DNA from: Phycisphaerae bacterium
Lineage (GTDB): Bacteria > Planctomycetota > Phycisphaerae > Tepidisphaerales > Tepidisphaeraceae
Length of the DNA stretch: 61,240 bases
NCBI GenBank assembly: GCA_025936175.1
Contig: JAICTV010000004.1
Coordinates: 1 to 61,240 of the forward strand
Reading direction: 5' to 3'
This document shows, in pieces, positions 1-61,240 of this stretch (the stretch's first letter is position 1; each line of letters begins with the position of its first letter). The notes below the pieces were generated by a model. It worked only from the letters and a program-made list of their open reading frames with translations, was not told where the DNA came from and did not search any database. The translations under genes were made by a program, and so were the position numbers.

Positions 1-71
1 GAAGCATCCCCGGGCTCCGCTGCGCTATGCCCCGGGGCGTCCCGCCGCGGAGCCCCGGGGATGGTTTTTTT
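1..71 (+). terminator. Fold-back repeat ending in a T-run, probable terminator of the upstream gene
   Basis: ATCCCCGGGCTCCGC at 6-20 can pair with GCGGAGCCCCGGGGAT at 47-62 (one unpaired C), followed by seven Ts at 65-71. The shape is that of an intrinsic terminator for a gene lying left of the window, but the GC-rich palindrome also resembles the dispersed repeats found elsewhere in this segment. Confidence 0.5.
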
Positions 72-106
72 GGACCAAGACCGCGCATACGATTCAGTCA
101 CGAATC

Positions 107-1486
107 ATGAAGCACGTTTCGCTCTTCATTTTCGCTGCCCTGATCTGCGCCTCGACGTTCGCCGCAACGGTCGATCCCCCCCAGCGCGTGAAGATCACCA
201 AGCTCGATAAGACCGAGCTCGCCGGGATGATCACGTCCTACGACGACGGCGGATTCGAGCTGATGGACGCGAAAAAGCAGACCACCAAGGTCGCCTGGGA
301 CGAGCTCGCCCCGGACACCGTCATGACGCTCAACGAGCGCCTCGTCCGCCGCGCGAACGCGGACGACTGGTTCAAGCTCGGGAAGAAGCTGCTGACGATG
401 CCCGGCGGTCGCGCGCCGGCGGAGCGCGCGTTCGCCAAGGCATTGCACCTCGATCCGAAGATGAAGGACCAGATCGTCGCCGCGCGCAAGGAAGCCGGCG
501 CGACGCAGCCGAGCAAACCCGCGCCGGCGGTCCCGCCGGTCGTCTTCCCGCGCGACGGGACCGACACCGGCACGACGCAGCCGAGCGGCGGCGCGGGCGG
601 CGAGCCGGTCGATCCGCAGAAGCCGATCGTCGGTCCGCAGAAGGTCGGACCGGTCGATCCCAGCGCGTGGGGAAAACAAACGCCCGAGCAGATGGCCGAA
701 TCCGTCGCCAAGCTCAAGGCGTGGGCGGAAGAGGCGAAGGCGAAGGTCCAGCCGCGCCTCCAGCCCTATGAGACACAGTACTTCCTCTTCTACTCCGACC
801 TCTCCCCGAATGAAGCGCAGAAATGGGTCGGCGTGCTCGATCGCATGTACGGGAAGCTGGCCAACCTCTTCGCGATCCCCGCGGGCGAAAATCTCTGGCA
901 CGGCAAAGCGCTCGTCTTCGTCTTTTCCAACGACGCGGACTATTTGAAGTTCGAGATCAAGATGCACGCCACCGTCGCCGCCGGGACGGCCGGCATGTGT
1001 CACCAGTACGGCAGCGGCGACGTGCACATCGCCTTCTACCGCCAGCCCAACGATCTCGATTTCGCGCACGTGCTGGTGCACGAATCGGTACACGGATTTC
1101 TGCACCGCTACCGCTCGCCGGTGCCGGTGCCGTCGTGGGCGAACGAGGGTTTGGCCGAGGCGATCGCCAGCGACATGGTGCCGCAGAAAGGCATCGCTCA
1201 GTCCGCGACCGCCGAGGCCCGCGCGGAAATGCAGCGCCGCAAGAACCTCGACAAGTTTTTCGACGAGGACCACATCGTCGCCTGGCAGTATCCCGTGGCG
1301 CGCACGCTCGCGGAATTCATGATCCAGCAGAACAAGGCGGGCTACGTCGAGTTCATCAACGGCATCAAGGACGGTTTGCCGTGGGACGAATCGCTGCGCA
1401 CGAAGTACGGCGTGACGGTGGATCGCCTCGTCAACGCGTACGGGCTGGCGATGGGCGTGAGCGGATTGAAACCGAGCAATCAATAA
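107..1486 (+). CDS. Exported protein with a zincin-type (HExxH) metalloprotease domain
   Basis: Residues 1-20 form a Sec signal peptide (MKHVSLFIFAALICASTFAA). A Pro/Thr-rich linker with two TTQPS motifs follows at about 160-180. The C-terminal half holds HESVH at 325-329 and a Glu at 347 in WANEG, the spacing of gluzincin-like peptidases (peptidase MA-like). This suggests a zinc peptidase or a degenerate relative acting outside the cytoplasm. The substrate is unknown. TTQP linkers are common in planctomycete exported proteins. The gene stands alone, 73 bases before araB. The HExxH motif and distal Glu are seen; the family assignment is inference. Confidence 0.75.
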   Translation: MKHVSLFIFAALICASTFAATVDPPQRVKITKLDKTELAGMITSYDDGGFELMDAKKQTTKVAWDELAPDTVMTLNERLVRRANADDWFKLGKKLLTMPGGRAPAERAFAKALHLDPKMKDQIVAARKEAGATQPSKPAPAVPPVVFPRDGTDTGTTQPSGGAGGEPVDPQKPIVGPQKVGPVDPSAWGKQTPEQMAESVAKLKAWAEEAKAKVQPRLQPYETQYFLFYSDLSPNEAQKWVGVLDRMYGKLANLFAIPAGENLWHGKALVFVFSNDADYLKFEIKMHATVAAGTAGMCHQYGSGDVHIAFYRQPNDLDFAHVLVHESVHGFLHRYRSPVPVPSWANEGLAEAIASDMVPQKGIAQSATAEARAEMQRRKNLDKFFDEDHIVAWQYPVARTLAEFMIQQNKAGYVEFINGIKDGLPWDESLRTKYGVTVDRLVNAYGLAMGVSGLKPSNQ

Positions 1487-1559
1487 CCCCGCGTATTCAC
1501 CGGAGTGTCATGACACTTCTTGCGCAGCGCGAGCGCGAACGATAAGATCGACCGCACCC

Positions 1560-3215
1560 ATGCCCAAATACTCCCTCGGTTTCGACTTCGGCACCGAATC
1601 GGTCCGCGTCCTCGTCGTGGACATCCAGGACGGTCGCATCGCCGGGCAATCCTCCCACAACTACGCGCACGGCGTCATCGACCGCGAGCTGCCGACATCA
1701 AAGCAGCAGCTCCCCCCCGACTACGCGCTGCAGCATCCGCAGGACTGGCTCGACAGCCTCTCGTCCGCCTGTCGCGACGCGATGCGACAAGCGCGAGTCG
1801 ATCCGAACGACGTCGTCGGCATCGGCGTGGACTTCACGAGCTGCACGATGCTCCCGGCCAAGGCCGACGGCACGCCGCTGTGTCTTCTCGATGAGTTCAA
1901 GACCATCCCGCTCGCCTGGCCCAAGCTCTGGAAGCATCACGGCGCCAAGGCCGAGACGCAGCGCATCAATGACGTCGCCAGAGAACGCAACGAATCGTGG
2001 CTCGCCCGCTACGGCGGAACGATCGGGCTGGAATGGTTCTTCCCCAAGATCTTCGAGACGCTCAACCACGCCCCGCAGGTGTATCAAGCCGCAGACGTCT
2101 TTCTGGAAGCGGGAGATTGGCTCGTTTGGCAAATCACACGCGGTCCCTTCCCGCGCTGCTCGACGCGCGAGCTGACGCGCTCGACCTGCCAGGCGGGATA
2201 CAAGGGGCAGTGGAACGCGAAGACGGGTTATCCGTCGCGCGAATACTTCGCGGCGGTCGATCCGCGACTCGCGGACGTCGTGGCGCAGAAGATGACCGGT
2301 GAGCATCGCAGCCCCGGACGCAAGTCCGGGGGTCTTTCATCCGCAAGCGCGTCACTGCTCGGTCTTCGACCAGGAACCCCCGTCTCCGCGGCGATCATCG
2401 ACGCGCACAGCGGAGTCCCGGGCGCGGGGGTCGCCTCCCCCTCAACCATGGTGATGGTGCTGGGAACGTCGAGCTGTCACATGATGAACAGCCGTGTCGA
2501 ACAGCTCGCGGCGGGAATCTCCGGGGTCGTCGAAGACGGAATCCTTCCCGGCTACTTCGGCTACGAGACCGGCCAGGCCAGCGTCGGCGACGCCTTCGCC
2601 TGGCTGGTCAAAACCTTCGGCCTCTCGCACGAAACCTTGAATCGCGAAGCGGCGAAACTCCCCCCCGGAAGCAACGGCGTGCTCGCGATCGACTGGTTCA
2701 ACGGCTGCCGCACGCCGCTGATGGACGCCGATCTCTCCGGCGCTTTCGTCGGTCTCACACTCGGCACCAAACCGGAGCAGCTCTACCGCGCGCTGATCGA
2801 AGCGACGGCGTTCGGCGTGCGCTGGATCGTAGACACGATGCGCGATGCCGGCATCCCCGTCCGCCGCTTCGTCGCCAGCGGCGGACTTCCCGCCAAATCT
2901 CCGCTGCTCATGCAGATCTACGCCGACGTGCTCAACGAAAAGATCCAGCTCGCCGAGAGCGATCAGTCGGTCGCGCTGGGCGCCGCGATCCTCGGCTGCA
3001 TCGCCGCGGGACCGGAAGTGACGGGTTACGCGGAAATCAGCCAGGCGATCCGCGCGATGGCCCGGCCGCGCGAGGATCTGGTCTATCGCCCGGAGATCGC
3101 CAATCGCGCGAAGTACGAGAAGCTGTACGAGCTCTATCGATCGATTTCCGGGTGTGACGGAACGCTGGCGGGCGCGATGCGTGAACTGCGCCAGTTCCAT
3201 CAGGCAACTTGCTGA
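1560..3215 (+). CDS. araB: Ribulokinase (FGGY family)
   Basis: Phosphorylates L-ribulose with ATP in the cytoplasm, the second step of L-arabinose breakdown. The FGGY_N ATP-binding start DFGTESVRVLV lies at residues 9-19, and the ribulokinase-specific block GIGVDFTSC followed by DEFKTIPLAWPKLWKHHGA comes later. The C-terminal FGGY_C signature with GGLPAKSPLLMQIYADVL is near 439-456. Length (551 aa) is normal. No other arabinose gene is adjacent, so the gene is an orphan here. Oddity: bases 2312-2331 form a palindrome (CCCCGGAC-gcaa-GTCCGGGG) read in frame as part of HRSPGRKSGG, resembling an intergenic repeat that landed in a surface loop. Confidence 0.92.
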   Translation: MPKYSLGFDFGTESVRVLVVDIQDGRIAGQSSHNYAHGVIDRELPTSKQQLPPDYALQHPQDWLDSLSSACRDAMRQARVDPNDVVGIGVDFTSCTMLPAKADGTPLCLLDEFKTIPLAWPKLWKHHGAKAETQRINDVARERNESWLARYGGTIGLEWFFPKIFETLNHAPQVYQAADVFLEAGDWLVWQITRGPFPRCSTRELTRSTCQAGYKGQWNAKTGYPSREYFAAVDPRLADVVAQKMTGEHRSPGRKSGGLSSASASLLGLRPGTPVSAAIIDAHSGVPGAGVASPSTMVMVLGTSSCHMMNSRVEQLAAGISGVVEDGILPGYFGYETGQASVGDAFAWLVKTFGLSHETLNREAAKLPPGSNGVLAIDWFNGCRTPLMDADLSGAFVGLTLGTKPEQLYRALIEATAFGVRWIVDTMRDAGIPVRRFVASGGLPAKSPLLMQIYADVLNEKIQLAESDQSVALGAAILGCIAAGPEVTGYAEISQAIRAMARPREDLVYRPEIANRAKYEKLYELYRSISGCDGTLAGAMRELRQFHQATC

Positions 3216-3291
3216 CATATCCCGAGGTGCTCCGAAGGATCTGCGTTCCTGAGCCAGATGCTTCGGAGTACCTCAGCATGACCGCTTCGCG
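3216..3291. repeat. Dispersed fold-back repeat, family B (ATCCCGAGGTRCTCC type)
   Basis: Starts directly after the araB stop. The left arm (ATCCCGAGGTGCTCCGAAGG) and right arm (CTTCGGAGTACCTCAGCATGA) are imperfect inverted copies. Relatives lie at 12159, 25301, 32766, 36132 and 46527. Confidence 0.8.
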
Positions 3292-3301
3292 ACGCCTGAC
3301 A

Positions 3302-4078
3302 CTATTCCCTCGGTCTGGTCGCGTGCTTCAGCGCGTGTTTCGAGACGATCGTGATGATCACCGCGCCGACGATCGTCCCCACGATCCCCAGCACGATCAT
3401 CCATCGTCCTCCTGCCGAACGCAGTTCCTCCCAGTGATGAACGCGCGACGCGACGAAGACGATCGCCGCCGTGCGCGGGAGCACGCCGATCAGCGTGCCG
3501 ATCAGGAACGGGAACGCCCGGACCTCGCAGCTCGCCAGCAGCACGTTGGTCGTCTCAAACGGAAGCACCGGCGAGAGGCGAAGGAGCGTGACGATCAGGA
3601 TCACGTGCCGCGTGCTTCCGCCCACCAGCGCGTTGCGCACCAGCTCCCACTTGGGATGCTCGTGAATCACCCGGCTGACGCGATCGCCGACGATGCGGTG
3701 CGACAGCGCGTAGCCGATCATCGCGGCGCCGCCGAGGCCCGCCATCACGGCGGGGAAACCGATCGGAAAACCAAAGGTAAACCCGCCGAGCAATGAGTTC
3801 GCGTACGTCGGGACGAGCGCGAACCCGCCGAGCGTCGCCAGCGCGATCATGAACAGGAAAATGCCGACGATTTCATGATGCCGCAGCCACGGCACGACCT
3901 GTCGCGCGACGCCGAGCAGCACGACCGCTCCCACCGCGGGCATCGCCGTCGCGATCAGCGCGACCGGCCCTGCCGGCCCGATCTGGCGGAAGAAGCGCAG
4001 CACCGGGTGTCGTGTCGGCGGGGGCGCGAGCTCCTGCGGCTCGGGCGGATCGGTGATCGGCGCTTTCGGCAGTTGCAT
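3302..4078 (-). CDS. TVP38/TMEM64 (VTT domain) integral membrane protein
   Basis: A multi-spanning inner-membrane protein of 258 aa. Hydrophobic segments lie near residues 35-57, 68-90, 95-125, 155-180 and 190-240. The VTT-domain core is recognisable: the small-residue stretch GFPAVMAGLGGAAMIGYAL, then LLRLSPVLPFETTNVLLA and a final GTLIGVLPRTAAIVF. Related proteins are proposed lipid scramblase-like DedA relatives, but the precise function is not known. It is divergent from sodC with 83 bases between them. The family call is confident; any biochemical role is inference. Confidence 0.82.
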   Translation of the reverse strand: MQLPKAPITDPPEPQELAPPPTRHPVLRFFRQIGPAGPVALIATAMPAVGAVVLLGVARQVVPWLRHHEIVGIFLFMIALATLGGFALVPTYANSLLGGFTFGFPIGFPAVMAGLGGAAMIGYALSHRIVGDRVSRVIHEHPKWELVRNALVGGSTRHVILIVTLLRLSPVLPFETTNVLLASCEVRAFPFLIGTLIGVLPRTAAIVFVASRVHHWEELRSAGGRWMIVLGIVGTIVGAVIITIVSKHALKHATRPRE

Positions 4079-4161
4079 CTTCTATCGATCACGATTTATA
4101 ACGCCTGCGCGCGGAATCGAACGACCGGCATTTCTTTCACACACTCTCGCGGAGGCCATTC

Positions 4162-4767
4162 ATGAATCGCCTGCTTCAAACTCTCGGCATCGGAATCGTC
4201 ACCTTCGGCCTGGCGGTCGGATGTCACAACAACAGGGACAACACCACTTCCGGCGACAAAGACTCGATGAAGATGGCCAACGAAGGGTCGGCGAACAAGA
4301 AGGTCGCGGTGGCGGACATCAAGCCGTCGCAGGCGGCGGCGACGCAGCCGTCCTGGGGCAAACCGACCGGCACCGTCACCTTCACGCAAGTCGGTGACAA
4401 GGTGAAGATCCACGCGGACCTCACCGGCCTTCCGCCGGGCAAGCACGGCATCCACATCCACGAATCCGGCGACATCTCCGCCCCCGACCTGATGAGCACC
4501 AAGGGCCACTACAACCCGGACCATCACGCGCACGGCGGGCCGACCACCAGCCCCGTTCACGCCGGCGACTTCGGCAACCTCATCGCCGACGTCAGCGGAA
4601 AGGCCACGCTCGACCTCACCGTCGATGACATCTCGGTCGGCGGGGAGAAGAACGATATTCTCGGCAAAGCCGTCATCATCCACGCGAAGGCGGACGACCT
4701 GAAGAGTCAGCCCTCCGGCAACGCCGGAGCGCGCATCGCGGGCGGGGTGATCGAGATGCAGAAGTAG
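4162..4767 (+). CDS. sodC: Cu/Zn superoxide dismutase, lipoprotein, lacking the usual disulfide
   Basis: Converts superoxide to peroxide and oxygen outside the cytoplasm. The N-terminus is a lipoprotein signal with lipobox LAVGC (Cys21), followed by a linker with AATQPSW. Metal and catalytic residues are present: H98 and H100 in HGIHIHESGD, H116 in KGHYNP, H124 in HAHGG, H133 and D136 in HAGDFGN, H174 in VIIHAKADDL and R191 in GNAGARIA. The two disulfide cysteines usual in the family (GDC and RxACGV) are replaced by Ile105 and Gly194. Cys21 is the only cysteine. RBS CGGAGG lies 8 bases before the ATG. Confidence 0.9.
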   Translation: MNRLLQTLGIGIVTFGLAVGCHNNRDNTTSGDKDSMKMANEGSANKKVAVADIKPSQAAATQPSWGKPTGTVTFTQVGDKVKIHADLTGLPPGKHGIHIHESGDISAPDLMSTKGHYNPDHHAHGGPTTSPVHAGDFGNLIADVSGKATLDLTVDDISVGGEKNDILGKAVIIHAKADDLKSQPSGNAGARIAGGVIEMQK

Positions 4768-4852
4768 ATCGACGATTGATTCATCGGATCATTGACGAGT
4801 GAAGAATTGCCCCTTCAATCGTCAATGACTCAATGACACAATCGTCAATCCA
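4768..4852. repeat. Fold-back repeat built from CGTCAAT/ACTCAATGAC words
   Basis: GACGATTGATTCATCGGATCATTGACGA is answered by TCGTCAATGACTCAATGACA and a further CGTCAATC. The words recur in both orientations around a spacer. It fills the whole gap between sodC and the FRG gene. Confidence 0.7.
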
Positions 4853-4854
4853 CC

Positions 4855-5820
4855 ATGGCTTCTCACGTCGCCAAATCCTGGGACGACCTGATGGACCGGC
4901 TCTACGCCTCGTCGTGGAAACCGGGGCTCGGCCGCTTTCGCTCGTCGTACGCGTTTCGCGGGATGCAGCGCGCCGACGCGCGGCTGACGACGACGCTCTC
5001 GCGGCTGGGCGGCGCGTTCCCACGTCAGGAAAACCACCTCCTGCGCAACTTCCGCAAGTACGCCCATCGCAACGCCGTCGAAGGGGATTCGGTGTGGAAC
5101 TGGCTGTCGCTCGCCCAGCATCACGGGCTGCCGACGCGGTTGCTCGACTGGACGTTCTCCCCTTTCGTCGCGCTGCACTTCGTCACGCAGGACGTGGAGC
5201 GCTATGACGTGGACGGCGTCGTCCGCTGCCTCGACTACGTCCGCGCCCATCGGCTTCTGCCGCGGAAGCTGCGCGCGGTGCTGAAGACGGAGCAGGCGGA
5301 AGTCTTCACCGCCGAGATGCTCGACCGCGTCGCCGACGCGCTGCCGGCGCTCGATCGGCTTGCCTGCGGCAGGCCCGCGCTGATCTTCCTCGAGCCGCCC
5401 AGCCTCGACGACCGCATCGTCAACCAGTTCGCGCTCTTCTCGCTGATCTCTTCGCCGACGGTGCAGCTTCAGCAGTGGCTCGACGCGCACCGCGACCTGC
5501 ACCACGAGATCGTCATCCCCGCCAAGCTCAAATGGGAGATCCGCGACAAGCTCGATCAGGCAAACTTGACCGAGCGGGTGCTCTTCCCGGGCCTGGACGG
5601 CCTGTGTCGCTGGCTCAGGCGCTACTACAGCCCGCGCGCCGACGTGGACGCGCTCAAGGCCGCCGCCGCCGGCGCGGAGACCGATCGAAACATCACGCCG
5701 GTGCGTCGAGCAAGCGATGAAGCCGCTCATGCCGGTAACGGAACATCGCGCGCAGCTTCGGGCGGACGATCAAAACATCCGCGACCCGCCCGAGCGGGCC
5801 GAGGCCGACGGCGTAAGTGA
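4855..5820 (+). CDS. FRG-domain protein
   Basis: The FRG domain is named for its Phe-Arg-Gly motif. It is visible as YAFRGM near residues 31-36, and the conserved core LAQHHGLPTRLLDW sits at about 84-97, followed by SPFVALHFV. FRG proteins are found as single genes or within defence and toxin loci; their molecular activity is unsettled. The last ~40 residues are Arg/Gly/Ala-rich low complexity and overlap the convergent SRPBCC gene by 128 bases, so the stop may have drifted. A small palindrome GCCTGC-g-GCAGGC lies in frame at 5362-5374. No partner gene is adjacent. Confidence 0.78.
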   Translation: MASHVAKSWDDLMDRLYASSWKPGLGRFRSSYAFRGMQRADARLTTTLSRLGGAFPRQENHLLRNFRKYAHRNAVEGDSVWNWLSLAQHHGLPTRLLDWTFSPFVALHFVTQDVERYDVDGVVRCLDYVRAHRLLPRKLRAVLKTEQAEVFTAEMLDRVADALPALDRLACGRPALIFLEPPSLDDRIVNQFALFSLISSPTVQLQQWLDAHRDLHHEIVIPAKLKWEIRDKLDQANLTERVLFPGLDGLCRWLRRYYSPRADVDALKAAAAGAETDRNITPVRRASDEAAHAGNGTSRAASGGRSKHPRPARAGRGRRRK

Positions 5821-6178
5821 TCCGATCGATCACGCGCGTGTGCTTCGCATCGATCGCCTCGAACTCGTGCTCGTGCCGCCAGGATTTGAACGGTCCTTCT
5901 TCCTGCACGTCAACGAAGCGCGCCTCTTCGCCGAAGACCACCGCGTGCGGCGGGCGGTGGGCGACGATCTTTGCGATCCATTTCACCCGCCCGCGGACCG
6001 GCACCTTCGCGGTGATCACCAGCCGCGTCCCTTCGCGCGCCGGCAGATCGACCGATTCGATCGTCACCTCCTCCGCCGGCGGCGAGATCGCCGCGAGCGA
6101 TGCGGGGATGTCTTCGTAAAACGCCCACACTTTCGCGAGCGGCGCGGAAAGCGTGGTTTCGAATTCGAGCGTCGGCAC
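5693..6178 (-). CDS. SRPBCC (START-like) superfamily protein
   Basis: A 161-residue protein with the helix-grip architecture typical of SRPBCC ligand-binding proteins. The N-terminus MPTLEFETTLSAPLAKVWAF fits the first strand and helix. Later strands contain VTIESVDLPAREG and ARFVDVQEEGPFKSWRHEH, and the long C-terminal helix runs to the end. Ligand unknown. It starts with GTG. Its 3' end overlaps the convergent FRG gene by 128 bases, and it is divergent from trmB by 44 bases. Confident as a protein, moderate for the superfamily. Confidence 0.75.
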   Translation of the reverse strand: MPTLEFETTLSAPLAKVWAFYEDIPASLAAISPPAEEVTIESVDLPAREGTRLVITAKVPVRGRVKWIAKIVAHRPPHAVVFGEEARFVDVQEEGPFKSWRHEHEFEAIDAKHTRVIDRITYAVGLGPLGRVADVLIVRPKLRAMFRYRHERLHRLLDAPA

Positions 6179-6222
6179 GAGTCACATTTTACGTCTTTCG
6201 CCCCTACAATCGCCGCCGCAAC

Positions 6223-6849
6223 ATGCAGACGAAGCACGAACTGATTCCCGAACCGATCGGACTCGACGTGGACGCGCTGGCGCGACCGCTGAACTGGTCA
6301 GACCTCTTCGGCAACGATCACCCCGTCGAGCTCGAGATCGGCATGGGCAAGGGAACCTTCCTCACCGAGCAGGCGAAAGCCCGGCCGGAGACCGACTTCT
6401 TCGGCATCGAGTGGGCGAGATGGTTCTGGCGCTACGCGAGCGACCGCCTGCGGCGAAACGGCTGCACCAACGCGCGAACCGTCCGGGCCGAGGCGAACTA
6501 TTTCCTCACCGAGTTCGTGCCGGCCGATTCGATTTCCGTCCTGCATATCTACTTCCCCGACCCCTGGCCCAAGGCGCGGCATCACAAGAGGCGATTGATC
6601 CAGGAGAAGTTCGTGCCGGTGATGCACCGCGTTCTCGCGCCCGGCGGGCGCGTGCAAATCGTGACGGATCACAAGGGATACTGGGAAGAAAACGTCGAGC
6701 CGGTGATCCGCGCGGCGAGCGGGTTCGAAGTCGTCGATTACAACCGACCCGGCTCAGCGGGCGCGGGGGAGTTCGTCGGGACGAATTTCGAGCGAAAGTA
6801 CGCGCGCGAAGGAAGACCCTTCTACGCGATCGCTGCGGTCAAGCGGTGA
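6223..6849 (+). CDS. trmB: tRNA (guanine-N7-)-methyltransferase
   Basis: Uses SAM to make m7G46 in the variable loop of tRNA. The SAM-binding motif LEIGMGKGTFL is at residues 37-47. The family signature LHIYFPDPWPKARHHKRRL follows, with VTDHKGYWEE further on. The frame is open upstream to 6100, but that extension is antisense to the SRPBCC gene and unrelated to TrmB. The ATG at 6223 gives a normal 208-residue protein. Confidence 0.93.
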   Translation: MQTKHELIPEPIGLDVDALARPLNWSDLFGNDHPVELEIGMGKGTFLTEQAKARPETDFFGIEWARWFWRYASDRLRRNGCTNARTVRAEANYFLTEFVPADSISVLHIYFPDPWPKARHHKRRLIQEKFVPVMHRVLAPGGRVQIVTDHKGYWEENVEPVIRAASGFEVVDYNRPGSAGAGEFVGTNFERKYAREGRPFYAIAAVKR

Positions 6850-6869
6850 CGGACTCTCGCGAAACGCGC

Positions 6870-6933
6870 AGCGCAAAGCCCGACACTTCGTGCCGGGACC
6901 CGGGTCAAAGACCCGGGCTTTGAACTTTGCGCT
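6870..6933. repeat. Nested palindrome between convergent genes, possible bidirectional terminator
   Basis: The outer arms AGCGCAAAG (6870-6878) and CTTTGCGCT (6925-6933) enclose GCCCG/CGGGC and an inner CCCGGGTC-aaa-GACCCGGG (6899-6917). It lies between the ends of trmB and the DUF1579 gene. There is no long T-run, so a terminator role is only suggested by position. Confidence 0.6.
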
Positions 6934-6968
6934 TCGCTACAGCTCGATTCGACGACGCGCGCCCGCGA

Positions 6969-7601
6969 TCACTTCTCCCGCGTATACACGATCTTCATGC
7001 TCAAAAACTCACCCTGTCCCTGCGGCGTTTCGTACATCTCGAACGTGTACTTGTCGTCGCTCTCGACGGTGATCACCTGCCGAAACGCGCGCATTTTCCC
7101 GCCGTCCAGCGGGCACGGGAACTCCCCGGTGTAGGTGACGCTCTTGCCGTCCGCGTCGCCCGAACCTTCCGCAGTCATGATGCCGGTGTCCATGTCGTCG
7201 AACCAGACGCTCACCCACTTCTTCTTCAGGTTGTCGTAGCCGACGTAGTTGATCCCCTTGAACGGCTTGCCCATGAAGTCGCTGGCGAAATCACTCTTCA
7301 TGAAGCGGTCGCCGAAGATCATCTCGTTCACGTTCTTGCCCTTCGACCTCATCTCCGGCGCGTCGGCGGTCATCTTCATGGTGATGTCGCAGTCGAACTT
7401 GCCGGCAAGCTTCTTCAGTGACGCGTGCTGCTCGCCCGGCGCCTGGGCCTTCATCATTTCGGCCATCTGCTTTTCGTCCGGCAGACCCGCCGACGGTTTG
7501 GCTTGCGATTGGTCCTGAGAAATCCCGGATCGCGCAAAGAGCGCGACCGCGGCGATCACGGCGAGCGATATGAAGACGAGACGGTTGGTGCGAAGACGCA
7601 T
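6969..7601 (-). CDS. Exported DUF1579-family protein
   Basis: Residues 1-29 form a signal peptide (hydrophobic LVFISLAVIAAVALFA), followed by a Gln/Ser-rich linker. The conserved DUF1579 start is seen as LKKLAGKFDC; the rest is a beta-rich sequence including WVSVWFDDMDTGIMTAEGSG. DUF1579 proteins are lipocalin-like in predicted fold and have no established function. The start has a good RBS (AAAGGAG) 8 bases upstream. It lies 36 bases downstream of a 41-codon ORF that itself follows moeA, so the three may be co-transcribed. Confidence 0.8.
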   Translation of the reverse strand: MRLRTNRLVFISLAVIAAVALFARSGISQDQSQAKPSAGLPDEKQMAEMMKAQAPGEQHASLKKLAGKFDCDITMKMTADAPEMRSKGKNVNEMIFGDRFMKSDFASDFMGKPFKGINYVGYDNLKKKWVSVWFDDMDTGIMTAEGSGDADGKSVTYTGEFPCPLDGGKMRAFRQVITVESDDKYTFEMYETPQGQGEFLSMKIVYTREK

Positions 7602-7637
7602 GTGAGGCTCCTTTCCTATGGGCTTGGAAGAAACTGT

Positions 7638-7763
7638 TTACGGCCGAGTCGTGCTGGTGGTGAACTTGTCGCCGTCGGTGTCACTGCGACAGGTGAAGCT
7701 GCCGCCGAGCGAGAAGTACGCACATGCGACGATCACGAGGATGATTCGCCAGTGAGATCGCAT
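7638..7763 (-). CDS. Small exported or membrane-anchored protein (41 aa), unknown
   Basis: The minus-strand ORF begins MRSHWRIILVIVACAYFSL and ends KFTTSTTRP. It has a basic start, a short hydrophobic stretch (IILVIVACAYFSL) and a polar tail. The start lies 12 bases after the moeA stop, and the next gene begins 36 bases further on, so it fits an operon arrangement. The hydrophobic stretch followed by Cys14 could be a degenerate lipobox (IVAC). No RBS is obvious. I do not recognise it; it may be a real small protein or chance. Confidence 0.4.
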   Translation of the reverse strand: MRSHWRIILVIVACAYFSLGGSFTCRSDTDGDKFTTSTTRP

Positions 7764-7775
7764 CGGACAGATCGT

Positions 7776-8996
7776 TTACGGCAGCTCAATGACACGGACA
7801 TTCGCGCCGGCCTCCAGCGCCGGCTCGTTTTCCGGCCGCGCGAGCAAGGCGTTGGCGCGGGCGAGCGAGTAGATGTCCGCCGACGACTTCCATTGCAGCG
7901 GCGTGACGGTGCCGGAGTCAAGGAAAACCGGCTGATAAAACTCGCGCGGCCCGTTTGCGGGAAGCGGATTTGCAAGTTTTGCATCAACCAAACGCTCGTG
8001 CGCGATCCCGCCCGATAGCCGCGCGAGCAGTCGCGACGCGAGACGGACCGTGCAGACGAAGCCGCTGACGGGGTTACCGGGCAAGCCGAACACGTAACGC
8101 ATTGACGAACCGGGTGATCCGTGGGTCGCAAACACGAACGGCTTGCCCGGCTTGATGCGCAGCTTGGTGATCTTCAGTTCCGCGCCCAGCTCGATCAGCG
8201 TGCGCGGGACGAAATCATACTGCCCCATGCTCATCCCGCCGGTGACGAACAGCACGTCGACGCGCATCGCCTTTTCCAGCGCGTCCCTCACGAGTTTGGG
8301 ATCGTCGCGGACGTTTCCGAAATCCGTCACGCCGCACCCGAGGCGGCGGAGGAGCGACGCCAGCATGATGCTGTTGGAGTTTCGGATCTGCGCGCCGCTG
8401 GGCGTCTGATCGAAGGGAACAAGTTCGTCGCCGGTCGAGAGCACCGCCACGTGCAATCGCGCGAACGCCCTGACGCGTGCCGCGCCGACGCTGGCGGCGA
8501 CGGCGAGCTGCGCGGGGCCGAGCAGCGTTCCTTTGTCCAACACGACCGCGCCGCCGCGCACGTCGCTTCCCGTTTTCGCGATGAAGCGGCCCGGCGTCGT
8601 GCCGCGATGGATGCGGGCGCGGTCCCCGCCGACTCGCTCGGCGTCTTCCACCGGAATGACGCCGTCCGCGCCGCCCGGAAGCGGCGCGCCGGTCATGATC
8701 GCGATCGCCTCGCCCGCCGCTAAGTTGCGGGCGGCGGATGATCCCGCGGCGACTTCACCGGCGACGCGCAGCTCGACCGGCGTCGTCGCAACGTCCGCGC
8801 AGCGCACCGCGTACCCGTCCATCAAGCTCTTATCGAACGGCGGATAATCACGATCGGCGACGATCTCGCGCGCCAGGCGCAGCCCGTCGGCAAGATCGAG
8901 CGGCACGTCGATCTCGCGCGGCTGCACCGGCACCGCGTCGATGATCGCGATCGCTTCGGCGACAGAGAGAAGCTGCGACACGTCCGGCTCGCTCAT
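7776..8996 (-). CDS. moeA: Molybdopterin molybdenumtransferase
   Basis: Inserts molybdate into adenylylated molybdopterin to complete molybdenum cofactor in the cytoplasm. MoeA features are clear: PPFDKSLMDGYAVR near 53-66, MTGAPLPGGAD near 99-109, the MPT-binding domain block VTGGMSMGQYDFV near 254-266, and KPGKPFVFA followed by GLPGNPVSGFV near 286-322. Length (406 aa) is typical. No other moa/mob/moe gene is nearby. Confidence 0.93.
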   Translation of the reverse strand: MSEPDVSQLLSVAEAIAIIDAVPVQPREIDVPLDLADGLRLAREIVADRDYPPFDKSLMDGYAVRCADVATTPVELRVAGEVAAGSSAARNLAAGEAIAIMTGAPLPGGADGVIPVEDAERVGGDRARIHRGTTPGRFIAKTGSDVRGGAVVLDKGTLLGPAQLAVAASVGAARVRAFARLHVAVLSTGDELVPFDQTPSGAQIRNSNSIMLASLLRRLGCGVTDFGNVRDDPKLVRDALEKAMRVDVLFVTGGMSMGQYDFVPRTLIELGAELKITKLRIKPGKPFVFATHGSPGSSMRYVFGLPGNPVSGFVCTVRLASRLLARLSGGIAHERLVDAKLANPLPANGPREFYQPVFLDSGTVTPLQWKSSADIYSLARANALLARPENEPALEAGANVRVIELP

Positions 8997-9077
8997 GTCG
9001 TGAGGTTACCCGGCGGACCGGCGCGACGCTCGCACGGCGACGCTTGAGTCGCGCTCTTCCCCGCGCGCACCGCCGGA

Positions 9078-9196
9078 GGGCGACACAAGTGTCGCCCCTG
9101 CAGCTCCTCGCGCGGAATGATCGTAGGGGCGACCCCCCCGTCGCCCCATTTTTCTACGCGCGCCGAAGAGGGCGACGCAGGCGTCGCCCCTACAGC
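9078..9196. repeat. Cluster of three GGGCGAC-type palindromes (family A)
   Basis: Three hairpins in a row: GGGCGACAC-aa-GTGTCGCCC (9078-9097), GGGGCGAC-ccccc-GTCGCCCC (9126-9147) and GGGCGACGC-ag-GCGTCGCCC (9170-9189), the last followed by CTACA. Related copies are at 15652, 46151 and 54355. Confidence 0.85.
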
Positions 9197-9217
9197 GGGC
9201 GGCGGAACCGCGAGCGA

Positions 9218-11131
9218 TCATATCAGCGCTCGGACCGCCTTCGCGATGCCGGCCGGGTCGAGGCCCTGGTACGGCATCTGCTGCCACAAGCCGCCGGGGC
9301 CTTCCTTGTGCGTGCCGACGTTGTCGTAGCGGCCCTTGAAGCCGCGCTTGAGCAACTGGCTGCCGAAGCGGCTGCCGAGCCCCGTCTTCACGTTCCACCC
9401 CTCGGCGACGAGCACAAACGGGGACGCAGCTAGTTTCTTCATCACCTCTTCGTCGTAGAGGTTGATCGTCGGTTTATTGATCAGGCCGACTTTGACGCCC
9501 TGCTCCTGCAGCGTGATCACCGCGTCGAGCGCGCGGTAAACCGTCTCGCCGAACGCGACGACGTACCCGCCGCCCTTCGAGTCGCGAACGATATCGTCCT
9601 TCCCCGGCACGAACTCCTTGCCCTGGAACATCGGCTTGCCCGATTCATCGAGGATGTCCGGCACCGCCGCACGCGTGCTGAAGAGAAATCGCAAACCTTC
9701 GTCGAAGTAAATCTTCTTCACGCACGCGGCGAACTGATGCTGATCGACGGGGAAGTACAGCCGCGTCAGGTCTTCTCCATGGTTCGGCGTCAAGCCGCCG
9801 TCGGCGAACATGGAGTTGATGCCGAAGTGGCACGTGTTGTCCGCCATGTCATCGACGCCGCTGTGGCTGAAATGCGCCAGCACGTTGGCGAAGTTCAGCC
9901 GCGACATCGTGATTTCGCTGACGCACATCTCGAGGAACGCGCTGAACGTGGCGTAGACGCCCTGCTTCCCTTTGACGTACCCGAACCCCGCGGCGGCGGA
10001 AAAATTCCCGCGCTCCATGATGCCGGCTTCGACGAAGATTTCCGGGTGCTTCTTGGCGATGTGGTGCAGCCCTTGCGATCCCATCAAATCGTTGTCGAAG
10101 ACGCGCACCGACGCGAGCCGCTTCTCCTCCGGCATCGCGTCGAGGATCTCGTTGATGATCTTGCCGAAATCGTCGCGGTTTTTGCCGACGCCGGACGATC
10201 CCTTGTACGTGTTGGGGTTCTTGTCCCCCTTTGCGGCTTTGATGATCTCGATCGCCTTGGTGTGCCCGCGCTGCTGAAGGTAGTTGATGGCGACTTCCGG
10301 CTTGAGCACTTCGTGCGCGTGCGCGTGCCCCTCGGCGCCTTCGATGCCCGGCGCCATCTTCCGCATGATCACCAACGCGCGCGGGTTGTTGTCCTTGAAC
10401 GTGCGACACAGACCCGCGTAGAGCGAGGAGATGTCTTCGCCCAGCACCGTTTCGATCTGAAGACCGTATCCCGCCAGCGTGCGCGAGAGGTCGTAGCCGG
10501 CCATGTACTGCTGCGGGTGACCGGAGATCGTGACGTTGTTGTCGTCGATGAGCACCTTGACGCCGAGCTCTTTGCCGACGGCGAGCCGCGCCGCTTCGGC
10601 GTTGTCGCCTTCCATCTGCGAACCGTCCGACCCGAGCAGCACGATGCTCTTGCCCGGGTTGGCCATCGCGATCCCGTTGCAGAACGCCCACATGTGCCCC
10701 AGCCGCCCGGAGCTGAACTCCACGCCCGGCGTCAGGCCCTTTTCCGGATGCCCGGGGAGCTGCTGGTTGTACTCGCGATAGTGCAGCAGTTTTTCCGCAG
10801 GCATGTGCCCGTCGAGGACGCTGAGCAGATACTGCGTCGCGACGCGGTGCCCCGCCTCGTCATAGATCGTCGGGACGATCGGCGCGCCGTTGGCGATGAA
10901 CGCGCGGATGATCATCACTTCGGGCACCGTGTCGTACGCGCCGCCGGTGTGACCGGATAACCCCTTGGCGCCCGCGACCGCCGTGAAGAAGACGATCGCA
11001 TCGCGGCAGAGCTGGATGTTGAACTTCAGCGTCTCCTTCTGCTCGTCGGTGAGCGTGGGAACATTGACGTCGAGTTTCAGCGGTTTAAGCGCCTTGAGAT
11101 CGATGGGAAACGTCGGGTCGGTGTTGCTCAT
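9218..11131 (-). CDS. tkt: Transketolase-like thiamine-diphosphate enzyme
   Basis: Transfers two-carbon ketol units in the pentose phosphate pathway if it is a true transketolase. Seen: LSGHTGGAYDT near 58, the TPP/Mg site GSDGSQMEGDNAEAARLA with the GDN motif near 165-185, DDNNVTISG near 197, and a central pyrimidine-binding domain with VFDNDLMGSQGL and GIMERGNFSAAAGFGYVKG. The C-terminal domain contains PTINLYDEE and LVAEGWNVKTGLGS. At 637 aa it is near the usual length, but several motifs deviate from classical TktA. It starts 150 bases from the divergent MBL-fold gene. Confidence 0.85.
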   Translation of the reverse strand: MSNTDPTFPIDLKALKPLKLDVNVPTLTDEQKETLKFNIQLCRDAIVFFTAVAGAKGLSGHTGGAYDTVPEVMIIRAFIANGAPIVPTIYDEAGHRVATQYLLSVLDGHMPAEKLLHYREYNQQLPGHPEKGLTPGVEFSSGRLGHMWAFCNGIAMANPGKSIVLLGSDGSQMEGDNAEAARLAVGKELGVKVLIDDNNVTISGHPQQYMAGYDLSRTLAGYGLQIETVLGEDISSLYAGLCRTFKDNNPRALVIMRKMAPGIEGAEGHAHAHEVLKPEVAINYLQQRGHTKAIEIIKAAKGDKNPNTYKGSSGVGKNRDDFGKIINEILDAMPEEKRLASVRVFDNDLMGSQGLHHIAKKHPEIFVEAGIMERGNFSAAAGFGYVKGKQGVYATFSAFLEMCVSEITMSRLNFANVLAHFSHSGVDDMADNTCHFGINSMFADGGLTPNHGEDLTRLYFPVDQHQFAACVKKIYFDEGLRFLFSTRAAVPDILDESGKPMFQGKEFVPGKDDIVRDSKGGGYVVAFGETVYRALDAVITLQEQGVKVGLINKPTINLYDEEVMKKLAASPFVLVAEGWNVKTGLGSRFGSQLLKRGFKGRYDNVGTHKEGPGGLWQQMPYQGLDPAGIAKAVRALI

Positions 11132-11208
11132 AAGGGAGGAAAATGATCGTCATCGCGACGTGACCTGCAAGGATGAAAGTGTTGGAGATTCTTGCGGAAG
11201 AGGACGGA

Positions 11209-11223
11209 GCAAAACGGTTTTGC
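11209..11223. promoter_or_regulatory. Perfect 7-1-7 palindrome, possible operator
   Basis: GCAAAAC-g-GTTTTGC is a perfect inverted repeat in the 150-base divergent gap between the transketolase and MBL-fold genes. No regulator is adjacent; operator function is inferred from symmetry and place. Confidence 0.35.
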
Positions 11224-11281
11224 GAAGCGCTTGCGTCTTCGCGACAGAAACTTAGTCTGACGACAGCGACCAAAGACACGG

Positions 11282-12142
11282 ATGTCCCTCGACCTCTGCA
11301 TCCTCGCTTCGGGTTCCTCGGGGAACTGCACGATCGTGCGCGCGCCGTCGGGCGTGATGCTCATCGACGCGGGGCTCGGGCCGCGGACCACCGCCAGGCG
11401 CATGGACGGGACGGGGATCACGCTCCGCGACGTTTGCGCGATTTGTCTCACCCACCTCGACAGCGATCACTTCCGCGCGAGCTGGCTCGGGACGTTGCTC
11501 AACCGCGGCATCCGCGTCTTCTGTCATCGAACCCGCCGGCAGCACGTGATCGAGATGCTCGATCACGAAGCGGTCGAGCCGCTCGTGCACGGGTTCGACG
11601 ACGCGGACTTTCACCCGCTCGACGGTTTGTCCGTCCGCGCCATCCCGCTGGCGCACGATCGCACCGGCTCACACGCGTTTTTGCTCGAAGGCCACGGATG
11701 CAGGATCGGCTACGCGACGGATCTGGGTCGCGTCCCGGGAGATCTGCACGATCATTTCGCGGACTTGGATCTGCTCGCGATGGAGAGCAACTACGACCCG
11801 CGGATGCAGCTTGCCAGCGCCCGCCCCTGGTTTTTGAAGCACCGCATCATGGGCGGAAGCGGGCACCTGTCGAACGAGCAGGCCTTCGAGGCCATCTGCA
11901 AGATTCTGGACCGCGCCCAGGGCAAGCGACGCCGGCTCCCCCGCCACATCGTCCTCCTGCACCGCAGCCGCGAGTGCAACTGCCCCAAGCTGCTGCGCAA
12001 GTTTTTCGAGCGCGATGATCGCATCGCGTCGCGGCTCACGCTCGCCGAGCAGTTGGTGCGGACGGAGTGGCTGAGGGTTCGGGCGGTGAAGCCGCTCGTC
12101 GGTGAACAGCTTGCGCTGGCGTGGCAGCGCCCCTCCGACTGA
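11282..12142 (+). CDS. MBL-fold metallohydrolase (YycJ/WalJ-like)
   Basis: The N-terminus LCILASGSSGNCTIVRA matches YycJ-type MBL proteins, which include 5' exonuclease-like enzymes. The metal motif reads THLDSDH (57-63), so the second His of HxHxDH is Asp60. Later metal-region elements include PLAHDRTGSHAF, YATDLG and SGHLSNEQA, and the C-terminal IVLLHRSRECN. The enzyme may use a different metal set or be altered in activity. It is followed by a family B repeat. Confidence 0.82.
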   Translation: MSLDLCILASGSSGNCTIVRAPSGVMLIDAGLGPRTTARRMDGTGITLRDVCAICLTHLDSDHFRASWLGTLLNRGIRVFCHRTRRQHVIEMLDHEAVEPLVHGFDDADFHPLDGLSVRAIPLAHDRTGSHAFLLEGHGCRIGYATDLGRVPGDLHDHFADLDLLAMESNYDPRMQLASARPWFLKHRIMGGSGHLSNEQAFEAICKILDRAQGKRRRLPRHIVLLHRSRECNCPKLLRKFFERDDRIASRLTLAEQLVRTEWLRVRAVKPLVGEQLALAWQRPSD

Positions 12143-12158
12143 CCGGCGCCATGAAGCG

Positions 12159-12243
12159 TGTCATCCCGAGGTACTCCGAGGGATCTCGGCGTGGTAAAGC
12201 AGTTCGACCCGAGATCCCTTGCGGAGTACCGCTCGGGATGACA
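12159..12243. repeat. Dispersed fold-back repeat, family B
   Basis: The left arm TGTCATCCCGAGGTACTCCG plus AGGGATCTCG is answered by CGAGATCCCTTGCGGAGTAC plus CGCTCGGGATGACA. The copy is nearly perfect and separates the converging ends of the MBL gene and the outer-membrane-like gene. Confidence 0.9.
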
Positions 12244-12275
12244 TCCGGCCGTCTTGCGCAAACACGCCCGCTGGT

Positions 12276-13115
12276 CTAGAACTCAAACCCCGCGATCATC
12301 CGCAGCTTGAAGTCGCCTTCGTCCGCCACGTCTGTGAGCTGAAACGCCGGCGTGACGGTCACGTAGAAGTTTTTCCCGTTCGACCAACTGATCACCGGCC
12401 CGGCGTACACCGTCGTGTCCTCGTAGCGGCTCCAGTTCGCGTAGACGCTTTCGATCTGCGCTTCCGCGCCGACGCGCCATCCGCCGGCGCCGACGTTGTA
12501 GCTGGCGCCGAAGGAGTGACCGAGCACGCCTTCGGTTTCGCTCCCGCCCTTGGGCTCAGCGCCGTCGGCGCCCCCGCCGCCCGCGCCGCCGTCGGAAGAC
12601 GATGACGATCGGAAGACGCCTTCGAGCTCGGTCTCGAGGATCAGGTTGTAGGCAAAGGTCCAATTGCCGACGTCCTTGTGGACCAGGAGCTTGGTCTCGA
12701 ACTCCAGCTCGTGCTCGCCGACGTCGATCTCCTGGTACAGCCCCAGGCCCACCGCGTCCGTTACCGGGTTGCTGAGGTAGACGATCCCCTCGACGCCGAC
12801 GGTGTCGAAGCGCGTGCGGCCGCCGGAGCCATCGTGCTCGTAGAACCAGGTCGGGACGTAGAACGAGAGGTCGAAGTTGTCGGTGACGCCCATCTCGAAC
12901 TCGTGACGGAACTCGACGTGGTTGAAGTCGGAGTCCTCGCTCGTGTGGCCGCTCCAGGTGACGTACTGCTCGTATTCGAAGTTGCCTTTGCCCTCCGGGT
13001 AGGTGTCATAGACGAAGGTGAACGGCCGCGGATCGGCGGCGGCGGTGTGAGCCAGCGACAAAGCGAGCGCGACAGCGGCGACAACGGCCGCCCGAACAGT
13101 GGGACGAGGACCCAT
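12276..13115 (-). CDS. Putative outer-membrane beta-barrel protein, unknown function
   Basis: The chosen start is the ATG at 13115, which has AAGGAA 7 bases upstream and gives a clean signal peptide (GPRPTVRAAVVAAVALALSL, then AHTAAA). The mature part is rich in alternating aromatic and polar strands (EYEQYVTWSG, EFEMGVTDNFDLSFYVPTWF, WRVGAEAQIES) and ends in the aromatic FEF, all typical of outer-membrane barrels. An acidic Gly-rich loop with SSSSSDGGAGGGGADG lies near 190. Substrate unknown. A perfect palindrome 37 bases upstream suggests iron- or metal-type control. Confidence 0.7.
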   Translation of the reverse strand: MGPRPTVRAAVVAAVALALSLAHTAAADPRPFTFVYDTYPEGKGNFEYEQYVTWSGHTSEDSDFNHVEFRHEFEMGVTDNFDLSFYVPTWFYEHDGSGGRTRFDTVGVEGIVYLSNPVTDAVGLGLYQEIDVGEHELEFETKLLVHKDVGNWTFAYNLILETELEGVFRSSSSSDGGAGGGGADGAEPKGGSETEGVLGHSFGASYNVGAGGWRVGAEAQIESVYANWSRYEDTTVYAGPVISWSNGKNFYVTVTPAFQLTDVADEGDFKLRMIAGFEF

Positions 13116-13151
13116 GCCATATTCCTTGCCGGGTAGCGGCACCCGAAGCCA

Positions 13152-13168
13152 TTGAGACTGAGTCTCAA
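13152..13168. promoter_or_regulatory. Perfect 8-1-8 palindrome, Fur-like operator candidate
   Basis: TTGAGACT-g-AGTCTCAA lies 37 bases upstream of the start of the outer-membrane-like gene. The 7-1-7 TGAGACT/AGTCTCA core has the geometry of Fur-family sites (TGATAAT-n-ATTATCA), though the bases differ. Regulator identity is inference. Confidence 0.5.
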
Positions 13169-13308
13169 CATCATGATCCGGCTGTCAAGGGGACCGCGCA
13201 CTCTTTTTCTGCATCAAAAACGAGCAACGCGAATCGGCCCGCGCGGGGGCGTTTTGGCGCTCCCGATGCCTCGAATTTGGAGCATCGGAAGGTTTCCGCG
13301 GCCGCTCG

Positions 13309-13336
13309 TTGCACATTCGTGATCACGCCGCTGCAA
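13309..13336. promoter_or_regulatory. 28-bp two-tier palindrome, operator candidate (copy 1)
   Basis: TTGCA-cattc-GTGATCAC-gccgc-TGCAA: an inner 8-bp palindrome flanked symmetrically by TTGCA/TGCAA. The same architecture recurs at 44283-44310. It ends 31 bases before the ATG at 13368, which carries a strong RBS. Confidence 0.65.
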
Positions 13337-13367
13337 TCGCGCGGGATGGGTAAGGAGGCATTGCGCC

Positions 13368-13625
13368 ATGTATCAGATTGATCGCACCCATCGTGTCCGT
13401 GTCGGCTTCGCGCGCGTTTTGCTCGAGGAGTTCCTCGCCCGCGCGGCACAGAACGAACCCAACCGAAGCCAACGAAAATCGCGCCGAAACCGCGTTTGCC
13501 GCACGCCAACGCGGTTTCACGCCGAAAACAGCCGCGCGCCGGTTGCAAAACGAACCCATTGCGGCGGGGAAAAGCGAACCCATCGCCCGCGGGTCTGGCC
13601 GTTGACCCGTCGCGGTCATGTTGCG
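13368..13625 (+). other. Open in-frame leader before the glycosidase-like gene, with degenerate GAACCCA words
   Basis: TAAGGAGG sits 9 bases before the ATG at 13368, and the frame stays open into the downstream gene. The leader would encode 86 basic residues (start MYQIDRTHRVRVGFARV) ahead of a signal peptide, which is unusual. Bases 13449-13590 contain repeated GAACCCA-type words (ACGAACCCAACC, ACGAACCCATTG, GCGAACCCATCG) typical of intergenic repeats. It is either a separate short peptide, a very long N-terminal extension, or an untranslated leader. Confidence 0.4.
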
Positions 13626-15353
13626 ATGGTGCCGGCCATGCTCCTCTGGCTTCTCCTCGCCCTCGTCCCCGCCCCCGCCCTCTTCGCCGCTCAGCCCGCG
13701 ATCAAGAACGTGATCGTCACCTTCCAGGACGGCACGCAGCAGCGCGTGGATGTGGCGGCGCCGTCGCAGAACGCGACGACGCAGCCCGCATCCACCCGGC
13801 CGGCGACAAAGCCAGTCGATCCCGCCGCCGCCCCGCCCGCGCGGCGGATCGAGCCGTTCCTCGGCGTCAACCTCGAGGCGCTGCGCGACTACGACCGCCA
13901 GTTCATGTTCATCGACGCGATGAAGACGTCGCGGAAATTCGGCAGCGCCAAAACGCCCTACGACGGCAAGGCCACCCTCGGCCCGGACGGCTGGCCCATG
14001 GACGATGCGGGCACGCTGGTCATGACCGATGTGAAGAACGTCAACGGCGTCTACCACTTCTTCGCCAGCGGCAGGTGCGAGCTCTCCACGCTCAACTCGC
14101 CGGCGCGGGTGCAGAACCTCGCGTACGACGCCAAGCGCGATCGCACCTACGCGGAAGTCGTCGTCGCCGCCGAGAGCGACAAGCAAATCACGCTGTCGCT
14201 GGCGTTCAAGAACACCGGCGGCGCGGGCCTGCGCGACATCAAGCTGCTGCGCCCCGGCTACGACAGCGACGCGCAGGTCTTCACCGGCGAATTCCTGCTC
14301 GCGCTGCACCCCTTCGGCGCGATCCGCTTCATGGATTACCTGCGCACGAACAACTCGAAGATCGCCAGGTGGGATGAACGCCCCAAGCAGACGGACGCGC
14401 AGTACTCGACCGAAAAAGGCGGGCCGTACGAAACCGCCATTCAACTGTGCAACTTCGCCGGCAAGGACGCGTGGCTCTGCGTGCCCGCGCTGGCGGATGA
14501 TGACTTCGTCCGCCAGCTCGGCCAGCTCGTGCGCGATCAGCTCCGTCCCGATCTGCACTGCTACGTCGAGTATTCCAACGAAGTCTGGAACGGCCAGTTC
14601 CAGCAATACAAGCAGAACAAGACCGCGGCGCAGCAGGAGGTGGCGGCGGGCGATCAGACGCTCAACGACGGCGGGAAGGACTCCAACGTCGAGTACTGGG
14701 CGCGCAAGCGCATCGCCAAGCGCGCCGTGGAGATCAAGAAACTGCTCGGCGACGACCCGCGCTTCCGCGTGGTCCTCGCCAGCCAGGTCGGATATCAGCC
14801 GCCGGGCGCGGTGCTGAAGATGCAGCTCGAGTACGTGGAGAAGTATTTCGGCCCGCCGAGCCAGTTCTTCTACGCCGTCGCCGGCGCGCCGTACTTCTCA
14901 CCCGGCAAGGACGAAGCCGATCCGGCGAAGAAGAAATGGTTCACCGAGCGCGACGACATCACCCCCGATCAGATCTGCGACCGTTTGCTCGCGCGCACCG
15001 GCACGAGCGCGAACGACAACGTCAAGGCGTTTCACGCGCTGGCGGACAAATATCGCCTGCGCAAGTTCGCCTACGAAGGCGGGCTCGATCTCCAGCAGTT
15101 CAACAAGCACCTCGACGTGAAGATCGCCAGCCAGTACGACCCGCGCGCGGGGAGGGCGGTGGAGGACTACCTGAACAAATGGTACGCCGCCGGCGGGGAC
15201 GCGATGTTCTACTTCGACCTCAGCGGCCGCTACACCAAGAGCGGGTACTGGGGGCTGACAGAAGATATTCGTGATCTCTCGGCGCCCAAGTACCAGGCCG
15301 CCGCGCGGGTCTCGCAGCGGTTAAGCGACACCGCCGCCACCGTCGGCAGGTGA
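13626..15353 (+). CDS. Exported glycosidase-like protein (clan GH-A-type features)
   Basis: The ATG at 13626 yields a signal peptide (AMLLWLLLALVPAPALFAA) and a 575-residue protein. A linker with ATTQPASTRPATKP follows. The catalytic-type segment VEYSNEVWNGQF (NE as acid/base in clan GH-A enzymes) lies near residue 315, preceded by DAWLCVPALADDDFV and followed by the likely nucleophile strand KFAYEGGLDL near 480. A polysaccharide-degrading role is inferred; the family is not assigned. The frame is open upstream to an ATG with a strong RBS at 13368. It ends 48 bases before the promoter of an orphan RNA. Confidence 0.72.
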   Translation: MVPAMLLWLLLALVPAPALFAAQPAIKNVIVTFQDGTQQRVDVAAPSQNATTQPASTRPATKPVDPAAAPPARRIEPFLGVNLEALRDYDRQFMFIDAMKTSRKFGSAKTPYDGKATLGPDGWPMDDAGTLVMTDVKNVNGVYHFFASGRCELSTLNSPARVQNLAYDAKRDRTYAEVVVAAESDKQITLSLAFKNTGGAGLRDIKLLRPGYDSDAQVFTGEFLLALHPFGAIRFMDYLRTNNSKIARWDERPKQTDAQYSTEKGGPYETAIQLCNFAGKDAWLCVPALADDDFVRQLGQLVRDQLRPDLHCYVEYSNEVWNGQFQQYKQNKTAAQQEVAAGDQTLNDGGKDSNVEYWARKRIAKRAVEIKKLLGDDPRFRVVLASQVGYQPPGAVLKMQLEYVEKYFGPPSQFFYAVAGAPYFSPGKDEADPAKKKWFTERDDITPDQICDRLLARTGTSANDNVKAFHALADKYRLRKFAYEGGLDLQQFNKHLDVKIASQYDPRAGRAVEDYLNKWYAAGGDAMFYFDLSGRYTKSGYWGLTEDIRDLSAPKYQAAARVSQRLSDTAATVGR

Positions 15354-15400
15354 GAGCGCTTCTCAATTCATCTTGAGCGACGGACGCGCCGATAAAAGGA

Positions 15401-15428
15401 TTGAATAGTCTCTTTTATGTGCTATAGT
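15401..15428 (+). promoter_or_regulatory. Promoter-like element of orphan RNA 1
   Basis: TTGAAT at 15401-15406, a 16-base spacer and TATAGT at 15423-15428 preceded by TGC (extended -10). The predicted transcription start is near 15435. Confidence 0.6.
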
Positions 15429-15434
15429 CGATTC

Positions 15435-15595
15435 AGTCACCTGCGGCGGTTGCAGAGCGACACCAACGGACCGTTCTTCATCACCCGCCGCCGCTGACTG
15501 ACCATTTGAATGCTGTTTTCGCGCGGGGGGAAAGCAACAGCTTGGGGTTCGTGCCGGAGCGGGTCGATTGCTTCGCCTCGCTCCGGCGTTTTTTT
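15435..15595 (+). ncRNA. Structured orphan RNA 1 with promoter and intrinsic terminator
   Basis: About 160 nt between the end of the glycosidase-like gene and the convergent prmC. Helix 1 joins CAGTCA (15434-15439) and GCGGCGG (15443-15449) to CCGCCGC-TGACTG (15488-15500), with a 3-base bulge. Helix 2 joins GCTGTT (15512-15517) to AACAGC (15536-15541) around a G-rich loop. The transcript ends in GCCGGAGCG (15553-15561), CGCTCCGGC (15579-15587) and seven Ts. No ORF fits inside. I cannot place it in a known RNA class; a 6S-like regulator is possible but unproven. Confidence 0.6.
15553..15595 (+). terminator. Intrinsic terminator of orphan RNA 1
   Basis: A perfect 9-bp stem GCCGGAGCG/CGCTCCGGC, followed after one G by TTTTTTT at 15589-15595. 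Confidence 0.8.
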
Positions 15596-15651
15596 GCGCC
15601 CGCTTTTCGCCATCGGACGGCGCGGTTCAGGCAGACGGCTCTCGCCGTGCC

Positions 15652-15710
15652 TGTAGGGGCGACGCCTGCGTCGCCCACGTCCGCGAAAGGGCGACGCAGG
15701 CGTCGCCCTT
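15652..15710. repeat. Two family A palindromes
   Basis: GGGGCGACGC-ct-GCGTCGCCC (15656-15676) and GGGCGACGC-ag-GCGTCGCCC (15689-15708) are inverted copies of the same unit, 37 bases before the prmC stop. Confidence 0.85.
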
Positions 15711-15746
15711 ACCGCAGCGATGTGTCGTGATGATTCAGGCGCCGTA

Positions 15747-16643
15747 TTACTTCCGCGCCGCCGTCAGCACGCGCTCGTGTCCCGCGAAGTCCTTGAGCAC
15801 GCGCACGTCATCGAAATGCTCCGCGTGTGACGACGCCAGCTCCTTCATCCCCGGGCCCTGGTCGAACTGGATCTCGAGGAAGATCCGCCCGCCGGGCAGC
15901 AGTCGCTCCGCCGCGCCGTCGAAGATGCGGCGGTGGACGACCAGGCCGTCGATCCCGCCGTCGAGCGCCGCCACCGGCTCGTACTCGCGGACGTTGCGGT
16001 CGAGCTTCTCGATCTGGCCGCTCGGAATGTACGGCGGGTTGGCGACGATCAGGTTGAACGGCTGCGGATCAGGGACGCGCGAGAGCGCTTCATAGAGATC
16101 GCCCTGCTCGACCGTCACCCGCCCTTCCAGCCCGAGCTTCGCGACGTTGGTCCGCGCGACCTCGACCGCGCGCTCGCTCATGTCGGTGGCGATGACGACG
16201 GCGTTCTTCAACCGCGAAGCGATCGCCGCCGCGATGCACCCGCTGCCGGTGCACAGGTCCAGCACGCGCGGCGACTCGAACCCCGCGGCGTTGCGCGACG
16301 GTTGCAGCACGTTCTCGACCAGCGTCTCGGTATCCGGCCGCGGGATCAGCACGTCCCGCGTGACGTCGAACTCGAGGTTGAAGAAGTACGCCTTGCCGGT
16401 GAGGTACGCGATCGGCTCGTGCTCGCCGGCACGCTGCACCAGCTCGCGATAGCGCGTCAGGTCCTTCTCGGAAAGCGGCCGCTCGTAGTCGGTGTAGAGC
16501 TTGATGCGCGGCACCTTGAGGACGTGCGCGAGAAGGAGCTCGGCGGACAATCGCGGGCCGTCGACTTCCTTGCGGGTGAAGAAGCCGCTGGTCCATTCGA
16601 GCAATCGTTGGACCGTCCATGGCCCGGTGGCGGCGCTACTCAT
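15747..16643 (-). CDS. prmC: Release factor glutamine methyltransferase
   Basis: Methylates the GGQ glutamine of peptide-chain release factors using SAM. The N-terminal helical domain includes LSAELLLAHVL, and the SAM motif LDLCTGSGCIAAAIA lies near 125-139. The catalytic NPPY is in IVANPPYIPSG near 195. The frame opens at 16781, but the extra 46 residues do not look like PrmC; the ATG at 16643 gives 298 aa, the usual length. It is divergent from the unknown exported gene at 16754. Confidence 0.92.
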   Translation of the reverse strand: MSSAATGPWTVQRLLEWTSGFFTRKEVDGPRLSAELLLAHVLKVPRIKLYTDYERPLSEKDLTRYRELVQRAGEHEPIAYLTGKAYFFNLEFDVTRDVLIPRPDTETLVENVLQPSRNAAGFESPRVLDLCTGSGCIAAAIASRLKNAVVIATDMSERAVEVARTNVAKLGLEGRVTVEQGDLYEALSRVPDPQPFNLIVANPPYIPSGQIEKLDRNVREYEPVAALDGGIDGLVVHRRIFDGAAERLLPGGRIFLEIQFDQGPGMKELASSHAEHFDDVRVLKDFAGHERVLTAARK

Positions 16644-16753
16644 CGGCGGCGGATTGTAGGTGAGGGGGCCATCGACGTGCCAGCGACGCGCGGAGATGAT
16701 GATCGACCGCGGCGAGCCGACGGGGAACTTTGCCCGCAACGGGACGTCTGAAG

Positions 16754-17971
16754 ATGCGCGTGAAACCCATGGTTGGCGCAACGATCCTGCTGCTGCTCGC
16801 GCTCGCGACTGCTGCGCAGGCGCGCGGCGCGGCGTCGGCGACGACGCGCTTTGCGGACGACGACGTCGCGGTCACGATCGTCACGCCGGCCGCCGACCCC
16901 ACGCTGATCAAGGCAGTCGTGAAGGACGCATCCGCGCAGACGCTGTTCGACACGATCGCCGGGAAGTCGCAGACCCGCCTGCTCGTCCGGCCGGACGCGC
17001 TGGAGCATCCTTCGGTCGCCGGCGCGACCTTCTCGGCCATCTTCGACGGCGAGCCGTTCTGGAACGCGATCGGCGACGCGTGCGAATCGACCGGGCTGTC
17101 GCCGGTCACGTCGTGGGACGCGCATGAGGGCGACGCGCTGGTGATCACCCGCGGCGGCCCGTGGAAGAACGTTTCGGTGGACGGCGCGACCGCCGTCCGC
17201 GTCGTCGGAATCACGCGCTCGAAGGGGTTCGACTACACGACGATGCACGGCGGCGACGAGCAGGTGCGCGTGCGGCTGGAGGTGTGGCCCGAACCGCGCA
17301 TCCGCCGCTGGTCGTACCTCGCAGCCCCACGCGGAAGCGCGGGGTTGGATGCCAGGTCGGCAACCGCGGTCGCGCGCACGGGTTTCGTCGATGAAGCGAG
17401 CGACGACGCGGGGCACACGCTGCTTGCCAAATCGCAACCGATGCAGATCGACGGCGGCGCGCTCCCTTTCACCGGCGAGGCTGTCCATGAAGCCAGCGTT
17501 ACGCTCGCGTATCCGCCCGGCGCCCGGCAGAAGATCGCGCTGCTCCGCGGACACCTGGCGCTGCGCGTGCCGAAGGAGATCGTCGAGATTTCGATCGCGA
17601 ACCCTGCGGCCCATGACGGCGCGAAGCTCGCCGGGGCGCGGAACGACATGACGTTCTTCGCGCTGAAGAACCGCGCCGATCCGATGCGCTACACCTTCGA
17701 GCTGCACGTGACGCGCAAGGACGATCTCGACGATCGCTGGACCGCCGTCCGCCAGAGCGTCGGGCGGCTGCAGGCGGTGACGAAGATGGTCCGGTACGAC
17801 GGCAGCGAAGCGTCATCCGGCCGCGGCGGCGCATCGGAGAATGAGAAGGAAGCGTGGGGCGGATTCGATTGCGATGAGCCGGAGAAGTTGAAGGCCGTGA
17901 AGATCATGTTTCCGCAGGAGATGCGGACGGTCGAGGTGAAGTTTGAGTTCAAGGATCTGGTGCTGCCGTGA
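16754..17971 (+). CDS. Exported protein of unknown function, first of a paralogous pair
   Basis: The start at 16754 gives the signal peptide KPMVGATILLLLALATAAQA. A secretin/STN-like N-terminal region (KDASAQTLFDTIAGKSQTRL) may be present near 50-70. The protein ends VEVKFEFKDLVLP, a C-terminal motif shared with the next gene (DVPAEFKDLPLP). Bases 17325-17344 form an in-frame palindrome CCCCaCGC-gga-aGCGCGGGG encoding APRGSAGLD, where a repeat seems to have inserted. The stop overlaps the next start as GTGA. No function known. Confidence 0.7.
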   Translation: MRVKPMVGATILLLLALATAAQARGAASATTRFADDDVAVTIVTPAADPTLIKAVVKDASAQTLFDTIAGKSQTRLLVRPDALEHPSVAGATFSAIFDGEPFWNAIGDACESTGLSPVTSWDAHEGDALVITRGGPWKNVSVDGATAVRVVGITRSKGFDYTTMHGGDEQVRVRLEVWPEPRIRRWSYLAAPRGSAGLDARSATAVARTGFVDEASDDAGHTLLAKSQPMQIDGGALPFTGEAVHEASVTLAYPPGARQKIALLRGHLALRVPKEIVEISIANPAAHDGAKLAGARNDMTFFALKNRADPMRYTFELHVTRKDDLDDRWTAVRQSVGRLQAVTKMVRYDGSEASSGRGGASENEKEAWGGFDCDEPEKLKAVKIMFPQEMRTVEVKFEFKDLVLP

Positions 17972-19182
17972 AGGTGCGGGTTGCGGTCATCGTCGCGTTG
18001 TTGATGCAGGGCGCCTTGATCGCTGCGGACGCGGATTCCGCTGCCAAGCCCGCGGCTTCAGCGGCGGGTTCTCCGGCGGCCAAAGCCGCCGGCTTGGCAG
18101 CAGCGTTGACGCTCGTCAGCGTTCATGCACATGACACGCCCACTCGCGATGTGCTGAACGTCCTTCTGCGCGACGGGGGTCTGCCGACCGCGGCGGCGGA
18201 CAAACAGCATCTTTCTCCCGCCGCGGGCAGCGTCCGCGTCACCTGCGATCTCGTCGATCAGCCCTTCATGCTCGCGATGAAGGAGGTTTGCCGGCTCGCG
18301 TATCTGGAACCGGTATACGACGGCGCCGAGGCGCGGCCGCTGCAGCGCGTGCAGTTCGCCGTTCGTCGCGCGGACAAGGCGACGACACGACCGTCGTGGG
18401 TGGATGCGCCGGCATGCTCGCACGGGCCGATCACGTTCGTCGCTCTCGACGCCACGCGCATCAGTGACACGAACCTCGATCCCCCTGACGCGCCGCCGAA
18501 CCGGCGATTGCAGTTGCACCTGCTGGCGCTGGCCGACCCGCGCGTCCGGCTGGTTCGCATCGGCTCGACGCTGGAGATCGACCAGGCGAGCGACGAGCGC
18601 GGGCTCTCGCTGCTCGGCCCCAAGCCCGGCGATCGCCCCGCCGCCGATCTCGTGCGCGACCAGGGGCGATGGAGCTGGGAGATCACCACCCAGCCGATGC
18701 TCTATCCGCCGGCGGACAGTCACACGATCGCGCTGCTGCGCGGGCGGCTTCGCGCGACGGTCGTCACGAAGGTGGAGAAGATCGCCTTTGACGATCTGGC
18801 CAGGCCGATCGAAGGCGAGCGGACGGTCGGCGGAATCCGGATGCGGTTCGGCAACGTCGATGGGAACGGCACGCGGCTGGCGCTGACGGTCTATCGCGAC
18901 AACCTTCCCGATCCGCAGTGGGATGAGGTGCGGGTGGGCTTCAACTCCGAGTTCGTCCACGCGACCGATGCGCAGGGCCGCGAGTTCGCGGCGTCGGTGC
19001 AGATCAATCCGATCGGGCGGAATGACGCGTATCAGGGCCCGATCATTTTCCGCCCGCCGCGCTGGACGCCGAAGGAGAAACTCCCGCCACCGACGCGCCC
19101 GACCAAGCTGGTGATCGATTTCCCCACCGAGGTGGAGGACATCGATGTGCCGGCGGAGTTCAAGGACCTGCCGTTACCGTGA
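17968..19182 (+). CDS. Exported protein of unknown function, second of the paralogous pair
   Basis: It starts with GTG inside the GTGA overlap with the upstream gene, implying translational coupling. The signal peptide KVRVAVIVALLMQGALIAA is followed immediately by an Ala/Lys-rich stretch encoded by a perfect inverted repeat (GCTGCCAAGCC at 18040-18050, GGCTTGGCAGC at 18091-18101). The body shares with its partner a region with IALLRGRLRATVVTKVEKI (compare IALLRGHLALRVPKEIVEI) and the C-terminal EFKDLPLP. Function unknown; the two may form a complex or be a tandem duplication that has diverged. Confidence 0.7.
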   Translation: MKVRVAVIVALLMQGALIAADADSAAKPAASAAGSPAAKAAGLAAALTLVSVHAHDTPTRDVLNVLLRDGGLPTAAADKQHLSPAAGSVRVTCDLVDQPFMLAMKEVCRLAYLEPVYDGAEARPLQRVQFAVRRADKATTRPSWVDAPACSHGPITFVALDATRISDTNLDPPDAPPNRRLQLHLLALADPRVRLVRIGSTLEIDQASDERGLSLLGPKPGDRPAADLVRDQGRWSWEITTQPMLYPPADSHTIALLRGRLRATVVTKVEKIAFDDLARPIEGERTVGGIRMRFGNVDGNGTRLALTVYRDNLPDPQWDEVRVGFNSEFVHATDAQGREFAASVQINPIGRNDAYQGPIIFRPPRWTPKEKLPPPTRPTKLVIDFPTEVEDIDVPAEFKDLPLP

Positions 19183-19235
19183 CGCGGAGGCGCGTGCGAT
19201 TTACAATCGCGGCTTCACTTCACGGGAGAAGCGCT

Positions 19236-20684
19236 TTGAAACGCGTCACCTTTTTGCTCACAGTGCTTTCGTTGGTCTGCTCGTCGCGCGCCGCCGCCGC
19301 CGCCGCGGCGGCGACGGATAAGCCGAACATCATCGTCATCCTCAGCGACGACGTCGGCCTGGGCGACATCGGCTGCTTCGGCGGGCATTACAAGACGCCG
19401 AACATCGACGAGCTGGCGAGCGGCGGGACGAAGTTCACGCGCTGCTACTCGACGCCGCTGTGCGGGCCGTCGCGCTGCGAGCTGCTGAGCGGTCGATATC
19501 CGTTCCGAACCGGGATGGTGAGCAACCGCTCGGGCGACGCGGTCAAGCCGAAGAACGAGGTGATGATCCCGTCGGTGCTGAAGAAAGCCGGCTACGTCAC
19601 CGCGTCGATCGGCAAGTGGAGCCAGCTTCCGCTTCAACCGGGCGACTTCGGCTTCGACGAGTACTTCCGCTTCCCCGCGAGCGGGCGCTACTGGCGCGAG
19701 CAGACCAGGAGCTACACCGTCAATGGCGAGCAGAAGGACTTGCCCGAGAACGTCTATCTGCCGGAGCTGATGCACGATTTTCTCATCGACTTCATCACGC
19801 GACACAAGGATCAGCCGTTCTACATCCACTATCCGATGTCGCACATCCACGGCCCCGTCGTGCGCACGCCGGATTCGAAAGATCCGAACGCGCCGCGTCC
19901 GCAGCTCTACGCCGACAACGTCGCGTACATGGACAAGCTGGTCGGCAAGCTGATGGCGGAGCTGGATCGACTCAAGCTGCGCGAGAAGACGCTGGTGATC
20001 TTCGTCGGCGACAACGGGACGGCGTCGTTCGCGAAGGACTGGTCGCCACTCGACGGCAAGAGCATCTCCGGCGCGAAAGGCTCGATGCTCGAGGGCGGCA
20101 GCCGCGTGCCGATGATCGTCAACTGGCCCGGCACGACGCCGGCGGGGAAGGTGAAAGACGACCTGCTCGACTTCAGCGATTTCCTGCCGACGCTGGCGGA
20201 CGCCGCCGGCGCGAAGTTGCCCGACGGCGTGACGATCGACGGGCATTCGTTCGCGCCGCAGGCGCGCGGCGAGAAGGGCGAGCCGCGCGAGTGGATCTAC
20301 GTCGAGTTGAACGGCAAGCGCTACGCGCGCGACGAGCGCTGGAAGCTCGACGGGCGCGGGCAGATGTTCGATCTGAAGAACGCGCCGTTCGAAGAGATCG
20401 AGACGTCGGCGGACGCGTCGTCCGATGCGGCGGCGGCGAAGAAGAAGCTGCAGGCGGTGCTCGACAAGCTGGCGGCGGAAGGATCGCCGGGCAAGAAGAC
20501 GGCCGGCGCGCCCGAAGCGCCGGACACGATGGAAGGCGGATCGCCGGCGACGGCCCCCGCCGCCACGTCGGCTTCGCCGTCGAGCGAACCGGATCGGGGA
20601 ACACGCCGAGCACGCCGGGAGCGCCGCGCCCGTCGGCAGCAGCGGATGCAAACGACGCAACCCACTGCTAAGTCGGGGGCTTAA
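19236..20684 (+). CDS. Sulfatase, exported
   Basis: Hydrolyses sulfate esters, probably of sulfated polysaccharides. The maturation motif CGPSR (CxPSR, Cys becoming formylglycine) lies near residue 79, in TPLCGPSRCELLSGRYPFR. Metal residues are in IIVILSDDVG and GDNGTAS. The frame opens with a GTG at 19179 overlapping the previous stop, but TTG at 19236 is preceded by GGGAGAA at 5 bases and gives the signal peptide KRVTFLLTVLSLVCSSRAA. The C-terminal ~80 residues are low-complexity Ala/Pro/Arg with TTQPT. The stop falls in a GGGGG-cttaa-CCCCC palindrome. No anaerobic maturase is adjacent. Confidence 0.9.
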   Translation: MKRVTFLLTVLSLVCSSRAAAAAAAATDKPNIIVILSDDVGLGDIGCFGGHYKTPNIDELASGGTKFTRCYSTPLCGPSRCELLSGRYPFRTGMVSNRSGDAVKPKNEVMIPSVLKKAGYVTASIGKWSQLPLQPGDFGFDEYFRFPASGRYWREQTRSYTVNGEQKDLPENVYLPELMHDFLIDFITRHKDQPFYIHYPMSHIHGPVVRTPDSKDPNAPRPQLYADNVAYMDKLVGKLMAELDRLKLREKTLVIFVGDNGTASFAKDWSPLDGKSISGAKGSMLEGGSRVPMIVNWPGTTPAGKVKDDLLDFSDFLPTLADAAGAKLPDGVTIDGHSFAPQARGEKGEPREWIYVELNGKRYARDERWKLDGRGQMFDLKNAPFEEIETSADASSDAAAAKKKLQAVLDKLAAEGSPGKKTAGAPEAPDTMEGGSPATAPAATSASPSSEPDRGTRRARRERRARRQQRMQTTQPTAKSGA

Positions 20685-20763
20685 CCCCCACGTGACCATC
20701 GAACTTCGGGGCGAAAGTTTTACGGCCACCGAACAAAGTTAGGCCGTTGTCCGGATTTTTTGT

Positions 20764-20793
20764 TTGACTTCTGTACGCCCCGCCGAATAGAGA
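20764..20793 (+). promoter_or_regulatory. Possible promoter of the S24 regulator
   Basis: TTGACT at 20764-20769, then TAGAGA at 20788-20793 after 18 bases. The -35 is good and the -10 weak. It lies about 100 bases before the GTG start. Confidence 0.3.
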
Positions 20794-20897
20794 TTAGGGA
20801 GAAGTACACCCCCGCCAGGGAAGGCGGTTTTCCGGAACAAGAGGCCGTCGCTCGCCGCGATTGATCGCCCGCGCGGCGGCCCCATTGCGCAATTGCC

Positions 20898-21740
20898 GTG
20901 GTCGAAGCCTTAGGTCAAAAACTTCGCCGCCAGCGTCGCCGCTTGGGGTTCACCCTCGATGAGCTGGCCGGACGGACAGGCATTTCCAAGCCGTACCTCT
21001 CGCTGATCGAGACCGGCCGCGTGCCCAATCCGCCCAGCGACGAGAAGCTTCGAAAGCTCGAGCAGACGCTCGGCTTCACGCCCGGCGAGCTGCTGACGCA
21101 GGCGCACCTGCATCGCACGCCGCGGGACGTGCGCGCGGTGCTGACGCAGTTGCTGTCATCGAAGAAGAACGGCGAGATCGCCGCGGCGGCGGCCGCGAAC
21201 GGCAACGGGAATGGTCACGGCTCGTCATCATCCGCGACGGCGACGATCAACCTCGACGAGGCGTATCTCAACGGCGTTTTGCACGAACTGGTGGAGAAAA
21301 ACGCGGGAAACGTCGAGCAGGTGGCGACCAATGCCGTGCCGGTGATCAATCGCGTCGCCGCCGGATATCCGACGGATTTCACGGACCTGAACTACCCCAG
21401 GGGCATCGCCGACGACTACATCAGTTGCCCCGACGTGCAGGACAAGGACGCCTTCGCCGCGCGCGTGCACGGCGACAGCATGGCGCCCAAGTATCGCCAG
21501 GACGACATCGTCATCTTTTCCCCCGCCGCCGGGACGAAGAACGGGGACGACTGCTTCGTGCGTTTCGACGACGGGCACACGACGTTCAAGCGCGTGTTCT
21601 TCGAGAAGGACGAGCACGCAAAGGCGGTGCTGCGGCTGCAGCCGCGCAACGAGAAGTACCGCGCGCAGACGGTGCCGTCGGAACGGGTTTCGGGGTTGTA
21701 CAAGGCGACGTTCAAATACCAGCGGGTGGATGAGGATTGA
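20898..21740 (+). CDS. XRE-family regulator with S24 (LexA/CI-like) self-cleaving domain
   Basis: The N-terminal helix-turn-helix (residues 5-65, with FTLDELAGRTGISKPYLSLI) binds DNA. A Gly/Asn/Ser-rich hinge follows near 100-115, and the C-terminal peptidase S24 domain has the nucleophile Ser194 in HGDSMAPK and the general base Lys231 in TTFKRVF. The cleavage site is probably Ala155-Gly156 in VAAGYP. This is the design of stress-triggered repressors that lose DNA binding on autocleavage. It stands alone with its own GTG start, so its targets cannot be read from context. It is not next to the capsid genes 23 kb away. Confidence 0.88.
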   Translation: MVEALGQKLRRQRRRLGFTLDELAGRTGISKPYLSLIETGRVPNPPSDEKLRKLEQTLGFTPGELLTQAHLHRTPRDVRAVLTQLLSSKKNGEIAAAAAANGNGNGHGSSSSATATINLDEAYLNGVLHELVEKNAGNVEQVATNAVPVINRVAAGYPTDFTDLNYPRGIADDYISCPDVQDKDAFAARVHGDSMAPKYRQDDIVIFSPAAGTKNGDDCFVRFDDGHTTFKRVFFEKDEHAKAVLRLQPRNEKYRAQTVPSERVSGLYKATFKYQRVDED

Positions 21741-21930
21741 GCGACGATAGCGAATCCCTGCTTCGCCATCTTTACATCTGTCCGCCGCAACTTCGCCAGC
21801 TTCACATTCACCCGATTTTAAACACGTTTCGCCGGCCCGATCCGCCTTGAAGTCGCCTTCCCCCGCGCTTCCAATGTTCGCGTTGTTGATTTGGTTGTAA
21901 CGGAGTTCGTCGAGGAGGCGAAGAAAAGCA

Positions 21931-22188
21931 ATGCGGCTGTCGCGTTTCACCATCGCGCTGGCGATGGGCGGGGGGACCTTGTGCATGTCCCCATTGGCGG
22001 CTGCCGAGCCGTCGCTTGAGCTGTTGCCGACCACCGCGCCCTCCCGCGCCGCCGCTCCCTTTGATCCGCGTGAGACGCAGGAGCCTGTAGTCGCCCCCCT
22101 GCCGCCGGCGATCGTCGTCGGGCCGGCGACGCTCGCGTTCGCGGCGTGGGTGAGATATCGAATCCGACGGCGCGGCGATCGAATCTGA
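21931..22188 (+). CDS. Very small exported protein with a CTERM-like sorting tail (85 aa)
   Basis: It has an N-terminal signal peptide (MRLSRFTIALAMGGGTLC, then MSPLAAA) and a Pro/Thr-rich middle of about 35 residues. It ends in APLPPAIVVGPATLAFAAWV followed by RYRIRRRGDR. The last part has the Pro-motif/transmembrane/basic order of exosortase-type sorting signals (VPLPA- or PEP-CTERM). Almost nothing but targeting signals is present. GAGGAGG lies 13 bases before the ATG. The cargo role is unknown; it could be a cell-surface peptide or a sorting-system decoy. Confidence 0.5.
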   Translation: MRLSRFTIALAMGGGTLCMSPLAAAEPSLELLPTTAPSRAAAPFDPRETQEPVVAPLPPAIVVGPATLAFAAWVRYRIRRRGDRI

Positions 22189-22247
22189 AGTGTGCGATCG
22201 CAGATTAATCCGCCCGGCCCGAGGACGAGCCGGCTCTCCCTCACCGC

Positions 22248-23201
22248 TCAGGTCTTGAACGTGCTCACGCCCGTCGTCGGCAGCGTCGCGGGCGCAAGCT
22301 TCCACGCATTTGGCGTCACCTTCTCGATGTTGGGCGTGACGTCCGCATCCACATTCCCCACCGCCCACGCGAGCCCGCCGAAGAGGATGTTCTGGTAGAT
22401 CGGATTGGTCCACACGTCCTCGCGGTGGCCCATCGAGGTGTAGAAGACGCGCCCCTTGCCGTGCATCCGCGCCCACGTCGCGGGGTAGGGCGCGCGCTGG
22501 TACATCAAGCCGCTCATCCCTTTCGTCTCCTGCACGAGCAGGACGTGCAGGTCCTTGGAGAAATCGGTCAGCGTGTACCACTCCTCCATGCACGAAAAGC
22601 TCTCCCCGGGCTGACCCGGGAAGGACGGATCGATCACGCGCATCGTCGCGACCTGCTGCTTGCCGTGGATGATGAACTCCGCGCCGATCATCCGCGTGTA
22701 CGGGTCGGCCTTGTCGCCGAGGTTTCGATAGCGCCACGTGCGCGGGGCCGACGTGTTCGTCTCGGCGGACTCGCCGGTGTGGAAGGTGTCGGTGGACGAG
22801 TGCACGCCGACGAAACCCTTGCCGTTCCTGATCGCGTCGAGAAACGCCGCCTTGCCGTCGGCGGACATCGGCGGGTTCTTGTCCTTGCCGGCGGAGGTCA
22901 GATCGCCGGTGGTGTAGAACATGATCGCGTCGAACGGCTCGAAGTACGCCGGCGAGAAGAGACTGCCGTCCTTGGAGTAGGTGAACTCGAGGTCATGGTT
23001 GGGCCCCAGATCCGAAAGCAGGTTCTCGACGAAGCTCGGCTTGCCGTCCTTGCGCTTGATGACGTCGTGCTCGAATCCGGAGGACTTGGAGAAGAAGAGC
23101 ACCTTGCGCTTCTTCGCCGCCTGCGCAAACAGCGGCCGGGAAACAGAAAGCCCAAACGCCGCCGCCGCGGCGCCGATCATGAATTGTCGTCGGTTGGTCA
23201 T
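22248..23201 (-). CDS. ThuA-domain protein with Tat signal
   Basis: ThuA-like proteins have a glutamine-amidotransferase-like fold and are often linked to sugar metabolism in planctomycetes; the reaction is not known. The N-terminus NRRQFMIGAAAAAFGLSVS carries a twin-arginine motif. The domain is recognisable from VLFFSKSSGFEHDVI, FDAIMFYTTGDLT, GKGFVGVHSSTDTF and YTSMGHREDVWTNP. It is a full-length single-domain protein. It lies upstream of the RTX and methyltransferase remnants, separated from them by 85 bases. Confidence 0.85.
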   Translation of the reverse strand: MTNRRQFMIGAAAAAFGLSVSRPLFAQAAKKRKVLFFSKSSGFEHDVIKRKDGKPSFVENLLSDLGPNHDLEFTYSKDGSLFSPAYFEPFDAIMFYTTGDLTSAGKDKNPPMSADGKAAFLDAIRNGKGFVGVHSSTDTFHTGESAETNTSAPRTWRYRNLGDKADPYTRMIGAEFIIHGKQQVATMRVIDPSFPGQPGESFSCMEEWYTLTDFSKDLHVLLVQETKGMSGLMYQRAPYPATWARMHGKGRVFYTSMGHREDVWTNPIYQNILFGGLAWAVGNVDADVTPNIEKVTPNAWKLAPATLPTTGVSTFKT

Positions 23202-23285
23202 GATGTTCGTTTCCCGAAAAAATCATCCCGCCTTCAACGCGGCGATGATATAGCGATCGCACGATTACCGCAGCGCGGCGGGCCG

Positions 23286-23453
23286 TCACCGTTCGACATC
23301 CAGCACCACATCGCCCTCTTCATCGTGCTTGTCGCCCTGATCGTCGCCGCCGCCGCCTTTGAGGATGTCGGCGCCCGCGGCGCCGAAGAGGCGGTCGTCG
23401 CCGCCCTGGCCGGTGGCGAAGTCTAGGGCGGAATCAGAAAAGCTTCGCGTCAT
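23286..23453 (-). pseudogene. RTX-type calcium-repeat remnant (55 codons)
   Basis: The minus-strand frame reads MTRSFSDSALDFATGQGGDD, then RLFGAAGADILKGGGGDD and a Gly/Asp/His tail ending VVLDVER. Two to three nonapeptide GGxGxDxLx units are visible, as at the end of RTX proteins. There is no signal or upstream repeat array. It overlaps the 3' end of the methyltransferase remnant in another frame, so it is probably the leftover end of a larger calcium-binding protein gene. A real mini-protein cannot be excluded. Confidence 0.45.
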
Positions 23454-23630
23454 CGCTCTTCTTCCCCGCCTTCGCCTTGGGCGCTTTCTTGAATGCCTGC
23501 GGCTCGTGCCACGGGGGCATGTCGATCTTGTGGCCGCTTAACAGCTCTTGGATCGTCAGGATTTGCAGGCGCGGGTGGCTCGTGCCCGCCGGAGACGTGT
23601 AGACGCCGGCTGAGCCCCACGCGTTAGCCC
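23434..23630 (-). pseudogene. 3' remnant of a DNA methyltransferase gene
   Basis: The frame encodes WANAWGSAGVYTSPAGTSHP then RLQILTIQELLSGHKIDMPP and QAFKKAPKAKAG. This is recognisably the C-terminal end of DPPF/N4-N6-type site-specific DNA methyltransferases (xxPRLQILTIxELLxGKxIDxPP, then TFKKAPKAK). It begins exactly at the mrr stop codon in a different frame. The 5' part of such a gene lies on the other side of mrr. Confidence 0.7.
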
Positions 23631-24556
23631 ATTGCCTCAAAGAAATCACCGTCGACTTTTTTAACGACATAAGTGTCCGCCGCCGATACCCCGACGTTGA
23701 AGTCGATCATCAGTTCCGCCAGTTCGTCGCCATCGATAAGCCGCACCTTCACCGCAGCTTCCCTCGCAGCTCGGTGAGCGCCGTCCGTGAAGGTGCCGCT
23801 GGTAATGAAGACACCTTTGGTTGCCTTCTTGCGCATCAGGCTTCCGACAAACTGATCGATCGCGCCGGGGCCGACGGAGTTGTCCCACTTCTTTGCTTGG
23901 ACGTAGACCATGTCGAGCCCGAGCCGGTCCTCGCGAATCACTCCATCGATGCCCTCGTCGCCGCTTTTTCCGGTGACTTCGGCCCGGTCGACCTGACCCC
24001 CGCCGTAGCCCATCGCAACGAGAAGGCGAATGACCAGGTGTTCAAAGAACCGCGGCGTGCCCGACCGCACTCGCTCTTGTAGGTCGTCCGCAAGCGCGGC
24101 GCGCAACTCTTCGTAGGCACCCTCCAGCCGCTCCTCGGGTGTCACTTCGGGGTCATCCGCGGGTGTGACGAGGGGGCTCGCGCCCTTGCGCGTTTCCGCG
24201 GCGGAGATCGACCGCTTTGTCTTGAAGTCTTTGTACTCCACAAACTGGTCGAGAAAGTGGTTGTCCATGCGCGGCGGATTTCGCTTGAGAACTTCGACGC
24301 CTCGTTCTGTGATTCGGAATCTGCCCCGCCCCGTCCGGTCAGCTAAACGGCTCTTGGTCAGGTATGTGATCGCCCAAGTGACTCGGTTATAGAACCGCGT
24401 CTGCGTTCCGCTCGGAAGGAGCGCCGCCTGATCCTCGGTCGCGATGTTCATCTGACGGGCGAGCGTTTGCATCGCGTCTGCGATCTGGTGTTCCTGCCCG
24501 TCGGCAGCGATCTTCAGAAGCGGGAGCATGAACTCTTGATAGCCGGGTACGCTCAC
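23624..24556 (-). CDS. mrr: Mrr-type restriction endonuclease
   Basis: An endonuclease of the type IV/Mrr kind that cleaves modified or foreign DNA, or the nuclease partner of a modification enzyme. The N-terminal Mrr_N winged helix is at about 5-95 (QEFMLPLLKIAADGQEHQI, RITERGVEVL). The catalytic domain is at about 165-290 with E173, D204 in EGIDGV, and Q220/K222 in VYVQAKKW, the D...QxK nuclease motif. It then has GVFITSGTFTDGA. It is complete and apparently functional. It sits between two pieces of a broken methyltransferase gene. Confidence 0.88.
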   Translation of the reverse strand: MSVPGYQEFMLPLLKIAADGQEHQIADAMQTLARQMNIATEDQAALLPSGTQTRFYNRVTWAITYLTKSRLADRTGRGRFRITERGVEVLKRNPPRMDNHFLDQFVEYKDFKTKRSISAAETRKGASPLVTPADDPEVTPEERLEGAYEELRAALADDLQERVRSGTPRFFEHLVIRLLVAMGYGGGQVDRAEVTGKSGDEGIDGVIREDRLGLDMVYVQAKKWDNSVGPGAIDQFVGSLMRKKATKGVFITSGTFTDGAHRAAREAAVKVRLIDGDELAELMIDFNVGVSAADTYVVKKVDGDFFEAMG

Positions 24557-24626
24557 GTCTCAATACTCCCTTCGATTCGCGCGCGGTTACGCGGTCGCCG
24601 AGGCGACAGCCGGCGGCTTCGAGTTT

Positions 24627-24817
24627 TCATTCGCACGCGTGCTCGGACGGCTGGATTTGCGCGTGCGGCTTGACGCGAGTCCATCTCGGCGAAGGACGTT
24701 GGAGTTGAACGGCGGGTCGAGGTAGATCAGGTCGGTCGACTCGTCCTCGATGTGCCGGCGCAGCACGTCGAGGTTGTCGCCGTAGTAGAGCAGGTTTTCG
24801 GCGGTCGCTTTCCCCAT
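24627..24817 (-). pseudogene. 5' remnant of a DNA methyltransferase gene, frameshifted
   Basis: From the ATG at 24817 the frame reads MGKATAENLLYYGDNLDVLR then RHIEDESTDLIYLDPPFNSN, a typical methyltransferase start with the DPPF catalytic motif. Homology then hops frames: FAEMDSRQAA (24693-24664, +1 frame) and AQIQPSEHACE ending in TGA (to 24627, third frame), matching the family pattern NVLFAExDGxxAAAQIxAFEDTW. At least two frameshifts and a premature stop mark it as decayed. Confidence 0.75.
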
Positions 24818-24891
24818 TCGCGGGAAAGAGTTTACTGCCGCCAGCGCGCCGACGCACGTTCGCGAGCGGCCGCGCGTTCCGTCGCCGCGCG

Positions 24892-25257
24892 TTACTTCGT
24901 CGTCCAGACCGGCGGCGGTGTGATGGCGTCTTCGGGGCGTTTGCCGGCGTCCGCTCGGCCGGTGCCGGCGAGGCGGCTGATCGCTTTTACCTCCATGTCG
25001 TGGTCGCAGAGAATCTGGCAACTGAGGCGCAGGCCGGACTGGCCGAGCAGGCCTTTGCTCGTCAGCACCTGCTTTTCGGCTTCGGTCATCTGCTCCGGTT
25101 CACCGGTGATGAATTGGACGCGGCAGGTGGTGCAGCGCGCGAATCCGCCGCAGGCGTGGAGCTGATCGATCTTCGCGTCGTCGGTCAGCGCATTGACGAG
25201 GCGTTTGTCGGCGGGGACTTCGAACGAGCCGGCGCCTTCAACAGTGAGCTTGGGCAT
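24892..25257 (-). CDS. [2Fe-2S] ferredoxin
   Basis: A soluble electron carrier. The cluster ligands are C36, C42 and C45 in HACGGFARCTTC and C80 in RLSCQILC; the CX5CX2C spacing is that of adrenodoxin/plant-type ferredoxins. The ~35-residue C-terminal tail (SRLAGTGRADAGKRPEDAIT) is longer than usual. Downstream of it is the methyltransferase remnant; upstream is the PhyH-type dioxygenase on the same strand, 158 bases away. A redox partnership with that oxygenase is possible but not shown. Confidence 0.9.
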   Translation of the reverse strand: MPKLTVEGAGSFEVPADKRLVNALTDDAKIDQLHACGGFARCTTCRVQFITGEPEQMTEAEKQVLTSKGLLGQSGLRLSCQILCDHDMEVKAISRLAGTGRADAGKRPEDAITPPPVWTTK

Positions 25258-25300
25258 CGATGGGGTTCTCCTTCATGTGCGACACGGCAACCGCAGAGCG

Positions 25301-25388
25301 ATTGTCATCACGAGATATTGCGGGCAAGGGATCTCGGCGTAAAGGGACTAATCGACGTCGCAATCCCTCGCGGAGTCACGCTCGACAC
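25301..25388. repeat. Degenerate family B fold-back repeat
   Basis: TTGTCATCACGAGA, AAGGGATCTCGGCGTAAAG and CAATCCCTCGCGGAGTCACG recall the family B arms at 12159 and 36132 with several mismatches. Confidence 0.5.
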
Positions 25389-25415
25389 AGCGAGAGAGAC
25401 AGATCGCGGAGCGAA

Positions 25416-26564
25416 TCAGTACCCGCTGGCCGACTGCTTGATGTCGTCGGGGATGTCATCATGGCTCACATCCGGGTTGGCGATGGCGCAGCCGAGCAGG
25501 CCGTTGTTGAGCTTCGCAATGACGCGGGCGGCGTGGTCGCTGGAGAGTTTGCGCTGCGCCGCCGGTAGCGTCGCGGCACACGGCGTGCCGAAGCGTGGCT
25601 GCGCGAAGGGGAGGTGAGAGTCGCCGCGGGCGAGGATGTGCGATCCATTGGTCATCCCGGTCGCCGCGTCGATGGTCGGCGCGCCCTCGCGCTGCGGGGG
25701 CGTGTCCGCGCCCCATTGCGTGAAAGAGCGCGCGTTGCAGTAATGGCTGACGAAGGCGCGGCGGAAGCGATCCTTGGTGAAGTTTTCCTTGCTGCGGTGC
25801 AGGACGTGCCCGTTGAAGAAGACCACGTCGCCGGCCTTGGCGGAGCAGAGCACCTGGTCGTAGCGATCGGCGACGCGCGTCAGCATGTTCGCCGAATCAT
25901 CCGTGTTCGACACGCCTTTGACGTACGTGATGTCGCCGACCAGCTTGTCGCCGAAGCCGTAATTCACCTCGGGGCACGGCGGATAGATCGGCTCGTTGCC
26001 ACTGCCCTTGGCGAACCACATCGCGCCGTTCTGCTCGTCACAATCGTCGATCGCGATCCACGCGCCGCAGAGCGTGTCCGGGTGCGTCGGGATGTAAAAA
26101 CTGTCCTGGTGCCAGCCCTGTCCCGGCTTGCCCGGCGGTTTCAGGAAGAGCATGGTCTGCAGCGCCAGCACATCCGGACCGATGATGACCTCGAGCACAT
26201 CGAGCACGCGCGGGTGCAGCATATATTTCTCGTGCAGCGCGAGCTTGCGATGCAGCATGTGCAGCCGCAGGAAATACTGCGCTTTCTCCTCCGGCGACAG
26301 ATGCGGCGGCGGCGCTTCCAGCTCCTGCACCTTCACGCCGTGATCCTTCGTCACATCGCGCTCATCCATCGCCCGCGTCTGCTGCGGCAGGCGGCCCTGC
26401 ATCAGGTCTTCGGTGTGCCGGCGAAGCTCCGCGACGTCCGCCGGCGGCACGAGGGCGGGCACGATGAGAAACCCGTCGCGGCGGAAGCGGACGTACTGAT
26501 CCACGCTGACCTGGAAGCGATCTTTTTCCTGCGTCGCAATCACGATTTGGCCAGTATGGCACAT
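25416..26564 (-). CDS. Phytanoyl-CoA dioxygenase (PhyH) family oxygenase
   Basis: A Fe(II)/2-oxoglutarate oxygenase. The iron site is read as His-x-Asp in GWHQDSFYIPTHPDT and a distal His in FFNGHVLHRSKEN, with the 2OG-binding Arg in RFRRAFVSHYC. Length (382 aa) is somewhat long because of an extended C-terminal segment with SHILARGDSHLPF. The substrate is not predictable; PhyH enzymes are abundant in planctomycetes. Its start lies 35 bases from the divergent exported protein gene. Confidence 0.87.
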   Translation of the reverse strand: MCHTGQIVIATQEKDRFQVSVDQYVRFRRDGFLIVPALVPPADVAELRRHTEDLMQGRLPQQTRAMDERDVTKDHGVKVQELEAPPPHLSPEEKAQYFLRLHMLHRKLALHEKYMLHPRVLDVLEVIIGPDVLALQTMLFLKPPGKPGQGWHQDSFYIPTHPDTLCGAWIAIDDCDEQNGAMWFAKGSGNEPIYPPCPEVNYGFGDKLVGDITYVKGVSNTDDSANMLTRVADRYDQVLCSAKAGDVVFFNGHVLHRSKENFTKDRFRRAFVSHYCNARSFTQWGADTPPQREGAPTIDAATGMTNGSHILARGDSHLPFAQPRFGTPCAATLPAAQRKLSSDHAARVIAKLNNGLLGCAIANPDVSHDDIPDDIKQSASGY

Positions 26565-26599
26565 GGACTGACCGTTCGGAAGGCGGCTAAACTGGTGGA

Positions 26600-27559
26600 A
26601 TGCGACTGGTCGCGATCCATTTCACGTTCGCGATGATCGCCGCCGCCTGCGGCGTTGCGAACGCCGCGGCGCCCGATGCGCCGAAGAAGCCCCCGCTGAT
26701 CACGCAGGCACAGGCCGCCGACGCGCTCGGGCAGCTCATCACCACCGCGACGAACGAGACGGCGAAGCAAGTCGATTCGATGCAGCGCTTCCTGCGCGCG
26801 ACCGGTCATGACAAAGACTTCGCCGCCGCGCGCGTGAAACCGGCCCCGACGACGCAGCCGACCTACAGCGAATTGTTCGACCGCGCCGCCGGGCAGATCG
26901 CCAGCGCCGATCCGACCAACGTCGACGCCTGGTTCGCCGGCCTTGACGACGTGCAGCTCTTCGAGGAGATGGCGGCGCTGCAACGCTACAACACGAGCCA
27001 CTATATGGGGCTCATCGCGCTGCGACGACAAGCGGAGGCGATGCGCAGCTATCTCCAGGCGAGCGGCGAGTGGCCGGCGTATCTCAGATCGATCAACGGA
27101 GCAGGCGAGGCGACCACTCGGCCGTCGGCCGAATCGCCGGGGCAGTTCGTCCAGCAGGTTGGGCAGAAGCACGCGATCGATCCGCAGTGGCAAAAGAGCC
27201 GCGAGCAGTTGCGATCGGTCGTGCAGGCGCGACTGCAACTGGCGCAGCAGTATCAGACGGTTCCGCCGAGCGCGATCAACGCGCTGCCGGCGTACGTGAA
27301 CCCCGGCGGCTCATCGGGCCAGTGGGACGACCCGCGCTTCCAGCCGTACTACTACGGCAACAACAACGCGCTCAACGGCTGGAGCGATCTCGGTCAGCAC
27401 CCGTTCCAGTTCCAGAATGGCGGCGGGACCTACTATCACTCGGACACGCGCGTGAACCACGACTACGACATGCGCACGCAGGGCAGCTTCGACCGCCGCG
27501 TCAACATCGACTACGACCGCCGGACCAACGTGCACGAAGATCCGCGGGAGAATTTCTAG
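26600..27559 (+). CDS. Exported protein of unknown function with Tyr/Asn/Gln-rich tail
   Basis: The signal peptide MRLVAIHFTFAMIAAACGVA is followed by a helical region (30-200) with a PAPTTQPTYSE linker. The tail from 235 on is Gly/Asn/Tyr-rich (PYYYGNNNALNGWSDL) and ends in short repeats of the type NHDYDMRTQ, NIDYDRRTN and NVHEDPREN, where D-[YP]-D/E-R recurs every 9-10 residues. The repeats might bind ions or sugars, but no family is recognised. Divergent from the PhyH gene. Confidence 0.65.
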   Translation: MRLVAIHFTFAMIAAACGVANAAAPDAPKKPPLITQAQAADALGQLITTATNETAKQVDSMQRFLRATGHDKDFAAARVKPAPTTQPTYSELFDRAAGQIASADPTNVDAWFAGLDDVQLFEEMAALQRYNTSHYMGLIALRRQAEAMRSYLQASGEWPAYLRSINGAGEATTRPSAESPGQFVQQVGQKHAIDPQWQKSREQLRSVVQARLQLAQQYQTVPPSAINALPAYVNPGGSSGQWDDPRFQPYYYGNNNALNGWSDLGQHPFQFQNGGGTYYHSDTRVNHDYDMRTQGSFDRRVNIDYDRRTNVHEDPRENF

Positions 27560-27574
27560 AAGCGATCGCGCGCT

Positions 27575-27660
27575 TCCGTAGCATGGGCGTCTCGCCCATG
27601 CCGGTACGAACGCGTTGTTGCCACCGAGAGGGCATGGCCGAGACGGCCATGCTACGAAAG
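27575..27660. repeat. Fold-back repeat, GTAGCATGGGCGTCTCGCCC type
   Basis: The left arm GTAGCATGGGCGTCTCGCCC is followed by CATGCC; the right arm is GGCATGGCCGAGACGGCCAT followed by GCTAC. It ends at the stop of the RTX protein gene. Only one copy is in the window. Confidence 0.85.
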
Positions 27661-28770
27661 CTACCCGAGGTTCAGGTTCTCACTCACCGTCGAATTGAAC
27701 CCCTGATCGACGCTGTTGGCATCGAGGACTTCGCCGGCGCCCTGCTTGTCATAGAAGTCGTCGTTGGACGTTCCGCCGACGAGCGAGTCGTGGCCTTCGC
27801 CGCCCCAGAGGTCGTCCTCGCCGATGCCGCCGTCGAGGCTGTCGTCGCCGTCGTTGCCGGCGAGGATGTCGCCGCCTTGTCCGCCGGAGAGCGTGTCGTT
27901 CCCGTCGCCGCCCTTGAGCAAATCGTTGCCGTCCTCGCCCGCGAGCGCGTCGTCGCCGCTGGAGCCGGCCAGTTCGTCGTCACCCTCGGAGCCGAAGAGC
28001 GAATCCTGACCCGCGGCGCCGTCGATGTTGTCGTCGCCGAGCTCGCCGACCATGTAGTCGTCGTCGCCGCCGCCGTTCATCGAGTCGTTGCCGATCCCGC
28101 CGTAAAGCGCGTCGTTCCCGGCGTCGCCGAAGACCGAGTCGGCGCCGGCCTCGCCGGAGATGAAGTCGCGGCCGCCGTTGCCGTGGAGCTGATCGTTCCC
28201 GTCGCCGCCGCGGATGCGGTCGACGTTGACGCCGCCGTTGAGGTTGTCGTTCCCGTCGTTGCCGAGGATCAGGTCATTGCCCGCTTCGCCGTCGACGAAG
28301 TCGCTTCCGCCGCCGGCGAAGATCGAGTCGTTCCCGTCGTCGCCGTGGATGGAATCGCGGCCGTCGCCGCCGGTGATGACGTCGTTGCCCGCGCCGCCGG
28401 AGATGCGGTCGGCGCCGGCGCCCGCGTCGATGCGGTCGTTGCCGTCGCCGGCGAGGATGGTCGTCGGGAGCGTGATCGCGCCGAGGCGCTGGTCGAAGCC
28501 GATCTTGTCATCGCCGTCGCCGGTGTCGATCGAGATGGCGGTCGCGTCCTCGAGGGAGAAAGTCGCCGGCGTGAGGTTGTTGACGGTGATCAGGATGGAG
28601 TTGGCGTGGGTGGGATCGACGGCGACGACGACGACGTCGTTGACGCCGGGATTGGTCGTGACCTGCACGACGCCGTTGACGAGCGTGGCGTCGAGGTGAC
28701 GGCGGGTGTCAAGTTGTTCGATGGTTGGGACGATTGAATTCGCGCGCGCCCGATACGACTTGCCGCCCAT
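27661..28770 (-). CDS. RTX-type calcium-binding surface protein with LEPR-like N-terminus
   Basis: The start at 28770 follows GAGGAG at a good distance (an upstream in-frame TTG at 28803 is possible). The N-terminus carries TIEQLDTRRHLDATLVNG, a LEPR-XLL-like tag in place of a signal peptide. From about residue 90 to 340 there are roughly 25 nonapeptides of the GGxGxDxIx type (GGAGNDVITGGDGRDSIHGD and so on) forming a calcium-stabilised beta-roll. A domain specific for an activity is not present, so a structural or adhesive surface role is likely. Confidence 0.85.
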   Translation of the reverse strand: MGGKSYRARANSIVPTIEQLDTRRHLDATLVNGVVQVTTNPGVNDVVVVAVDPTHANSILITVNNLTPATFSLEDATAISIDTGDGDDKIGFDQRLGAITLPTTILAGDGNDRIDAGAGADRISGGAGNDVITGGDGRDSIHGDDGNDSIFAGGGSDFVDGEAGNDLILGNDGNDNLNGGVNVDRIRGGDGNDQLHGNGGRDFISGEAGADSVFGDAGNDALYGGIGNDSMNGGGDDDYMVGELGDDNIDGAAGQDSLFGSEGDDELAGSSGDDALAGEDGNDLLKGGDGNDTLSGGQGGDILAGNDGDDSLDGGIGEDDLWGGEGHDSLVGGTSNDDFYDKQGAGEVLDANSVDQGFNSTVSENLNLG

Positions 28771-29095
28771 GCACATCTCCTCGACGGGGTGAAACAGACT
28801 CAAGCGTAGTGATATCAGAACGGGCGGCTGTCAGCAAAAAGCCCAGGATTTCGTCATGCGAAGGGCCACGGCAGAGCGGTGGACTTTGAACTGCGCGGCG
28901 CGCAGAAAGCGACGCCGGCGTCGAGGAGATCGTGGCGCGACAAGCTAAACGTGCGCGACCGACAGCAGCGTTGATCACGGGCGGACCCGAGCCTCCGACA
29001 GCGACGACGCCACTGCTGCGGCCACCATAGTTCCCGATGCCGACCGCGAGCAGACGGCGGCATTCGCGCGGTTCAATCCCATTCAATTCAGACAT
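28709..29095 (-). CDS. Short ORF with LEPR-XLL-like N-terminus, possibly decayed
   Basis: GGAAGGG lies 8 bases before the ATG at 29095. The product starts MSELNGIEPRECRRLLAVGI, with an EPRxxRRLLA motif like that of the window's other surface proteins. It continues NYGGRSSGVVAVGGSGPPV and then becomes nondescript. It overlaps the start of the downstream RTX gene by 62 bases. It may be a truncated or frameshifted remnant of a larger surface protein gene whose start signals survive. Confidence 0.4.
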   Translation of the reverse strand: MSELNGIEPRECRRLLAVGIGNYGGRSSGVVAVGGSGPPVINAAVGRARLACRATISSTPASLSARRAVQSPPLCRGPSHDEILGFLLTAARSDITTLESVSPRRGDVHGRQVVSGAREFNRPNHRTT

Positions 29096-29229
29096 GGAAA
29101 ACCCTTCCCGTTGAATGGCGGCGGGCATGTTAGCAAAGGGAAGCAAGCGGGCACAACAAACGCCGGCCGGCAGCTCAGGGCTGCCGGCCGGCGTGTTGAA
29201 ACCGAGTGAATTCGGGGGATTGCGGAGGA

Positions 29230-30132
29230 CTAGATGTCGACGGTGACGGCTTCGACCTTGTCGCCGTCGCTGGAGGTCTCGTCCTTGATCTCGGTCGAGC
29301 TGTCGCCGGAGTCGAAGCTGTCCTTGCCGGTGCCGCCGAAGATGCTGTCGGTGCCGGCGCCGCCGACCATCGAGTCGTCGCCGGTGTCGCCGGTGATGAA
29401 GTCGTCGCCGATGTTTCCGATCAGCTTGTCGTTGTCCGGCCCGCCGTCGAGGGCGTCGTTGCCGCCGTCGCCCCAGAGCGTGTCGTTGCCGTCCTGTCCG
29501 GCCATGAGGTCGCGGCCGGAGCCGCCGTGCATGTCGTCGTTGCCGCCGGTGCCGCGCATCATGTCGTTGCCCGGTCCGCCGAAGAGGTGATCGTCGCCGA
29601 GGTTGCCGCGGACGGTGTCGTTGCCGTCTTCGCCGTCGATCAGGTCCGCGCCGCCGCCGCCCTGGATCGAGTCGTCGCCGAGCCCGCCGTAGACGGTGTC
29701 CTTGTCGGAGAAGGCGTTGACGTTGTCGTTGCCGTCGCCGGCGAAGATCTTGTCCTTGCCGAAGCCGCCGAGGATGTGGTCATCGCCGCCGCCGCCATAA
29801 ATCTTGGCGGGGATCGCGATGTTCCCGTTGGTCTCGATGATTCCGATGTCATCGTTGCCCGCGCGGCCGTCGACGAAGATCAAGTTGACCGCGGCGCGGT
29901 CATAGGTCGTCACTTTGCCGTTGAGCTTCACGTCGAGCTTGAGCGCGTTGTTGGCGTCGACGAAGACGGCGACCTTGTCATTGTTGGCGGTGCCGATGAT
30001 GTTCAGCGTGCCGTTGTCGAGCGACACGGAACGCAGGGCTCGGGTTTCGAGCTTCTCGCACAGTGGTGTAATTGCTGCGCGGGCCTGGTCGGTGGCCGCG
30101 GCGAGGGAAGAACGCTTGGAATGCTTGGACAT
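29230..30132 (-). CDS. RTX-type calcium-binding surface protein
   Basis: The start at 30132 has the strong RBS AAGGAGG; the frame is open 35 codons further. The N-terminus is LCEKLETRALRSVSLDNG, a degenerate LEPR-type tag. A short beta domain (40-110) precedes about 20 calcium nonapeptides between 115 and 275 (GGGGDDHILGGFGKDKIFAG, LGDDSIQGGGGADLIDG). The acidic tail (DSGDSSTEIKDETSSDGDKV) ends the protein. It is similar in plan to the gene at 27661, so the two probably derive from one surface-protein family. Confidence 0.85.
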   Translation of the reverse strand: MSKHSKRSSLAAATDQARAAITPLCEKLETRALRSVSLDNGTLNIIGTANNDKVAVFVDANNALKLDVKLNGKVTTYDRAAVNLIFVDGRAGNDDIGIIETNGNIAIPAKIYGGGGDDHILGGFGKDKIFAGDGNDNVNAFSDKDTVYGGLGDDSIQGGGGADLIDGEDGNDTVRGNLGDDHLFGGPGNDMMRGTGGNDDMHGGSGRDLMAGQDGNDTLWGDGGNDALDGGPDNDKLIGNIGDDFITGDTGDDSMVGGAGTDSIFGGTGKDSFDSGDSSTEIKDETSSDGDKVEAVTVDI

Positions 30133-30481
30133 CAGTCCTCCTTGTGAAAGGAATCGCGAAACGAGATCGAACGAGAAAGAACGACGCTGAGGATCACGCG
30201 TGGCGAAGCGTGGGCCGCGTGAACTGAACTGCGGCACGACCCGGATTCAGCAACGCCGATGCGTACAGTCGATATCGGATTCGCGCGCGGCAGTCGGCCA
30301 GCAAAATGCGGATGAATTTTTATTTATTTTCGGGCCAAATGTGACGGTTTTGTGACTTGGCGGCGTGGCGCGGCCCCGCGGATCGGGCAAGCTTTCCGAG
30401 TCGGAACGACCGCCCCATCTTCACCCGCGCGCAAGTCGAGTTCGCTCACACCGCTGTGAGACCCAGCGACCCTCGAAAGAT

Positions 30482-30510
30482 TTGTAAACGTCGCTGGCGA
30501 CGATTATTAT
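30482..30510 (+). promoter_or_regulatory. Promoter-like element of orphan RNA 2
   Basis: TTGTAA at 30482-30487, a 17-base spacer and TATTAT at 30505-30510. The predicted start is near 30517. Confidence 0.55.
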
Positions 30511-30516
30511 CACTCG

Positions 30517-30631
30517 GCACTGTGTTACGGGAGTTTGTGCGCCGGTCGGTCCTTTTTGGTTAACGATCGATTGGCAAGGCAATGGGACGGCGGCCGAAAC
30601 ATGCGGATGGCCTTACCGTCCCGGGTTTTTT
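30517..30631 (+). ncRNA. Orphan RNA 2 with promoter and terminator, upstream of rny
   Basis: About 115 nt. The 5' part can pair CGGCAC (near 30515-30520) with GTGCGCCG (30537-30544). The 3' end is a long hairpin: GGGACGG (30584-30590), GGCC (30592-30595), GGCC (30609-30612), CCGTCCC (30616-30622), then GGG and TTTTTT. No convincing ORF lies inside. It may be a free small RNA or an attenuated leader of the genes that follow. I do not recognise the class. Confidence 0.5.
30584..30631 (+). terminator. Intrinsic terminator of orphan RNA 2
   Basis: The GGGACGG/CCGTCCC stem with an inner GGCC/GGCC pair, a three-G spacer and six Ts at 30626-30631. Confidence 0.7.
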
Positions 30632-30674
30632 CTGACGCGACATCTGGCGGGCGACTGAATCACCCATTCGTCGC

Positions 30675-31013
30675 TTGCGAGGGTTCGACTCGACCGTGGA
30701 TCTCTTTGGCGAACAATTCGTGCAGGTGATGACGGCCCTGCTCCAGTCGGCGATCGTACTGATCACGATCGTTTCCGGAGCCGTGCTCGTCTGGCTGCTG
30801 TCCGTGCGCGTGGCCGAGGGCCGGCAGATGTTGCCGGCGCGGGCGCGGGTGCGGCGGCCGCTGGCGGGCATCGTCCGGCCGGCACGCGCCGCCGCTCATC
30901 CGAGCGACGTCTTCTCCACCTGCCTGCCCAGCCGGGCGCCGCCTGAACCTTTCCATCGGCCTTGTCCCTCCCCATTGCCGGACGACGATCACAACGTCGC
31001 CAGCCGGCAGTAG
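30675..31013 (+). CDS. Small predicted membrane protein upstream of RNase Y
   Basis: The frame shows consistently GC-rich third positions through 112 codons, as in real genes here. The product has one strong membrane segment (VMTALLQSAIVLITIVSGAV, then LVWLL) near 18-43 and a basic, Pro/Arg-rich cytoplasmic-type tail. It begins at a TTG (30675); GTG at 30696 and ATG at 30729 are other possible starts, none with a clear RBS. It ends 142 bases before rny. No family recognised. Confidence 0.45.
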   Translation: MRGFDSTVDLFGEQFVQVMTALLQSAIVLITIVSGAVLVWLLSVRVAEGRQMLPARARVRRPLAGIVRPARAAAHPSDVFSTCLPSRAPPEPFHRPCPSPLPDDDHNVASRQ

Positions 31014-31155
31014 CGACGACGCGGCACCTTCGCGCGCCGTCCGCATCACGTCAGATCACGCATCAAATCCCTCCCGCCCAAGCGAATCCGCGCCATTGTC
31101 CCGGGTTGGCCGTGAGCTCTGTCGAACGGCTATGCCGGGCGAAGGACTTTGAAAC

Positions 31156-32709
31156 ATGTTGGACGCACTGATGTTGTTGATCGGGCTCGTCGCCGGCGCC
31201 GGCGGCGTGATGCTCTTCACCCACCTCGCCGGCAAGAGCGCGCTCTCCCGCGCCCGCGCCGAAGCCGACCAGATCCGCGAGAACGCCAAGCAGGAGGCGA
31301 CGAACAAGGCCAAGGAAATCGAACTCTCCGCCAGGCAGCAGCAGCTCAAGATGAAGGAACAGTTCGAGCGCGAGAACGAAACCGCGCGTAAGAAGCTCGA
31401 GGAGCACGATGCGCGTCTCACGAAACGGGAAGACACGCTCGACCGCAAGCTCGACACGCTGAGCGTCAAGGAAAGGACCCTGGATGATCTCGAGGCCAAG
31501 GTCGCCTCGCGCGAGAAGCAGGTCCAGATGAAGGAGCAGCAGCTCGAAGGCGTGCTGAAAGAACAGCGCGACCGCCTGCTCCAGATCACCGGCCTGTCGG
31601 TCGATCAGGCCAAGGAGATGCTGCTCAAGCGCATCGAGGACGAGAGCCGCCGCGAGTGCGGAGCGCTGATCCAGAAGATGACCGAGGCCGCGCAGGAGGA
31701 GGCCAAGGACAAGAGCCGCCAGATCATCCTCCAGGCGATCCAGCGTTACGCGGCAGAGCAGACGGCGGATCACACCGTCTCGACGGTGACGATCCCGAGC
31801 GATGACATGAAGGGCCGCGTCATCGGCCGCGAAGGTCGCAACATCCGCAGCTTCGAGAAGAGCACCGGCGTGGACGTGATCATCGACGACACGCCCGGCG
31901 TGGTCGTCGTCTCGTGCTTCGATCCGGTGCGTCGCGAGGTGGCACGGCTGTCGATGGAGAAGCTCGTGCAGGACGGCCGCATCCATCCCGCGCGGATCGA
32001 AGAGGTCGTCGCCACCACCACGCGCGAGATGGAAGAAGAGTTATTGAAAGTCGGCAAGGAAGCCGCCGCCGAGGCGAACGTGCCGAACATCGCCAAGCCG
32101 ATCATCCCGATGCTCGGGCGGTTGAGCTATCGCACGAGCTACGGGCAGAACGTGCTGAAGCACTCGATCGAGGTCGGCTACCTCGCGCAGGTAATCGCCG
32201 ACGAGCTCGGGCTCGACGGCGCGCTGGCGCGGCGCTGCGGGTTGCTCCACGACATCGGCAAGGCGATGGACCACGAGCAGGAAGGCGGCCACCCGCAGCT
32301 CGGCATGGAGTTCCTCCGCCGATTCAACGAGCCCGAAGCGGTGCTGAACGCCGCGATCGGCCACCACGGCGACGTCCCCGCGACGACTCCGTACACGCCG
32401 ATCATCATGGCCGCCGACGCGATCAGCGCGAGTCGCCCCGGCGCCCGCCGCGAATCGCTCGAGCGCTATGTCAAACGCCTCCGTGATCTCGAAGAGTTGG
32501 CGCTGCAATTCGACGGCGTACGCCAGGCGTACGCGATTCAAGCGGGAAGAGAAATCCGCGTGATCGTCGATGCCAAGATGATCGACGACAAGACCAGCGC
32601 CAAGGTCGCCCGCGACATCGCCAAGAAGATCGAGAGCGAGATGCAGTACCCCGGCGAGATCAAGGTGACGCTGATCCGCGAGGTAAGAACGGTGGAGTAC
32701 GCGCGATAG
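31156..32709 (+). CDS. rny: Ribonuclease Y
   Basis: A membrane-anchored endoribonuclease that starts mRNA decay. The order of parts is classical: an N-terminal membrane helix (ALMLLIGLVAGAGGVMLF), a long coiled coil at about 25-180, a KH domain with GRVIGREGRNIR near 220, and an HD domain with CGLLHDIGKAMDHEQEGGH near 356-374 (catalytic HD). Length (517 aa) is normal. The conserved C-terminus PGEIKVTLIREVR is intact. Confidence 0.96.
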   Translation: MLDALMLLIGLVAGAGGVMLFTHLAGKSALSRARAEADQIRENAKQEATNKAKEIELSARQQQLKMKEQFERENETARKKLEEHDARLTKREDTLDRKLDTLSVKERTLDDLEAKVASREKQVQMKEQQLEGVLKEQRDRLLQITGLSVDQAKEMLLKRIEDESRRECGALIQKMTEAAQEEAKDKSRQIILQAIQRYAAEQTADHTVSTVTIPSDDMKGRVIGREGRNIRSFEKSTGVDVIIDDTPGVVVVSCFDPVRREVARLSMEKLVQDGRIHPARIEEVVATTTREMEEELLKVGKEAAAEANVPNIAKPIIPMLGRLSYRTSYGQNVLKHSIEVGYLAQVIADELGLDGALARRCGLLHDIGKAMDHEQEGGHPQLGMEFLRRFNEPEAVLNAAIGHHGDVPATTPYTPIIMAADAISASRPGARRESLERYVKRLRDLEELALQFDGVRQAYAIQAGREIRVIVDAKMIDDKTSAKVARDIAKKIESEMQYPGEIKVTLIREVRTVEYAR

Positions 32710-33119
32710 CGTCCGCGACTTGCGTTGCGACACGCTGTGATACAACTGCGCGGCGCGATTACACTGTCATCCTGAGCGTACTCGCGAAGGATCTGGTCAC
32801 CGACCCGGATGCTTCGGAGTACCTCAGCATGACCGTGTTCTCGCGCATCTTCGCTCACAACGACCCGAACGGCATCCACACGAGGGTTCGAGTCGTTGTT
32901 GATGTAGCAACTTCGAACATTCACGCCGACGCATGCGTGCGTAACCTGCCCGAATTGCTCGTGATAACCGCGGTGTTCAGGAACGCGGTTTCCTTGTTGC
33001 GCCGCGGTCGCGATCTCGCGCCTCGCAGTTCTCCGATGGCGCGCCGCCGGAATTCATTTGACGCTCCTTTATCGGACTTCGTACCGTGATCGCCCGGGAA
33101 GAGTGTGGAAGGAGACATC
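32710..33119. other. Non-coding gap between rny and the CTERM-like gene
   Basis: It holds a family B repeat (32766-32833) and an imperfect AACGAC/GTCGTT inverted pair near 32868-32900. TTGACG (33058) with TACCGT (33082) at 18 bases is a weak promoter candidate for the next gene. No ORF here has convincing coding features. Confidence 0.5.
32766..32833. repeat. Family B fold-back repeat
   Basis: TGTCATCCTGAGCGTACTCG with CGAAGGATC is answered by ATGCTTCGGAGTACCTCAGC and ATGAC, matching the copy at 3216. Confidence 0.8.
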
Positions 33120-33893
33120 ATGCGTAGCGCGGTGTGTATTGCCGTCGTTTTAGCGGCTGCCGCTTGCGTCACTTCTCGCGGTCTCGCCGCTCCGGTCGAT
33201 CTGCAGTCGTCAACCCAGCTCAATGCCGACGTCACCGCCGATCTCACGCTCGGCGCGGCGAGCGACAGCAAGAGCGATCACGACGCCGGCTCGCTGTCGA
33301 AGGTGGACGTGTCCGCCGCCGCGGCGGCGAAGATCCCCGTCGTCACCAACTCGCTCACCGGCACTGGCGCTTCGGCGTCGCACCTGATCACCGCCGACGA
33401 CGGGTTCACGCTCTCCTCGCACGCCGATTCAACCCTTGCCGGCACGATCCTCAATTCCATCGGCGAGGTGCGCTCGACGACGTCGATCGATCTCCCGTTC
33501 GTGCTGCACGACAACTTCTCGGCGCAGCCGAGCTACCAGATCGACATCAACGCGATGGTGCTGAAGGACCAGAAGGTGACGATCGTGCTCGATCGCACGG
33601 ACGTCGCGCAGTCGATCTTCAGTTCCGTCTTCACCGCCAGCGCGACCGGCAAGCTGCCGGAGCTGCTTCCCGGCGATTATCACCTGCAGCTGATCACCGG
33701 CTCGCTTTCGACCGCCAAGGGCGTGAACAACGAGAGCGGGACGGCGACGGTGCAGTTGTCGATGTCCACATCAGGCGGCGGTGGCGGCGGCGGACCGACG
33801 GCCGTTCCGGTTCCCGCCGCGGCGTGGACGGGCGGCGTCATCCTGCTCTCGCTGCTTGCCGGCCACCGCTTCCTGCGGCACATCGTCGCCTAG
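33120..33893 (+). CDS. Exported protein with VPLPA/PEP-CTERM-like sorting signal
   Basis: The start at 33120 has the RBS AAGGAGA 6 bases upstream and yields the signal peptide RSAVCIAVVLAAAACVTSRG. The middle (25-220) is Ser/Thr/Asp-rich, beta-type, with no named domain. The end is SGGGGGGGPTAVPVPAAAWT then GGVILLSLLAGHRFLRH: Pro motif, transmembrane helix, basic end, the exosortase sorting design. It is presumably processed and anchored to the outer surface. No exosortase gene is in the window. Confidence 0.75.
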   Translation: MRSAVCIAVVLAAAACVTSRGLAAPVDLQSSTQLNADVTADLTLGAASDSKSDHDAGSLSKVDVSAAAAAKIPVVTNSLTGTGASASHLITADDGFTLSSHADSTLAGTILNSIGEVRSTTSIDLPFVLHDNFSAQPSYQIDINAMVLKDQKVTIVLDRTDVAQSIFSSVFTASATGKLPELLPGDYHLQLITGSLSTAKGVNNESGTATVQLSMSTSGGGGGGGPTAVPVPAAAWTGGVILLSLLAGHRFLRHIVA

Positions 33894-33982
33894 CACGTAA
33901 TGTGTGAAACATCCCCGCGCAAAGCCGATACTCATCATGTATCGGGCGGCCCACTACATCGGCACGCGCGCGGGAGGATGTC

Positions 33983-36103
33983 ATGCGGGGAAATTCCGAA
34001 TCGGTTGAACCGCTCGAGCCGCGCCGGCTGCTCGCCGTCGCCGGCTTCGACCTGAGCTTCGGCGCCGGCGGCGAGGCGAGCTTCGATTTCGGCTCGCCGG
34101 TGACGATCAACGCGTCGCTCGTGCAGGGCGACGGCAAGATCCTCCTGGCGGGCACGCTCGGCGACACCACCAGCAGGTCCGGCGGCGACGCCTTCGTCGC
34201 GCGCGTCAAATCCGACGGATCGCTCGACGACACTTTCGGCAACGGCGGCATCGTCACCGTCGATCACAACGCCACCGACGAGACCTTCAACGACATCATC
34301 GTGCAGAGCGACGGCAGGGTCCTCGCCGGCGGAAACGTCGATAGCGATCACTACATGATCGCCCGCCTGCTCAGTGACGGGAGCATCGACGCCAACAGCG
34401 GCTTCGGCGGGACCACCGGCGTGGTCAGCGGCAGCGGCACGATCAAGGCGATGTCGCTCTCCGCGTCCGGCACATCGCTCTTCACCGCCGGCGGCGATCT
34501 GGTCCGCGAGCACGCCGCCTCGACGGGCGTGCTCGACAACAGCTTCGGCACGCTCGGCATCGTCAGCGTCGTCGGCGCGACCAAGCTTGATGCGTTCGAC
34601 GACGATGACCTTGCCCTTCGCGCCGACGGCACGCCGATCGTGATCGGCCGCGGCACGCTCGCGTCCTCGCCGCCGGCGGGAAGCGAAGATGAGTTTCACG
34701 ACGTCGGAAACCCGTCGGGCCTGTTCATCGTCGCGCTCACCAGCGCGGGCCAGAAAGACAACACCTTCGACTTCGACGGCGTGCAGCCGGTCTTCGATGA
34801 TGCCGACAGCGTCGGCGACGACGGCTCGTTTGGCGGCAAGCTCGCGGTCGCCTCGGACGGCACGCTTTACTCCGCGCACAACCAGTCGTATCACGGCGGA
34901 AACATCGTGCTGACGCGCTACGACAGCGCCGGGCAGCCCGTCTGGATGCGGGCGGTCTCTTATGACTCCGATGAGGTCGGGAGCGCCGACTTCTTTCTCG
35001 ACTCCGGCGGCGGCCTGACCATCGGCTCACCCCAACATCACGATCGCTACCATCCCGACGGCACGCTCGACACATCCTTCGGCGACGCCGGAGCGCTGGA
35101 CTTACCGCTCGCCGGTTCCTTCTCCGACAACCATGAAGCCGTCGGCACGTTTACCTGCTCGCCGGACGGGTCGAAATTGCTTTTGGTCGGCCGCGACGCG
35201 GCGGTGCTCGATCGCTTCACGACGACCGTCGACACCATCGCCGATCATGTCCATCTCACCAGCCGCGGCACAATCGGCATCACCGGCAACCCGATCGATG
35301 AGGCATACGGAATCAAGTCGGTCGGCGGCCGCATCCGCGTCGCCCGCGGCGCGGAGGTCATCTCCTTCCTCGCCTCCAAAGTGAAGCGCATCGGCGCGAT
35401 GCTCAACGGCGGCAATGACACGCTCAAGGTCTACTCCAACGTGATGCGGACCGTCAGCGCCGACGGCGGCGCGGGGACCGACGTGCTCGTCGGCTCGCCG
35501 CTCGGCGACGTCCTTCACGGCGGCGCGGGAACCAGCGACGGCGACTTCCTCTACGGCAACGACGGAAACGATTCGCTCATCGGCTCCGACGGCGGGGAGT
35601 CCATCTACGGCTTGGCGGGCGACGACACGCTTCTCGGCATCGACGGCAACGACGCGCTCGACGGCGGCGCGGGCGCCGACTCCCTCTCCGGCGGCGCGGG
35701 CGAGCAGGACAACATCTCCTACGCCACGCGGACGGCCGGCGTCCGCTTCATCCCCGACGGCATCGCCAACGACGGCGAAGGCCTCGAGCACGACAACGTC
35801 GCCGGCGACATCGAGTTCATCACCGGCACGAACTTCAGCGACTACCTCGTCGGCGGGAACGTCGACAACCGCATCGAGGGTTTGGCCGGCAACGACACCA
35901 TCGACGGCCAAGGCGGAAACGACGGCCTCTTCGGCGGCGACGGCCGCGACAAGATCATCGGCGGCGCCGGCACCGATCACCTGTTCGGCGGCGGCGGGTC
36001 CGACTGGCTCTACACGTCGGGAGATGGGACGACCGACTACCCCAACGGCGGCGGCGACACGTTTGACCGCTACTACATGGACTCGATCGATGTGCGCGGG
36101 TGA
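33983..36103 (+). CDS. Surface protein with delta-60 repeats and RTX calcium repeats, LEPR-XLL start
   Basis: The N-terminus SVEPLEPRRLLAVAGFDLSF is a canonical LEPR-XLL tag. Residues 20-410 contain delta-60-type beta-propeller repeats (LVQGDGKILLAG, RVKSDGSLDDTFGNGGIVTV, IIVQSDGRVLAGG). From about 490 to 700 come calcium nonapeptides (GGAGTSDGDFLYGNDGNDSL, GLAGNDTIDGQGGNDGLFGG). An embedded segment with SYATRTAGVRF resembles cadherin-like/RTX spacers. A large extracellular binding or scaffold protein is likely; no catalytic residues are apparent. Confidence 0.88.
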   Translation: MRGNSESVEPLEPRRLLAVAGFDLSFGAGGEASFDFGSPVTINASLVQGDGKILLAGTLGDTTSRSGGDAFVARVKSDGSLDDTFGNGGIVTVDHNATDETFNDIIVQSDGRVLAGGNVDSDHYMIARLLSDGSIDANSGFGGTTGVVSGSGTIKAMSLSASGTSLFTAGGDLVREHAASTGVLDNSFGTLGIVSVVGATKLDAFDDDDLALRADGTPIVIGRGTLASSPPAGSEDEFHDVGNPSGLFIVALTSAGQKDNTFDFDGVQPVFDDADSVGDDGSFGGKLAVASDGTLYSAHNQSYHGGNIVLTRYDSAGQPVWMRAVSYDSDEVGSADFFLDSGGGLTIGSPQHHDRYHPDGTLDTSFGDAGALDLPLAGSFSDNHEAVGTFTCSPDGSKLLLVGRDAAVLDRFTTTVDTIADHVHLTSRGTIGITGNPIDEAYGIKSVGGRIRVARGAEVISFLASKVKRIGAMLNGGNDTLKVYSNVMRTVSADGGAGTDVLVGSPLGDVLHGGAGTSDGDFLYGNDGNDSLIGSDGGESIYGLAGDDTLLGIDGNDALDGGAGADSLSGGAGEQDNISYATRTAGVRFIPDGIANDGEGLEHDNVAGDIEFITGTNFSDYLVGGNVDNRIEGLAGNDTIDGQGGNDGLFGGDGRDKIIGGAGTDHLFGGGGSDWLYTSGDGTTDYPNGGGDTFDRYYMDSIDVRG

Positions 36104-36131
36104 TGTGCGCTGTGCGAGTTCGCAGAAGCAA

Positions 36132-36217
36132 TGTCATCCCGGGGTACTCCGAGGGATCTCGGGTATCGAAACGTGTTCGACTCCGAGATCCCTCGCGGAG
36201 TACCGCTCGGGATGACA
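36132..36217. repeat. Family B fold-back repeat
   Basis: TGTCATCCCGGGGTACTCCG and AGGGATCTCGG are answered by CCGAGATCCCTCGCGGAGTA and CCGCTCGGGATGACA, nearly perfect. Confidence 0.9.
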
Positions 36218-36331
36218 GTTAATACGGATCCGGATTAACCCGTGCGCGGGTCGTAAAGGAATGACGAGCGCGCGTTTTAATCCCGACCTGGTATTAGTAA
36301 ATACCTCGCGCGAAAGCCAGCGACCGGAGCT

Positions 36332-36943
36332 TTACTTCCCGCTCGCCGGGAACGCCATCTCGTGCAGCAGTTCCGTCGTCACGCGCTGATACGCCTGCGC
36401 CTTGTCGTCCGGGACCTTGCCGAAGTCGTTGATGACCTTGTTGATCGAGTTCATCATGTTCTTCTCGAATGTCGCGCCGGTCATCGTGTCCGGAAGATTG
36501 ATCCGCCAGAACCCGTTCTTCTCGCGCATCAGGTGCAGCTCGTACGCGCTCTCGCCCGGCTGCGCCGGGAAGGCGATCACGGCCTTCTGATCCGCGCCGG
36601 TGCCGGTGATCGTGGGTTTGAGGCCGCCGAGATCGTCGATGTTCTTCTCGGCGTTGAAGTTCTCCTTGAACTTGTCCTTCCACAGCGACTGCAGCTTGTC
36701 GCCGAGCTTCTTGTAGTTCGTCTCATCCTTGTTGCTCAACGTCTTACCGACGCGGTCGCGATCGCTGGCGGCGACGAGCATGAGGAGCTGATCGCTGCTG
36801 TTGAGCGAATGGTCTGCGGCCTCGGCCATCACGCGGCGGGCTTCGTGGCCTTCATCGGCCTTGGGTTTGTCCGCGGCGACGAGCAGCGGGAGCGAGCACA
36901 ACAATGCGACGCTAGCAGATACAGCGAAAAATGATCGAAACAT
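36332..36943 (-). CDS. Exported protein of unknown function
   Basis: The start at 36943 has the RBS AAAGGAGA at 7 bases and gives the signal peptide FRSFFAVSASVALLCSLPLL, then VAA. The mature part is helical and charged (LGDKLQSLWKDKFKENFNAE), then a strand-rich part with KAVIAFPAQPGESAYELHLM and FWRINLPDTMTG, as in small lipoprotein-like domains. No catalytic motif is seen. I do not recognise a family. Confidence 0.7.
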   Translation of the reverse strand: MFRSFFAVSASVALLCSLPLLVAADKPKADEGHEARRVMAEAADHSLNSSDQLLMLVAASDRDRVGKTLSNKDETNYKKLGDKLQSLWKDKFKENFNAEKNIDDLGGLKPTITGTGADQKAVIAFPAQPGESAYELHLMREKNGFWRINLPDTMTGATFEKNMMNSINKVINDFGKVPDDKAQAYQRVTTELLHEMAFPASGK

Positions 36944-37075
36944 GAGCGGGTCTCCTTTCGATTGTGGTTGACCAAGCGGCCGAAATATCACGACCACGCA
37001 AAAAGGTGAACGTTAGTTCCGTCTCATCCTGCGAGATTTATCTCACAGACGATTCGGTTGACGGGGGCGAGATTC

Positions 37076-37146
37076 GGGAGGGCGAGGCTCCTGCCGAGCC
37101 GCGGATGCGAACAAAAATCGGGCTCGGCGGGAGCCTCGCCCTCCCA
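37076..37146. repeat. Fold-back repeat, GGGAGGGCGAGGCTCC type
   Basis: GGGAGGGCGAGGCTCCTGCC then GAGCC is answered by GGCTCGGCGGGAGCCTCGCC then CTCCC, an almost perfect inverted repeat around a 21-base loop. It lies at the end of the DcuC-type gene. Confidence 0.9.
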
Positions 37147-37164
37147 ACCTCTCGTCCTGCGAAC

Positions 37165-38625
37165 CTATCGCGCGGCGGCGAGTGCGGCGAGCAGAAGCGC
37201 GACGCCGCCGGCAAAGAGCGGGAGAAACACGCGCTTCACCAGGTCGATCGGCCGCGTCCGCGCCAGCGTGGCGCACATGATCGTCACCGGCGCGACCGGG
37301 CTGCTCGTCCGCCCGTACTGCGCGGCGATCGCGTTCACGCTGCCGACGCGCAGACCGCTGGGGATCGACGCCGCCGATTTACTCGCGCCCGCGCCGCCCA
37401 TTGCGATGGGCAGGATGATGTTGATCACCAGCGGCGCGGTGCCGACCGCGGTGCCGGTCACGCACGCGAACGCCCACGGGATGACGATGCTGGCGACCGT
37501 GACCGCGGCCGGCGCATCTTTCAGATGGGTTGTCATCCTCTCGATCAGACCATTCGCGCGGACCGACTCGGCGAACATCGTCGCCGCGGTAATGATCGAG
37601 ATGACGTGCGCGAAGGCGAAGCCCGCGCCTTCGAAGAAGGTCGCCGGGAGCCTGCCCGCCTGCTTCGGCGAAGCGATCGCGGCGCAGAAGGCGCCGATCA
37701 GCATCGCCGTCGCGATCGCCGCCTGCTCGCCGATCTTGTTCGTGTCCGAGGTCACCAGCGCGGCGGGCATGAGGTCGTGGCGAAGGAGGATCTTTTTCAC
37801 GACGACCAGCAGCAGGATCGGCACGAGCGGGACGAGCGCTTTGAAGAGGTTGATGCGATCGATCGACGTGTCGGCAAGAGTCCTGCTCATGGTGGCGGCG
37901 ATCGATCCCGGCTGCGGGGCGGCGACGTCGAGCGATTCCTCGCCGCCGACGCCCCAGCTCTCGGCGTCTTCGCCCGCGCGGCGCCGCTCGTACATCACCG
38001 CCATCATCCAGAACACGATGCACGCGACGGAGCAGGCGAGCAGGTTGTAGGGGAGCAGGTGGGCGATGATGTCGGTGGCGTCCTGCCCAGTCTGCATCTT
38101 GATCGCCGCGACTTCGACGGCCGCCGGGTTGAGCAATTCGCCGCCCATCGATCCGCCGAGCAGCAGCAGCGCGCCCGCGGTGACGCGCGAGAATCCCGCC
38201 GCCAGTACGAGCGGGATGATCACCGGACCGACCACCGAGACGGTGCTCGTCTGGCTGACGATCGCGGAGTTGACCAAGAACGCGACCGCCACGCCGCCCG
38301 GGATGAGAAGCCACTTCACGTGCCGCAGCGGGCGGATGAGCAGGTGGACGAGGTGTGCGTCGCAGCCGGTCAGCTTGCAGACGTAGGCGAATCCCATCGC
38401 CGAGCAGATCGGGACGACGGATGACGGATTGGTCAAACCCTTTGCGAACTCGACGAAGAGTTGAGCGAAGGCGTTGAAGCGCTGGCCCGCGACGTCATGT
38501 TGCGCCGCGCGGACCGCGAAGAGCGCCGCCGCCGCGCCGACGAGGACGAGGCGGATGTCCGCCCGCTTCCACAGCGCGACGCCGCCGATGAGAACGACCG
38601 CCACCGCCGCGAGGATCACGGGCAT
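37165..38625 (-). CDS. dcuC: DcuC-type C4-dicarboxylate carrier
   Basis: An inner-membrane transporter with about 12 hydrophobic segments. The family block LTGCDAHLVHLLIRPLRHVK, then IPGGVAVAFLVNSAIVSQTS, and GGSMGGELLNPAAVEV are typical of DcuC. Near the end come GTAVGTAPLVINIILPIAM and QYGRTSSPVAPVTIMC. The frame runs 26 codons further upstream (start MKRLWILTTGYWLLATGFSL), but those are encoded by a repeat (ccagtag words), so the ATG at 38625 is preferred. The direction of transport is not predictable. Confidence 0.85.
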   Translation of the reverse strand: MPVILAAVAVVLIGGVALWKRADIRLVLVGAAAALFAVRAAQHDVAGQRFNAFAQLFVEFAKGLTNPSSVVPICSAMGFAYVCKLTGCDAHLVHLLIRPLRHVKWLLIPGGVAVAFLVNSAIVSQTSTVSVVGPVIIPLVLAAGFSRVTAGALLLLGGSMGGELLNPAAVEVAAIKMQTGQDATDIIAHLLPYNLLACSVACIVFWMMAVMYERRRAGEDAESWGVGGEESLDVAAPQPGSIAATMSRTLADTSIDRINLFKALVPLVPILLLVVVKKILLRHDLMPAALVTSDTNKIGEQAAIATAMLIGAFCAAIASPKQAGRLPATFFEGAGFAFAHVISIITAATMFAESVRANGLIERMTTHLKDAPAAVTVASIVIPWAFACVTGTAVGTAPLVINIILPIAMGGAGASKSAASIPSGLRVGSVNAIAAQYGRTSSPVAPVTIMCATLARTRPIDLVKRVFLPLFAGGVALLLAALAAAR

Positions 38626-38649
38626 GGGCGGGGATGGTAACAGGAGCGA

Positions 38650-38731
38650 GAAGCCGGTAGCCAGTAGCCAGTAGCCAGTAGTCAGAATCCAGAGCCGCTT
38701 CATCCTACTGGCTACTGGCTACTGGCTTCTC
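38650..38731. repeat. Heptad fold-back repeat (GTAGCCA/CTACTGG)
   Basis: GAAGCCGGTAGCCAGTAGCC with AGTAGCCAGTAGTCAG is answered by CTACTGGCTACTGGCTACTG with GCTTC. Tandem 7-base words run into an inverted partner around a 17-base loop. Confidence 0.9.
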
Positions 38732-38734
38732 CCC

Positions 38735-39346
38735 TCACCCCTTCATCGCTCGCGCGATCGCATCCTTTTCCGGCACATCATTTCGGCCGTGATCGGTGAT
38801 CTCGTCGTAGCGTTCCTGGACCTTCTGCGACGGCACCTCGATCACGCCGAGGTATTGCTCGCAGAAATCATTGCACGCCTTGCGGATGACCGGCTGCGTG
38901 TCGCGCTCGCTCATGCTTGCGGCGGTGAGCTGACGGCCGATGAACTTGGCGCCGATTATCTCGGCGGTCTGCTTGGCGTTCTTGTAGGACGTTTCGGAGA
39001 TCTGCCGGTGGCCTTCCTCGTGGGCTTTGATTTTTTTCGTCGTGTCGGTCGGCAGCCAGATGACGATGGCGAGCTTGAGCGTCGCGTTCACGCCGGTGAT
39101 TTTCATGACCGGTTTTTCGCCGGGCTGCTGCGAGACTTCGACTTCGATCTGCACGCCGCAGCCGAATTTCGATTCCGTGACGGCGGCTTCGCCGGGTTTG
39201 AGCGGCGGCATTTCGGAGGCGGGATGCTTCGGGTCGAACGAGCGCGTCTTCAGGTCCGGCGGCGTCTGCTTGACGACGACCTGCGCGGCCGCCAGCGATG
39301 CCGTCATCAACAACACCAGCATGCACAAACTCAATCGCAACTTCAT
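38735..39346 (-). CDS. DUF922-type exported protein with HExxH motif
   Basis: The signal peptide MKLRLSLCMLVLLMTASLAA is followed by the mature protein from Gln22. HEEGH at 109-113 gives a zincin-like metal site, as in DUF922 predicted metalloproteases; the downstream part is helical (SETSYKNAKQTAEIIGAKFI). Two Cys pairs are possible (C63; C144 and C148). A peptidase role is plausible but unproven. It is followed by a heptad repeat and dcuC on the same strand. Confidence 0.8.
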   Translation of the reverse strand: MKLRLSLCMLVLLMTASLAAAQVVVKQTPPDLKTRSFDPKHPASEMPPLKPGEAAVTESKFGCGVQIEVEVSQQPGEKPVMKITGVNATLKLAIVIWLPTDTTKKIKAHEEGHRQISETSYKNAKQTAEIIGAKFIGRQLTAASMSERDTQPVIRKACNDFCEQYLGVIEVPSQKVQERYDEITDHGRNDVPEKDAIARAMKG

Positions 39347-39397
39347 CGCGAAGCAAGTGTAGCACGACGATCTGGCGCTTGTCCTTCGATGAGCCGG

Positions 39398-42300
39398 TTA
39401 CGCGACCGAGACGTTGTCGAACGTCGCGGCGTTGAGCGACGACGTGTTGTGCGACGTCACGCCCAGGCCGACGTAGATCGTCGCGGTCATCGAGACGGTG
39501 GTCGAGCCGACCAGCGTCCATGCCGCGCCGTCGGCCGACTTGTAGGCGGTGATCGTGGTGCCATTGCGGACGAGCTTGAGCCAGTACGGCGCGGTCGAGC
39601 CGGTGGTCGAGGTGCTCGTCGTGTTCTGATTCGGCTTGGTGCGGCTGACGAAGCTCACGCCGCCGGTCGGCGAGAGGAAGAGTCCCGCCTCGCGCGCCGC
39701 GGGATCGAGCGTCTCGCGGAAGAGAATGCCGGCCATCGCGTTCGGGTCGCTGCTGCTCATGCCGGTGACGCGGGCGATGATCGTGCCGTTGCCGGTGAGC
39801 TGGCGGTAGGTGAAGTTGAGTGAGTCACGTTTAGAGCCGACGCCCGTGCCGGCGCCTTTGACGGTGTACACGCCGTTGGTGTACGTCCCCGAGCCTTTGA
39901 CGCCGACGGTCCCGACGTCACCGTCGGTCCAGCCGCTCGGCAGTGACACGATGAGAAGCGTCGTCGCGTTGACGATGGCGGAGTACGCGGAATCGCCGAC
40001 GCTGTTGGTCGCGCGGACGCGATAGTAGTACTTCGTGCCGGAAGCGAGGCCGGTCGTGTCGCTGTAGCCGGCGACGTTGGTCGCGGTCGTGCCGATCTGC
40101 GTGAAGTTGATGCCATCACTCGAGCGTTCGATCTTGAAGCCGCTCTCGTTGGTGGAGTTGTCGAGCCAGGTGAGATCGATGCGCGCGGCGGACATCGCGG
40201 TGGCGATGAGGCTCGACGGCGCCGCCGGCGCGGTCGGGGTCGCAGGCGTCGTCGCCGATGCCACGTTCGACGCCGGCGAATCGCCGACGGCGTTGGTCGC
40301 GAAGACGCGATAGCTGTACGTGCTCGAGGCGACGACGGTCGTGTCGCTGTACGTCGTCACGTTGCTGCCGAGCGTCGCGATCGGCGTGAAGTTTATGGCG
40401 TCGGTCGAGCGCTCGATGCGGAAACCGGTCTCGTTGGAGGAATTGTCAATCCAGGTCAGGTTGATCTGAGTGGTGGAAACGGCCGACGCGACGAGCGAAG
40501 ACGGTGCGGCGGGCGCCGTCGGCGCTGCGGGCGTCGTCACGGAAGCGATGTTCGACGCTGACGAATCACCCGCAGAGTTGGTGGCGATCACGCGATAGCG
40601 ATAGCTCGTCGAGGCCGCGGCGGTGGTATCGCTGAAGGTGGTGACATTCGCCCCGCTCGTCCCGATCGGCGCGAAGGTGACGCCGCCGTCGCTCGAGCGC
40701 TCGATGCGATAGCCGGTTTCCGTGGCAACGTCGTTCCACGCCAGGTTCACCAGCGTCGGCGACACCGCGGTCGCGGTCAGACCGCTCGGCGCTGCCGGCG
40801 CGATGATGATCGGTCCGCTGCTCAGCAGCCGCGCGCCCGCCCAGTCGGCCCAGTCGTAGTCGCTGCCGTCGCCCGCGTCGCCGACGTGCAGTTGCAGCGT
40901 CTTGACGCCGCTGACGTTGAGATTGAGCGACTGCGTCGCGCTCGTCGGCGTCATCGTGCCGCTGTCGTAGATCTTGGCGCCGTCGGCGAACACCTGGAAG
41001 ACAACGCTGCCATTGATCGTCTGATGATCATCCACGCCGACGTCGCTGAGGAACCACGCGTACGCGCCGTTGAGGTTGTACGTGATGTCGCTGATCGAGT
41101 TGACGCCGAGACCCTTCGCGCAGGTGACGCCGTTGAGCGTGATGATCGTCCCGTCGTTCGCATTGGAACCGCCGACGCTCAGATCGCGCTCGACCGGTCC
41201 GTAGCCGTTGGTCGCGCTGGTCCACGCGAGATCGCTGAGGTACGTCGTGGTTTGCGCGGCGGGCGTGGTGATCGTCGCGACGTTCGAATAGCTCGAATTC
41301 CCGCCGCCGTTGTAGGCGTAGACGCGATAGTCGTAGCCGCTCGCCGCCGCGACGGTCGCATCGTTGTAACTGAGCACATTCGCGCCGAGCGAAGCGATCT
41401 GCTGCCACGCCCCCGCGCCCGCGGGAGATCGCTCGATGACGAACCCGCTCTCGTTGTTGGCGTTGTCGAGCCACGTCAGCGCGACCGTTGTCGGGTTCAG
41501 CATCGACGCCGCGAGATTGCTCGGCGCATTCGGCACAAGCACCGGCGTGGCATTCGTGAACTGGAACCAATTGAAATTGCCCACCGATCCCGTCGAGGAA
41601 TTGACGTCCATCACCAGCTTCACGACGTGCAGCCCGGCCGAGAGGTTGATGCCGGTCTTGGTGATCGTCTTGAAGATCTGATAGCCGGTGGTGTTCGGGA
41701 TCACCATCGCGCCGCTGACGTTGGCGCCGTCGATCTCGAAGTGGAACGTCCCGCCGCTGATCGTGTTGGCGACTCGGACGTCGAGGTTGTACGTGCCGGC
41801 GGTCGCGACGTTGACGGTGTAGTTCAGCCACTCGCCCGCCTTGGCGTAGCCGATGTTGTACCCGCCGCCGGCGTCGGTGGTCGTCTGGATATCCGCGCCC
41901 TGCGGCTTGCGATACGCCGCGCCGCCGAGGTTCGAGCTGTCGAGATCGTGATAGGCCAGCCCTTCGCCGAAGTGATCGAAGTTTTCGATCTCGATCTTTG
42001 CGTCCGTCGATGACGGCGTGCCGAAATACGCGATCGGCGAAATGCTGTTGAACATCGTCGTCGCCCACGGCGAAAAAGGAATCGTCGGCGAAGGGGAATA
42101 CTGGACGTAGATCAGATCACCCGTGCCCGTCCCAACGCCGCCGGGGCCGCTCGCGCTTCCCCACCAGTTGTTGGTCAGGTCGATCGTCCCGTCGTACTGC
42201 CCGCCGACGATGTAGACGCCCTCGTGCGCGGTGTTCACGCCGTTGCCGAAGATGTTGTTGGCGGTGACGGCGAAGTTGTAGTTGCTCGCGCTGATCGCCT

Positions 42301-43255
42301 TCTCGTCGACGCGGATCGCCGGGCCCGTGTTGGCGTAGAGCGAGTTGCCAGTGATCTGAATATCGTGGTCGCCGCCCTCGAAGCGGAACGCGCCGCTCCA
42401 CTGGTCCTTGCAATAGGTGACGGTATTGCCCGCCAGCGTCACGTTGCTGGCGTTGAAGAACAGCGCGGCCTTGCCGTTGGCGTCGAAGACGTTGTTGGTG
42501 ATGCGGATATTGCTCTGCGCGTCGGCGGCGAGGGTCTCGAACGCGATCGCCGCCTCGACGGTCGTCGTCGAAGGCCCGCCGTAGTTGGCGTAGAAATAGT
42601 TGCCGTCGATGGTGACGTTGGTGACGTTCCCGCCGGAGAACCCGCCGTCGGTGTAGATCCCGCGTCCGCTCAGCGGCCCGTCGTTGTTGTTGTTGCGGAA
42701 GACGTTGTGCTGGATGACCGCGGGATCGCTCGCGCTGTTGTTCGCCAGGTACAGGCCCGTCACGTTGTTCTGCACGATGTTGTTGAACACGTGCGTTCCG
42801 GCGAGGTTTGGTGCGATGACGATGCCGGCGCCGTACGTGCCGACGCTGGTGTTCCCCTGGATCACCAGCCCGTCGATCGTGACATCGTTTGCCGCGACGT
42901 AGATCGATGAAATGTGGGATGCGGTCGTCGCATCATCCACGCCGCTGATGATCGTCTCGCCCGCGCCATTTGCCGCCATCCGCGCGTTGCCGCGCGCGTC
43001 GATCCCCGCCTGCGCGCCGCGCAGGGTGAGCGGCTTGTTGATTGTCACGATCTCGGCGTAGCTGCCGGCGTCGATGTTGATGACGGCATTGGGCTTGGCC
43101 GCGTTCACCGCCGCTTGGATCGTCGCGTAGACGTTGGCGTCGCCGACGATATGCGCGGCGAAAAGCTGGCGACGTTCGAGCGTTTCGATGGCCTGGCGTT
43201 CAAGACTCGACTTGCGTGATTTGGACGACGCGAAGCGATGGGGGCGCGCACACAT
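39398..43255 (-). CDS. Giant multidomain surface protein: beta-helix, CBM6, FnIII, NPCBM, LamG-like
   Basis: The LEPR-type tag AIETLERRQLFAAHIV lies near residue 22-37. A right-handed parallel beta-helix runs from about 40 to 390 (NVTIDGNYFYANYGG, NNIVQNNVTGLYLANN). A CBM6-like module lies near 425-570 (YNIGYAKAGEWLNYTVNVAT). FnIII comes at about 580-670, then an NPCBM module near 680-840 (DGTIITLNGVTCAKGLGVNS), three tandem FnIII at about 855-1120 and a C-terminal LamG/DUF1349-like domain. It probably binds or cleaves polysaccharide at the cell surface. The ATG at 43255 is used; the frame opens at 43324 and neither start has a good RBS. Confidence 0.85.
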   Translation of the reverse strand: MCARPHRFASSKSRKSSLERQAIETLERRQLFAAHIVGDANVYATIQAAVNAAKPNAVINIDAGSYAEIVTINKPLTLRGAQAGIDARGNARMAANGAGETIISGVDDATTASHISSIYVAANDVTIDGLVIQGNTSVGTYGAGIVIAPNLAGTHVFNNIVQNNVTGLYLANNSASDPAVIQHNVFRNNNNDGPLSGRGIYTDGGFSGGNVTNVTIDGNYFYANYGGPSTTTVEAAIAFETLAADAQSNIRITNNVFDANGKAALFFNASNVTLAGNTVTYCKDQWSGAFRFEGGDHDIQITGNSLYANTGPAIRVDEKAISASNYNFAVTANNIFGNGVNTAHEGVYIVGGQYDGTIDLTNNWWGSASGPGGVGTGTGDLIYVQYSPSPTIPFSPWATTMFNSISPIAYFGTPSSTDAKIEIENFDHFGEGLAYHDLDSSNLGGAAYRKPQGADIQTTTDAGGGYNIGYAKAGEWLNYTVNVATAGTYNLDVRVANTISGGTFHFEIDGANVSGAMVIPNTTGYQIFKTITKTGINLSAGLHVVKLVMDVNSSTGSVGNFNWFQFTNATPVLVPNAPSNLAASMLNPTTVALTWLDNANNESGFVIERSPAGAGAWQQIASLGANVLSYNDATVAAASGYDYRVYAYNGGGNSSYSNVATITTPAAQTTTYLSDLAWTSATNGYGPVERDLSVGGSNANDGTIITLNGVTCAKGLGVNSISDITYNLNGAYAWFLSDVGVDDHQTINGSVVFQVFADGAKIYDSGTMTPTSATQSLNLNVSGVKTLQLHVGDAGDGSDYDWADWAGARLLSSGPIIIAPAAPSGLTATAVSPTLVNLAWNDVATETGYRIERSSDGGVTFAPIGTSGANVTTFSDTTAAASTSYRYRVIATNSAGDSSASNIASVTTPAAPTAPAAPSSLVASAVSTTQINLTWIDNSSNETGFRIERSTDAINFTPIATLGSNVTTYSDTTVVASSTYSYRVFATNAVGDSPASNVASATTPATPTAPAAPSSLIATAMSAARIDLTWLDNSTNESGFKIERSSDGINFTQIGTTATNVAGYSDTTGLASGTKYYYRVRATNSVGDSAYSAIVNATTLLIVSLPSGWTDGDVGTVGVKGSGTYTNGVYTVKGAGTGVGSKRDSLNFTYRQLTGNGTIIARVTGMSSSDPNAMAGILFRETLDPAAREAGLFLSPTGGVSFVSRTKPNQNTTSTSTTGSTAPYWLKLVRNGTTITAYKSADGAAWTLVGSTTVSMTATIYVGLGVTSHNTSSLNAATFDNVSVA

Positions 43256-43384
43256 AGGCGCAAAAAATACCCCGCGTGCGACGCGCTGCGCCGCGGAATC
43301 GGCGCATCTTCGCCCGATAACCACGCCGTGCGATCAGATTGGGAACGCAAACCCGCGCCAGACGACAAAGCCGATACAGGCGGA

Positions 43385-43858
43385 TCACGACATGCCGTCG
43401 AAATCGTTGTCGATGCGCAACGGCGAGGGGTCTTGATCGTCGAATTCATCGTCGATCGCCGCGTCGCCGCACACGTCGCCGAGCAATCGGTCGATCGCGA
43501 CGTCGCCGTTCGGATGCGTGCGGACGATCGCCTCGAGCAGCAGGTCTTCCATCCGCTGCGCGCGACCGACATCGCCCGCCGGCATCGCCCGCGGCGGCGT
43601 CATCGTTTCACCCCGCAGCGCCGAGCGTTCGACCGCGTGCAACAGGTGCTCCATCGCAAAGGGCTGATTCGGATGCGATTCGATCGCCGCCGCGAGCAGC
43701 CGCTCCTCGACCTCCTGCATGCGCTCGACGTTGACCCGATCCGGGCGAAGCGAGCGATGCGAGCGGAAGATCGTCCGCCGCACCGGCTTGGCAACGTACT
43801 CCTTGGCGAGACGGAACAGGCTCAGGGACGGACCGGCCAAACTTGCTACTGCGGACAC
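43385..43858 (-). CDS. Protein of unknown function with two internal helical repeats
   Basis: GTG start with AAAGGAG 7 bases upstream. Two ~35-residue helical units align well: ERMQEVEERLLAAAIESHPN then QPFAMEHLLHAV, and GRAQRMEDLLLEAIVRTHPN then GDVAIDRLLGDV. The tail is acidic (DDEFDDQDPSPLRIDNDFDG). No family is recognised. It faces away from the capsid set and is separated from it by 530 bases, so a functional link is only possible. Confidence 0.6.
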   Translation of the reverse strand: MSAVASLAGPSLSLFRLAKEYVAKPVRRTIFRSHRSLRPDRVNVERMQEVEERLLAAAIESHPNQPFAMEHLLHAVERSALRGETMTPPRAMPAGDVGRAQRMEDLLLEAIVRTHPNGDVAIDRLLGDVCGDAAIDDEFDDQDPSPLRIDNDFDGMS

Positions 43859-44390
43859 GCGTTACTCCTTTCGCGCAACTTACGCTGACGGCGAGACATC
43901 GACTCGCAAGCGTCGTTGACCCTGCCGCAACAATTTGCGTGCCACGGCGAGCCCGACGTTACCGTCCGATAACATCGCGCGCGGCAAAGCTGTCGCATTC
44001 GTTGAAGCATCCTGCCGCCGCGATGGCGCAATATTTCGGTCTGCGTCTCGGTCTTTTTGCGTCCGATATCCGCCGCTTTGCGACAGTCTGCCGCAACGAT
44101 GACACTTCATCGCTCGCCGCCGTCACCCCGGCGCGGCCGTGGCACGAGCGCGCGAGGGCGCGCAAGTTCGCGATTGCACGATCGTGCGCGCGAAGCTGCA
44201 ACGCGATTCGGGTCTGAAACCTCAAATCCCAAATTTAAACTCCGCGAGTTTCCTCACGAACTGGACCGATCCCGTGGGCAGGTTGCATTTTCGTGATCAC
44301 ATTCGTGCAACGCGCCAGGACTGGTGAAGGCCGACGCAACGGGGCGTCGGCTGACGCGAGAACGTCACCACCAGCAGCGCGGAGCGCACG
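43859..44390. other. 530-base gap upstream of the capsid set
   Basis: No convincing gene. It contains the 28-bp palindrome copy 2, AT-rich words near 44219-44241 (CTCAAATCCCAAATTTAAAC) of the kind seen in argH at 50291, and a leader hairpin GCCGACGC-aacggg-GCGTCGGC at 44330-44351. Confidence 0.5.
44283..44310. promoter_or_regulatory. 28-bp two-tier palindrome, operator candidate (copy 2)
   Basis: TTGCA-ttttc-GTGATCAC-attcg-TGCAA, exactly the spacing of copy 1 at 13309. It lies 80 bases before the portal gene start; a stable hairpin (44330-44351) lies between them. Confidence 0.65.
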
Positions 44391-46124
44391 ATGAGCGACC
44401 AGCAAGCCGGAACGTCACACTTCCCCACCGTCGATGAGATCGAAGAGCGCGTCGAATCGCTCGTCTCGTGCGGGCGGCCGCGCTACCAGCGGCTTTGGGC
44501 TTATTACCGAAACCCGATGCGCGTCATCGGCTCCGCAGCCGGTGCGCAGGATCGTCCGTACCGACAGGCGCAGGAATGGGGACTGCCCTACCGCATCACC
44601 GGCGCCCGCGCCGGCGCCGCCATCACCCCGGTCGACAACGACTTTCACGCCGCCGCGCGGAAGGAAGTCGTCATCGAGAACGACATCGGCTGGCGGATCG
44701 AGACGATCGTCGATTACCTCTTCGGCAAGCCGCTGGTGCTGCGCTCGGCGGCGGTGGATCCGGCGCGGCGGGAAGTGATCGGCGAGCTGCTGCGGCAGAT
44801 CCTCGCCGCCAGCGGCGGGATCCTCTTCCTGCAACAGCTCGCGCTGCTCGGCAGCGTGTACGGGTTCGTCGACGTGCTGGTGAAGTTCGACGCCGACGCG
44901 GCGAGCGCGTTCGAGCCCGTCACCTGCGGAACGCAGGATCTCGGTCAACCTCCCGCGACGCCGTCGAAGCGCTCGGACGGAGGGGAGGGAGAGGGCGGCG
45001 GCGGGACCGCCGCCGGCGAAGCAGGGACCGCGCCGCGCGACGCGGCGGCGGCAGCCGCGGACGAATCGTCATCAGGAGCACAGGACGGTTCGTCCTCGAC
45101 GCCGCGTCATCTCGATTCGACTTCCGGATCGGCCCGGGCAGTGAGTCACCCCTCACCGCAGGCGATCGCACGCCTGGCCCGCATGGTCCGGCTGGAAATC
45201 GTCGAGCCGGCGCGGGCCCTGCCCTTTCTCGACCAGGAGAACTATCGCTGCCTGCTCGCGTACGGGCAGTGCTTCGAGATCGGATGCGCGGCGCCGCGCG
45301 GCGAGGGCGCGAATCCGCGGCGGACGTGGCTCGATCTGCTCAAGCGGATCACGTCGCGCTCGTCGCTCAAATCCTCCGACAGCGAGCGCACGTTCGTCGT
45401 CGAGATCATCACGCCGGCCGCATGGCAGCGCTACGAGAACGCCAAGGTCGTCGCCGCGGGCGAGAACTCGCTCGGCCGCGTGCCGGTCGTGCACATCCAG
45501 AACACCGCCGTGCCCTTCGCTTACTCCGGCGACAGCGACGTCGAGCCGCTCATCCCGCTGCAGGATGAGCTGAACACGCGGCTGAGCGATCGCGCCAACC
45601 GCATCACGCTGCAGAGCTTCAAGATGTATCTCGGCAAAGGGATCGAAGGCTTCGACACGATGCCGGTGGCGCCGGGACGCATGTGGATGACGGAGAACAC
45701 CAATGCCGACGTCATTCCCTTCGGCGGCGACTCGTCCTCCCCGAGCGAGGACGCGCATCTCTCTGACGTCCGCGAGGCGATCGACAAGAGCAGCGGCGTG
45801 ACGCCGATCGCCGCCGGCGCGATCAAGGGGCGCATCGGTCGGCTCACCAGCGCCGCCGCGCTGCGGGTGACGTTGCAGGCGCTGCTGGCCAAGACGGAGA
45901 AGAAGCGGACGACGTACGGGAACGCGATCGGACAGATCTGCGAGCTGGGGCTGGCGTGGCTCGATCGCGCCGGCGTCTTCCGCACCACGGCTGAGGAGCG
46001 GCAGATCGAGTTGAACTGGCCGAGCCCCCTGCCGGAGAACGAGCTGGAGAAGCTCACCGAAGCGCAGGCGAAAGCGCAGCTCGGCGTGCCGAAGGACGTG
46101 CTGCTGAAGGAGCTGGGGTACTGA
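44391..46124 (+). CDS. Phage-type portal protein
   Basis: The portal forms the DNA channel at one vertex of tailed-phage-like capsids. The SPP1 gp6-like pattern is seen: DIGWRIETIVDYLFGKPLVL near 100-119, the wing-crown part with VPVVHIQNTAVPFAYSG, SDVEPLIPLQDELNTRLSDR (clip/stem) near 383-402, and DVREAIDKSSGVTPIAAGAI near 460-479. A low-complexity insert of about 75 residues (GGEGEGGGGTAAGEAGTA, near 195-265) is unusual. GGAG lies 8 bases upstream. No terminase gene precedes it. Confidence 0.85.
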   Translation: MSDQQAGTSHFPTVDEIEERVESLVSCGRPRYQRLWAYYRNPMRVIGSAAGAQDRPYRQAQEWGLPYRITGARAGAAITPVDNDFHAAARKEVVIENDIGWRIETIVDYLFGKPLVLRSAAVDPARREVIGELLRQILAASGGILFLQQLALLGSVYGFVDVLVKFDADAASAFEPVTCGTQDLGQPPATPSKRSDGGEGEGGGGTAAGEAGTAPRDAAAAAADESSSGAQDGSSSTPRHLDSTSGSARAVSHPSPQAIARLARMVRLEIVEPARALPFLDQENYRCLLAYGQCFEIGCAAPRGEGANPRRTWLDLLKRITSRSSLKSSDSERTFVVEIITPAAWQRYENAKVVAAGENSLGRVPVVHIQNTAVPFAYSGDSDVEPLIPLQDELNTRLSDRANRITLQSFKMYLGKGIEGFDTMPVAPGRMWMTENTNADVIPFGGDSSSPSEDAHLSDVREAIDKSSGVTPIAAGAIKGRIGRLTSAAALRVTLQALLAKTEKKRTTYGNAIGQICELGLAWLDRAGVFRTTAEERQIELNWPSPLPENELEKLTEAQAKAQLGVPKDVLLKELGY

Positions 46125-46150
46125 CGCGCGTCCCGTCGGCTGACGGCGCT

Positions 46151-46220
46151 TTGCAGAGGCGACGGCTGCGTCGCCTTCTTCGAAACCAACAAACGCGGGC
46201 GACACAAGTGTCGCCCCTGC
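46151..46220. repeat. Two family A palindromes inside the capsid set
   Basis: GGCGACG-gct-GCGTCGCC (46158-46175) and GGGCGACAC-aa-GTGTCGCCC (46197-46216), the latter identical to 9078-9097. Host-type repeats thus lie within the viral-like genes. Confidence 0.8.
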
Positions 46221-46259
46221 ACGAAACCTCTTACGCGAAGAAAGAGAAAGGAGGAGGCC

Positions 46260-46490
46260 ATGTCTCAAGAGACACGGACTGATGCCGCGCCCGCGGTAGT
46301 CGCGGCGAACGAAGCTCCGGCGGAGGCGACGAAGATCGAGTCGCCGCCGCCGGCGCCGATGCCGCCGCGCGATGTCGATCCGCAGAACGAGCCGCGGGCG
46401 AAGCTGCTGCAGCTCGCCGCGGAGCTGATGCGGTCGCAGAACCGCCGGCTCGTCGCCGAATACCTGCGGCTGCGTCGTGCGATCGCGTGA
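46260..46490 (+). CDS. Small protein between portal and capsid genes (76 aa)
   Basis: A strong RBS (AAAGGAGGAGG) precedes the ATG. The first 45 residues are Ala/Pro/Glu-rich and disordered (PAEATKIESPPPAPMPPRDV); the last 30 form an amphipathic helix with LLQLAAELMRSQNRRLVAEY. Position between portal and capsid genes fits a scaffold-like or assembly protein, but it is far shorter than usual scaffolds. No family recognised. Confidence 0.6.
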   Translation: MSQETRTDAAPAVVAANEAPAEATKIESPPPAPMPPRDVDPQNEPRAKLLQLAAELMRSQNRRLVAEYLRLRRAIA

Positions 46491-46526
46491 TCGCACCGCC
46501 GAACGGGGACCCAATTTTATGAAGCG

Positions 46527-46612
46527 TGTCATCCTGAGCGGTACTCCGCGAAGGATCCCGGAGTCGATCGATTTTCCTGCGCCGAGATCCCTCGGAGTAC
46601 CTCGGGATGACA
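46527..46612. repeat. Family B fold-back repeat inside the capsid set
   Basis: TGTCATCCTGAGCGGTACTC and GAAGGATCCCGG are answered by GCCGAGATCCCTCGGAGTAC and CTCGGGATGACA. It occupies the gap before the capsid gene. Confidence 0.85.
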
Positions 46613-46659
46613 CGGGTCCGGGATTTCCTCAAAGGGAATAGATCGAAGGAGAGCACACC

Positions 46660-47817
46660 ATGGCATTCACGGGAAAAGCAACCTACACCGCCGGCAGCAC
46701 GCTGCCGGAGATCGCGGAAGACATCAGCGACCTGGTGGCGATCAACTCGCCGCACGAGACGCTGCTGCTCGATGCGCTGGGGGATCCGGCGCGGGCGGCG
46801 CATTCGACCGTCCACGAATGGCTCGAGGACGCGCTTCTGCCCAACGCCGATCAGATCAACGACAGCACCTACGCCAACGGCCTGACCGACACCACCTTCG
46901 TCGTCGATCACGCCGACCGCTTCCGCGTCGGCGATCAGATCAGGCTCGAGACGCAGGCGGAGATCATGCTGGTCACCGGCGTGAACACGGGAACGAACAC
47001 GCTCACGGTGGTGCGCGGCTACGGCGGCTCGACGGCCGAGAACCTGTACGACGATGCGCCGGTCATCATCCTCGGCAACGCCGCGCTGGAGGGTGACGAC
47101 GCCTCCGACGTTCGCTTCACCGCGCGCTCGCGCAACACCAATTACACGCAGATCTTCACTTCGACGGTCGAAGTGAGCGGCTCGGAGCTGGCGGTGCGAC
47201 AGGTGGGCGTGCGGGATGAGCTGGATTACCAGAAGGTCGCGCGGACGCGCGAGCTGCTGCGCGACCTGGAGAACTCGGTGATCAACGGCCGGGCGCCGGC
47301 GGCGACGCCGGAGGGATCGTCATCTGTTCGCCGCACCATGCGCGGGCTGCGGCAGTTCATCGCGACCAACGTCTTCAAGGTGGGCGTGGGCGATTTCCCG
47401 GGCGACGTCTTCCTCACCGAGGAACAGCTCAACCTCGCGCTGCGCGGCATCTGGGAGCAGAGCAACGGGCACGTGGATCTGATCGTCGTCGGCGGACCGG
47501 AGAAGCGGCAGATCAACCAGTTCGTCGCCGTGAACCGCCACTTCACGCCGCAGAGCGACACCTTCCGCGATCGCGTGATCGCGTACGAGAGCGACTTCGG
47601 CGTCTGCCGGATCGTGCTCAGTCGCTGGGTGCCCAGCGGCTGCGTGCTGCTGCTGGATTCCAGCCGCATCGAGGTGATGCCGCTGGCCGGGCGGAGCTTC
47701 CAGTACAAGCCGCTCGCCGCCACGGGCGACCGCGAGAGCGGGCAGGTCGTCGGCGAGTACACGCTCGAGCTGCGCAATGAGAACGCGCACGGGATCATCC
47801 AGGGACTGGGGAACTGA
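46660..47817 (+). CDS. Major capsid protein, SU10/DUF5309-like
   Basis: This family has the HK97 fold and builds phage heads. The pattern is recognisable: N-terminal KATYTAGSTLPEIAEDISDL and SPHETLLLDALGDPARA, an inserted beta domain at about 75-145 (TDTTFVVDHADRFRVGDQIR), then NTNYTQIFTSTVEVSGSELA, the long helix with RTRELLRDLENSVINGRA near 190-207, and a C-terminal beta part with GEYTLELRNENAHGIIQG. Length is 385 aa. AAGGAG lies 9-10 bases upstream. It seems complete with no frameshift. Confidence 0.85.
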   Translation: MAFTGKATYTAGSTLPEIAEDISDLVAINSPHETLLLDALGDPARAAHSTVHEWLEDALLPNADQINDSTYANGLTDTTFVVDHADRFRVGDQIRLETQAEIMLVTGVNTGTNTLTVVRGYGGSTAENLYDDAPVIILGNAALEGDDASDVRFTARSRNTNYTQIFTSTVEVSGSELAVRQVGVRDELDYQKVARTRELLRDLENSVINGRAPAATPEGSSSVRRTMRGLRQFIATNVFKVGVGDFPGDVFLTEEQLNLALRGIWEQSNGHVDLIVVGGPEKRQINQFVAVNRHFTPQSDTFRDRVIAYESDFGVCRIVLSRWVPSGCVLLLDSSRIEVMPLAGRSFQYKPLAATGDRESGQVVGEYTLELRNENAHGIIQGLGN

Positions 47818-47838
47818 CGCCGGATGACAGCGTGAATG

Positions 47839-47922
47839 GGTGACAAGGTGACAAGGTGACAAAAAGCGAAGCAGCGGATCCGGCTTCTTCACCTTGTCAC
47901 CAAGTCACCTTGTCACCTTGTC
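47839..47922. repeat. Fold-back repeat of GTGACAAG words
   Basis: GGGTGACAAGGTGACAAGGT with GACAAAAAG is answered by CACCTTGTCACCAAGTCACC with TTGTCACCTTGTC. Words of 8 bases are repeated in tandem in each arm. Confidence 0.9.
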
Positions 47923-47941
47923 TCTTTGAGAGGAGCACGAC

Positions 47942-48589
47942 ATGACCTTCTGCACCGACATCGACCTGCTCCACTGGGAGCCGAATCTCTTGCGCGACGC
48001 GGCGTTCGCGTCGCAGACGCTTTTGAGCGGCAGCGGCAACCTCGCGGACACGACGTTCACGATCTCTTCCGGATCGTTCACCGCCGCGCACGTCACGCCG
48101 AATCAGGTAATCGTGCTCACCGGCGCGACGAGCGGCTGCTATCCGATCGTCACCGTGGACAGCGCGACGCAGCTTACGATCAGCGCGCTGTACGACGGGC
48201 TGTTTCCGACCAGCGGCGATCCGACCGCGACATCGGTCGGCACGGCGACGGGGCTCTCGTACGTCGTCCGCACCTTCTGGCCGCAGCGCCGCGTCGTCAG
48301 CGAGCTGCTTATGCAGGCGGCGGGTCTTGATCCGACCGACGACGCGGCGGCGACGATCATCAACCCGACTGCCCTCCGCCGCGCGTGCACGCTCGGGACG
48401 CTGCACATGATCTACTCCGCGCTGGCGGCGGCCGCCACCGAGCCGTCCAACCTGGACATCCGGGTGCAGCTCTACGAGCAGCTTTATCGCAACGCGTTCC
48501 GCAACGCGCGGGTGGAGATCGACCGCGACGGCGACGGCAAGGCGGACGGCGCGGCGTCGCTCAACGTGCTGGAATTCCAGCGGATCTGA
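47942..48589 (+). CDS. Connector/adaptor-like protein of the capsid set
   Basis: A beta-rich half (TTFTISSGSFTAAHVTPNQV, YPIVTVDSATQLTISALYDG) resembles the insert domain of the capsid protein. A helical half follows (RRVVSELLMQAAGLDPTDDA, then LRRACTLGTLHMIYSALAAA), as in head-tail connectors of the gp6 type. Near residue 195 is DRDGDGKADG, an EF-hand/dockerin-like calcium loop, unusual in such proteins. AGAGGAG lies 7 bases upstream. A structural head role is inferred from position. Confidence 0.6.
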   Translation: MTFCTDIDLLHWEPNLLRDAAFASQTLLSGSGNLADTTFTISSGSFTAAHVTPNQVIVLTGATSGCYPIVTVDSATQLTISALYDGLFPTSGDPTATSVGTATGLSYVVRTFWPQRRVVSELLMQAAGLDPTDDAAATIINPTALRRACTLGTLHMIYSALAAAATEPSNLDIRVQLYEQLYRNAFRNARVEIDRDGDGKADGAASLNVLEFQRI

Positions 48590-48613
48590 AAATCGATCGA
48601 GGGGAGGTGAACC

Positions 48614-48904
48614 GTGTCGTTGATTTCACTGCTGGCCGACGTCGTGAATGCGCCGATCGACAGCGTCACCAGCTTCGGCGCTGCCGGGCTGATGGGCGCG
48701 ATGTGGCTGTGGGAGCGGCGGACGAATCAGAAACGCGAGGCGCAGATCGACGAAGCGCACGCGCGGATCCTGGGCGATCGCGTGCAGCTCGAGCAGCTCA
48801 TGAGCGTCGTCCGCCAGAACGCCGAGGCGATCACGCGGCTGTGCACCACGCAGGACCAGTTCCTGCGCCAACTCGATCGCACGGCGGAGAGGAGCAAGCC
48901 ATGA
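48614..48904 (+). CDS. Small membrane protein with coiled coil, holin/i-spanin-like position
   Basis: GTG start with GGGAGGTG 6 bases upstream. A short hydrophobic stretch (TSFGAAGLMGAMWLW) near 19-33 is followed by a charged coiled coil (KREAQIDEAHARILGDRVQL). Its stop overlaps the next gene, a lipoprotein, as ATGA. A small TM/coiled-coil protein coupled to a lipoprotein recalls two-component spanins (i-spanin plus o-spanin), but sequence similarity cannot be shown here. Confidence 0.55.
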   Translation: MSLISLLADVVNAPIDSVTSFGAAGLMGAMWLWERRTNQKREAQIDEAHARILGDRVQLEQLMSVVRQNAEAITRLCTTQDQFLRQLDRTAERSKP

Positions 48905-49332
48905 AACGCCTGATTTTGTTGATGCCGCTCGCAGTCGCGGGATGTACGAGGTGGACCGCCGCGCAGACGGATCTTGTCACGCAGGCGCGGCGCGGGATCG
49001 CGCTCGTGCGGCAGGACGATCAGCAGCGCGACAAAACCGCGCAGGAGCTGAATCGGCTGCGACGTCAGCGTCTGGACGAAGCGTTCGACGCGGACGTGCG
49101 CGAGCGGGAGAAAGATGGCTCGATCGACGGCGACTGGGTGATCGACGCCCGCCGCGCGTATGCGGTCGCGCTCGATGCGTTCGCCACGACGCAAGCGGCG
49201 GACGCCGCCGCCGCGGCGATGCGCAAGCGCAACCTGGCGGCGATCGATGCGGCGCTGGAGCGGTTGCAATACCTGCAATCCGTTCAACTGAAGTTGATCC
49301 CGAACATTCCTGAACTGGAGGGGACGCGATGA
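48901..49332 (+). CDS. Lipoprotein of the capsid set, o-spanin-like position
   Basis: The signal MKRLILLMPLAVAGC has lipobox AVAGC (Cys15). The mature part is mostly alpha-helical and charged (RQDDQQRDKTAQELNRLRRQ; DAAAAAMRKRNLAAIDAALE). It starts in ATGA overlap with the small membrane protein and ends in ATGA overlap with the next ORF, so the three are translated together. An outer-membrane partner of the preceding protein is possible. Confidence 0.6.
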   Translation: MKRLILLMPLAVAGCTRWTAAQTDLVTQARRGIALVRQDDQQRDKTAQELNRLRRQRLDEAFDADVREREKDGSIDGDWVIDARRAYAVALDAFATTQAADAAAAAMRKRNLAAIDAALERLQYLQSVQLKLIPNIPELEGTR

Positions 49333-49583
49333 ATACGATCGATCTGAAGGAAGAAGTGCGTCGCGCGTTGTCGCGCGAGTGGCCGGCGTTCGCGGCGGCG
49401 CATCCGCACCTGGCGAACGTCGTGGACGAAACGCTGTTGCTGGAGCCGGCCATGAAGGCGCTGGACGAAGACGACGAATTCCAGCAGACGATGCGGGCCG
49501 CCGCCGAGATCGGCGCGGCGGGCGAAGTCGTCGCCGGCGTCGTCTCGCGCGTCATCAACAAATGGCTCCTGCAACTGATCTGA
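49329..49583 (+). CDS. Small helical protein ending the capsid set (84 aa)
   Basis: The ATGA overlap with the lipoprotein gene indicates coupling; GGAGG lies 6-7 bases upstream. The sequence is helical: TIDLKEEVRRALSREWPAFA, then TMRAAAEIGAAGEVVAGVVS with a C-terminal RVINKWLLQLI that could associate with the membrane. Not recognised. It is the last gene with the compact phage-like arrangement. Confidence 0.55.
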   Translation: MNTIDLKEEVRRALSREWPAFAAAHPHLANVVDETLLLEPAMKALDEDDEFQQTMRAAAEIGAAGEVVAGVVSRVINKWLLQLI

Positions 49584-49618
49584 AAACGGGCCGCCGCTGC
49601 GCGGGTATTATTGAATCC

Positions 49619-49951
49619 ATGCCACGTCCCGGCACCCAGGCCGATCTTTACCTCAACGACAAGCGCGTCGGCATCGTGCACGTGCAGCGCCGGGAGGATT
49701 CGTGGGCGCACGGGCGGTTCGAGCCGGACGAAGGGTTCGCGGAGTTCGCGCCGCTGTTTGGGCGGTGGTCTTTGCTGATCCACGCCGACGGCGAAGACAA
49801 TTTGAGCGACGCCGCGGGCGAGGAGCTGCGGCGGACGGAGTACGAGATCGATCGCATTGCCGCCAAGCTGTTCTTTCCACAGACGAAGACCTGGGTGCGG
49901 TGTGCACAGGTCAACATCGACGGAGAACTCATCGAGTGGAAGTGTTATTGA
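49619..49951 (+). CDS. Small protein of unknown function (110 aa)
   Basis: The ATG at 49619 gives MPRPGTQADLYLNDKRVGIV; the frame upstream of this is antisense-like and overlaps the previous gene. The product is a compact beta-rich protein (WAHGRFEPDEGFAEF, GRWSLLIHADGED) with C-terminal QVNIDGELIEWKCY. No RBS is clear. It lies between the capsid set and argH and shows no sign of viral ancestry. Confidence 0.6.
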   Translation: MPRPGTQADLYLNDKRVGIVHVQRREDSWAHGRFEPDEGFAEFAPLFGRWSLLIHADGEDNLSDAAGEELRRTEYEIDRIAAKLFFPQTKTWVRCAQVNIDGELIEWKCY

Positions 49952-49952
49952 G

Positions 49953-50038
49953 GAGGAGCCAGAAGTCAGAAGCCAGGAGCCAGAAGTGAGCTGTGCGGCT
50001 TCCCCGTCCTGGCTCCTGGCTTCTGGCTCCTGACTCCT
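49953..50038. repeat. Heptad fold-back repeat (GAAGCCAGGAGCCA)
   Basis: AGGAGCCAGAAGTCAGAAGC with CAGGAGCCAGAAGT is answered by CTGGCTCCTGGCTTCTGGCT with CCTGACTCCTG. Same design as 38650 with other words. Confidence 0.9.
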
Positions 50039-50056
50039 GCGCGTATCATCCCCGCC

Positions 50057-51526
50057 ATGGCTTCCGATCCTCCGCAACCCCCCCTGAAATCCTGGCAAGC
50101 GCGAATCGGCGAGGCGACCGACGCGCTCGCGGCGTCGTTCGTGGAATCGATCAGCTATGACCGGCGGCTGTACAAGCACGATATCGCGGGGTCGATCGCG
50201 CACGCGACCATGCTCGCCAAGGTCAATCTCATCACCGAGGCCGAGCGCGATACGATCATCGAGGGGCTGAAATCGATCGAGCGGGATATCGAATCTGAAA
50301 ATTTCAAATTTGATATTTCAAATGAAGACATCCACATGGTCGTCGAGGCCGAGCTGATCAAACGTGTCGGCGAGCCGGGACGAAAGCTGCATACGGGACG
50401 GAGCCGGAATGATCAGGTGGCGTTGGATCTGGCTCTGTGGATCGACGATGCCCAAGGGACGCTCGCGCACAATATCGAATTGCTGCAGTTGTCCTTTCTC
50501 GAACTCGCGAAACGCAGTGCCGATGTCGTGATGCCATCGTTCACGCACCTGCAACGTGCGCAACCGGTTTCCGCGGGTGCCGAATCGCTCGCATGGTGCA
50601 CGATGTTTGAGCAGCACAAGACGGCGCTGCACCAACTCGGTCACACCGATCTTGTGACGTCGCCTCTTGGAAGCGGTGCGATTGCCGGATCCTCCTTACC
50701 GCTCGATACGGGCGTCACCGCCGATTACCTCGGCTTCCACGACTGGCGCAAGACGGACATCATCACACCTGCCAACAGCATCGAGCGCACCGCGTCGCGC
50801 GAGCAGGCCTGTCGTTTCGTGTTCGAGTGCGCCATGATCTCCCAGCACCTCTCCCGCTGGGCGGAGCAGTGGATCATTTACATGTCCACCGAGTTCGGCT
50901 TCATCCACATCGCCGACAAGTACACCACCTCGTCGTCGATGATGCCGCAGAAGCGCAACCCGGACATGCTCGAGCTGATCCGCGGGCGGTGCGGGAACGT
51001 GTACGGCGACCTCTTCGCGCTGATGACGATCCTTAAGGGCCTGCCGATCGGCTACAACCGCGACCTGCAGGAGGACAAGCGCATCGTCTTCCGCGCGTAT
51101 GACACCGTCTCCTCCTGCCTGACGATGGCGGCGGCGATCGTCTCATCGGCGCGGTACGCGAAAGAGACGATCGAGCCGACGCTGGAGCGCGGGTTTCTCG
51201 ATGCGACCTCGCTGGCGGAGTATCTGGTCACCAAGGGGATTCCGTTTCGGACGGCGCATCACATCGTCGGGACGCTGGTCGCGCGGTGCGAGAAGGAAGG
51301 GAAGCATGCGCTGTCGCAATTGAGCGTCGCGGAGATGAACGAGACGATCGCGGAAGTCCTTCGCAGCCATCAGGGGGGGCGCGAGTCCGTGGTCCTCAGC
51401 GACGACGTCTATACCGCGCTCGGAGCGAAGAACGTCGTCGCGCGCTACAAGAGCGCGGGAGCGGCTGGAGGAAAACCCTTCGAAGAACAACTCGCGAGCT
51501 GGAAGAAGCGATTAGGAATGGAGTAA
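50057..51526 (+). CDS. argH: Argininosuccinate lyase
   Basis: Splits argininosuccinate into arginine and fumarate, the last step of arginine synthesis. The fumarase-superfamily signature SSMMPQKRNPDMLEL is near 294-308. The active-site regions HTGRSRNDQVALDL and TDLVTSPLGSGAIAGSSLPL are intact. Length (489 aa) is normal, and the C-terminal HxGREV-type block reads HQGGRESV. Bases 50291-50327 are an AT-rich repeat-like stretch (GAATCTGAAAATTTCAAATT) coding ESENFKFDISN in frame within an otherwise GC-rich gene. Confidence 0.95.
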   Translation: MASDPPQPPLKSWQARIGEATDALAASFVESISYDRRLYKHDIAGSIAHATMLAKVNLITEAERDTIIEGLKSIERDIESENFKFDISNEDIHMVVEAELIKRVGEPGRKLHTGRSRNDQVALDLALWIDDAQGTLAHNIELLQLSFLELAKRSADVVMPSFTHLQRAQPVSAGAESLAWCTMFEQHKTALHQLGHTDLVTSPLGSGAIAGSSLPLDTGVTADYLGFHDWRKTDIITPANSIERTASREQACRFVFECAMISQHLSRWAEQWIIYMSTEFGFIHIADKYTTSSSMMPQKRNPDMLELIRGRCGNVYGDLFALMTILKGLPIGYNRDLQEDKRIVFRAYDTVSSCLTMAAAIVSSARYAKETIEPTLERGFLDATSLAEYLVTKGIPFRTAHHIVGTLVARCEKEGKHALSQLSVAEMNETIAEVLRSHQGGRESVVLSDDVYTALGAKNVVARYKSAGAAGGKPFEEQLASWKKRLGME

Positions 51527-51534
51527 CCGCGAGC

Positions 51535-52071
51535 ATGCGTCGCATCGTCGTCCTCGGATGCTCGGGCGCGGGAAAGACCACGTTCGCTCGGAACCTGAGC
51601 GAGCGCCTCGGCGTCGCGCACATCGAGCTGGACGCGCTGCACTGGGAGCCGAACTGGACGTCCACGCCGGTCGATCGCTTCAAAGAGAAGGTTCGCCGCG
51701 CGATCGCGGCGGCGCCACAGGGCTGGGTCGTCTGCGGAAACTACATGGTTGTGCGCGATGAGCTCTGGCCGCACGCGGACACGATCGTCTGGCTCGATCT
51801 GCCGATGACCACCGTCGTCAACCGCGTCGTCCGTCGCACGTTCGCGCGCTGCTGGAGCGGCGAAGAGCTCTGGGCCGGCTGCCGCGAGCGGTTCTGGTTT
51901 CAATTCTTCTCCAAAGAGTCGCTGTTCCTGTGGGTGTTCCAGACCTGGCGGAAGAACCGCTGGCGCTACCCACACCTCTTTCGCACGCCGGCGTATCAGC
52001 ACCTGCACGTGCTGCGCTTTCGCGATCCCGTAAAAGCGGACCGATGGCTGGAGAACGTATGCCCGGCATGA
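51535..52071 (+). CDS. P-loop NTPase, adenylate-kinase-like (FlaR-type)
   Basis: Walker A GCSGAGKTTFA is at residues 9-19. The family pattern IELDALHWEPNW near 32-43, VVCGNYMVVRDELWPHADTI and IVWLDLPMTTVVNRVVRRT match small kinase-like ATPases often named DNA topology modulation protein/FlaR; the true substrate is not known. The ATG at 51535 lies 8 bases after argH. The stop overlaps the following small gene. Confidence 0.85.
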   Translation: MRRIVVLGCSGAGKTTFARNLSERLGVAHIELDALHWEPNWTSTPVDRFKEKVRRAIAAAPQGWVVCGNYMVVRDELWPHADTIVWLDLPMTTVVNRVVRRTFARCWSGEELWAGCRERFWFQFFSKESLFLWVFQTWRKNRWRYPHLFRTPAYQHLHVLRFRDPVKADRWLENVCPA

Positions 52072-52379
52072 ACAGGAGCAGCCGGACGATCCAGCTCATC
52101 GAGCGATCGCTGCACCGCATCGAGAGCGATGCATCGCCCACATCGCTCGACGCGCTGGGCGTGCTGGATGAGATCCGCCGGCTGGAAAAGAAGTGGCGCG
52201 AGCAGGTCGCCGCCGGCAGCCCGCGTCGGATCGACGCGGATTTTGCGACGATGAAGGGCTGGCTGCGGCGCTGGCTCCTCGCGGCGAAGCAGATCGAAGC
52301 GAGAGCACCTGTGGACGTCTTGAAGACCGCGATCGGTGAAGTGGAAGCGGCGATCAGCACGATGAAGGGAGTTCAATGA
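52059..52379 (+). CDS. Small helical protein of unknown function (106 aa)
   Basis: The ATG at 52059 has GGAGA 4 bases upstream; the ATG at 52068 is a close alternative. Mostly helical, with RTIQLIERSLHRIESDASPT and RRLEKKWREQVAAGSPRRID. It overlaps the P-loop gene by 13 bases and the S9 peptidase gene by ATGA, so the three are coupled. Not recognised. Confidence 0.6.
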   Translation: MPGMNRSSRTIQLIERSLHRIESDASPTSLDALGVLDEIRRLEKKWREQVAAGSPRRIDADFATMKGWLRRWLLAAKQIEARAPVDVLKTAIGEVEAAISTMKGVQ

Positions 52380-54328
52380 AGATTGCAACACTCGTTATTC
52401 TTCTCGCGTTCTGCGCGTTCGCCGCGCCGGCGACGCAACCGCCCGACGTGTTTCAGCCGAACGAGAACCTCGTCGTCGAAGGCATTCCGCCGATTCCTTC
52501 GTCGCTCGTGGAGCAAGTCGGGCGGTACACGGAGTTCCGCGCCGCGGCGCCGCTGAGCTGGCATCCGACGCGGCGGGAGATGCTGATCTCCACGCGCTTC
52601 GCGGACACGCCGCAGGTGCATCTCGTCAAAATGCCGCTGGGCGCGCGGACGCAGCTCACCTTTTTCAAGGAGCATGTCAGCAACGCTTCGTACCAGCCGA
52701 CCACGGGCGAATACTTCGTCTACCCGCGCGACACCGGGGGGAATGAGTTCGATCAGCTCTACCGCTTCGACCTCGCCGCCGGCGAATCGATGCTGCTGAC
52801 CGACGGCAAGAGCAAGAACGATCTCGGCCCGTGGGCCCGCGATGGCAAATGGCTCGCCTACACCTCCACCCGTCGCAGCGGCGCGGACAACGACATCTAC
52901 GCGATCAACCCGGCGGACAAATCAAGCGATCATCTCGTGCTGCAGGTGAAGGGCGGCGGCTGGGGACCGAGCGACTGGTCGGACGACGACTCGAAACTGC
53001 TGGTCGAGGAAGTCATCTCGATCAACGAGATGTACATCTGGCTGGTGGATGCCAAAACGGGCGAGAAGACGGAGCTGACGCCGCGACAACCGGCGGGCGC
53101 CGAGAAGATCGCTTACCGACACCCGCGCTTCTCGCGGGACGGCAAAGGTATCTACTGCACGACGGACCGCGACAACCAATTCCTTCGCCTGGCGTACATC
53201 GACCTGACGACGAAGCAGCACACGTATCTCACCACCGACATCAAGTGGGACATTGACACGTTCGAGCTGAGCGACGACGGCAGGACCATTGCCTTCGTCG
53301 TCAACGAGGACGGCGTGAGCAAGCTGCACCTGATGGATGCGGCGACGCGGAAGCAGCGCGCGGTCGAAGGCGTTCCGCTCGGCGTGATCGGCGCGCTGGA
53401 ATGGCACAAGAACAACCGCGATCTCGCCTTCGCACTCTCGTCGGCCCGGTCCCCCACCGACGCGTATTCGCTCGACGCGAGCACCGGCAGGATCGAGCGC
53501 TGGACCGAGAGCGAGACCGGCGGGCTGAACGCGCAGAATTTCTCCGAGCCGATGCTGATTCGCTGGAAGAGTTTTGACGGCCGCGAGATCTCCGGCTTCC
53601 TCTATCAGCCGCCGAAGGACAGATTCCCCGGCAAGCGCCCCGTCATCATCAACATCCACGGCGGGCCCGAAGGCCAGTACCAGCCCGCGTTCCTCGCGCG
53701 GACGAACTTCTATCTCAACGAGCTGGGCTGCGCGATCGTCTTCCCCAACGTCCGCGGCTCATCGGGCTACGGCAAGGAGTTCCTCACGCTCGACAACGGT
53801 TTCAAGCGCGAGGATTCGATCAAGGACATCGGCAGCCTGCTCGATTGGATCGCCACGCAAAAAGACCTCGATTCAGACCGCATCATGATCACCGGCGGGA
53901 GCTACGGCGGGTTCATGACGCTGGCGTGCGCGACGCACTACAACGATCGCATCCGCTGCGCGGTGGATGTCGTCGGCATCTCCAACATGGTCACGTTCCT
54001 CGAGCACACGGAGAGTTATCGACGCGATCTGCGACGCGCCGAGTACGGCGACGAGCGCGAGCCGAAGATGCGCGAATTCCTCCAGCGCACCGCGCCGATC
54101 AACAACGCGCAGAAGATCAGCAAGCCGCTCTTCATCGTGCAGGGCCGCAACGACCCGCGCGTGCCGTACACCGAGGCGCAGCAGATGGTCGCCACCGTGC
54201 GGAAGAACGGCTCGCCCGTCTGGTTCCTGATGGCGAATGACGAAGGCCACGGCTTCGCGAAGAAGAAGAACGCGGACTACCAGTTCTACGCGACGGTGAT
54301 GTTCGTGCAGGCGTATCTGCTGCGCTAA
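52376..54328 (+). CDS. S9-family prolyl-oligopeptidase-like peptidase, exported
   Basis: Cleaves small peptides outside the cytoplasm. The signal peptide KIATLVILLAFCAFAAPATQ precedes a beta-propeller (about 60-390; repeats such as DDGRTIAFVVNEDGVSKLHL). The alpha/beta-hydrolase domain follows: HGGPEGQY near 432, nucleophile Ser509 in GGSYGGFM, Asp in GRNDPRVPY near 593 and His in DEGHGFAKK near 625. Length (650 aa) fits the family. The start overlaps the previous stop (ATGA). Confidence 0.93.
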   Translation: MKIATLVILLAFCAFAAPATQPPDVFQPNENLVVEGIPPIPSSLVEQVGRYTEFRAAAPLSWHPTRREMLISTRFADTPQVHLVKMPLGARTQLTFFKEHVSNASYQPTTGEYFVYPRDTGGNEFDQLYRFDLAAGESMLLTDGKSKNDLGPWARDGKWLAYTSTRRSGADNDIYAINPADKSSDHLVLQVKGGGWGPSDWSDDDSKLLVEEVISINEMYIWLVDAKTGEKTELTPRQPAGAEKIAYRHPRFSRDGKGIYCTTDRDNQFLRLAYIDLTTKQHTYLTTDIKWDIDTFELSDDGRTIAFVVNEDGVSKLHLMDAATRKQRAVEGVPLGVIGALEWHKNNRDLAFALSSARSPTDAYSLDASTGRIERWTESETGGLNAQNFSEPMLIRWKSFDGREISGFLYQPPKDRFPGKRPVIINIHGGPEGQYQPAFLARTNFYLNELGCAIVFPNVRGSSGYGKEFLTLDNGFKREDSIKDIGSLLDWIATQKDLDSDRIMITGGSYGGFMTLACATHYNDRIRCAVDVVGISNMVTFLEHTESYRRDLRRAEYGDEREPKMREFLQRTAPINNAQKISKPLFIVQGRNDPRVPYTEAQQMVATVRKNGSPVWFLMANDEGHGFAKKKNADYQFYATVMFVQAYLLR

Positions 54329-54354
54329 CGACAACGCTCGCGGGGGATTGGCAA

Positions 54355-54380
54355 AGGCGACGCCTGCGTCGCCCCTACAG
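54355..54380. repeat. Family A palindrome containing a stop codon
   Basis: GGCGACGC-ct-GCGTCGCC (54356-54373) then CCTACAGG. The CTA at 54375-54377 is the stop codon (TAG) of the ATPase gene on the minus strand. Confidence 0.8.
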
Positions 54381-54953
54381 GATCGAATCGATCAGTTGGC
54401 GGACGGTGTCGATCTTTTCATCGAGCTTTGGAAAAGCGCCGACCTCGTGCAGGTGCGGATGGCCGCCCCAGAGTGATCTCAGCGTCTGGCTGCTCTGGAT
54501 GGCGGCCTGCGGGTCTTCGAAGCGACAGAAGTTCGACGCGTCGCCGTCATAGAGGCCCAGCACCGCGCAGGTTTCCAGCAGGATCACCGCGTCGTAGCGC
54601 GACAGCTCTTTCTCGTGCGTGCTGCCGACGTCGCGCCAGAAATGCTCGCTCCCTTCGGGCCAGTAGGCGGCGCCGTCGATCGTGCCGCGATCGAGAAGCA
54701 GGATCTTCTGCGGGTGCTCGCGCGCGAGTCGCGCCTCCTGCTCAAGCTGGAGACGGTACATCCGTCGCTGCGCATCGTGGCGACCTTCAAGATCAAGTTT
54801 GTCCCAGCGGGTTTGCAGCATCGTGTAGACCTGCGTGGCGGCTTCGGGGACGGCGACGAAGCGGTCCGGCCGCTCGCGCGCGATTTGCTGCGTGATGACG
54901 GTTTTCCCGGAGCCGGGCGCGCCGGTGATGACGATCTTCTTCTGCTGCTGCAT
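54375..54953 (-). CDS. AAA-type ATPase/NadR-like P-loop protein
   Basis: Walker A GAPGSGKTVITQQ is at residues 11-23. Residues such as VPEAATQVYTML, LLLDRGTIDGAAYWPEG and YDAVILLETCAVLGLYD match the AAA_28/NadR-type kinase-like domain of small ATPases. Substrate unknown. The stop codon is provided by a family A repeat. Start MQQQKK has no strong RBS. Confidence 0.82.
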   Translation of the reverse strand: MQQQKKIVITGAPGSGKTVITQQIARERPDRFVAVPEAATQVYTMLQTRWDKLDLEGRHDAQRRMYRLQLEQEARLAREHPQKILLLDRGTIDGAAYWPEGSEHFWRDVGSTHEKELSRYDAVILLETCAVLGLYDGDASNFCRFEDPQAAIQSSQTLRSLWGGHPHLHEVGAFPKLDEKIDTVRQLIDSIL

Positions 54954-54987
54954 CGGCGGCGGGGATTGTAGCGTCGCGCGTCAGCCG

Positions 54988-55473
54988 TCAAACGATCACG
55001 GGCCGCCCGAGGCTGCGGCGGGTCATCGTGATCTGCCCGGCGTGCAGGGAGACGTGCAGCGCCATGAAGTTCGCCATCTCGCCGAACGTTCCGAAGATCG
55101 GCCGCGGCTCGGGAACCGCCTTTGAGAGTTGCTCGTCGCCGGAGCGCTTGACGGCGTCGATCAGCAGCGCGCGGTGCTTGTCGAACAGGGGCATCAGCAC
55201 CGAGACGTCGCCGAACTCAGTGGCCTGCGGGCAGCCGTCGTCGCGGCTGAAGCGTTTCTCGAATCCGTCCGGCAGCGCGGGGAGATCAGTGACGCCGAAG
55301 GCGCCGAGCGCCCGCCGCTCGGTCAGGATCAGGTGGCCGACGGTCCACGCGACGCAGTTCGCACTCGGCGTGGCGCGGTGCAGATATTCATCGGGCGTGA
55401 GATCCTTGATGTAGCGCTGGAGCAGCAACTGCGAGCGGGTGAGGCTGTGGACGATCACGTCGTTCGGCGTCAT
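54988..55473 (-). CDS. DinB-family protein
   Basis: A four-helix-bundle metal-binding protein of the DinB/YfiT superfamily. Metal-type residues are visible: HLILTERRALGAFG near 47 (His), DKHRALLIDAVKRS, and the C-terminal HVSLHAGQITMTRRSLG near 138-155 with two His in HxxxH. Such proteins act as thiol transferases or have unknown roles. It is 7 bases from the downstream end of the phosphodiesterase gene, on the same strand. Confidence 0.85.
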   Translation of the reverse strand: MTPNDVIVHSLTRSQLLLQRYIKDLTPDEYLHRATPSANCVAWTVGHLILTERRALGAFGVTDLPALPDGFEKRFSRDDGCPQATEFGDVSVLMPLFDKHRALLIDAVKRSGDEQLSKAVPEPRPIFGTFGEMANFMALHVSLHAGQITMTRRSLGRPVIV

Positions 55474-55480
55474 GTGCGTG

Positions 55481-56002
55481 TTATCCCTTCTTCTGTGGTA
55501 GCGAAACGGTGATGAACTGTAGGCACTCGGTCGCGGTGTCGAGCGTGGCGACCGTTTTTGCAGTCGCGCGATGCAGCGCGCCGGGATTGATCAATCGCGT
55601 GCGGCCGATGCGCTGGTCGTCGCGGACATGCGTGTGGCCCTGGAAGAGGTAATCGTGCTCCTGCGCGGCGAGGATGCGCTGCTTGAGGCGGTAATCGTCG
55701 CCGTGCGTGACGGCGATCTTTTTGCCGTCGAGATCGAGGTCCGCGAAGTTGCCGTAGCACGGCACGCCAACCAGCTCGGCGTAGCGGGCGAGGGCGACGC
55801 GGTCGAAATCGGTGTTGCCGAAGACGAAGGCGGACTTGAGTCCGGCAAGAAGGTCGATGCAGCGGTGGGAACCGATGTCGCCGCAGTGGACGTAGAACGC
55901 CGCCCCCGCCGCCGCCAGCGCCGAAAGGCCGGCGGCCATGGCGTCGGCGTGGTCATGGGTGTCGGAAAGAATGCCGATGATCACGTTATGGGCCCGCGCC
56001 AC
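55481..56002 (-). CDS. YfcE-type metallophosphoesterase
   Basis: A calcineurin-like phosphodiesterase. The five metal motifs are present: GILSDTHDH at 10-18, CGDIGS near 40, GNTDFD near 62, VTHGDDYRL near 98 and GHTHVRDD near 121. At 173 aa it is a typical single-domain YfcE/MJ0936 protein. The exact phosphodiester substrate is unknown. It precedes the DinB gene on the same strand. Confidence 0.9.
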   Translation of the reverse strand: MARAHNVIIGILSDTHDHADAMAAGLSALAAAGAAFYVHCGDIGSHRCIDLLAGLKSAFVFGNTDFDRVALARYAELVGVPCYGNFADLDLDGKKIAVTHGDDYRLKQRILAAQEHDYLFQGHTHVRDDQRIGRTRLINPGALHRATAKTVATLDTATECLQFITVSLPQKKG

Positions 56003-56063
56003 TGAGCCTATCGCGCTGGGCCGTCGCGGGCGAGGGTGTCGGGCAAAGTTTGCATGTGCTAAT

Positions 56064-56765
56064 ATGATCGCCGTGGGTGCTCGATCATCGTCCAGTCATC
56101 GCGACCGGCCGCGCGCGGACCTGCCCGAGCATCGCACCGCCGTGCACGTCATGCAGGCGTTCAACCGCTTCTTCACGCGCGCGTATCACCGGATCGACGT
56201 GATCGGGCCCTGCCGCTTGCCGAAGCGCGGCCGCGCGATCGTCGTCTGCAATCACACCAGCGGCCTGGATCCGAATCTGATCCAGAGCTGCTGCGGGCGG
56301 CTGATCATCTGGATGATGGCCAAAGAGTACGGCGAAGTGCCACTCATCGGCCCGCTGACGAAGATCCTGGGCGTGATTCCCGTCGCGCGCAACGGCCGCG
56401 ACAGCGCGCCCGCGCGGGCGGCGCTTCGGGCGCTGGAGAGCGAGCAGGTGCTGGGCATCTTCCCGGAAGGTCGCATCGAGACCTCCCGCGAGTTGCTCCC
56501 CTTCCAGACGGGCGTCGCGCTCCTGGCGATGAAAACGGACGCGCCGATCGTGCCGGCTTATCTCGACGGCACGCAGCGCGGGCATGAAATGGTGTCGGCG
56601 TTCTTCCGCCCGCAGCGCGCGACGATCGCGTTTGGTGAGCCGATTCGCCTCGGCCGCGCAAACGGCGCCCGTCCGGACCTCGACGCCGCCACCGAGATGA
56701 TCAAAGCCGCCATCCTCGCGCTGCAATGGCGCGTTAACAACCGCCGCGCCTGCGGCGGTTTATAG
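56064..56765 (+). CDS. plsC: 1-acyl-glycerol-3-phosphate acyltransferase (PlsC family)
   Basis: Adds the second acyl chain to make phosphatidic acid at the inner membrane. Motif I NHTSGLDP (NHxxxxD) lies near 74-81 and motif III FPEGRIETS near 132-140. The ATG at 56064 immediately follows TGCTAATAT, an extended -10-like element; if that is the promoter, the true start is further in, GTG 56142 or ATG 56151 (MQAFNRFFTRAYHRIDVIGP). The last residues RACGGL are encoded by a small palindrome with the stop. Confidence 0.85.
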   Translation: MIAVGARSSSSHRDRPRADLPEHRTAVHVMQAFNRFFTRAYHRIDVIGPCRLPKRGRAIVVCNHTSGLDPNLIQSCCGRLIIWMMAKEYGEVPLIGPLTKILGVIPVARNGRDSAPARAALRALESEQVLGIFPEGRIETSRELLPFQTGVALLAMKTDAPIVPAYLDGTQRGHEMVSAFFRPQRATIAFGEPIRLGRANGARPDLDAATEMIKAAILALQWRVNNRRACGGL

Positions 56766-56894
56766 ACGTTTCTCATAAAACCCGGCAAAAAGGTTGAAGC
56801 CGCTTGGCGGGGGTTGCCGATTCCCATTGCTAGTTAATCGTTCACGTCGTTGCGAAGAACATGATGGCTGTGGCAGGTGGAGTAGGATAAGATA

Positions 56895-56979
56895 GGCAAG
56901 CTCGGTAAGCTCAGCGCCAACGGCGCATTTTCTCCCCTCCGGAAGACACCGTGCAGAAATGCCGGTGTCTTCTTTTTTT
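56895..56979 (+). ncRNA. Candidate small RNA with anti-Shine-Dalgarno loop and terminator
   Basis: TAAGAT at 56888-56893 may be a -10 element (no good -35). The downstream RNA has a hairpin GCGCC-aac-GGCGC (56914-56926), a single-stranded ATTTTCTCCCCTCC that is complementary to RBS-like GGAGG sequences, then a terminator. It starts 130 bases after plsC and no ORF is evident. It could instead be the 3' end of the plsC transcript. C-rich loops of this kind act on translation starts in known small RNAs; here this is inference. Confidence 0.45.
56942..56979 (+). terminator. Strong intrinsic terminator with GAAA tetraloop
   Basis: GAAGACACCG-t-GCA-GAAA-TGC-CGGTGTCTTC followed by seven Ts (56973-56979). 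The 10-bp stem is perfect, with one bulged T and an apical 3-bp stem. Confidence 0.9.
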
Positions 56980-57007
56980 CCTCCCCAATTTCCTGCCGCA
57001 GCGAGAT

Positions 57008-57667
57008 TTACGCGTCGAGCGACGTCAGGCCCTCGCGGATCGCGTACTTCGTCAGCTCCGCGACGGAGTAGATGTTGAGCTTCTCCATGATCTGCCGGCG
57101 GTGGGTTTCGACGGTCTTGATGCTCACCTTCAGGTCCATCGCGATTTCCTTGGTCGCGCGGCCCTCGGCCATGAGCTGCAGCACCTCGCGCTCGCGCGGG
57201 GTGAGTTTCGCGAAGGCGCTTGGATGGCCGGTGTATTCACCGGCATGGCGCACATACTCGTCCACCACCACATCGGCGATACGCGGGCTCAAATAGATCT
57301 TGTCGGCGATCACCGATCGGATCGCCGTCGCCAGTTCTTCAAACGCGGCGTCTTTCAGCAGATAACCCTTCGCGCCGGCCTTGAGCATTTCGCCCATGAA
57401 TCGGCGGTCGGAGTGCATCGAGAGCGCGACGACTTTCGCGTCCGGCTCTTTCGCCGCGATCTGCCGCGTCGCTTCGATGCCGTTCAATCCGGGCATGCCG
57501 ACGTCCATGACGATCACGTCGGGCTCGAGGTCCGCCGCGAGTTGCACCGCCGCGCGTCCATCGGAGGCTTCGGCGATGACTTCGAAGCCTTCGTTCTGTT
57601 GGATCAGACTTTTGAGGCCCTGGCGAACGATCTGGTGGTCGTCCGCAAGAAGAATTCGAGTTGCCAT
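57008..57667 (-). CDS. NarL/LuxR-type response regulator
   Basis: The receiver domain (1-120) has the phospho-Asp in VIVMDVGMPG (near residue 55), Asp pair DDHQ at 9-12 and Lys in YLLKDAA. The C-terminal HTH_LuxR (150-215) has LTPREREVLQLMAEGRATKE then IAMDLKVSIKTVETHRRQIM. The frame is open 31 codons upstream, but the ATG at 57667 with MATRILLADDHQ is the proper start. It is divergent from the CheB/CheR/PAS hybrid and may be its partner. 219 aa. Confidence 0.93.
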   Translation of the reverse strand: MATRILLADDHQIVRQGLKSLIQQNEGFEVIAEASDGRAAVQLAADLEPDVIVMDVGMPGLNGIEATRQIAAKEPDAKVVALSMHSDRRFMGEMLKAGAKGYLLKDAAFEELATAIRSVIADKIYLSPRIADVVVDEYVRHAGEYTGHPSAFAKLTPREREVLQLMAEGRATKEIAMDLKVSIKTVETHRRQIMEKLNIYSVAELTKYAIREGLTSLDA

Positions 57668-57912
57668 GCAACGCTCCGTCCGAAGTGATTTGCCGCTGCC
57701 TGCCAAAAGCCCTGCGAGTGCCGTGGAGACAGGCGCCGCCAGTGTATCGCTGCCCCGCATCCGGCGAAGGGGAGAAATCTGAGTTTTTGCACGGGAACTT
57801 TCAGTCGGGGCTGCTCACAATACGCGAGAACACGGTCGGAGAATCCCGTACGATTGCGGCACCGCGTTTGCGCGCCGCGCAGTCGGTGCGACCGCGGCGA
57901 AGGACATCTTCC

Positions 57913-60900
57913 ATGCCCCAGGAGCCGAGCCAGCCGCAAGATCAAGCGAGCGGCGATCCGCAGCCGACTGAGCAGCCCGATCGCCAGGCGATGGCGGTCG
58001 ATCATGAGAACCCGCCCAAGCTCGCCTTTCCCGTCGTCGGCATCGGCGCGTCAGCCGGCGGCCTAGAGGCGTTTACCGAGTTCATTACGGCGATGCGTCC
58101 CGACGGCGGGATGGCGTTTGTCTTCATCCAGCATCTTCCGCCCGAGCGCGAGAGCATGATCGCCGACATCCTCGCCAAGAAAACGAAGATGCTCGTGCAG
58201 CAGGTCGAGGAGGGGATGCCGATCAAGCCCGACTGCGTCTACGTCATCCGTCCGGGCCACGTGCTGACGATGAAGGACGGGACGTTTCGCCTCGGCGAGC
58301 CGCTCGGCAGGCGCATCGCCGGGCGGCCGGTCGATGATTTCTTCAAATCGCTCGCCGAGGAACAGCGCGAGCGCGGGATCGGCGTGATCCTCAGCGGTAT
58401 GGGATCGAACGGCACGGCGGGCGCGCAGGCGATCAAGGCGGTCGGCGGGTTGTGCATCGCGCAGGATCCGGAGACGGCGCAGTTCCCATCGATGCCGCGC
58501 CATCTCATCGACCAGGGTTACGCCGACTACATCCTCCGCCCCAGCGACATCCCGGACGTGCTTCTGCAGTACGCCGCGCATCCGTACGCCAGGGAGACAC
58601 ACAAGGACGCCGCCGAGCAAGTCAAGCGCAACGAGAACAGCGTGCGCGAGATCCTGGCGATCCTGCGCACGCGCACGCGGCAGGATTTCAACGGGTACAA
58701 GAAGCCCACCGTCGTCCGCCGCATCCAGCGCCGCATGGGTTTGAACCGCCAGACCGACATGGCGGAGTACGCGAAGATGCTGCGGCAGTCGCCCAGCGAA
58801 GTCACCGCGCTGGCCGACGATCTGCTCATCCACGTGACCGGCTTCTTCCGCGATCACGAGGCGTGGGAGGCGCTGCGGCGACTGGTGATCGCGCCGCTGA
58901 TCGCGCGGCGGGAGGCGGAATCGGAGATCCGCGCTTGGGTCACCGCCTGCTCCAGCGGCGAAGAGGCCTACTCGCTGGCGATGACGCTGGTCGAGGAAGC
59001 GGAGAAGGCGAACAAGCCGCTGGGCATCAAGGTCTTCGCCACCGACATGGCCGATCGGCCGCTGAATCACGCCCGCGCGGGCGTCTATCCCGGCGGCATC
59101 GAGACGGAGATCGATCCGGAGCGGCTGGAAAAATTCTTCGAGAAGGACGACGGGCTGTATCGCGTCAAGCCGTTCGTGCGCGAGTGCGTGGTGTTCGCGC
59201 CGCAGAACGTGCTTTCTGATCCGCCCTTCTCGCGGCTCGACATCATCTCCTGCCGCAACCTGCTGATCTATCTCGAGCCCGACGTGCAGCAGCGCGTGCT
59301 GTCGCTGCTGCACTTTGGCCTGCGCGAGGGCGGGGCGCTGTTCCTGGGCGGCAGCGAGACGGCGACGAGCGCGGATGACATGTTCGAGCTGATCGACAAG
59401 CGCGCCCGGATCTACCGCCGCATCGGGCCGACCCGCCACGGCGCGATGGACTTTCCGAACTCGCTCCGCAGCGTCGTCGCCGCCACCAACGGCGGCGCGG
59501 GGATGCCGGGCAGCGCGGCGGGCGCGGGCGTGCAACAGCCTCCCGAGCCGACGGGCGACATCCGCGATCGCCGCCTGACCGTCGGCCGCCCGTCGATCGC
59601 GCTGATCACCCAGCGCACGCTGCTGGAGCGGCACGTGACGGCGGCGGTGACGATCGACCGGGACTTTCGCGTGCTCTACTTCCACGGCAACGTTCGCCCG
59701 TTCATCGCTCAGCCGGCGGGCGAGCCGACGCGCGACCTGATGCAACTGGCGCGCGAGGGGCTGCGCGGCTCGATCCGCGTCGCGGTGCAGCGCGCGCGCG
59801 GGGAGCAGCGGGCCGTGACGATCCTCGACGGCTGGCTGGAGACCTCCCCGGGAATGCAGGCGCGGGTCAGCGTCACCGCGTCGCCGGTCACGCATGACGA
59901 CGGGGGCAATTCCGACTTCGTCGTTGTCAGCTTCGAGCAGTTCGACGAGACCCGCAGCATGGAGCGTCATCGCGTCCCCGGGGGCGCGGGCGGCGCCGAA
60001 GGAGGTGGCGCGGAGGAAGCAGGCGCGGGCGACGGGAACGGCGACGGCAACACCGCCACCTTCGAAGCTTACGCCGAGCTCCGACGCGTCAAGGACGAGC
60101 TGCAGTCCACCGTCGAAGCGCTGCAGACCAGCAACGAGGACCTCAAGGCCGCCAACGAAGAGGTCACCAGCATCAACGAGGAGCTGCAAAGCTCCAACGA
60201 GGAGCTGGAAACGAGCAAGGAGGAGATGCAGTCGCTCAACGAGGAGCTGACCACCATCAACGCGCAGCTCAGCGCCAAGATCGAGGAGCACCAGAACGCC
60301 AGCAACGACCTGTCCGCCCTGCTTCACAGCACCAGCATCGCGGTGCTGTTCCTCGATCCCGCGCTGCGCATCCGCAGGTACACGCCGGCCACGCGCGAGC
60401 TGATGGACCTCATCCCCGGCGACGTCGGCCGCCCGCTGTCGGACATGCACCGCAAGTTCGACGACCCGTCGCTGGAGGAGGATGCGCGGCTGGTGCTGGA
60501 GAAGCTGGTTCCGCAGGAGCGCGACGTGGCGGCGGAGAACGGCCGCGTCTTCGCCCGCCGCGTGCTCCCCTACCGCACGGCGGACAACCGCATCGACGGC
60601 GTGGTCGTCACGTTCGTCGACGTCACGCGGCAGCGCGCCGAGCAGGAGGTCGTCGCCGCGCGCGAGTTCGCCGAGAGCATCGTCGAAACCCTGCACGAGC
60701 CGCTGCTCGTCCTCAACCCGGACCTGAGCATCCGAAGCGCCAACCCGACGTTCTTCACCCACTTCAAGGTCCGCCCCGCCGACACGATCGGCCGGCGGAT
60801 CTACGACCTGGGCAACCGCCAGTGGAACATCCCGGAGCTGCGCATCGCGCTGGAAGAGATCCTCCCGCAGCGCAAGGCGTTCAACGACTACGAAGTGCGG

Positions 60901-61240
60901 CACGACTTCCAGGACCTGGGTCACCGCGTGATGCTGCTCAACGGCCGCCAGCTCAACCACGCGCAGCTCATCCTGCTCGGCATCCGCGACGTGACGGTCG
61001 AGCGCACCATCGAGGGCCAGCTTCGCCGCAGCGAGGAGCGCTGGAAGCGGATGGTCAACGCCGGCGGCGCGGGCGTGCTCACCTTCGACGGCGACAGCGG
61101 CGTATTGATCGACGCCAACGACGCGTTCCTGCAGATGACCGGCTACACGCGCAGCGACATCGAGGCGCGCAAGCTCACCTGGCAGATGATGACGCCGCCG
61201 GAGTTCATCGAGCAGAGCCGCGGGCAGATGGAGCAGCTCC
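57913..61240 (+). CDS. CheB/CheR/PAS hybrid signalling protein (incomplete at window end)
   Basis: At least 1109 codons, open to the end of the window. The CheB methylesterase domain (about 38-215) has S47 in GIGASAGG and H74 in IQHLPP, but the third catalytic residue is Asn166 in GMGSNGTAG where Asp is usual. The CheR domain follows (about 235-480; RDHEAWEALRRL, SCRNLLIYL). A coiled coil at about 720-795 (TSINEELQSSNEELETSKEE) leads to three PAS domains (from about 797, 915 and 1040). A histidine kinase probably follows beyond the window. Members of this class link chemotaxis-type methylation to kinase sensing. Confidence 0.92.
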   Translation, partial: MPQEPSQPQDQASGDPQPTEQPDRQAMAVDHENPPKLAFPVVGIGASAGGLEAFTEFITAMRPDGGMAFVFIQHLPPERESMIADILAKKTKMLVQQVEEGMPIKPDCVYVIRPGHVLTMKDGTFRLGEPLGRRIAGRPVDDFFKSLAEEQRERGIGVILSGMGSNGTAGAQAIKAVGGLCIAQDPETAQFPSMPRHLIDQGYADYILRPSDIPDVLLQYAAHPYARETHKDAAEQVKRNENSVREILAILRTRTRQDFNGYKKPTVVRRIQRRMGLNRQTDMAEYAKMLRQSPSEVTALADDLLIHVTGFFRDHEAWEALRRLVIAPLIARREAESEIRAWVTACSSGEEAYSLAMTLVEEAEKANKPLGIKVFATDMADRPLNHARAGVYPGGIETEIDPERLEKFFEKDDGLYRVKPFVRECVVFAPQNVLSDPPFSRLDIISCRNLLIYLEPDVQQRVLSLLHFGLREGGALFLGGSETATSADDMFELIDKRARIYRRIGPTRHGAMDFPNSLRSVVAATNGGAGMPGSAAGAGVQQPPEPTGDIRDRRLTVGRPSIALITQRTLLERHVTAAVTIDRDFRVLYFHGNVRPFIAQPAGEPTRDLMQLAREGLRGSIRVAVQRARGEQRAVTILDGWLETSPGMQARVSVTASPVTHDDGGNSDFVVVSFEQFDETRSMERHRVPGGAGGAEGGGAEEAGAGDGNGDGNTATFEAYAELRRVKDELQSTVEALQTSNEDLKAANEEVTSINEELQSSNEELETSKEEMQSLNEELTTINAQLSAKIEEHQNASNDLSALLHSTSIAVLFLDPALRIRRYTPATRELMDLIPGDVGRPLSDMHRKFDDPSLEEDARLVLEKLVPQERDVAAENGRVFARRVLPYRTADNRIDGVVVTFVDVTRQRAEQEVVAAREFAESIVETLHEPLLVLNPDLSIRSANPTFFTHFKVRPADTIGRRIYDLGNRQWNIPELRIALEEILPQRKAFNDYEVRHDFQDLGHRVMLLNGRQLNHAQLILLGIRDVTVERTIEGQLRRSEERWKRMVNAGGAGVLTFDGDSGVLIDANDAFLQMTGYTRSDIEARKLTWQMMTPPEFIEQSRGQMEQL

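Follow-up and report, generated by a model that had tools for sequence, protein, structure and literature searches.

A 28-bp palindrome at the head of a dispersed, modular intergenic element in a Phycisphaerae bacterium

Described systems and the palindromes in the window

Pneumococcal BOX elements are modular intergenic repeats. The element described here resembles them in being a mosaic of modules in intergenic space, but its sequence is unrelated and its head shows a constraint like that of an operator or promoter. REP/REPIN sequences with their RAYT genes (PMC3733652, PMC3116915) are similar to it in having a short extragenic palindrome in many copies, often just downstream of genes. The present element differs from them in being far longer and modular, with boxA, and in its lack of the GTAG tag and of hairpin covariation. 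In other bacteria, boxA is described as protecting untranslated RNA from Rho, in rRNA and CRISPR arrays (PMC12691694, PMC5725501). It is reported upstream of CRISPR arrays, on long untranslated RNA (Stringer et al. 2020, cited in PMC12691694), and is known upstream of suhB (PMC5725501). The elements likewise use boxA outside rRNA, but contain no CRISPR repeats. They share GCTCTTTGACAAGTGAATA with the rRNA leader, and in both cases boxA lies shortly downstream of a putative promoter. Unlike the leader, the elements continue into short repeats that are not rRNA and occur in dozens of copies, and antitermination is for them a putative function.

The window, the whole 61,240-nucleotide stretch that was analysed, contains two exact copies of the pattern TTGCA-N5-GTGATCAC-N5-TGCAA (P) in a pattern scan (Table 1). 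The initial annotation had reported this identical 28-base, two-tier palindrome at both places and considered the double occurrence to be beyond chance. When the dinucleotides of the window are shuffled, 0.02 matches are expected at ≤3 mismatches, which supports that view. A third, degenerate P with 3 mismatches lies 109 bp ahead of the 44283 copy. The TTC noted ahead of the inner box in both exact copies is real and is also found genome-wide (positions 8-10: T 39/39, T 36/39, C 35/39). The ATG assigned to a portal gene downstream of the second copy, at 44391, is correct and its product matches SPP1_portal.

Table 1. Positions of the palindromes, associated modules and downstream genes in the window
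Feature	Position	Strand	Basis
P, exact copy, head of element; TTGCA-CATTC-GTGATCAC-GCCGC-TGCAA	13309..13336	+	
G-rich stretch GGGATGGGTAAGGAGG after P; putative transcription start, Shine-Dalgarno-like	13343..13358	+	aligned copies
Start-like ATG where other copies have rRNA-type boxA; the downstream gene probably starts elsewhere	13368..13370	+	
Non-coding element body; CAAAACGAACCCA-type units at 13449-13461, 13546-13558 and 13570-13582	13337..13600	+	
Downstream gene from its likelier start; signal-peptide-like MLLWLLLALVPAPALFA, no recognised family	13638..15353	+	sequence reading
P, degenerate, inverted relative to the 44283 copy; TTGCA-GCTTC-GCGCGCAC-GATCG-TGCAA on the - strand	44174..44201	-	
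AT-rich AAATCT/CAAATTT-type module between the paired P copies	44206..44250	.	
P, exact copy, without downstream boxA and repeat modules; TTGCA-TTTTC-GTGATCAC-ATTCG-TGCAA	44283..44310	+	
Portal protein gene, next downstream of the 44283 P	44391..46124	+	

Copies and anatomy of the element

The two window palindromes are members of a set of about 60 copies that form the front end of a non-coding element dispersed between genes. The genome holding the window is a 5.5 Mb draft of 384 contigs (86% complete), and P occurs in it 36 times exactly, 45 times at ≤1 mismatch and 62 times at ≤3 mismatches; the reversed-pattern control gives 1. The genome-wide scan that the initial annotation had suggested therefore shows that P is not a private switch of two genes. 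A scan of 84,980 species genomes found 4 isolated exact matches in other species, and the scanned viral contigs contained none. At ≤1 mismatch P was found in 0 of 60 relatives. A looser pattern has 56 matches here and 0-3 in 25 genomes of the same family (reversed control 0-2), the genus being represented by this one genome in all comparisons. Conservation of the site near orthologues, by which the proposed regulon was to be judged, is largely absent, since these 25 genomes are at background. An exact search of 294 genomes of the phylum found the CAAAACGAACCCA unit in this genome alone, and a phylum-wide spread of the unit was dropped. The element loci L009 and L026, on the small contigs C37 and C208, are nearly identical and probably represent variant strains in the assembly.

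The element is modular, intergenic, non-coding and about 330 bp long, and P is its directional 5' head. About 50 loci were fetched and oriented by their downstream sequence under rules set by the authors, and the 44283 copy was re-oriented by eye. The order of modules is P, TC-GCGCGC-GGGATATAGGGAG (G-rich), a boxA or a start-like site with an RBS, repeats with a period of about 10 bp and CAAAACGAACCCA units. The slot after GGGATATAGGGAG is occupied by boxA GCTCTTTGACAAYYGAATAG in 22/47 copies and by an ATG/GTG-type start in 17/47. The ~10-bp-period repeats are of several kinds (TGCAACGCCA, TTCAGAAATC, GTCCGGAAAT), and the CAAAACGAACCCA-type units are commonly 87 bp apart. Similarity between loci starts about 5-10 bp ahead of P and fades about 330 bp past its start. 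The AT-rich module is sometimes found upstream of the element together with a second or relic P, and it also occurs at other loci where P is paired or displaced. The best non-identical pairs of elements are 66-83% identical, the top pair over 205 bp; therefore, copying was not recent. An Rfam search of the elements gave no match, and a literature search on repeat sequences or intergenic repeats in Planctomycetes found nothing relevant.

The elements have no 3-base periodicity (0.23-0.25 at lag 3, versus 0.33 in control windows). The value at lag 10 is raised, at 0.36 versus about 0.26, in both the boxA and the ATG types. The frames of the units are random relative to the ATG of the element. 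The missing periodicity and the random frames led to the rejection of a small coding ORF, and the element encodes no conserved peptide. Since the elements are non-coding, the ATG at 13368, which had been taken as a gene start, is part of the element in which it sits. The in-frame ATG at 13638 opens a signal-peptide-like sequence and is the likelier start of the downstream gene. The label 'glycosidase' given to this gene is not backed by a family search; its product has no Pfam match above the cut-off and no solved relative.

Neighbouring genes and constraint on the palindrome

The flanking genes, taken from the authors' own gene calls, have the orientations ++ 16, +- 14, -+ 10 and -- 5 (upstream and downstream, in the direction of the element). 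The downstream gene is co-oriented in 26/45 cases and opposite in 19/45 (about 40%), and 14 copies lie between convergent genes. The 26 downstream proteins match 40 Pfam families, and none of the 25 families listed occurs in more than one protein. Since the orientations are mixed and the families unshared, the neighbours do not form a coherent regulon. The initial annotation had proposed P as a classical operator through which one regulator controls a polysaccharide gene and the capsid genes. Generalized to a global regulator of the neighbouring protein genes, this reading has in its favor a strong intergenic palindrome that in some cases closely precedes a gene, as with the portal gene. However, the copies between convergent genes have no promoter to control, the neighbours have no common function, P is tied to the element's own modules at a fixed distance and its constraint is asymmetric; a global operator is therefore unlikely. 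The two-gene regulon was rejected on the basis of copy number (about 60), unrelated flanking genes and orientation. The portal and SU10-type capsid genes themselves are confirmed in the window.

The region 44391-50057 contains an SPP1-type portal gene and an SU10-type major capsid gene in a short cluster of head genes, with an argininosuccinate lyase-type gene directly after it. The proteins scanned included no recognisable terminase. An inverted repetitive GAAGCCAGGAGCCAGAAG / CTGGCTCCTGGCTTCTGG stretch lies at 49955-50040, just ahead of the lyase gene.

P starts ≤134 bp past the stop codon of a co-oriented upstream gene in 28/31 cases. This placement would suit a non-autonomous, REP- or MITE-like mobile repeat with P as its terminal recognition site, where a transposase acts in trans and recognition by the enzyme accounts for the conservation. 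The elements are also dispersed, intergenic, modular and genus-specific, some P copies are paired about 100 bp apart, and one of the four Y1_Tnp (RAYT-type) genes in the genome is about 290 bp from a P variant. However, that RAYT gene has different palindromic repeats of its own and the other three have no P nearby. The GTAG tag is found in 0/47 copies and CGTC in 7/47, there is no covariation of a hairpin and the best alignments include no recent near-identical dispersed copies. Among 30 RAYT loci examined from four genomes of the same family, 3 have a boxA element nearby; all 3 are in G008 and none was seen in G003, G004 or G010. A mobile repeat is thus a possible but doubtful explanation, and is less likely than the promoter/operator reading.

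In 39 aligned copies, TTC precedes the inner box and RTTY follows it on the same strand, so the spacers are not free. The G at position 36 is invariant (39/39) and G44-G45 are found in 31/39 and 35/39. Since conservation in this set partly reflects how the copies were found, the test was repeated with boxA as the only anchor. This gave 28 sites, 24 of which have P upstream at 21-37 nt and 12 at exactly 23 nt. The boxA-anchored P is 95.6% identical over its 18 positions; almost no variation occurs in the outer arms or in the right inner half (TCAC), and the left inner half varies more. The inner box is GTGCGCAC in two elements. The identity of P exceeds the 66-83% of the best element alignments, which indicates that P is under constraint.

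P lies near upstream stop codons and adjoins boxA, as might an RNA hairpin at the 3' end of the upstream genes (a terminator, an mRNA stabiliser or a boxB-like partner of boxA), and one idealised version folds well at -12.5 kcal/mol. The real copies, including both in the window, fold no better than shuffles (z 0.01 and -0.44 for the window copies), the spacers do not covary (20/44 paired versus 20.6 expected) and there is no T-run. The hairpin was rejected by covariation and folding and is very improbable. The directional constraint, the missing stem covariation and the shuffle-level folding suggest that P is best seen as a double-stranded, orientation-dependent protein site. The reading of P as a regulator site thus holds insofar as the DNA is directional, strongly conserved and protein-site-like, and probably in a promoter region; joint control of two genes does not. 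The symmetry of a pair of dimers is imperfect: TTC and TT in the two spacers lie on one strand, and changes are tolerated in the left inner half.

A long palindrome in many copies on many contigs could also be a chromosome-organisation site, as parS, matS or Noc sites are, that happens to sit in intergenic repeats. The fixed orientation and distance of P to the downstream modules disagree with this, as does its absence from called genes except for one weak overlap, and this role is the least probable of those considered.

boxA and the proposed transcript

The boxA GCTCTTTGACAAGTGAATA of several elements is identical at 19/19 bases to the sequence preceding 16S rRNA in this genome, and it is on this match to the genome's own rRNA leader that it is classed as rRNA-type. 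The four boxA sites without P include the 16S leader (L075) and a spot between tRNA genes (L096). A direct search for 16S found none in the genome; Rfam found partial 16S genes at contig ends in two boxA loci. Among relatives, G008 has about 67 boxA matches and G004 has 18, some of which are rRNA leaders or other sites. G008 mostly has GCTATTTGACAACCGAATA, which is one core position off its own rRNA boxA. Its upstream sequence differs from P and has a TATTAT/TATAGT box directly before GGAGGG in 39/39 copies examined; this -10-like box with GGAGGG occupies the slot that matches GGGATATAGGGAG. Downstream of boxA there is a weak 10-bp peak in G008, and there are 10-12-bp peaks in the small number of copies from G004, G010 and G003. 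Since boxA and ~10-bp repeats are found in relatives with other heads, the boxA-led element seems to be family-wide, with P as its head in this genus. Synteny of the elements between G008 and this genome revealed no clear common locus except the 16S leader and RAYT paralogues. What looked like a coincidence of two sites is an element family spread over the genome, with boxA as a recognisable transcription signal that is not confined to one genus.

An alternative reading of P is TTGCAS-N17-TGCAAT, with G36 7 nt downstream; its spacing fits that of sigma-70 promoters (16-18 bp). TGCAAT is without the usual A at the second -10 position, TATA after P is about half conserved here and a TATTAT box is clear only in G008. 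The analogy with G008 and the G found where a start is expected make control of transcript initiation the most likely role of P in the element, either as a promoter core or as an activator or repressor site over the -35 region. The preferred explanation, with a probability of about 0.5, is that P serves as promoter/operator at the head of a transcription unit that is dispersed between genes and whose roughly 60 copies produce untranslated transcripts led by boxA or a start codon. A DNA-binding protein, which may be a dimeric regulator or an alternative sigma factor, would read P in one orientation and help RNA polymerase to initiate within the adjacent downstream GGGATATAGGGAG, which is G-rich. 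The short leader would carry the rRNA-type boxA and recruit NusB/S10, so that the untranslated RNA would be shielded from Rho. In other copies, a ribosome-binding site and start codon would take the position of boxA, and this alternation at one position may represent two ways of escaping Rho. The transcript would then pass through the ~10-bp-period repeats and the CAAAACGAACCCA units. Co-oriented real genes, such as those at 13638 and 44391, may fall under the control of P incidentally. The 44283 copy, which has no boxA or repeats, counts against this explanation, and no regulator or sigma factor is linked to P. Promoter activity, a P-reading protein, antitermination, the purpose of the transcript and any benefit to the cell are accordingly worded here as proposals, as distinct from the observed copy number, specificity, directional intergenic placement, module order, boxA identity and lack of coding signal.

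More tentatively, the family may keep dozens of intergenic untranslated units per genome, with rRNA-type boxA and ~10-11-bp repeats that differ by genus, and this genus may have placed them under one protein-recognised promoter switch, P. If so, the elements would make up a new class of non-coding RNA or DNA element that is regulated and antiterminated. The findings suggest that antitermination of the NusB type may act on many dispersed RNAs in these bacteria that are not translated. Because P is strictly conserved, it could be used as bait to identify the protein that recognises it.

Several other repeats were observed near boxA sites and elements. In G004, boxA GTTCTTTGACAAGTGAATA precedes a CRISPR-like array with the repeat GTCGCCCGCTCACACGCGGGCGTGGATTGAAAC (L146). 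In two G003 loci (L054 and L056), CAAAACGAACCCAAT units are in the C-terminal part of ORFs whose proteins have a AQKSTGPRTAAGKAKSALNALKHGLTA-like motif. A RAYT-type gene (L185, contig C160) is flanked by its own GAGGGTGACTGTCACCCTC palindromic repeats, and L015 has a similar repeat upstream of P. A further dispersed repeat, CTGAGGTACTCCGAAGCATCTG, together with its inverted copy, lies within or beside the elements at L011, L048 and L049.

Follow-up and report, generated by a model that had tools for sequence, protein, structure and literature searches.

An intergenic region in a Phycisphaerae bacterium (Tepidisphaeraceae; assembly GCA_025936175.1, contig JAICTV010000004.1) probably contains a genuine, ordinary small-RNA gene restricted to its host's lineage, and we infer the transcription, stability, regulatory role and target of this RNA from sequence signals. 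Within the window (the whole stretch of DNA analysed, 61,240 nt), the candidate sits between two convergent genes, a + strand gene with its stop at 15353 on one side and, on the other, prmC, which ends at 15747 on the − strand. The small-RNA reading is favoured because the promoter is unique in the window, the first helix and the terminator strongly exceed shuffled sequences, no open reading frame fits within the transcript and the candidate is single copy, and it is weakened because no homologue was found in the relatives searched, the fold of the whole is modest and the terminator may serve only the upstream gene. The features of the locus are as follows.

13368 to 15353, + strand: upstream gene, a 661-codon frame of uncertain start, with the candidate RNA in its 3′ flank
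15392 to 15418, no strand: perfect AT-rich dyad of 7 bp (ATAAAAG/CTTTTAT) lying across the −35 box, a putative operator
15401 to 15428, + strand: extended −10 promoter, with TTGAAT (15401–15406), a 16-nt spacer, and TGC followed by TATAGT (15423–15428)
15434 to 15500, + strand: helix 1, which would close off the 5′ end of the predicted RNA, made of 6 bp, a 3×3 internal loop and 7 bp, with a further hairpin inside
15509 to 15541, + strand: proposed helix 2 with a G-rich loop, at chance level (z −0.5)
15553 to 15595, + strand: intrinsic terminator, with a perfect 9-bp stem, a 17-nt loop with inner pairs and a T7 tail
15747 to 16781, − strand: prmC (release-factor glutamine methyltransferase), with PF17827 PrmC_N and methyltransferase domains and an uncertain start

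Judged from its sequence, a promoter at 15401–15428 is credible because the host's 5.5-Mb assembly has just two matches to the strict pattern TTGA-N(14-16)-TGNTATANT (reversed control, 0), the other copy lying directly upstream of dnaG, a gene recognised by the three primase domains of its product (zinc-ribbon, catalytic core and Toprim). Scanning for promoters returned it as the sole promoter-like site between 14500 and 16500, and across both strands of the window it was the sole TG-extended site scoring at least 9/12 (10 shuffles gave a mean of 0.5). Transcription from it is predicted to start at about 15434–15436. The dyad over the −35 box, the sole AT-rich 7-bp dyad with such spacing in the window, is possibly an operator, a hint at regulation that is unproven.

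Evaluating the predicted transcript for structure, we found that helix 1 pairs CAGTCA with TGACTG and GCGGCGG with CCGCCGC around its internal loop, that its 20-nt arms (15433–15452 and 15482–15501) are 85% complementary, and that it is more stable than shuffles (z −3.9). The window has 11 sites with inverted repeats like it (0.35 in shuffles), such that helix 1 is more than chance yet not unique within the window. The second helix (GCTGTT/AACAGC) has just 6 bp, an alternative register competes with it, and the segment that holds it (15506–15547) folds no better than expected. Taken as a whole, the 160-nt fold is a succession of separate local hairpins and only modestly stable (z −1.6 and −2.3 in two shuffle tests; near the 5th percentile when GC-corrected against window segments of the same length). 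The predicted transcript holds no complete reading frame, as one 26-codon frame (15417–15497) begins inside the spacer and −10 region and the remaining frames pass through the terminator. The preliminary description had proposed an orphan structured RNA of ~160 nt, and its extended −10 promoter, 13-bp bulged first helix, perfect 9-bp terminator with T7 and lack of any fitting ORF all hold up, whereas its second helix around a G-rich loop and its suggested housekeeping identity do not.

At the 3′ end, the terminator stem pairs GCCGGAGCG (15553–15561) with CGCTCCGGC (15579–15587), followed by the T7 run at 15589–15595. This element was missed by an initial scan that limited loops to at most 8 nt, folds well beyond shuffles (z −4.8), and is one of five window sites that combine a mismatch-free stem of 8 bp or more with 6 or more T in 8, strong terminators being scarce here. 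A small-RNA gene is expected to show a promoter and a terminator on one strand within 50–400 nt and a transcript that contains no protein-coding frame; both are found here, with the candidate promoter on the terminator's own strand and 125 nt before it.

The same hairpin lends itself to a different explanation, which we consider possible though on balance unlikely, namely that there is no independent RNA gene, that the hairpin and T7 run are the upstream gene's terminator, and that its 3′ UTR carries helix 1 and the promoter-like site only by chance or as relics. Consistent with this, 15553–15595 is the one strong + strand terminator detected after the upstream gene's stop at 15353, helix 1 is GC-rich in a window of 65% GC that holds its 11 similar inverted repeats, and the candidate shows no conservation in the relatives searched. 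Against it stands the rarity of the promoter match, one of only two genome-wide, where the reversed pattern has no match and the second copy belongs to a genuine gene. Helix 1 is retained in the predicted fold of the longer read-through transcript. The upstream gene itself matched no family in Pfam or NCBIfam, has distant homologues (29–44% identical) in nine relatives from the host's family, and has a paralogue (37% identical) in the host's own genome. Some of its homologues are embedded in much longer open frames.

Seeking the candidate in other genomes, we found no homologue by blastn in 60 relatives, the only matches being short chance ones, nor any match below E 0.2 when 100 relatives were searched with R1, a single-sequence covariance model of the candidate, for which the candidate itself was the only convincing hit among the 101 genomes. 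Extending R1 across the phylum (392 genomes) added one further weak match, within a 363-codon open frame that runs on the opposite strand; the match's E-value of 0.002 applies to a single genome and is thus expected by chance over nearly 400. The region downstream of prmC in 16 relatives has other neighbours and no trace of the candidate, and blastn against the six nearest loci gave only a 31-nt chance match. Plasmids gave no match to the candidate, and viral contigs none to an exact 20-mer. Its single copy in the host genome argues against a dispersed repeat. Compensatory changes in the helices would need homologues for comparison, and these searches returned none. Helices without conservation in relatives had been named in the preliminary description as part of what would refute the RNA, and in form this is the outcome obtained, but the nearest available relatives belong to other genera (scanning GTDB genomes for prmC returned no genus-mate, the best relative being only 72% identical), so that a young RNA with rapid turnover would look equally unconserved.

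If the candidate is a small-RNA gene, RNA polymerase would start near 15435 at the extended −10 promoter and halt at the T7 run, giving a ~160-nt untranslated RNA with its 5′ end sealed in helix 1 and its 3′ end formed by the terminator hairpin. Lying in the upstream gene's 3′ flank, it may use the same terminator as that gene, as 3′-UTR small RNAs that have promoters of their own do. Bacterial small RNAs of this sort regulate by base pairing as a rule, and this would be the most likely action here, by way of the unpaired linker at 15501–15512 and the G-rich stretch near 15525; the earlier suggestion of a new regulator is a possible one. Hfq (PF17209), which an Hfq-dependent small RNA needs in its host, was not found in the host genome (86% complete) or in any of the 26 genomes of the family, and was found in 5 of 14 controls, so the candidate would act without it. 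MicL and DapZ represent the kind of intergenic or 3′-UTR small RNA that has its own promoter. The candidate resembles them in having its own sigma-70-type promoter in a gene's 3′ flank, a length of ~160 nt and possibly a shared intrinsic terminator, and differs in belonging to a family in which no Hfq was found, in being unconserved and in being a predicted transcript. A more ambitious version, in which a young, genus-restricted structured regulatory RNA has a strong extended −10 promoter, a dyad operator over the −35 box and an undescribed Hfq-free mechanism, seems to us rather improbable. The small RNAs of Phycisphaerae seem to have received little attention, and a literature search surfaced no study of them. 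As no Hfq was found in this family, any base-pairing RNA verified in it would offer a way to test regulation without that protein. On present evidence the candidate is one unconserved RNA.

The convergent arrangement also raises the idea that the candidate works chiefly by tail-to-tail antisense pairing with the prmC mRNA, whose leftward transcript may enter 15434–15595. The stretch separating prmC from the candidate yielded no strong − strand terminator, making overlap of the 3′ ends possible, but a REP-like palindrome (15653–15712) intervenes at which the prmC transcript may end or be stabilised, relatives do not share this layout downstream of prmC, and the overlap is hypothetical; we regard this role as very unlikely.

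We give even less credence to a small protein gene, intact or decayed. The 26-codon frame holds DTNGPFFIT, which resembles the cyclophilin motif DTNGSQFFIT, and this likeness accounts for several weak, recurring blastn matches in relatives. That frame, however, begins upstream of the predicted transcript, the likeness is limited to about 10 residues with nothing further along the protein, and a Pfam search stayed blank even with the threshold relaxed to E 10, on which grounds we rejected a cyclophilin remnant. A CsrA sponge was likewise rejected, as the candidate has only three GGA motifs, one of them ANGGA, which by our own estimate is about what base composition predicts.

That the candidate is the host's 6S or another housekeeping RNA has next to no probability, for nothing positive speaks for it beyond the impression of a missing 6S given by a blank RF00013 search of the host genome, and a family-built model places the host's 6S on another contig (91.8 bits) and gives the candidate 2.5 bits, which excludes 6S itself. 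The covariance search against Rfam that had been proposed as a check assigned the candidate to no family: across the whole window none reached its cut-off, and relaxed E-values yielded only the REP-like palindrome at 15655–15712 or chance matches, so that membership in other Rfam families was rejected along with 6S. The preliminary suggestion of a missed housekeeping RNA, for example a 6S-like one, is further weakened because such an RNA should recur in relatives and the candidate does not. The candidate is, like the 6S RNA (RF00013) of its host's Phycisphaerae family, intergenic, structured and of similar size order, but those 6S RNAs, of 200–253 nt, each fold into a single long helix that joins the two ends and opens into a bubble at the centre, and no such helix is present in the candidate's predicted fold of successive local hairpins.

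Our search for the host's 6S yielded a reusable by-product, in that 6S RNAs of this family are mostly missed by the Rfam cut-off and recovered by a family-built model. RF00013 matched 6S in 24 of 61 relatives, 12 of them above its cut-off, and among the 26 family genomes only one (G018) exceeded its gathering score. The model built from seven family-level 6S RNAs (R2) found 6S in 22 of these 26 at E ≤1e-3, the host included. The host's copy (G000:C215:5420-5672, − strand; locus L182) is an independent find because it was not among the seven source sequences, and it shows the long end-to-end closing helix and the motifs common to its relatives. A short sequence pattern for the family's 6S did no better in the host than its reversed control and was superseded by this model. 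One family genome (G003) gave three matches to the model.

Elsewhere in the window, the REP-like palindrome GGGCGACGCAGGCGTCGCCC and its variants occur at 9078–9189, 15653–15712, 46157–46216 and 54355–54374, occasionally paired, with 13 matches at up to 3 mismatches against 0.07 expected. Four further segments (4721–4920, 36081–36280, 37001–37200 and 38601–38800) have predicted folds far stronger than GC content predicts, and such segments of excess fold stability are likely long inverted repeats.
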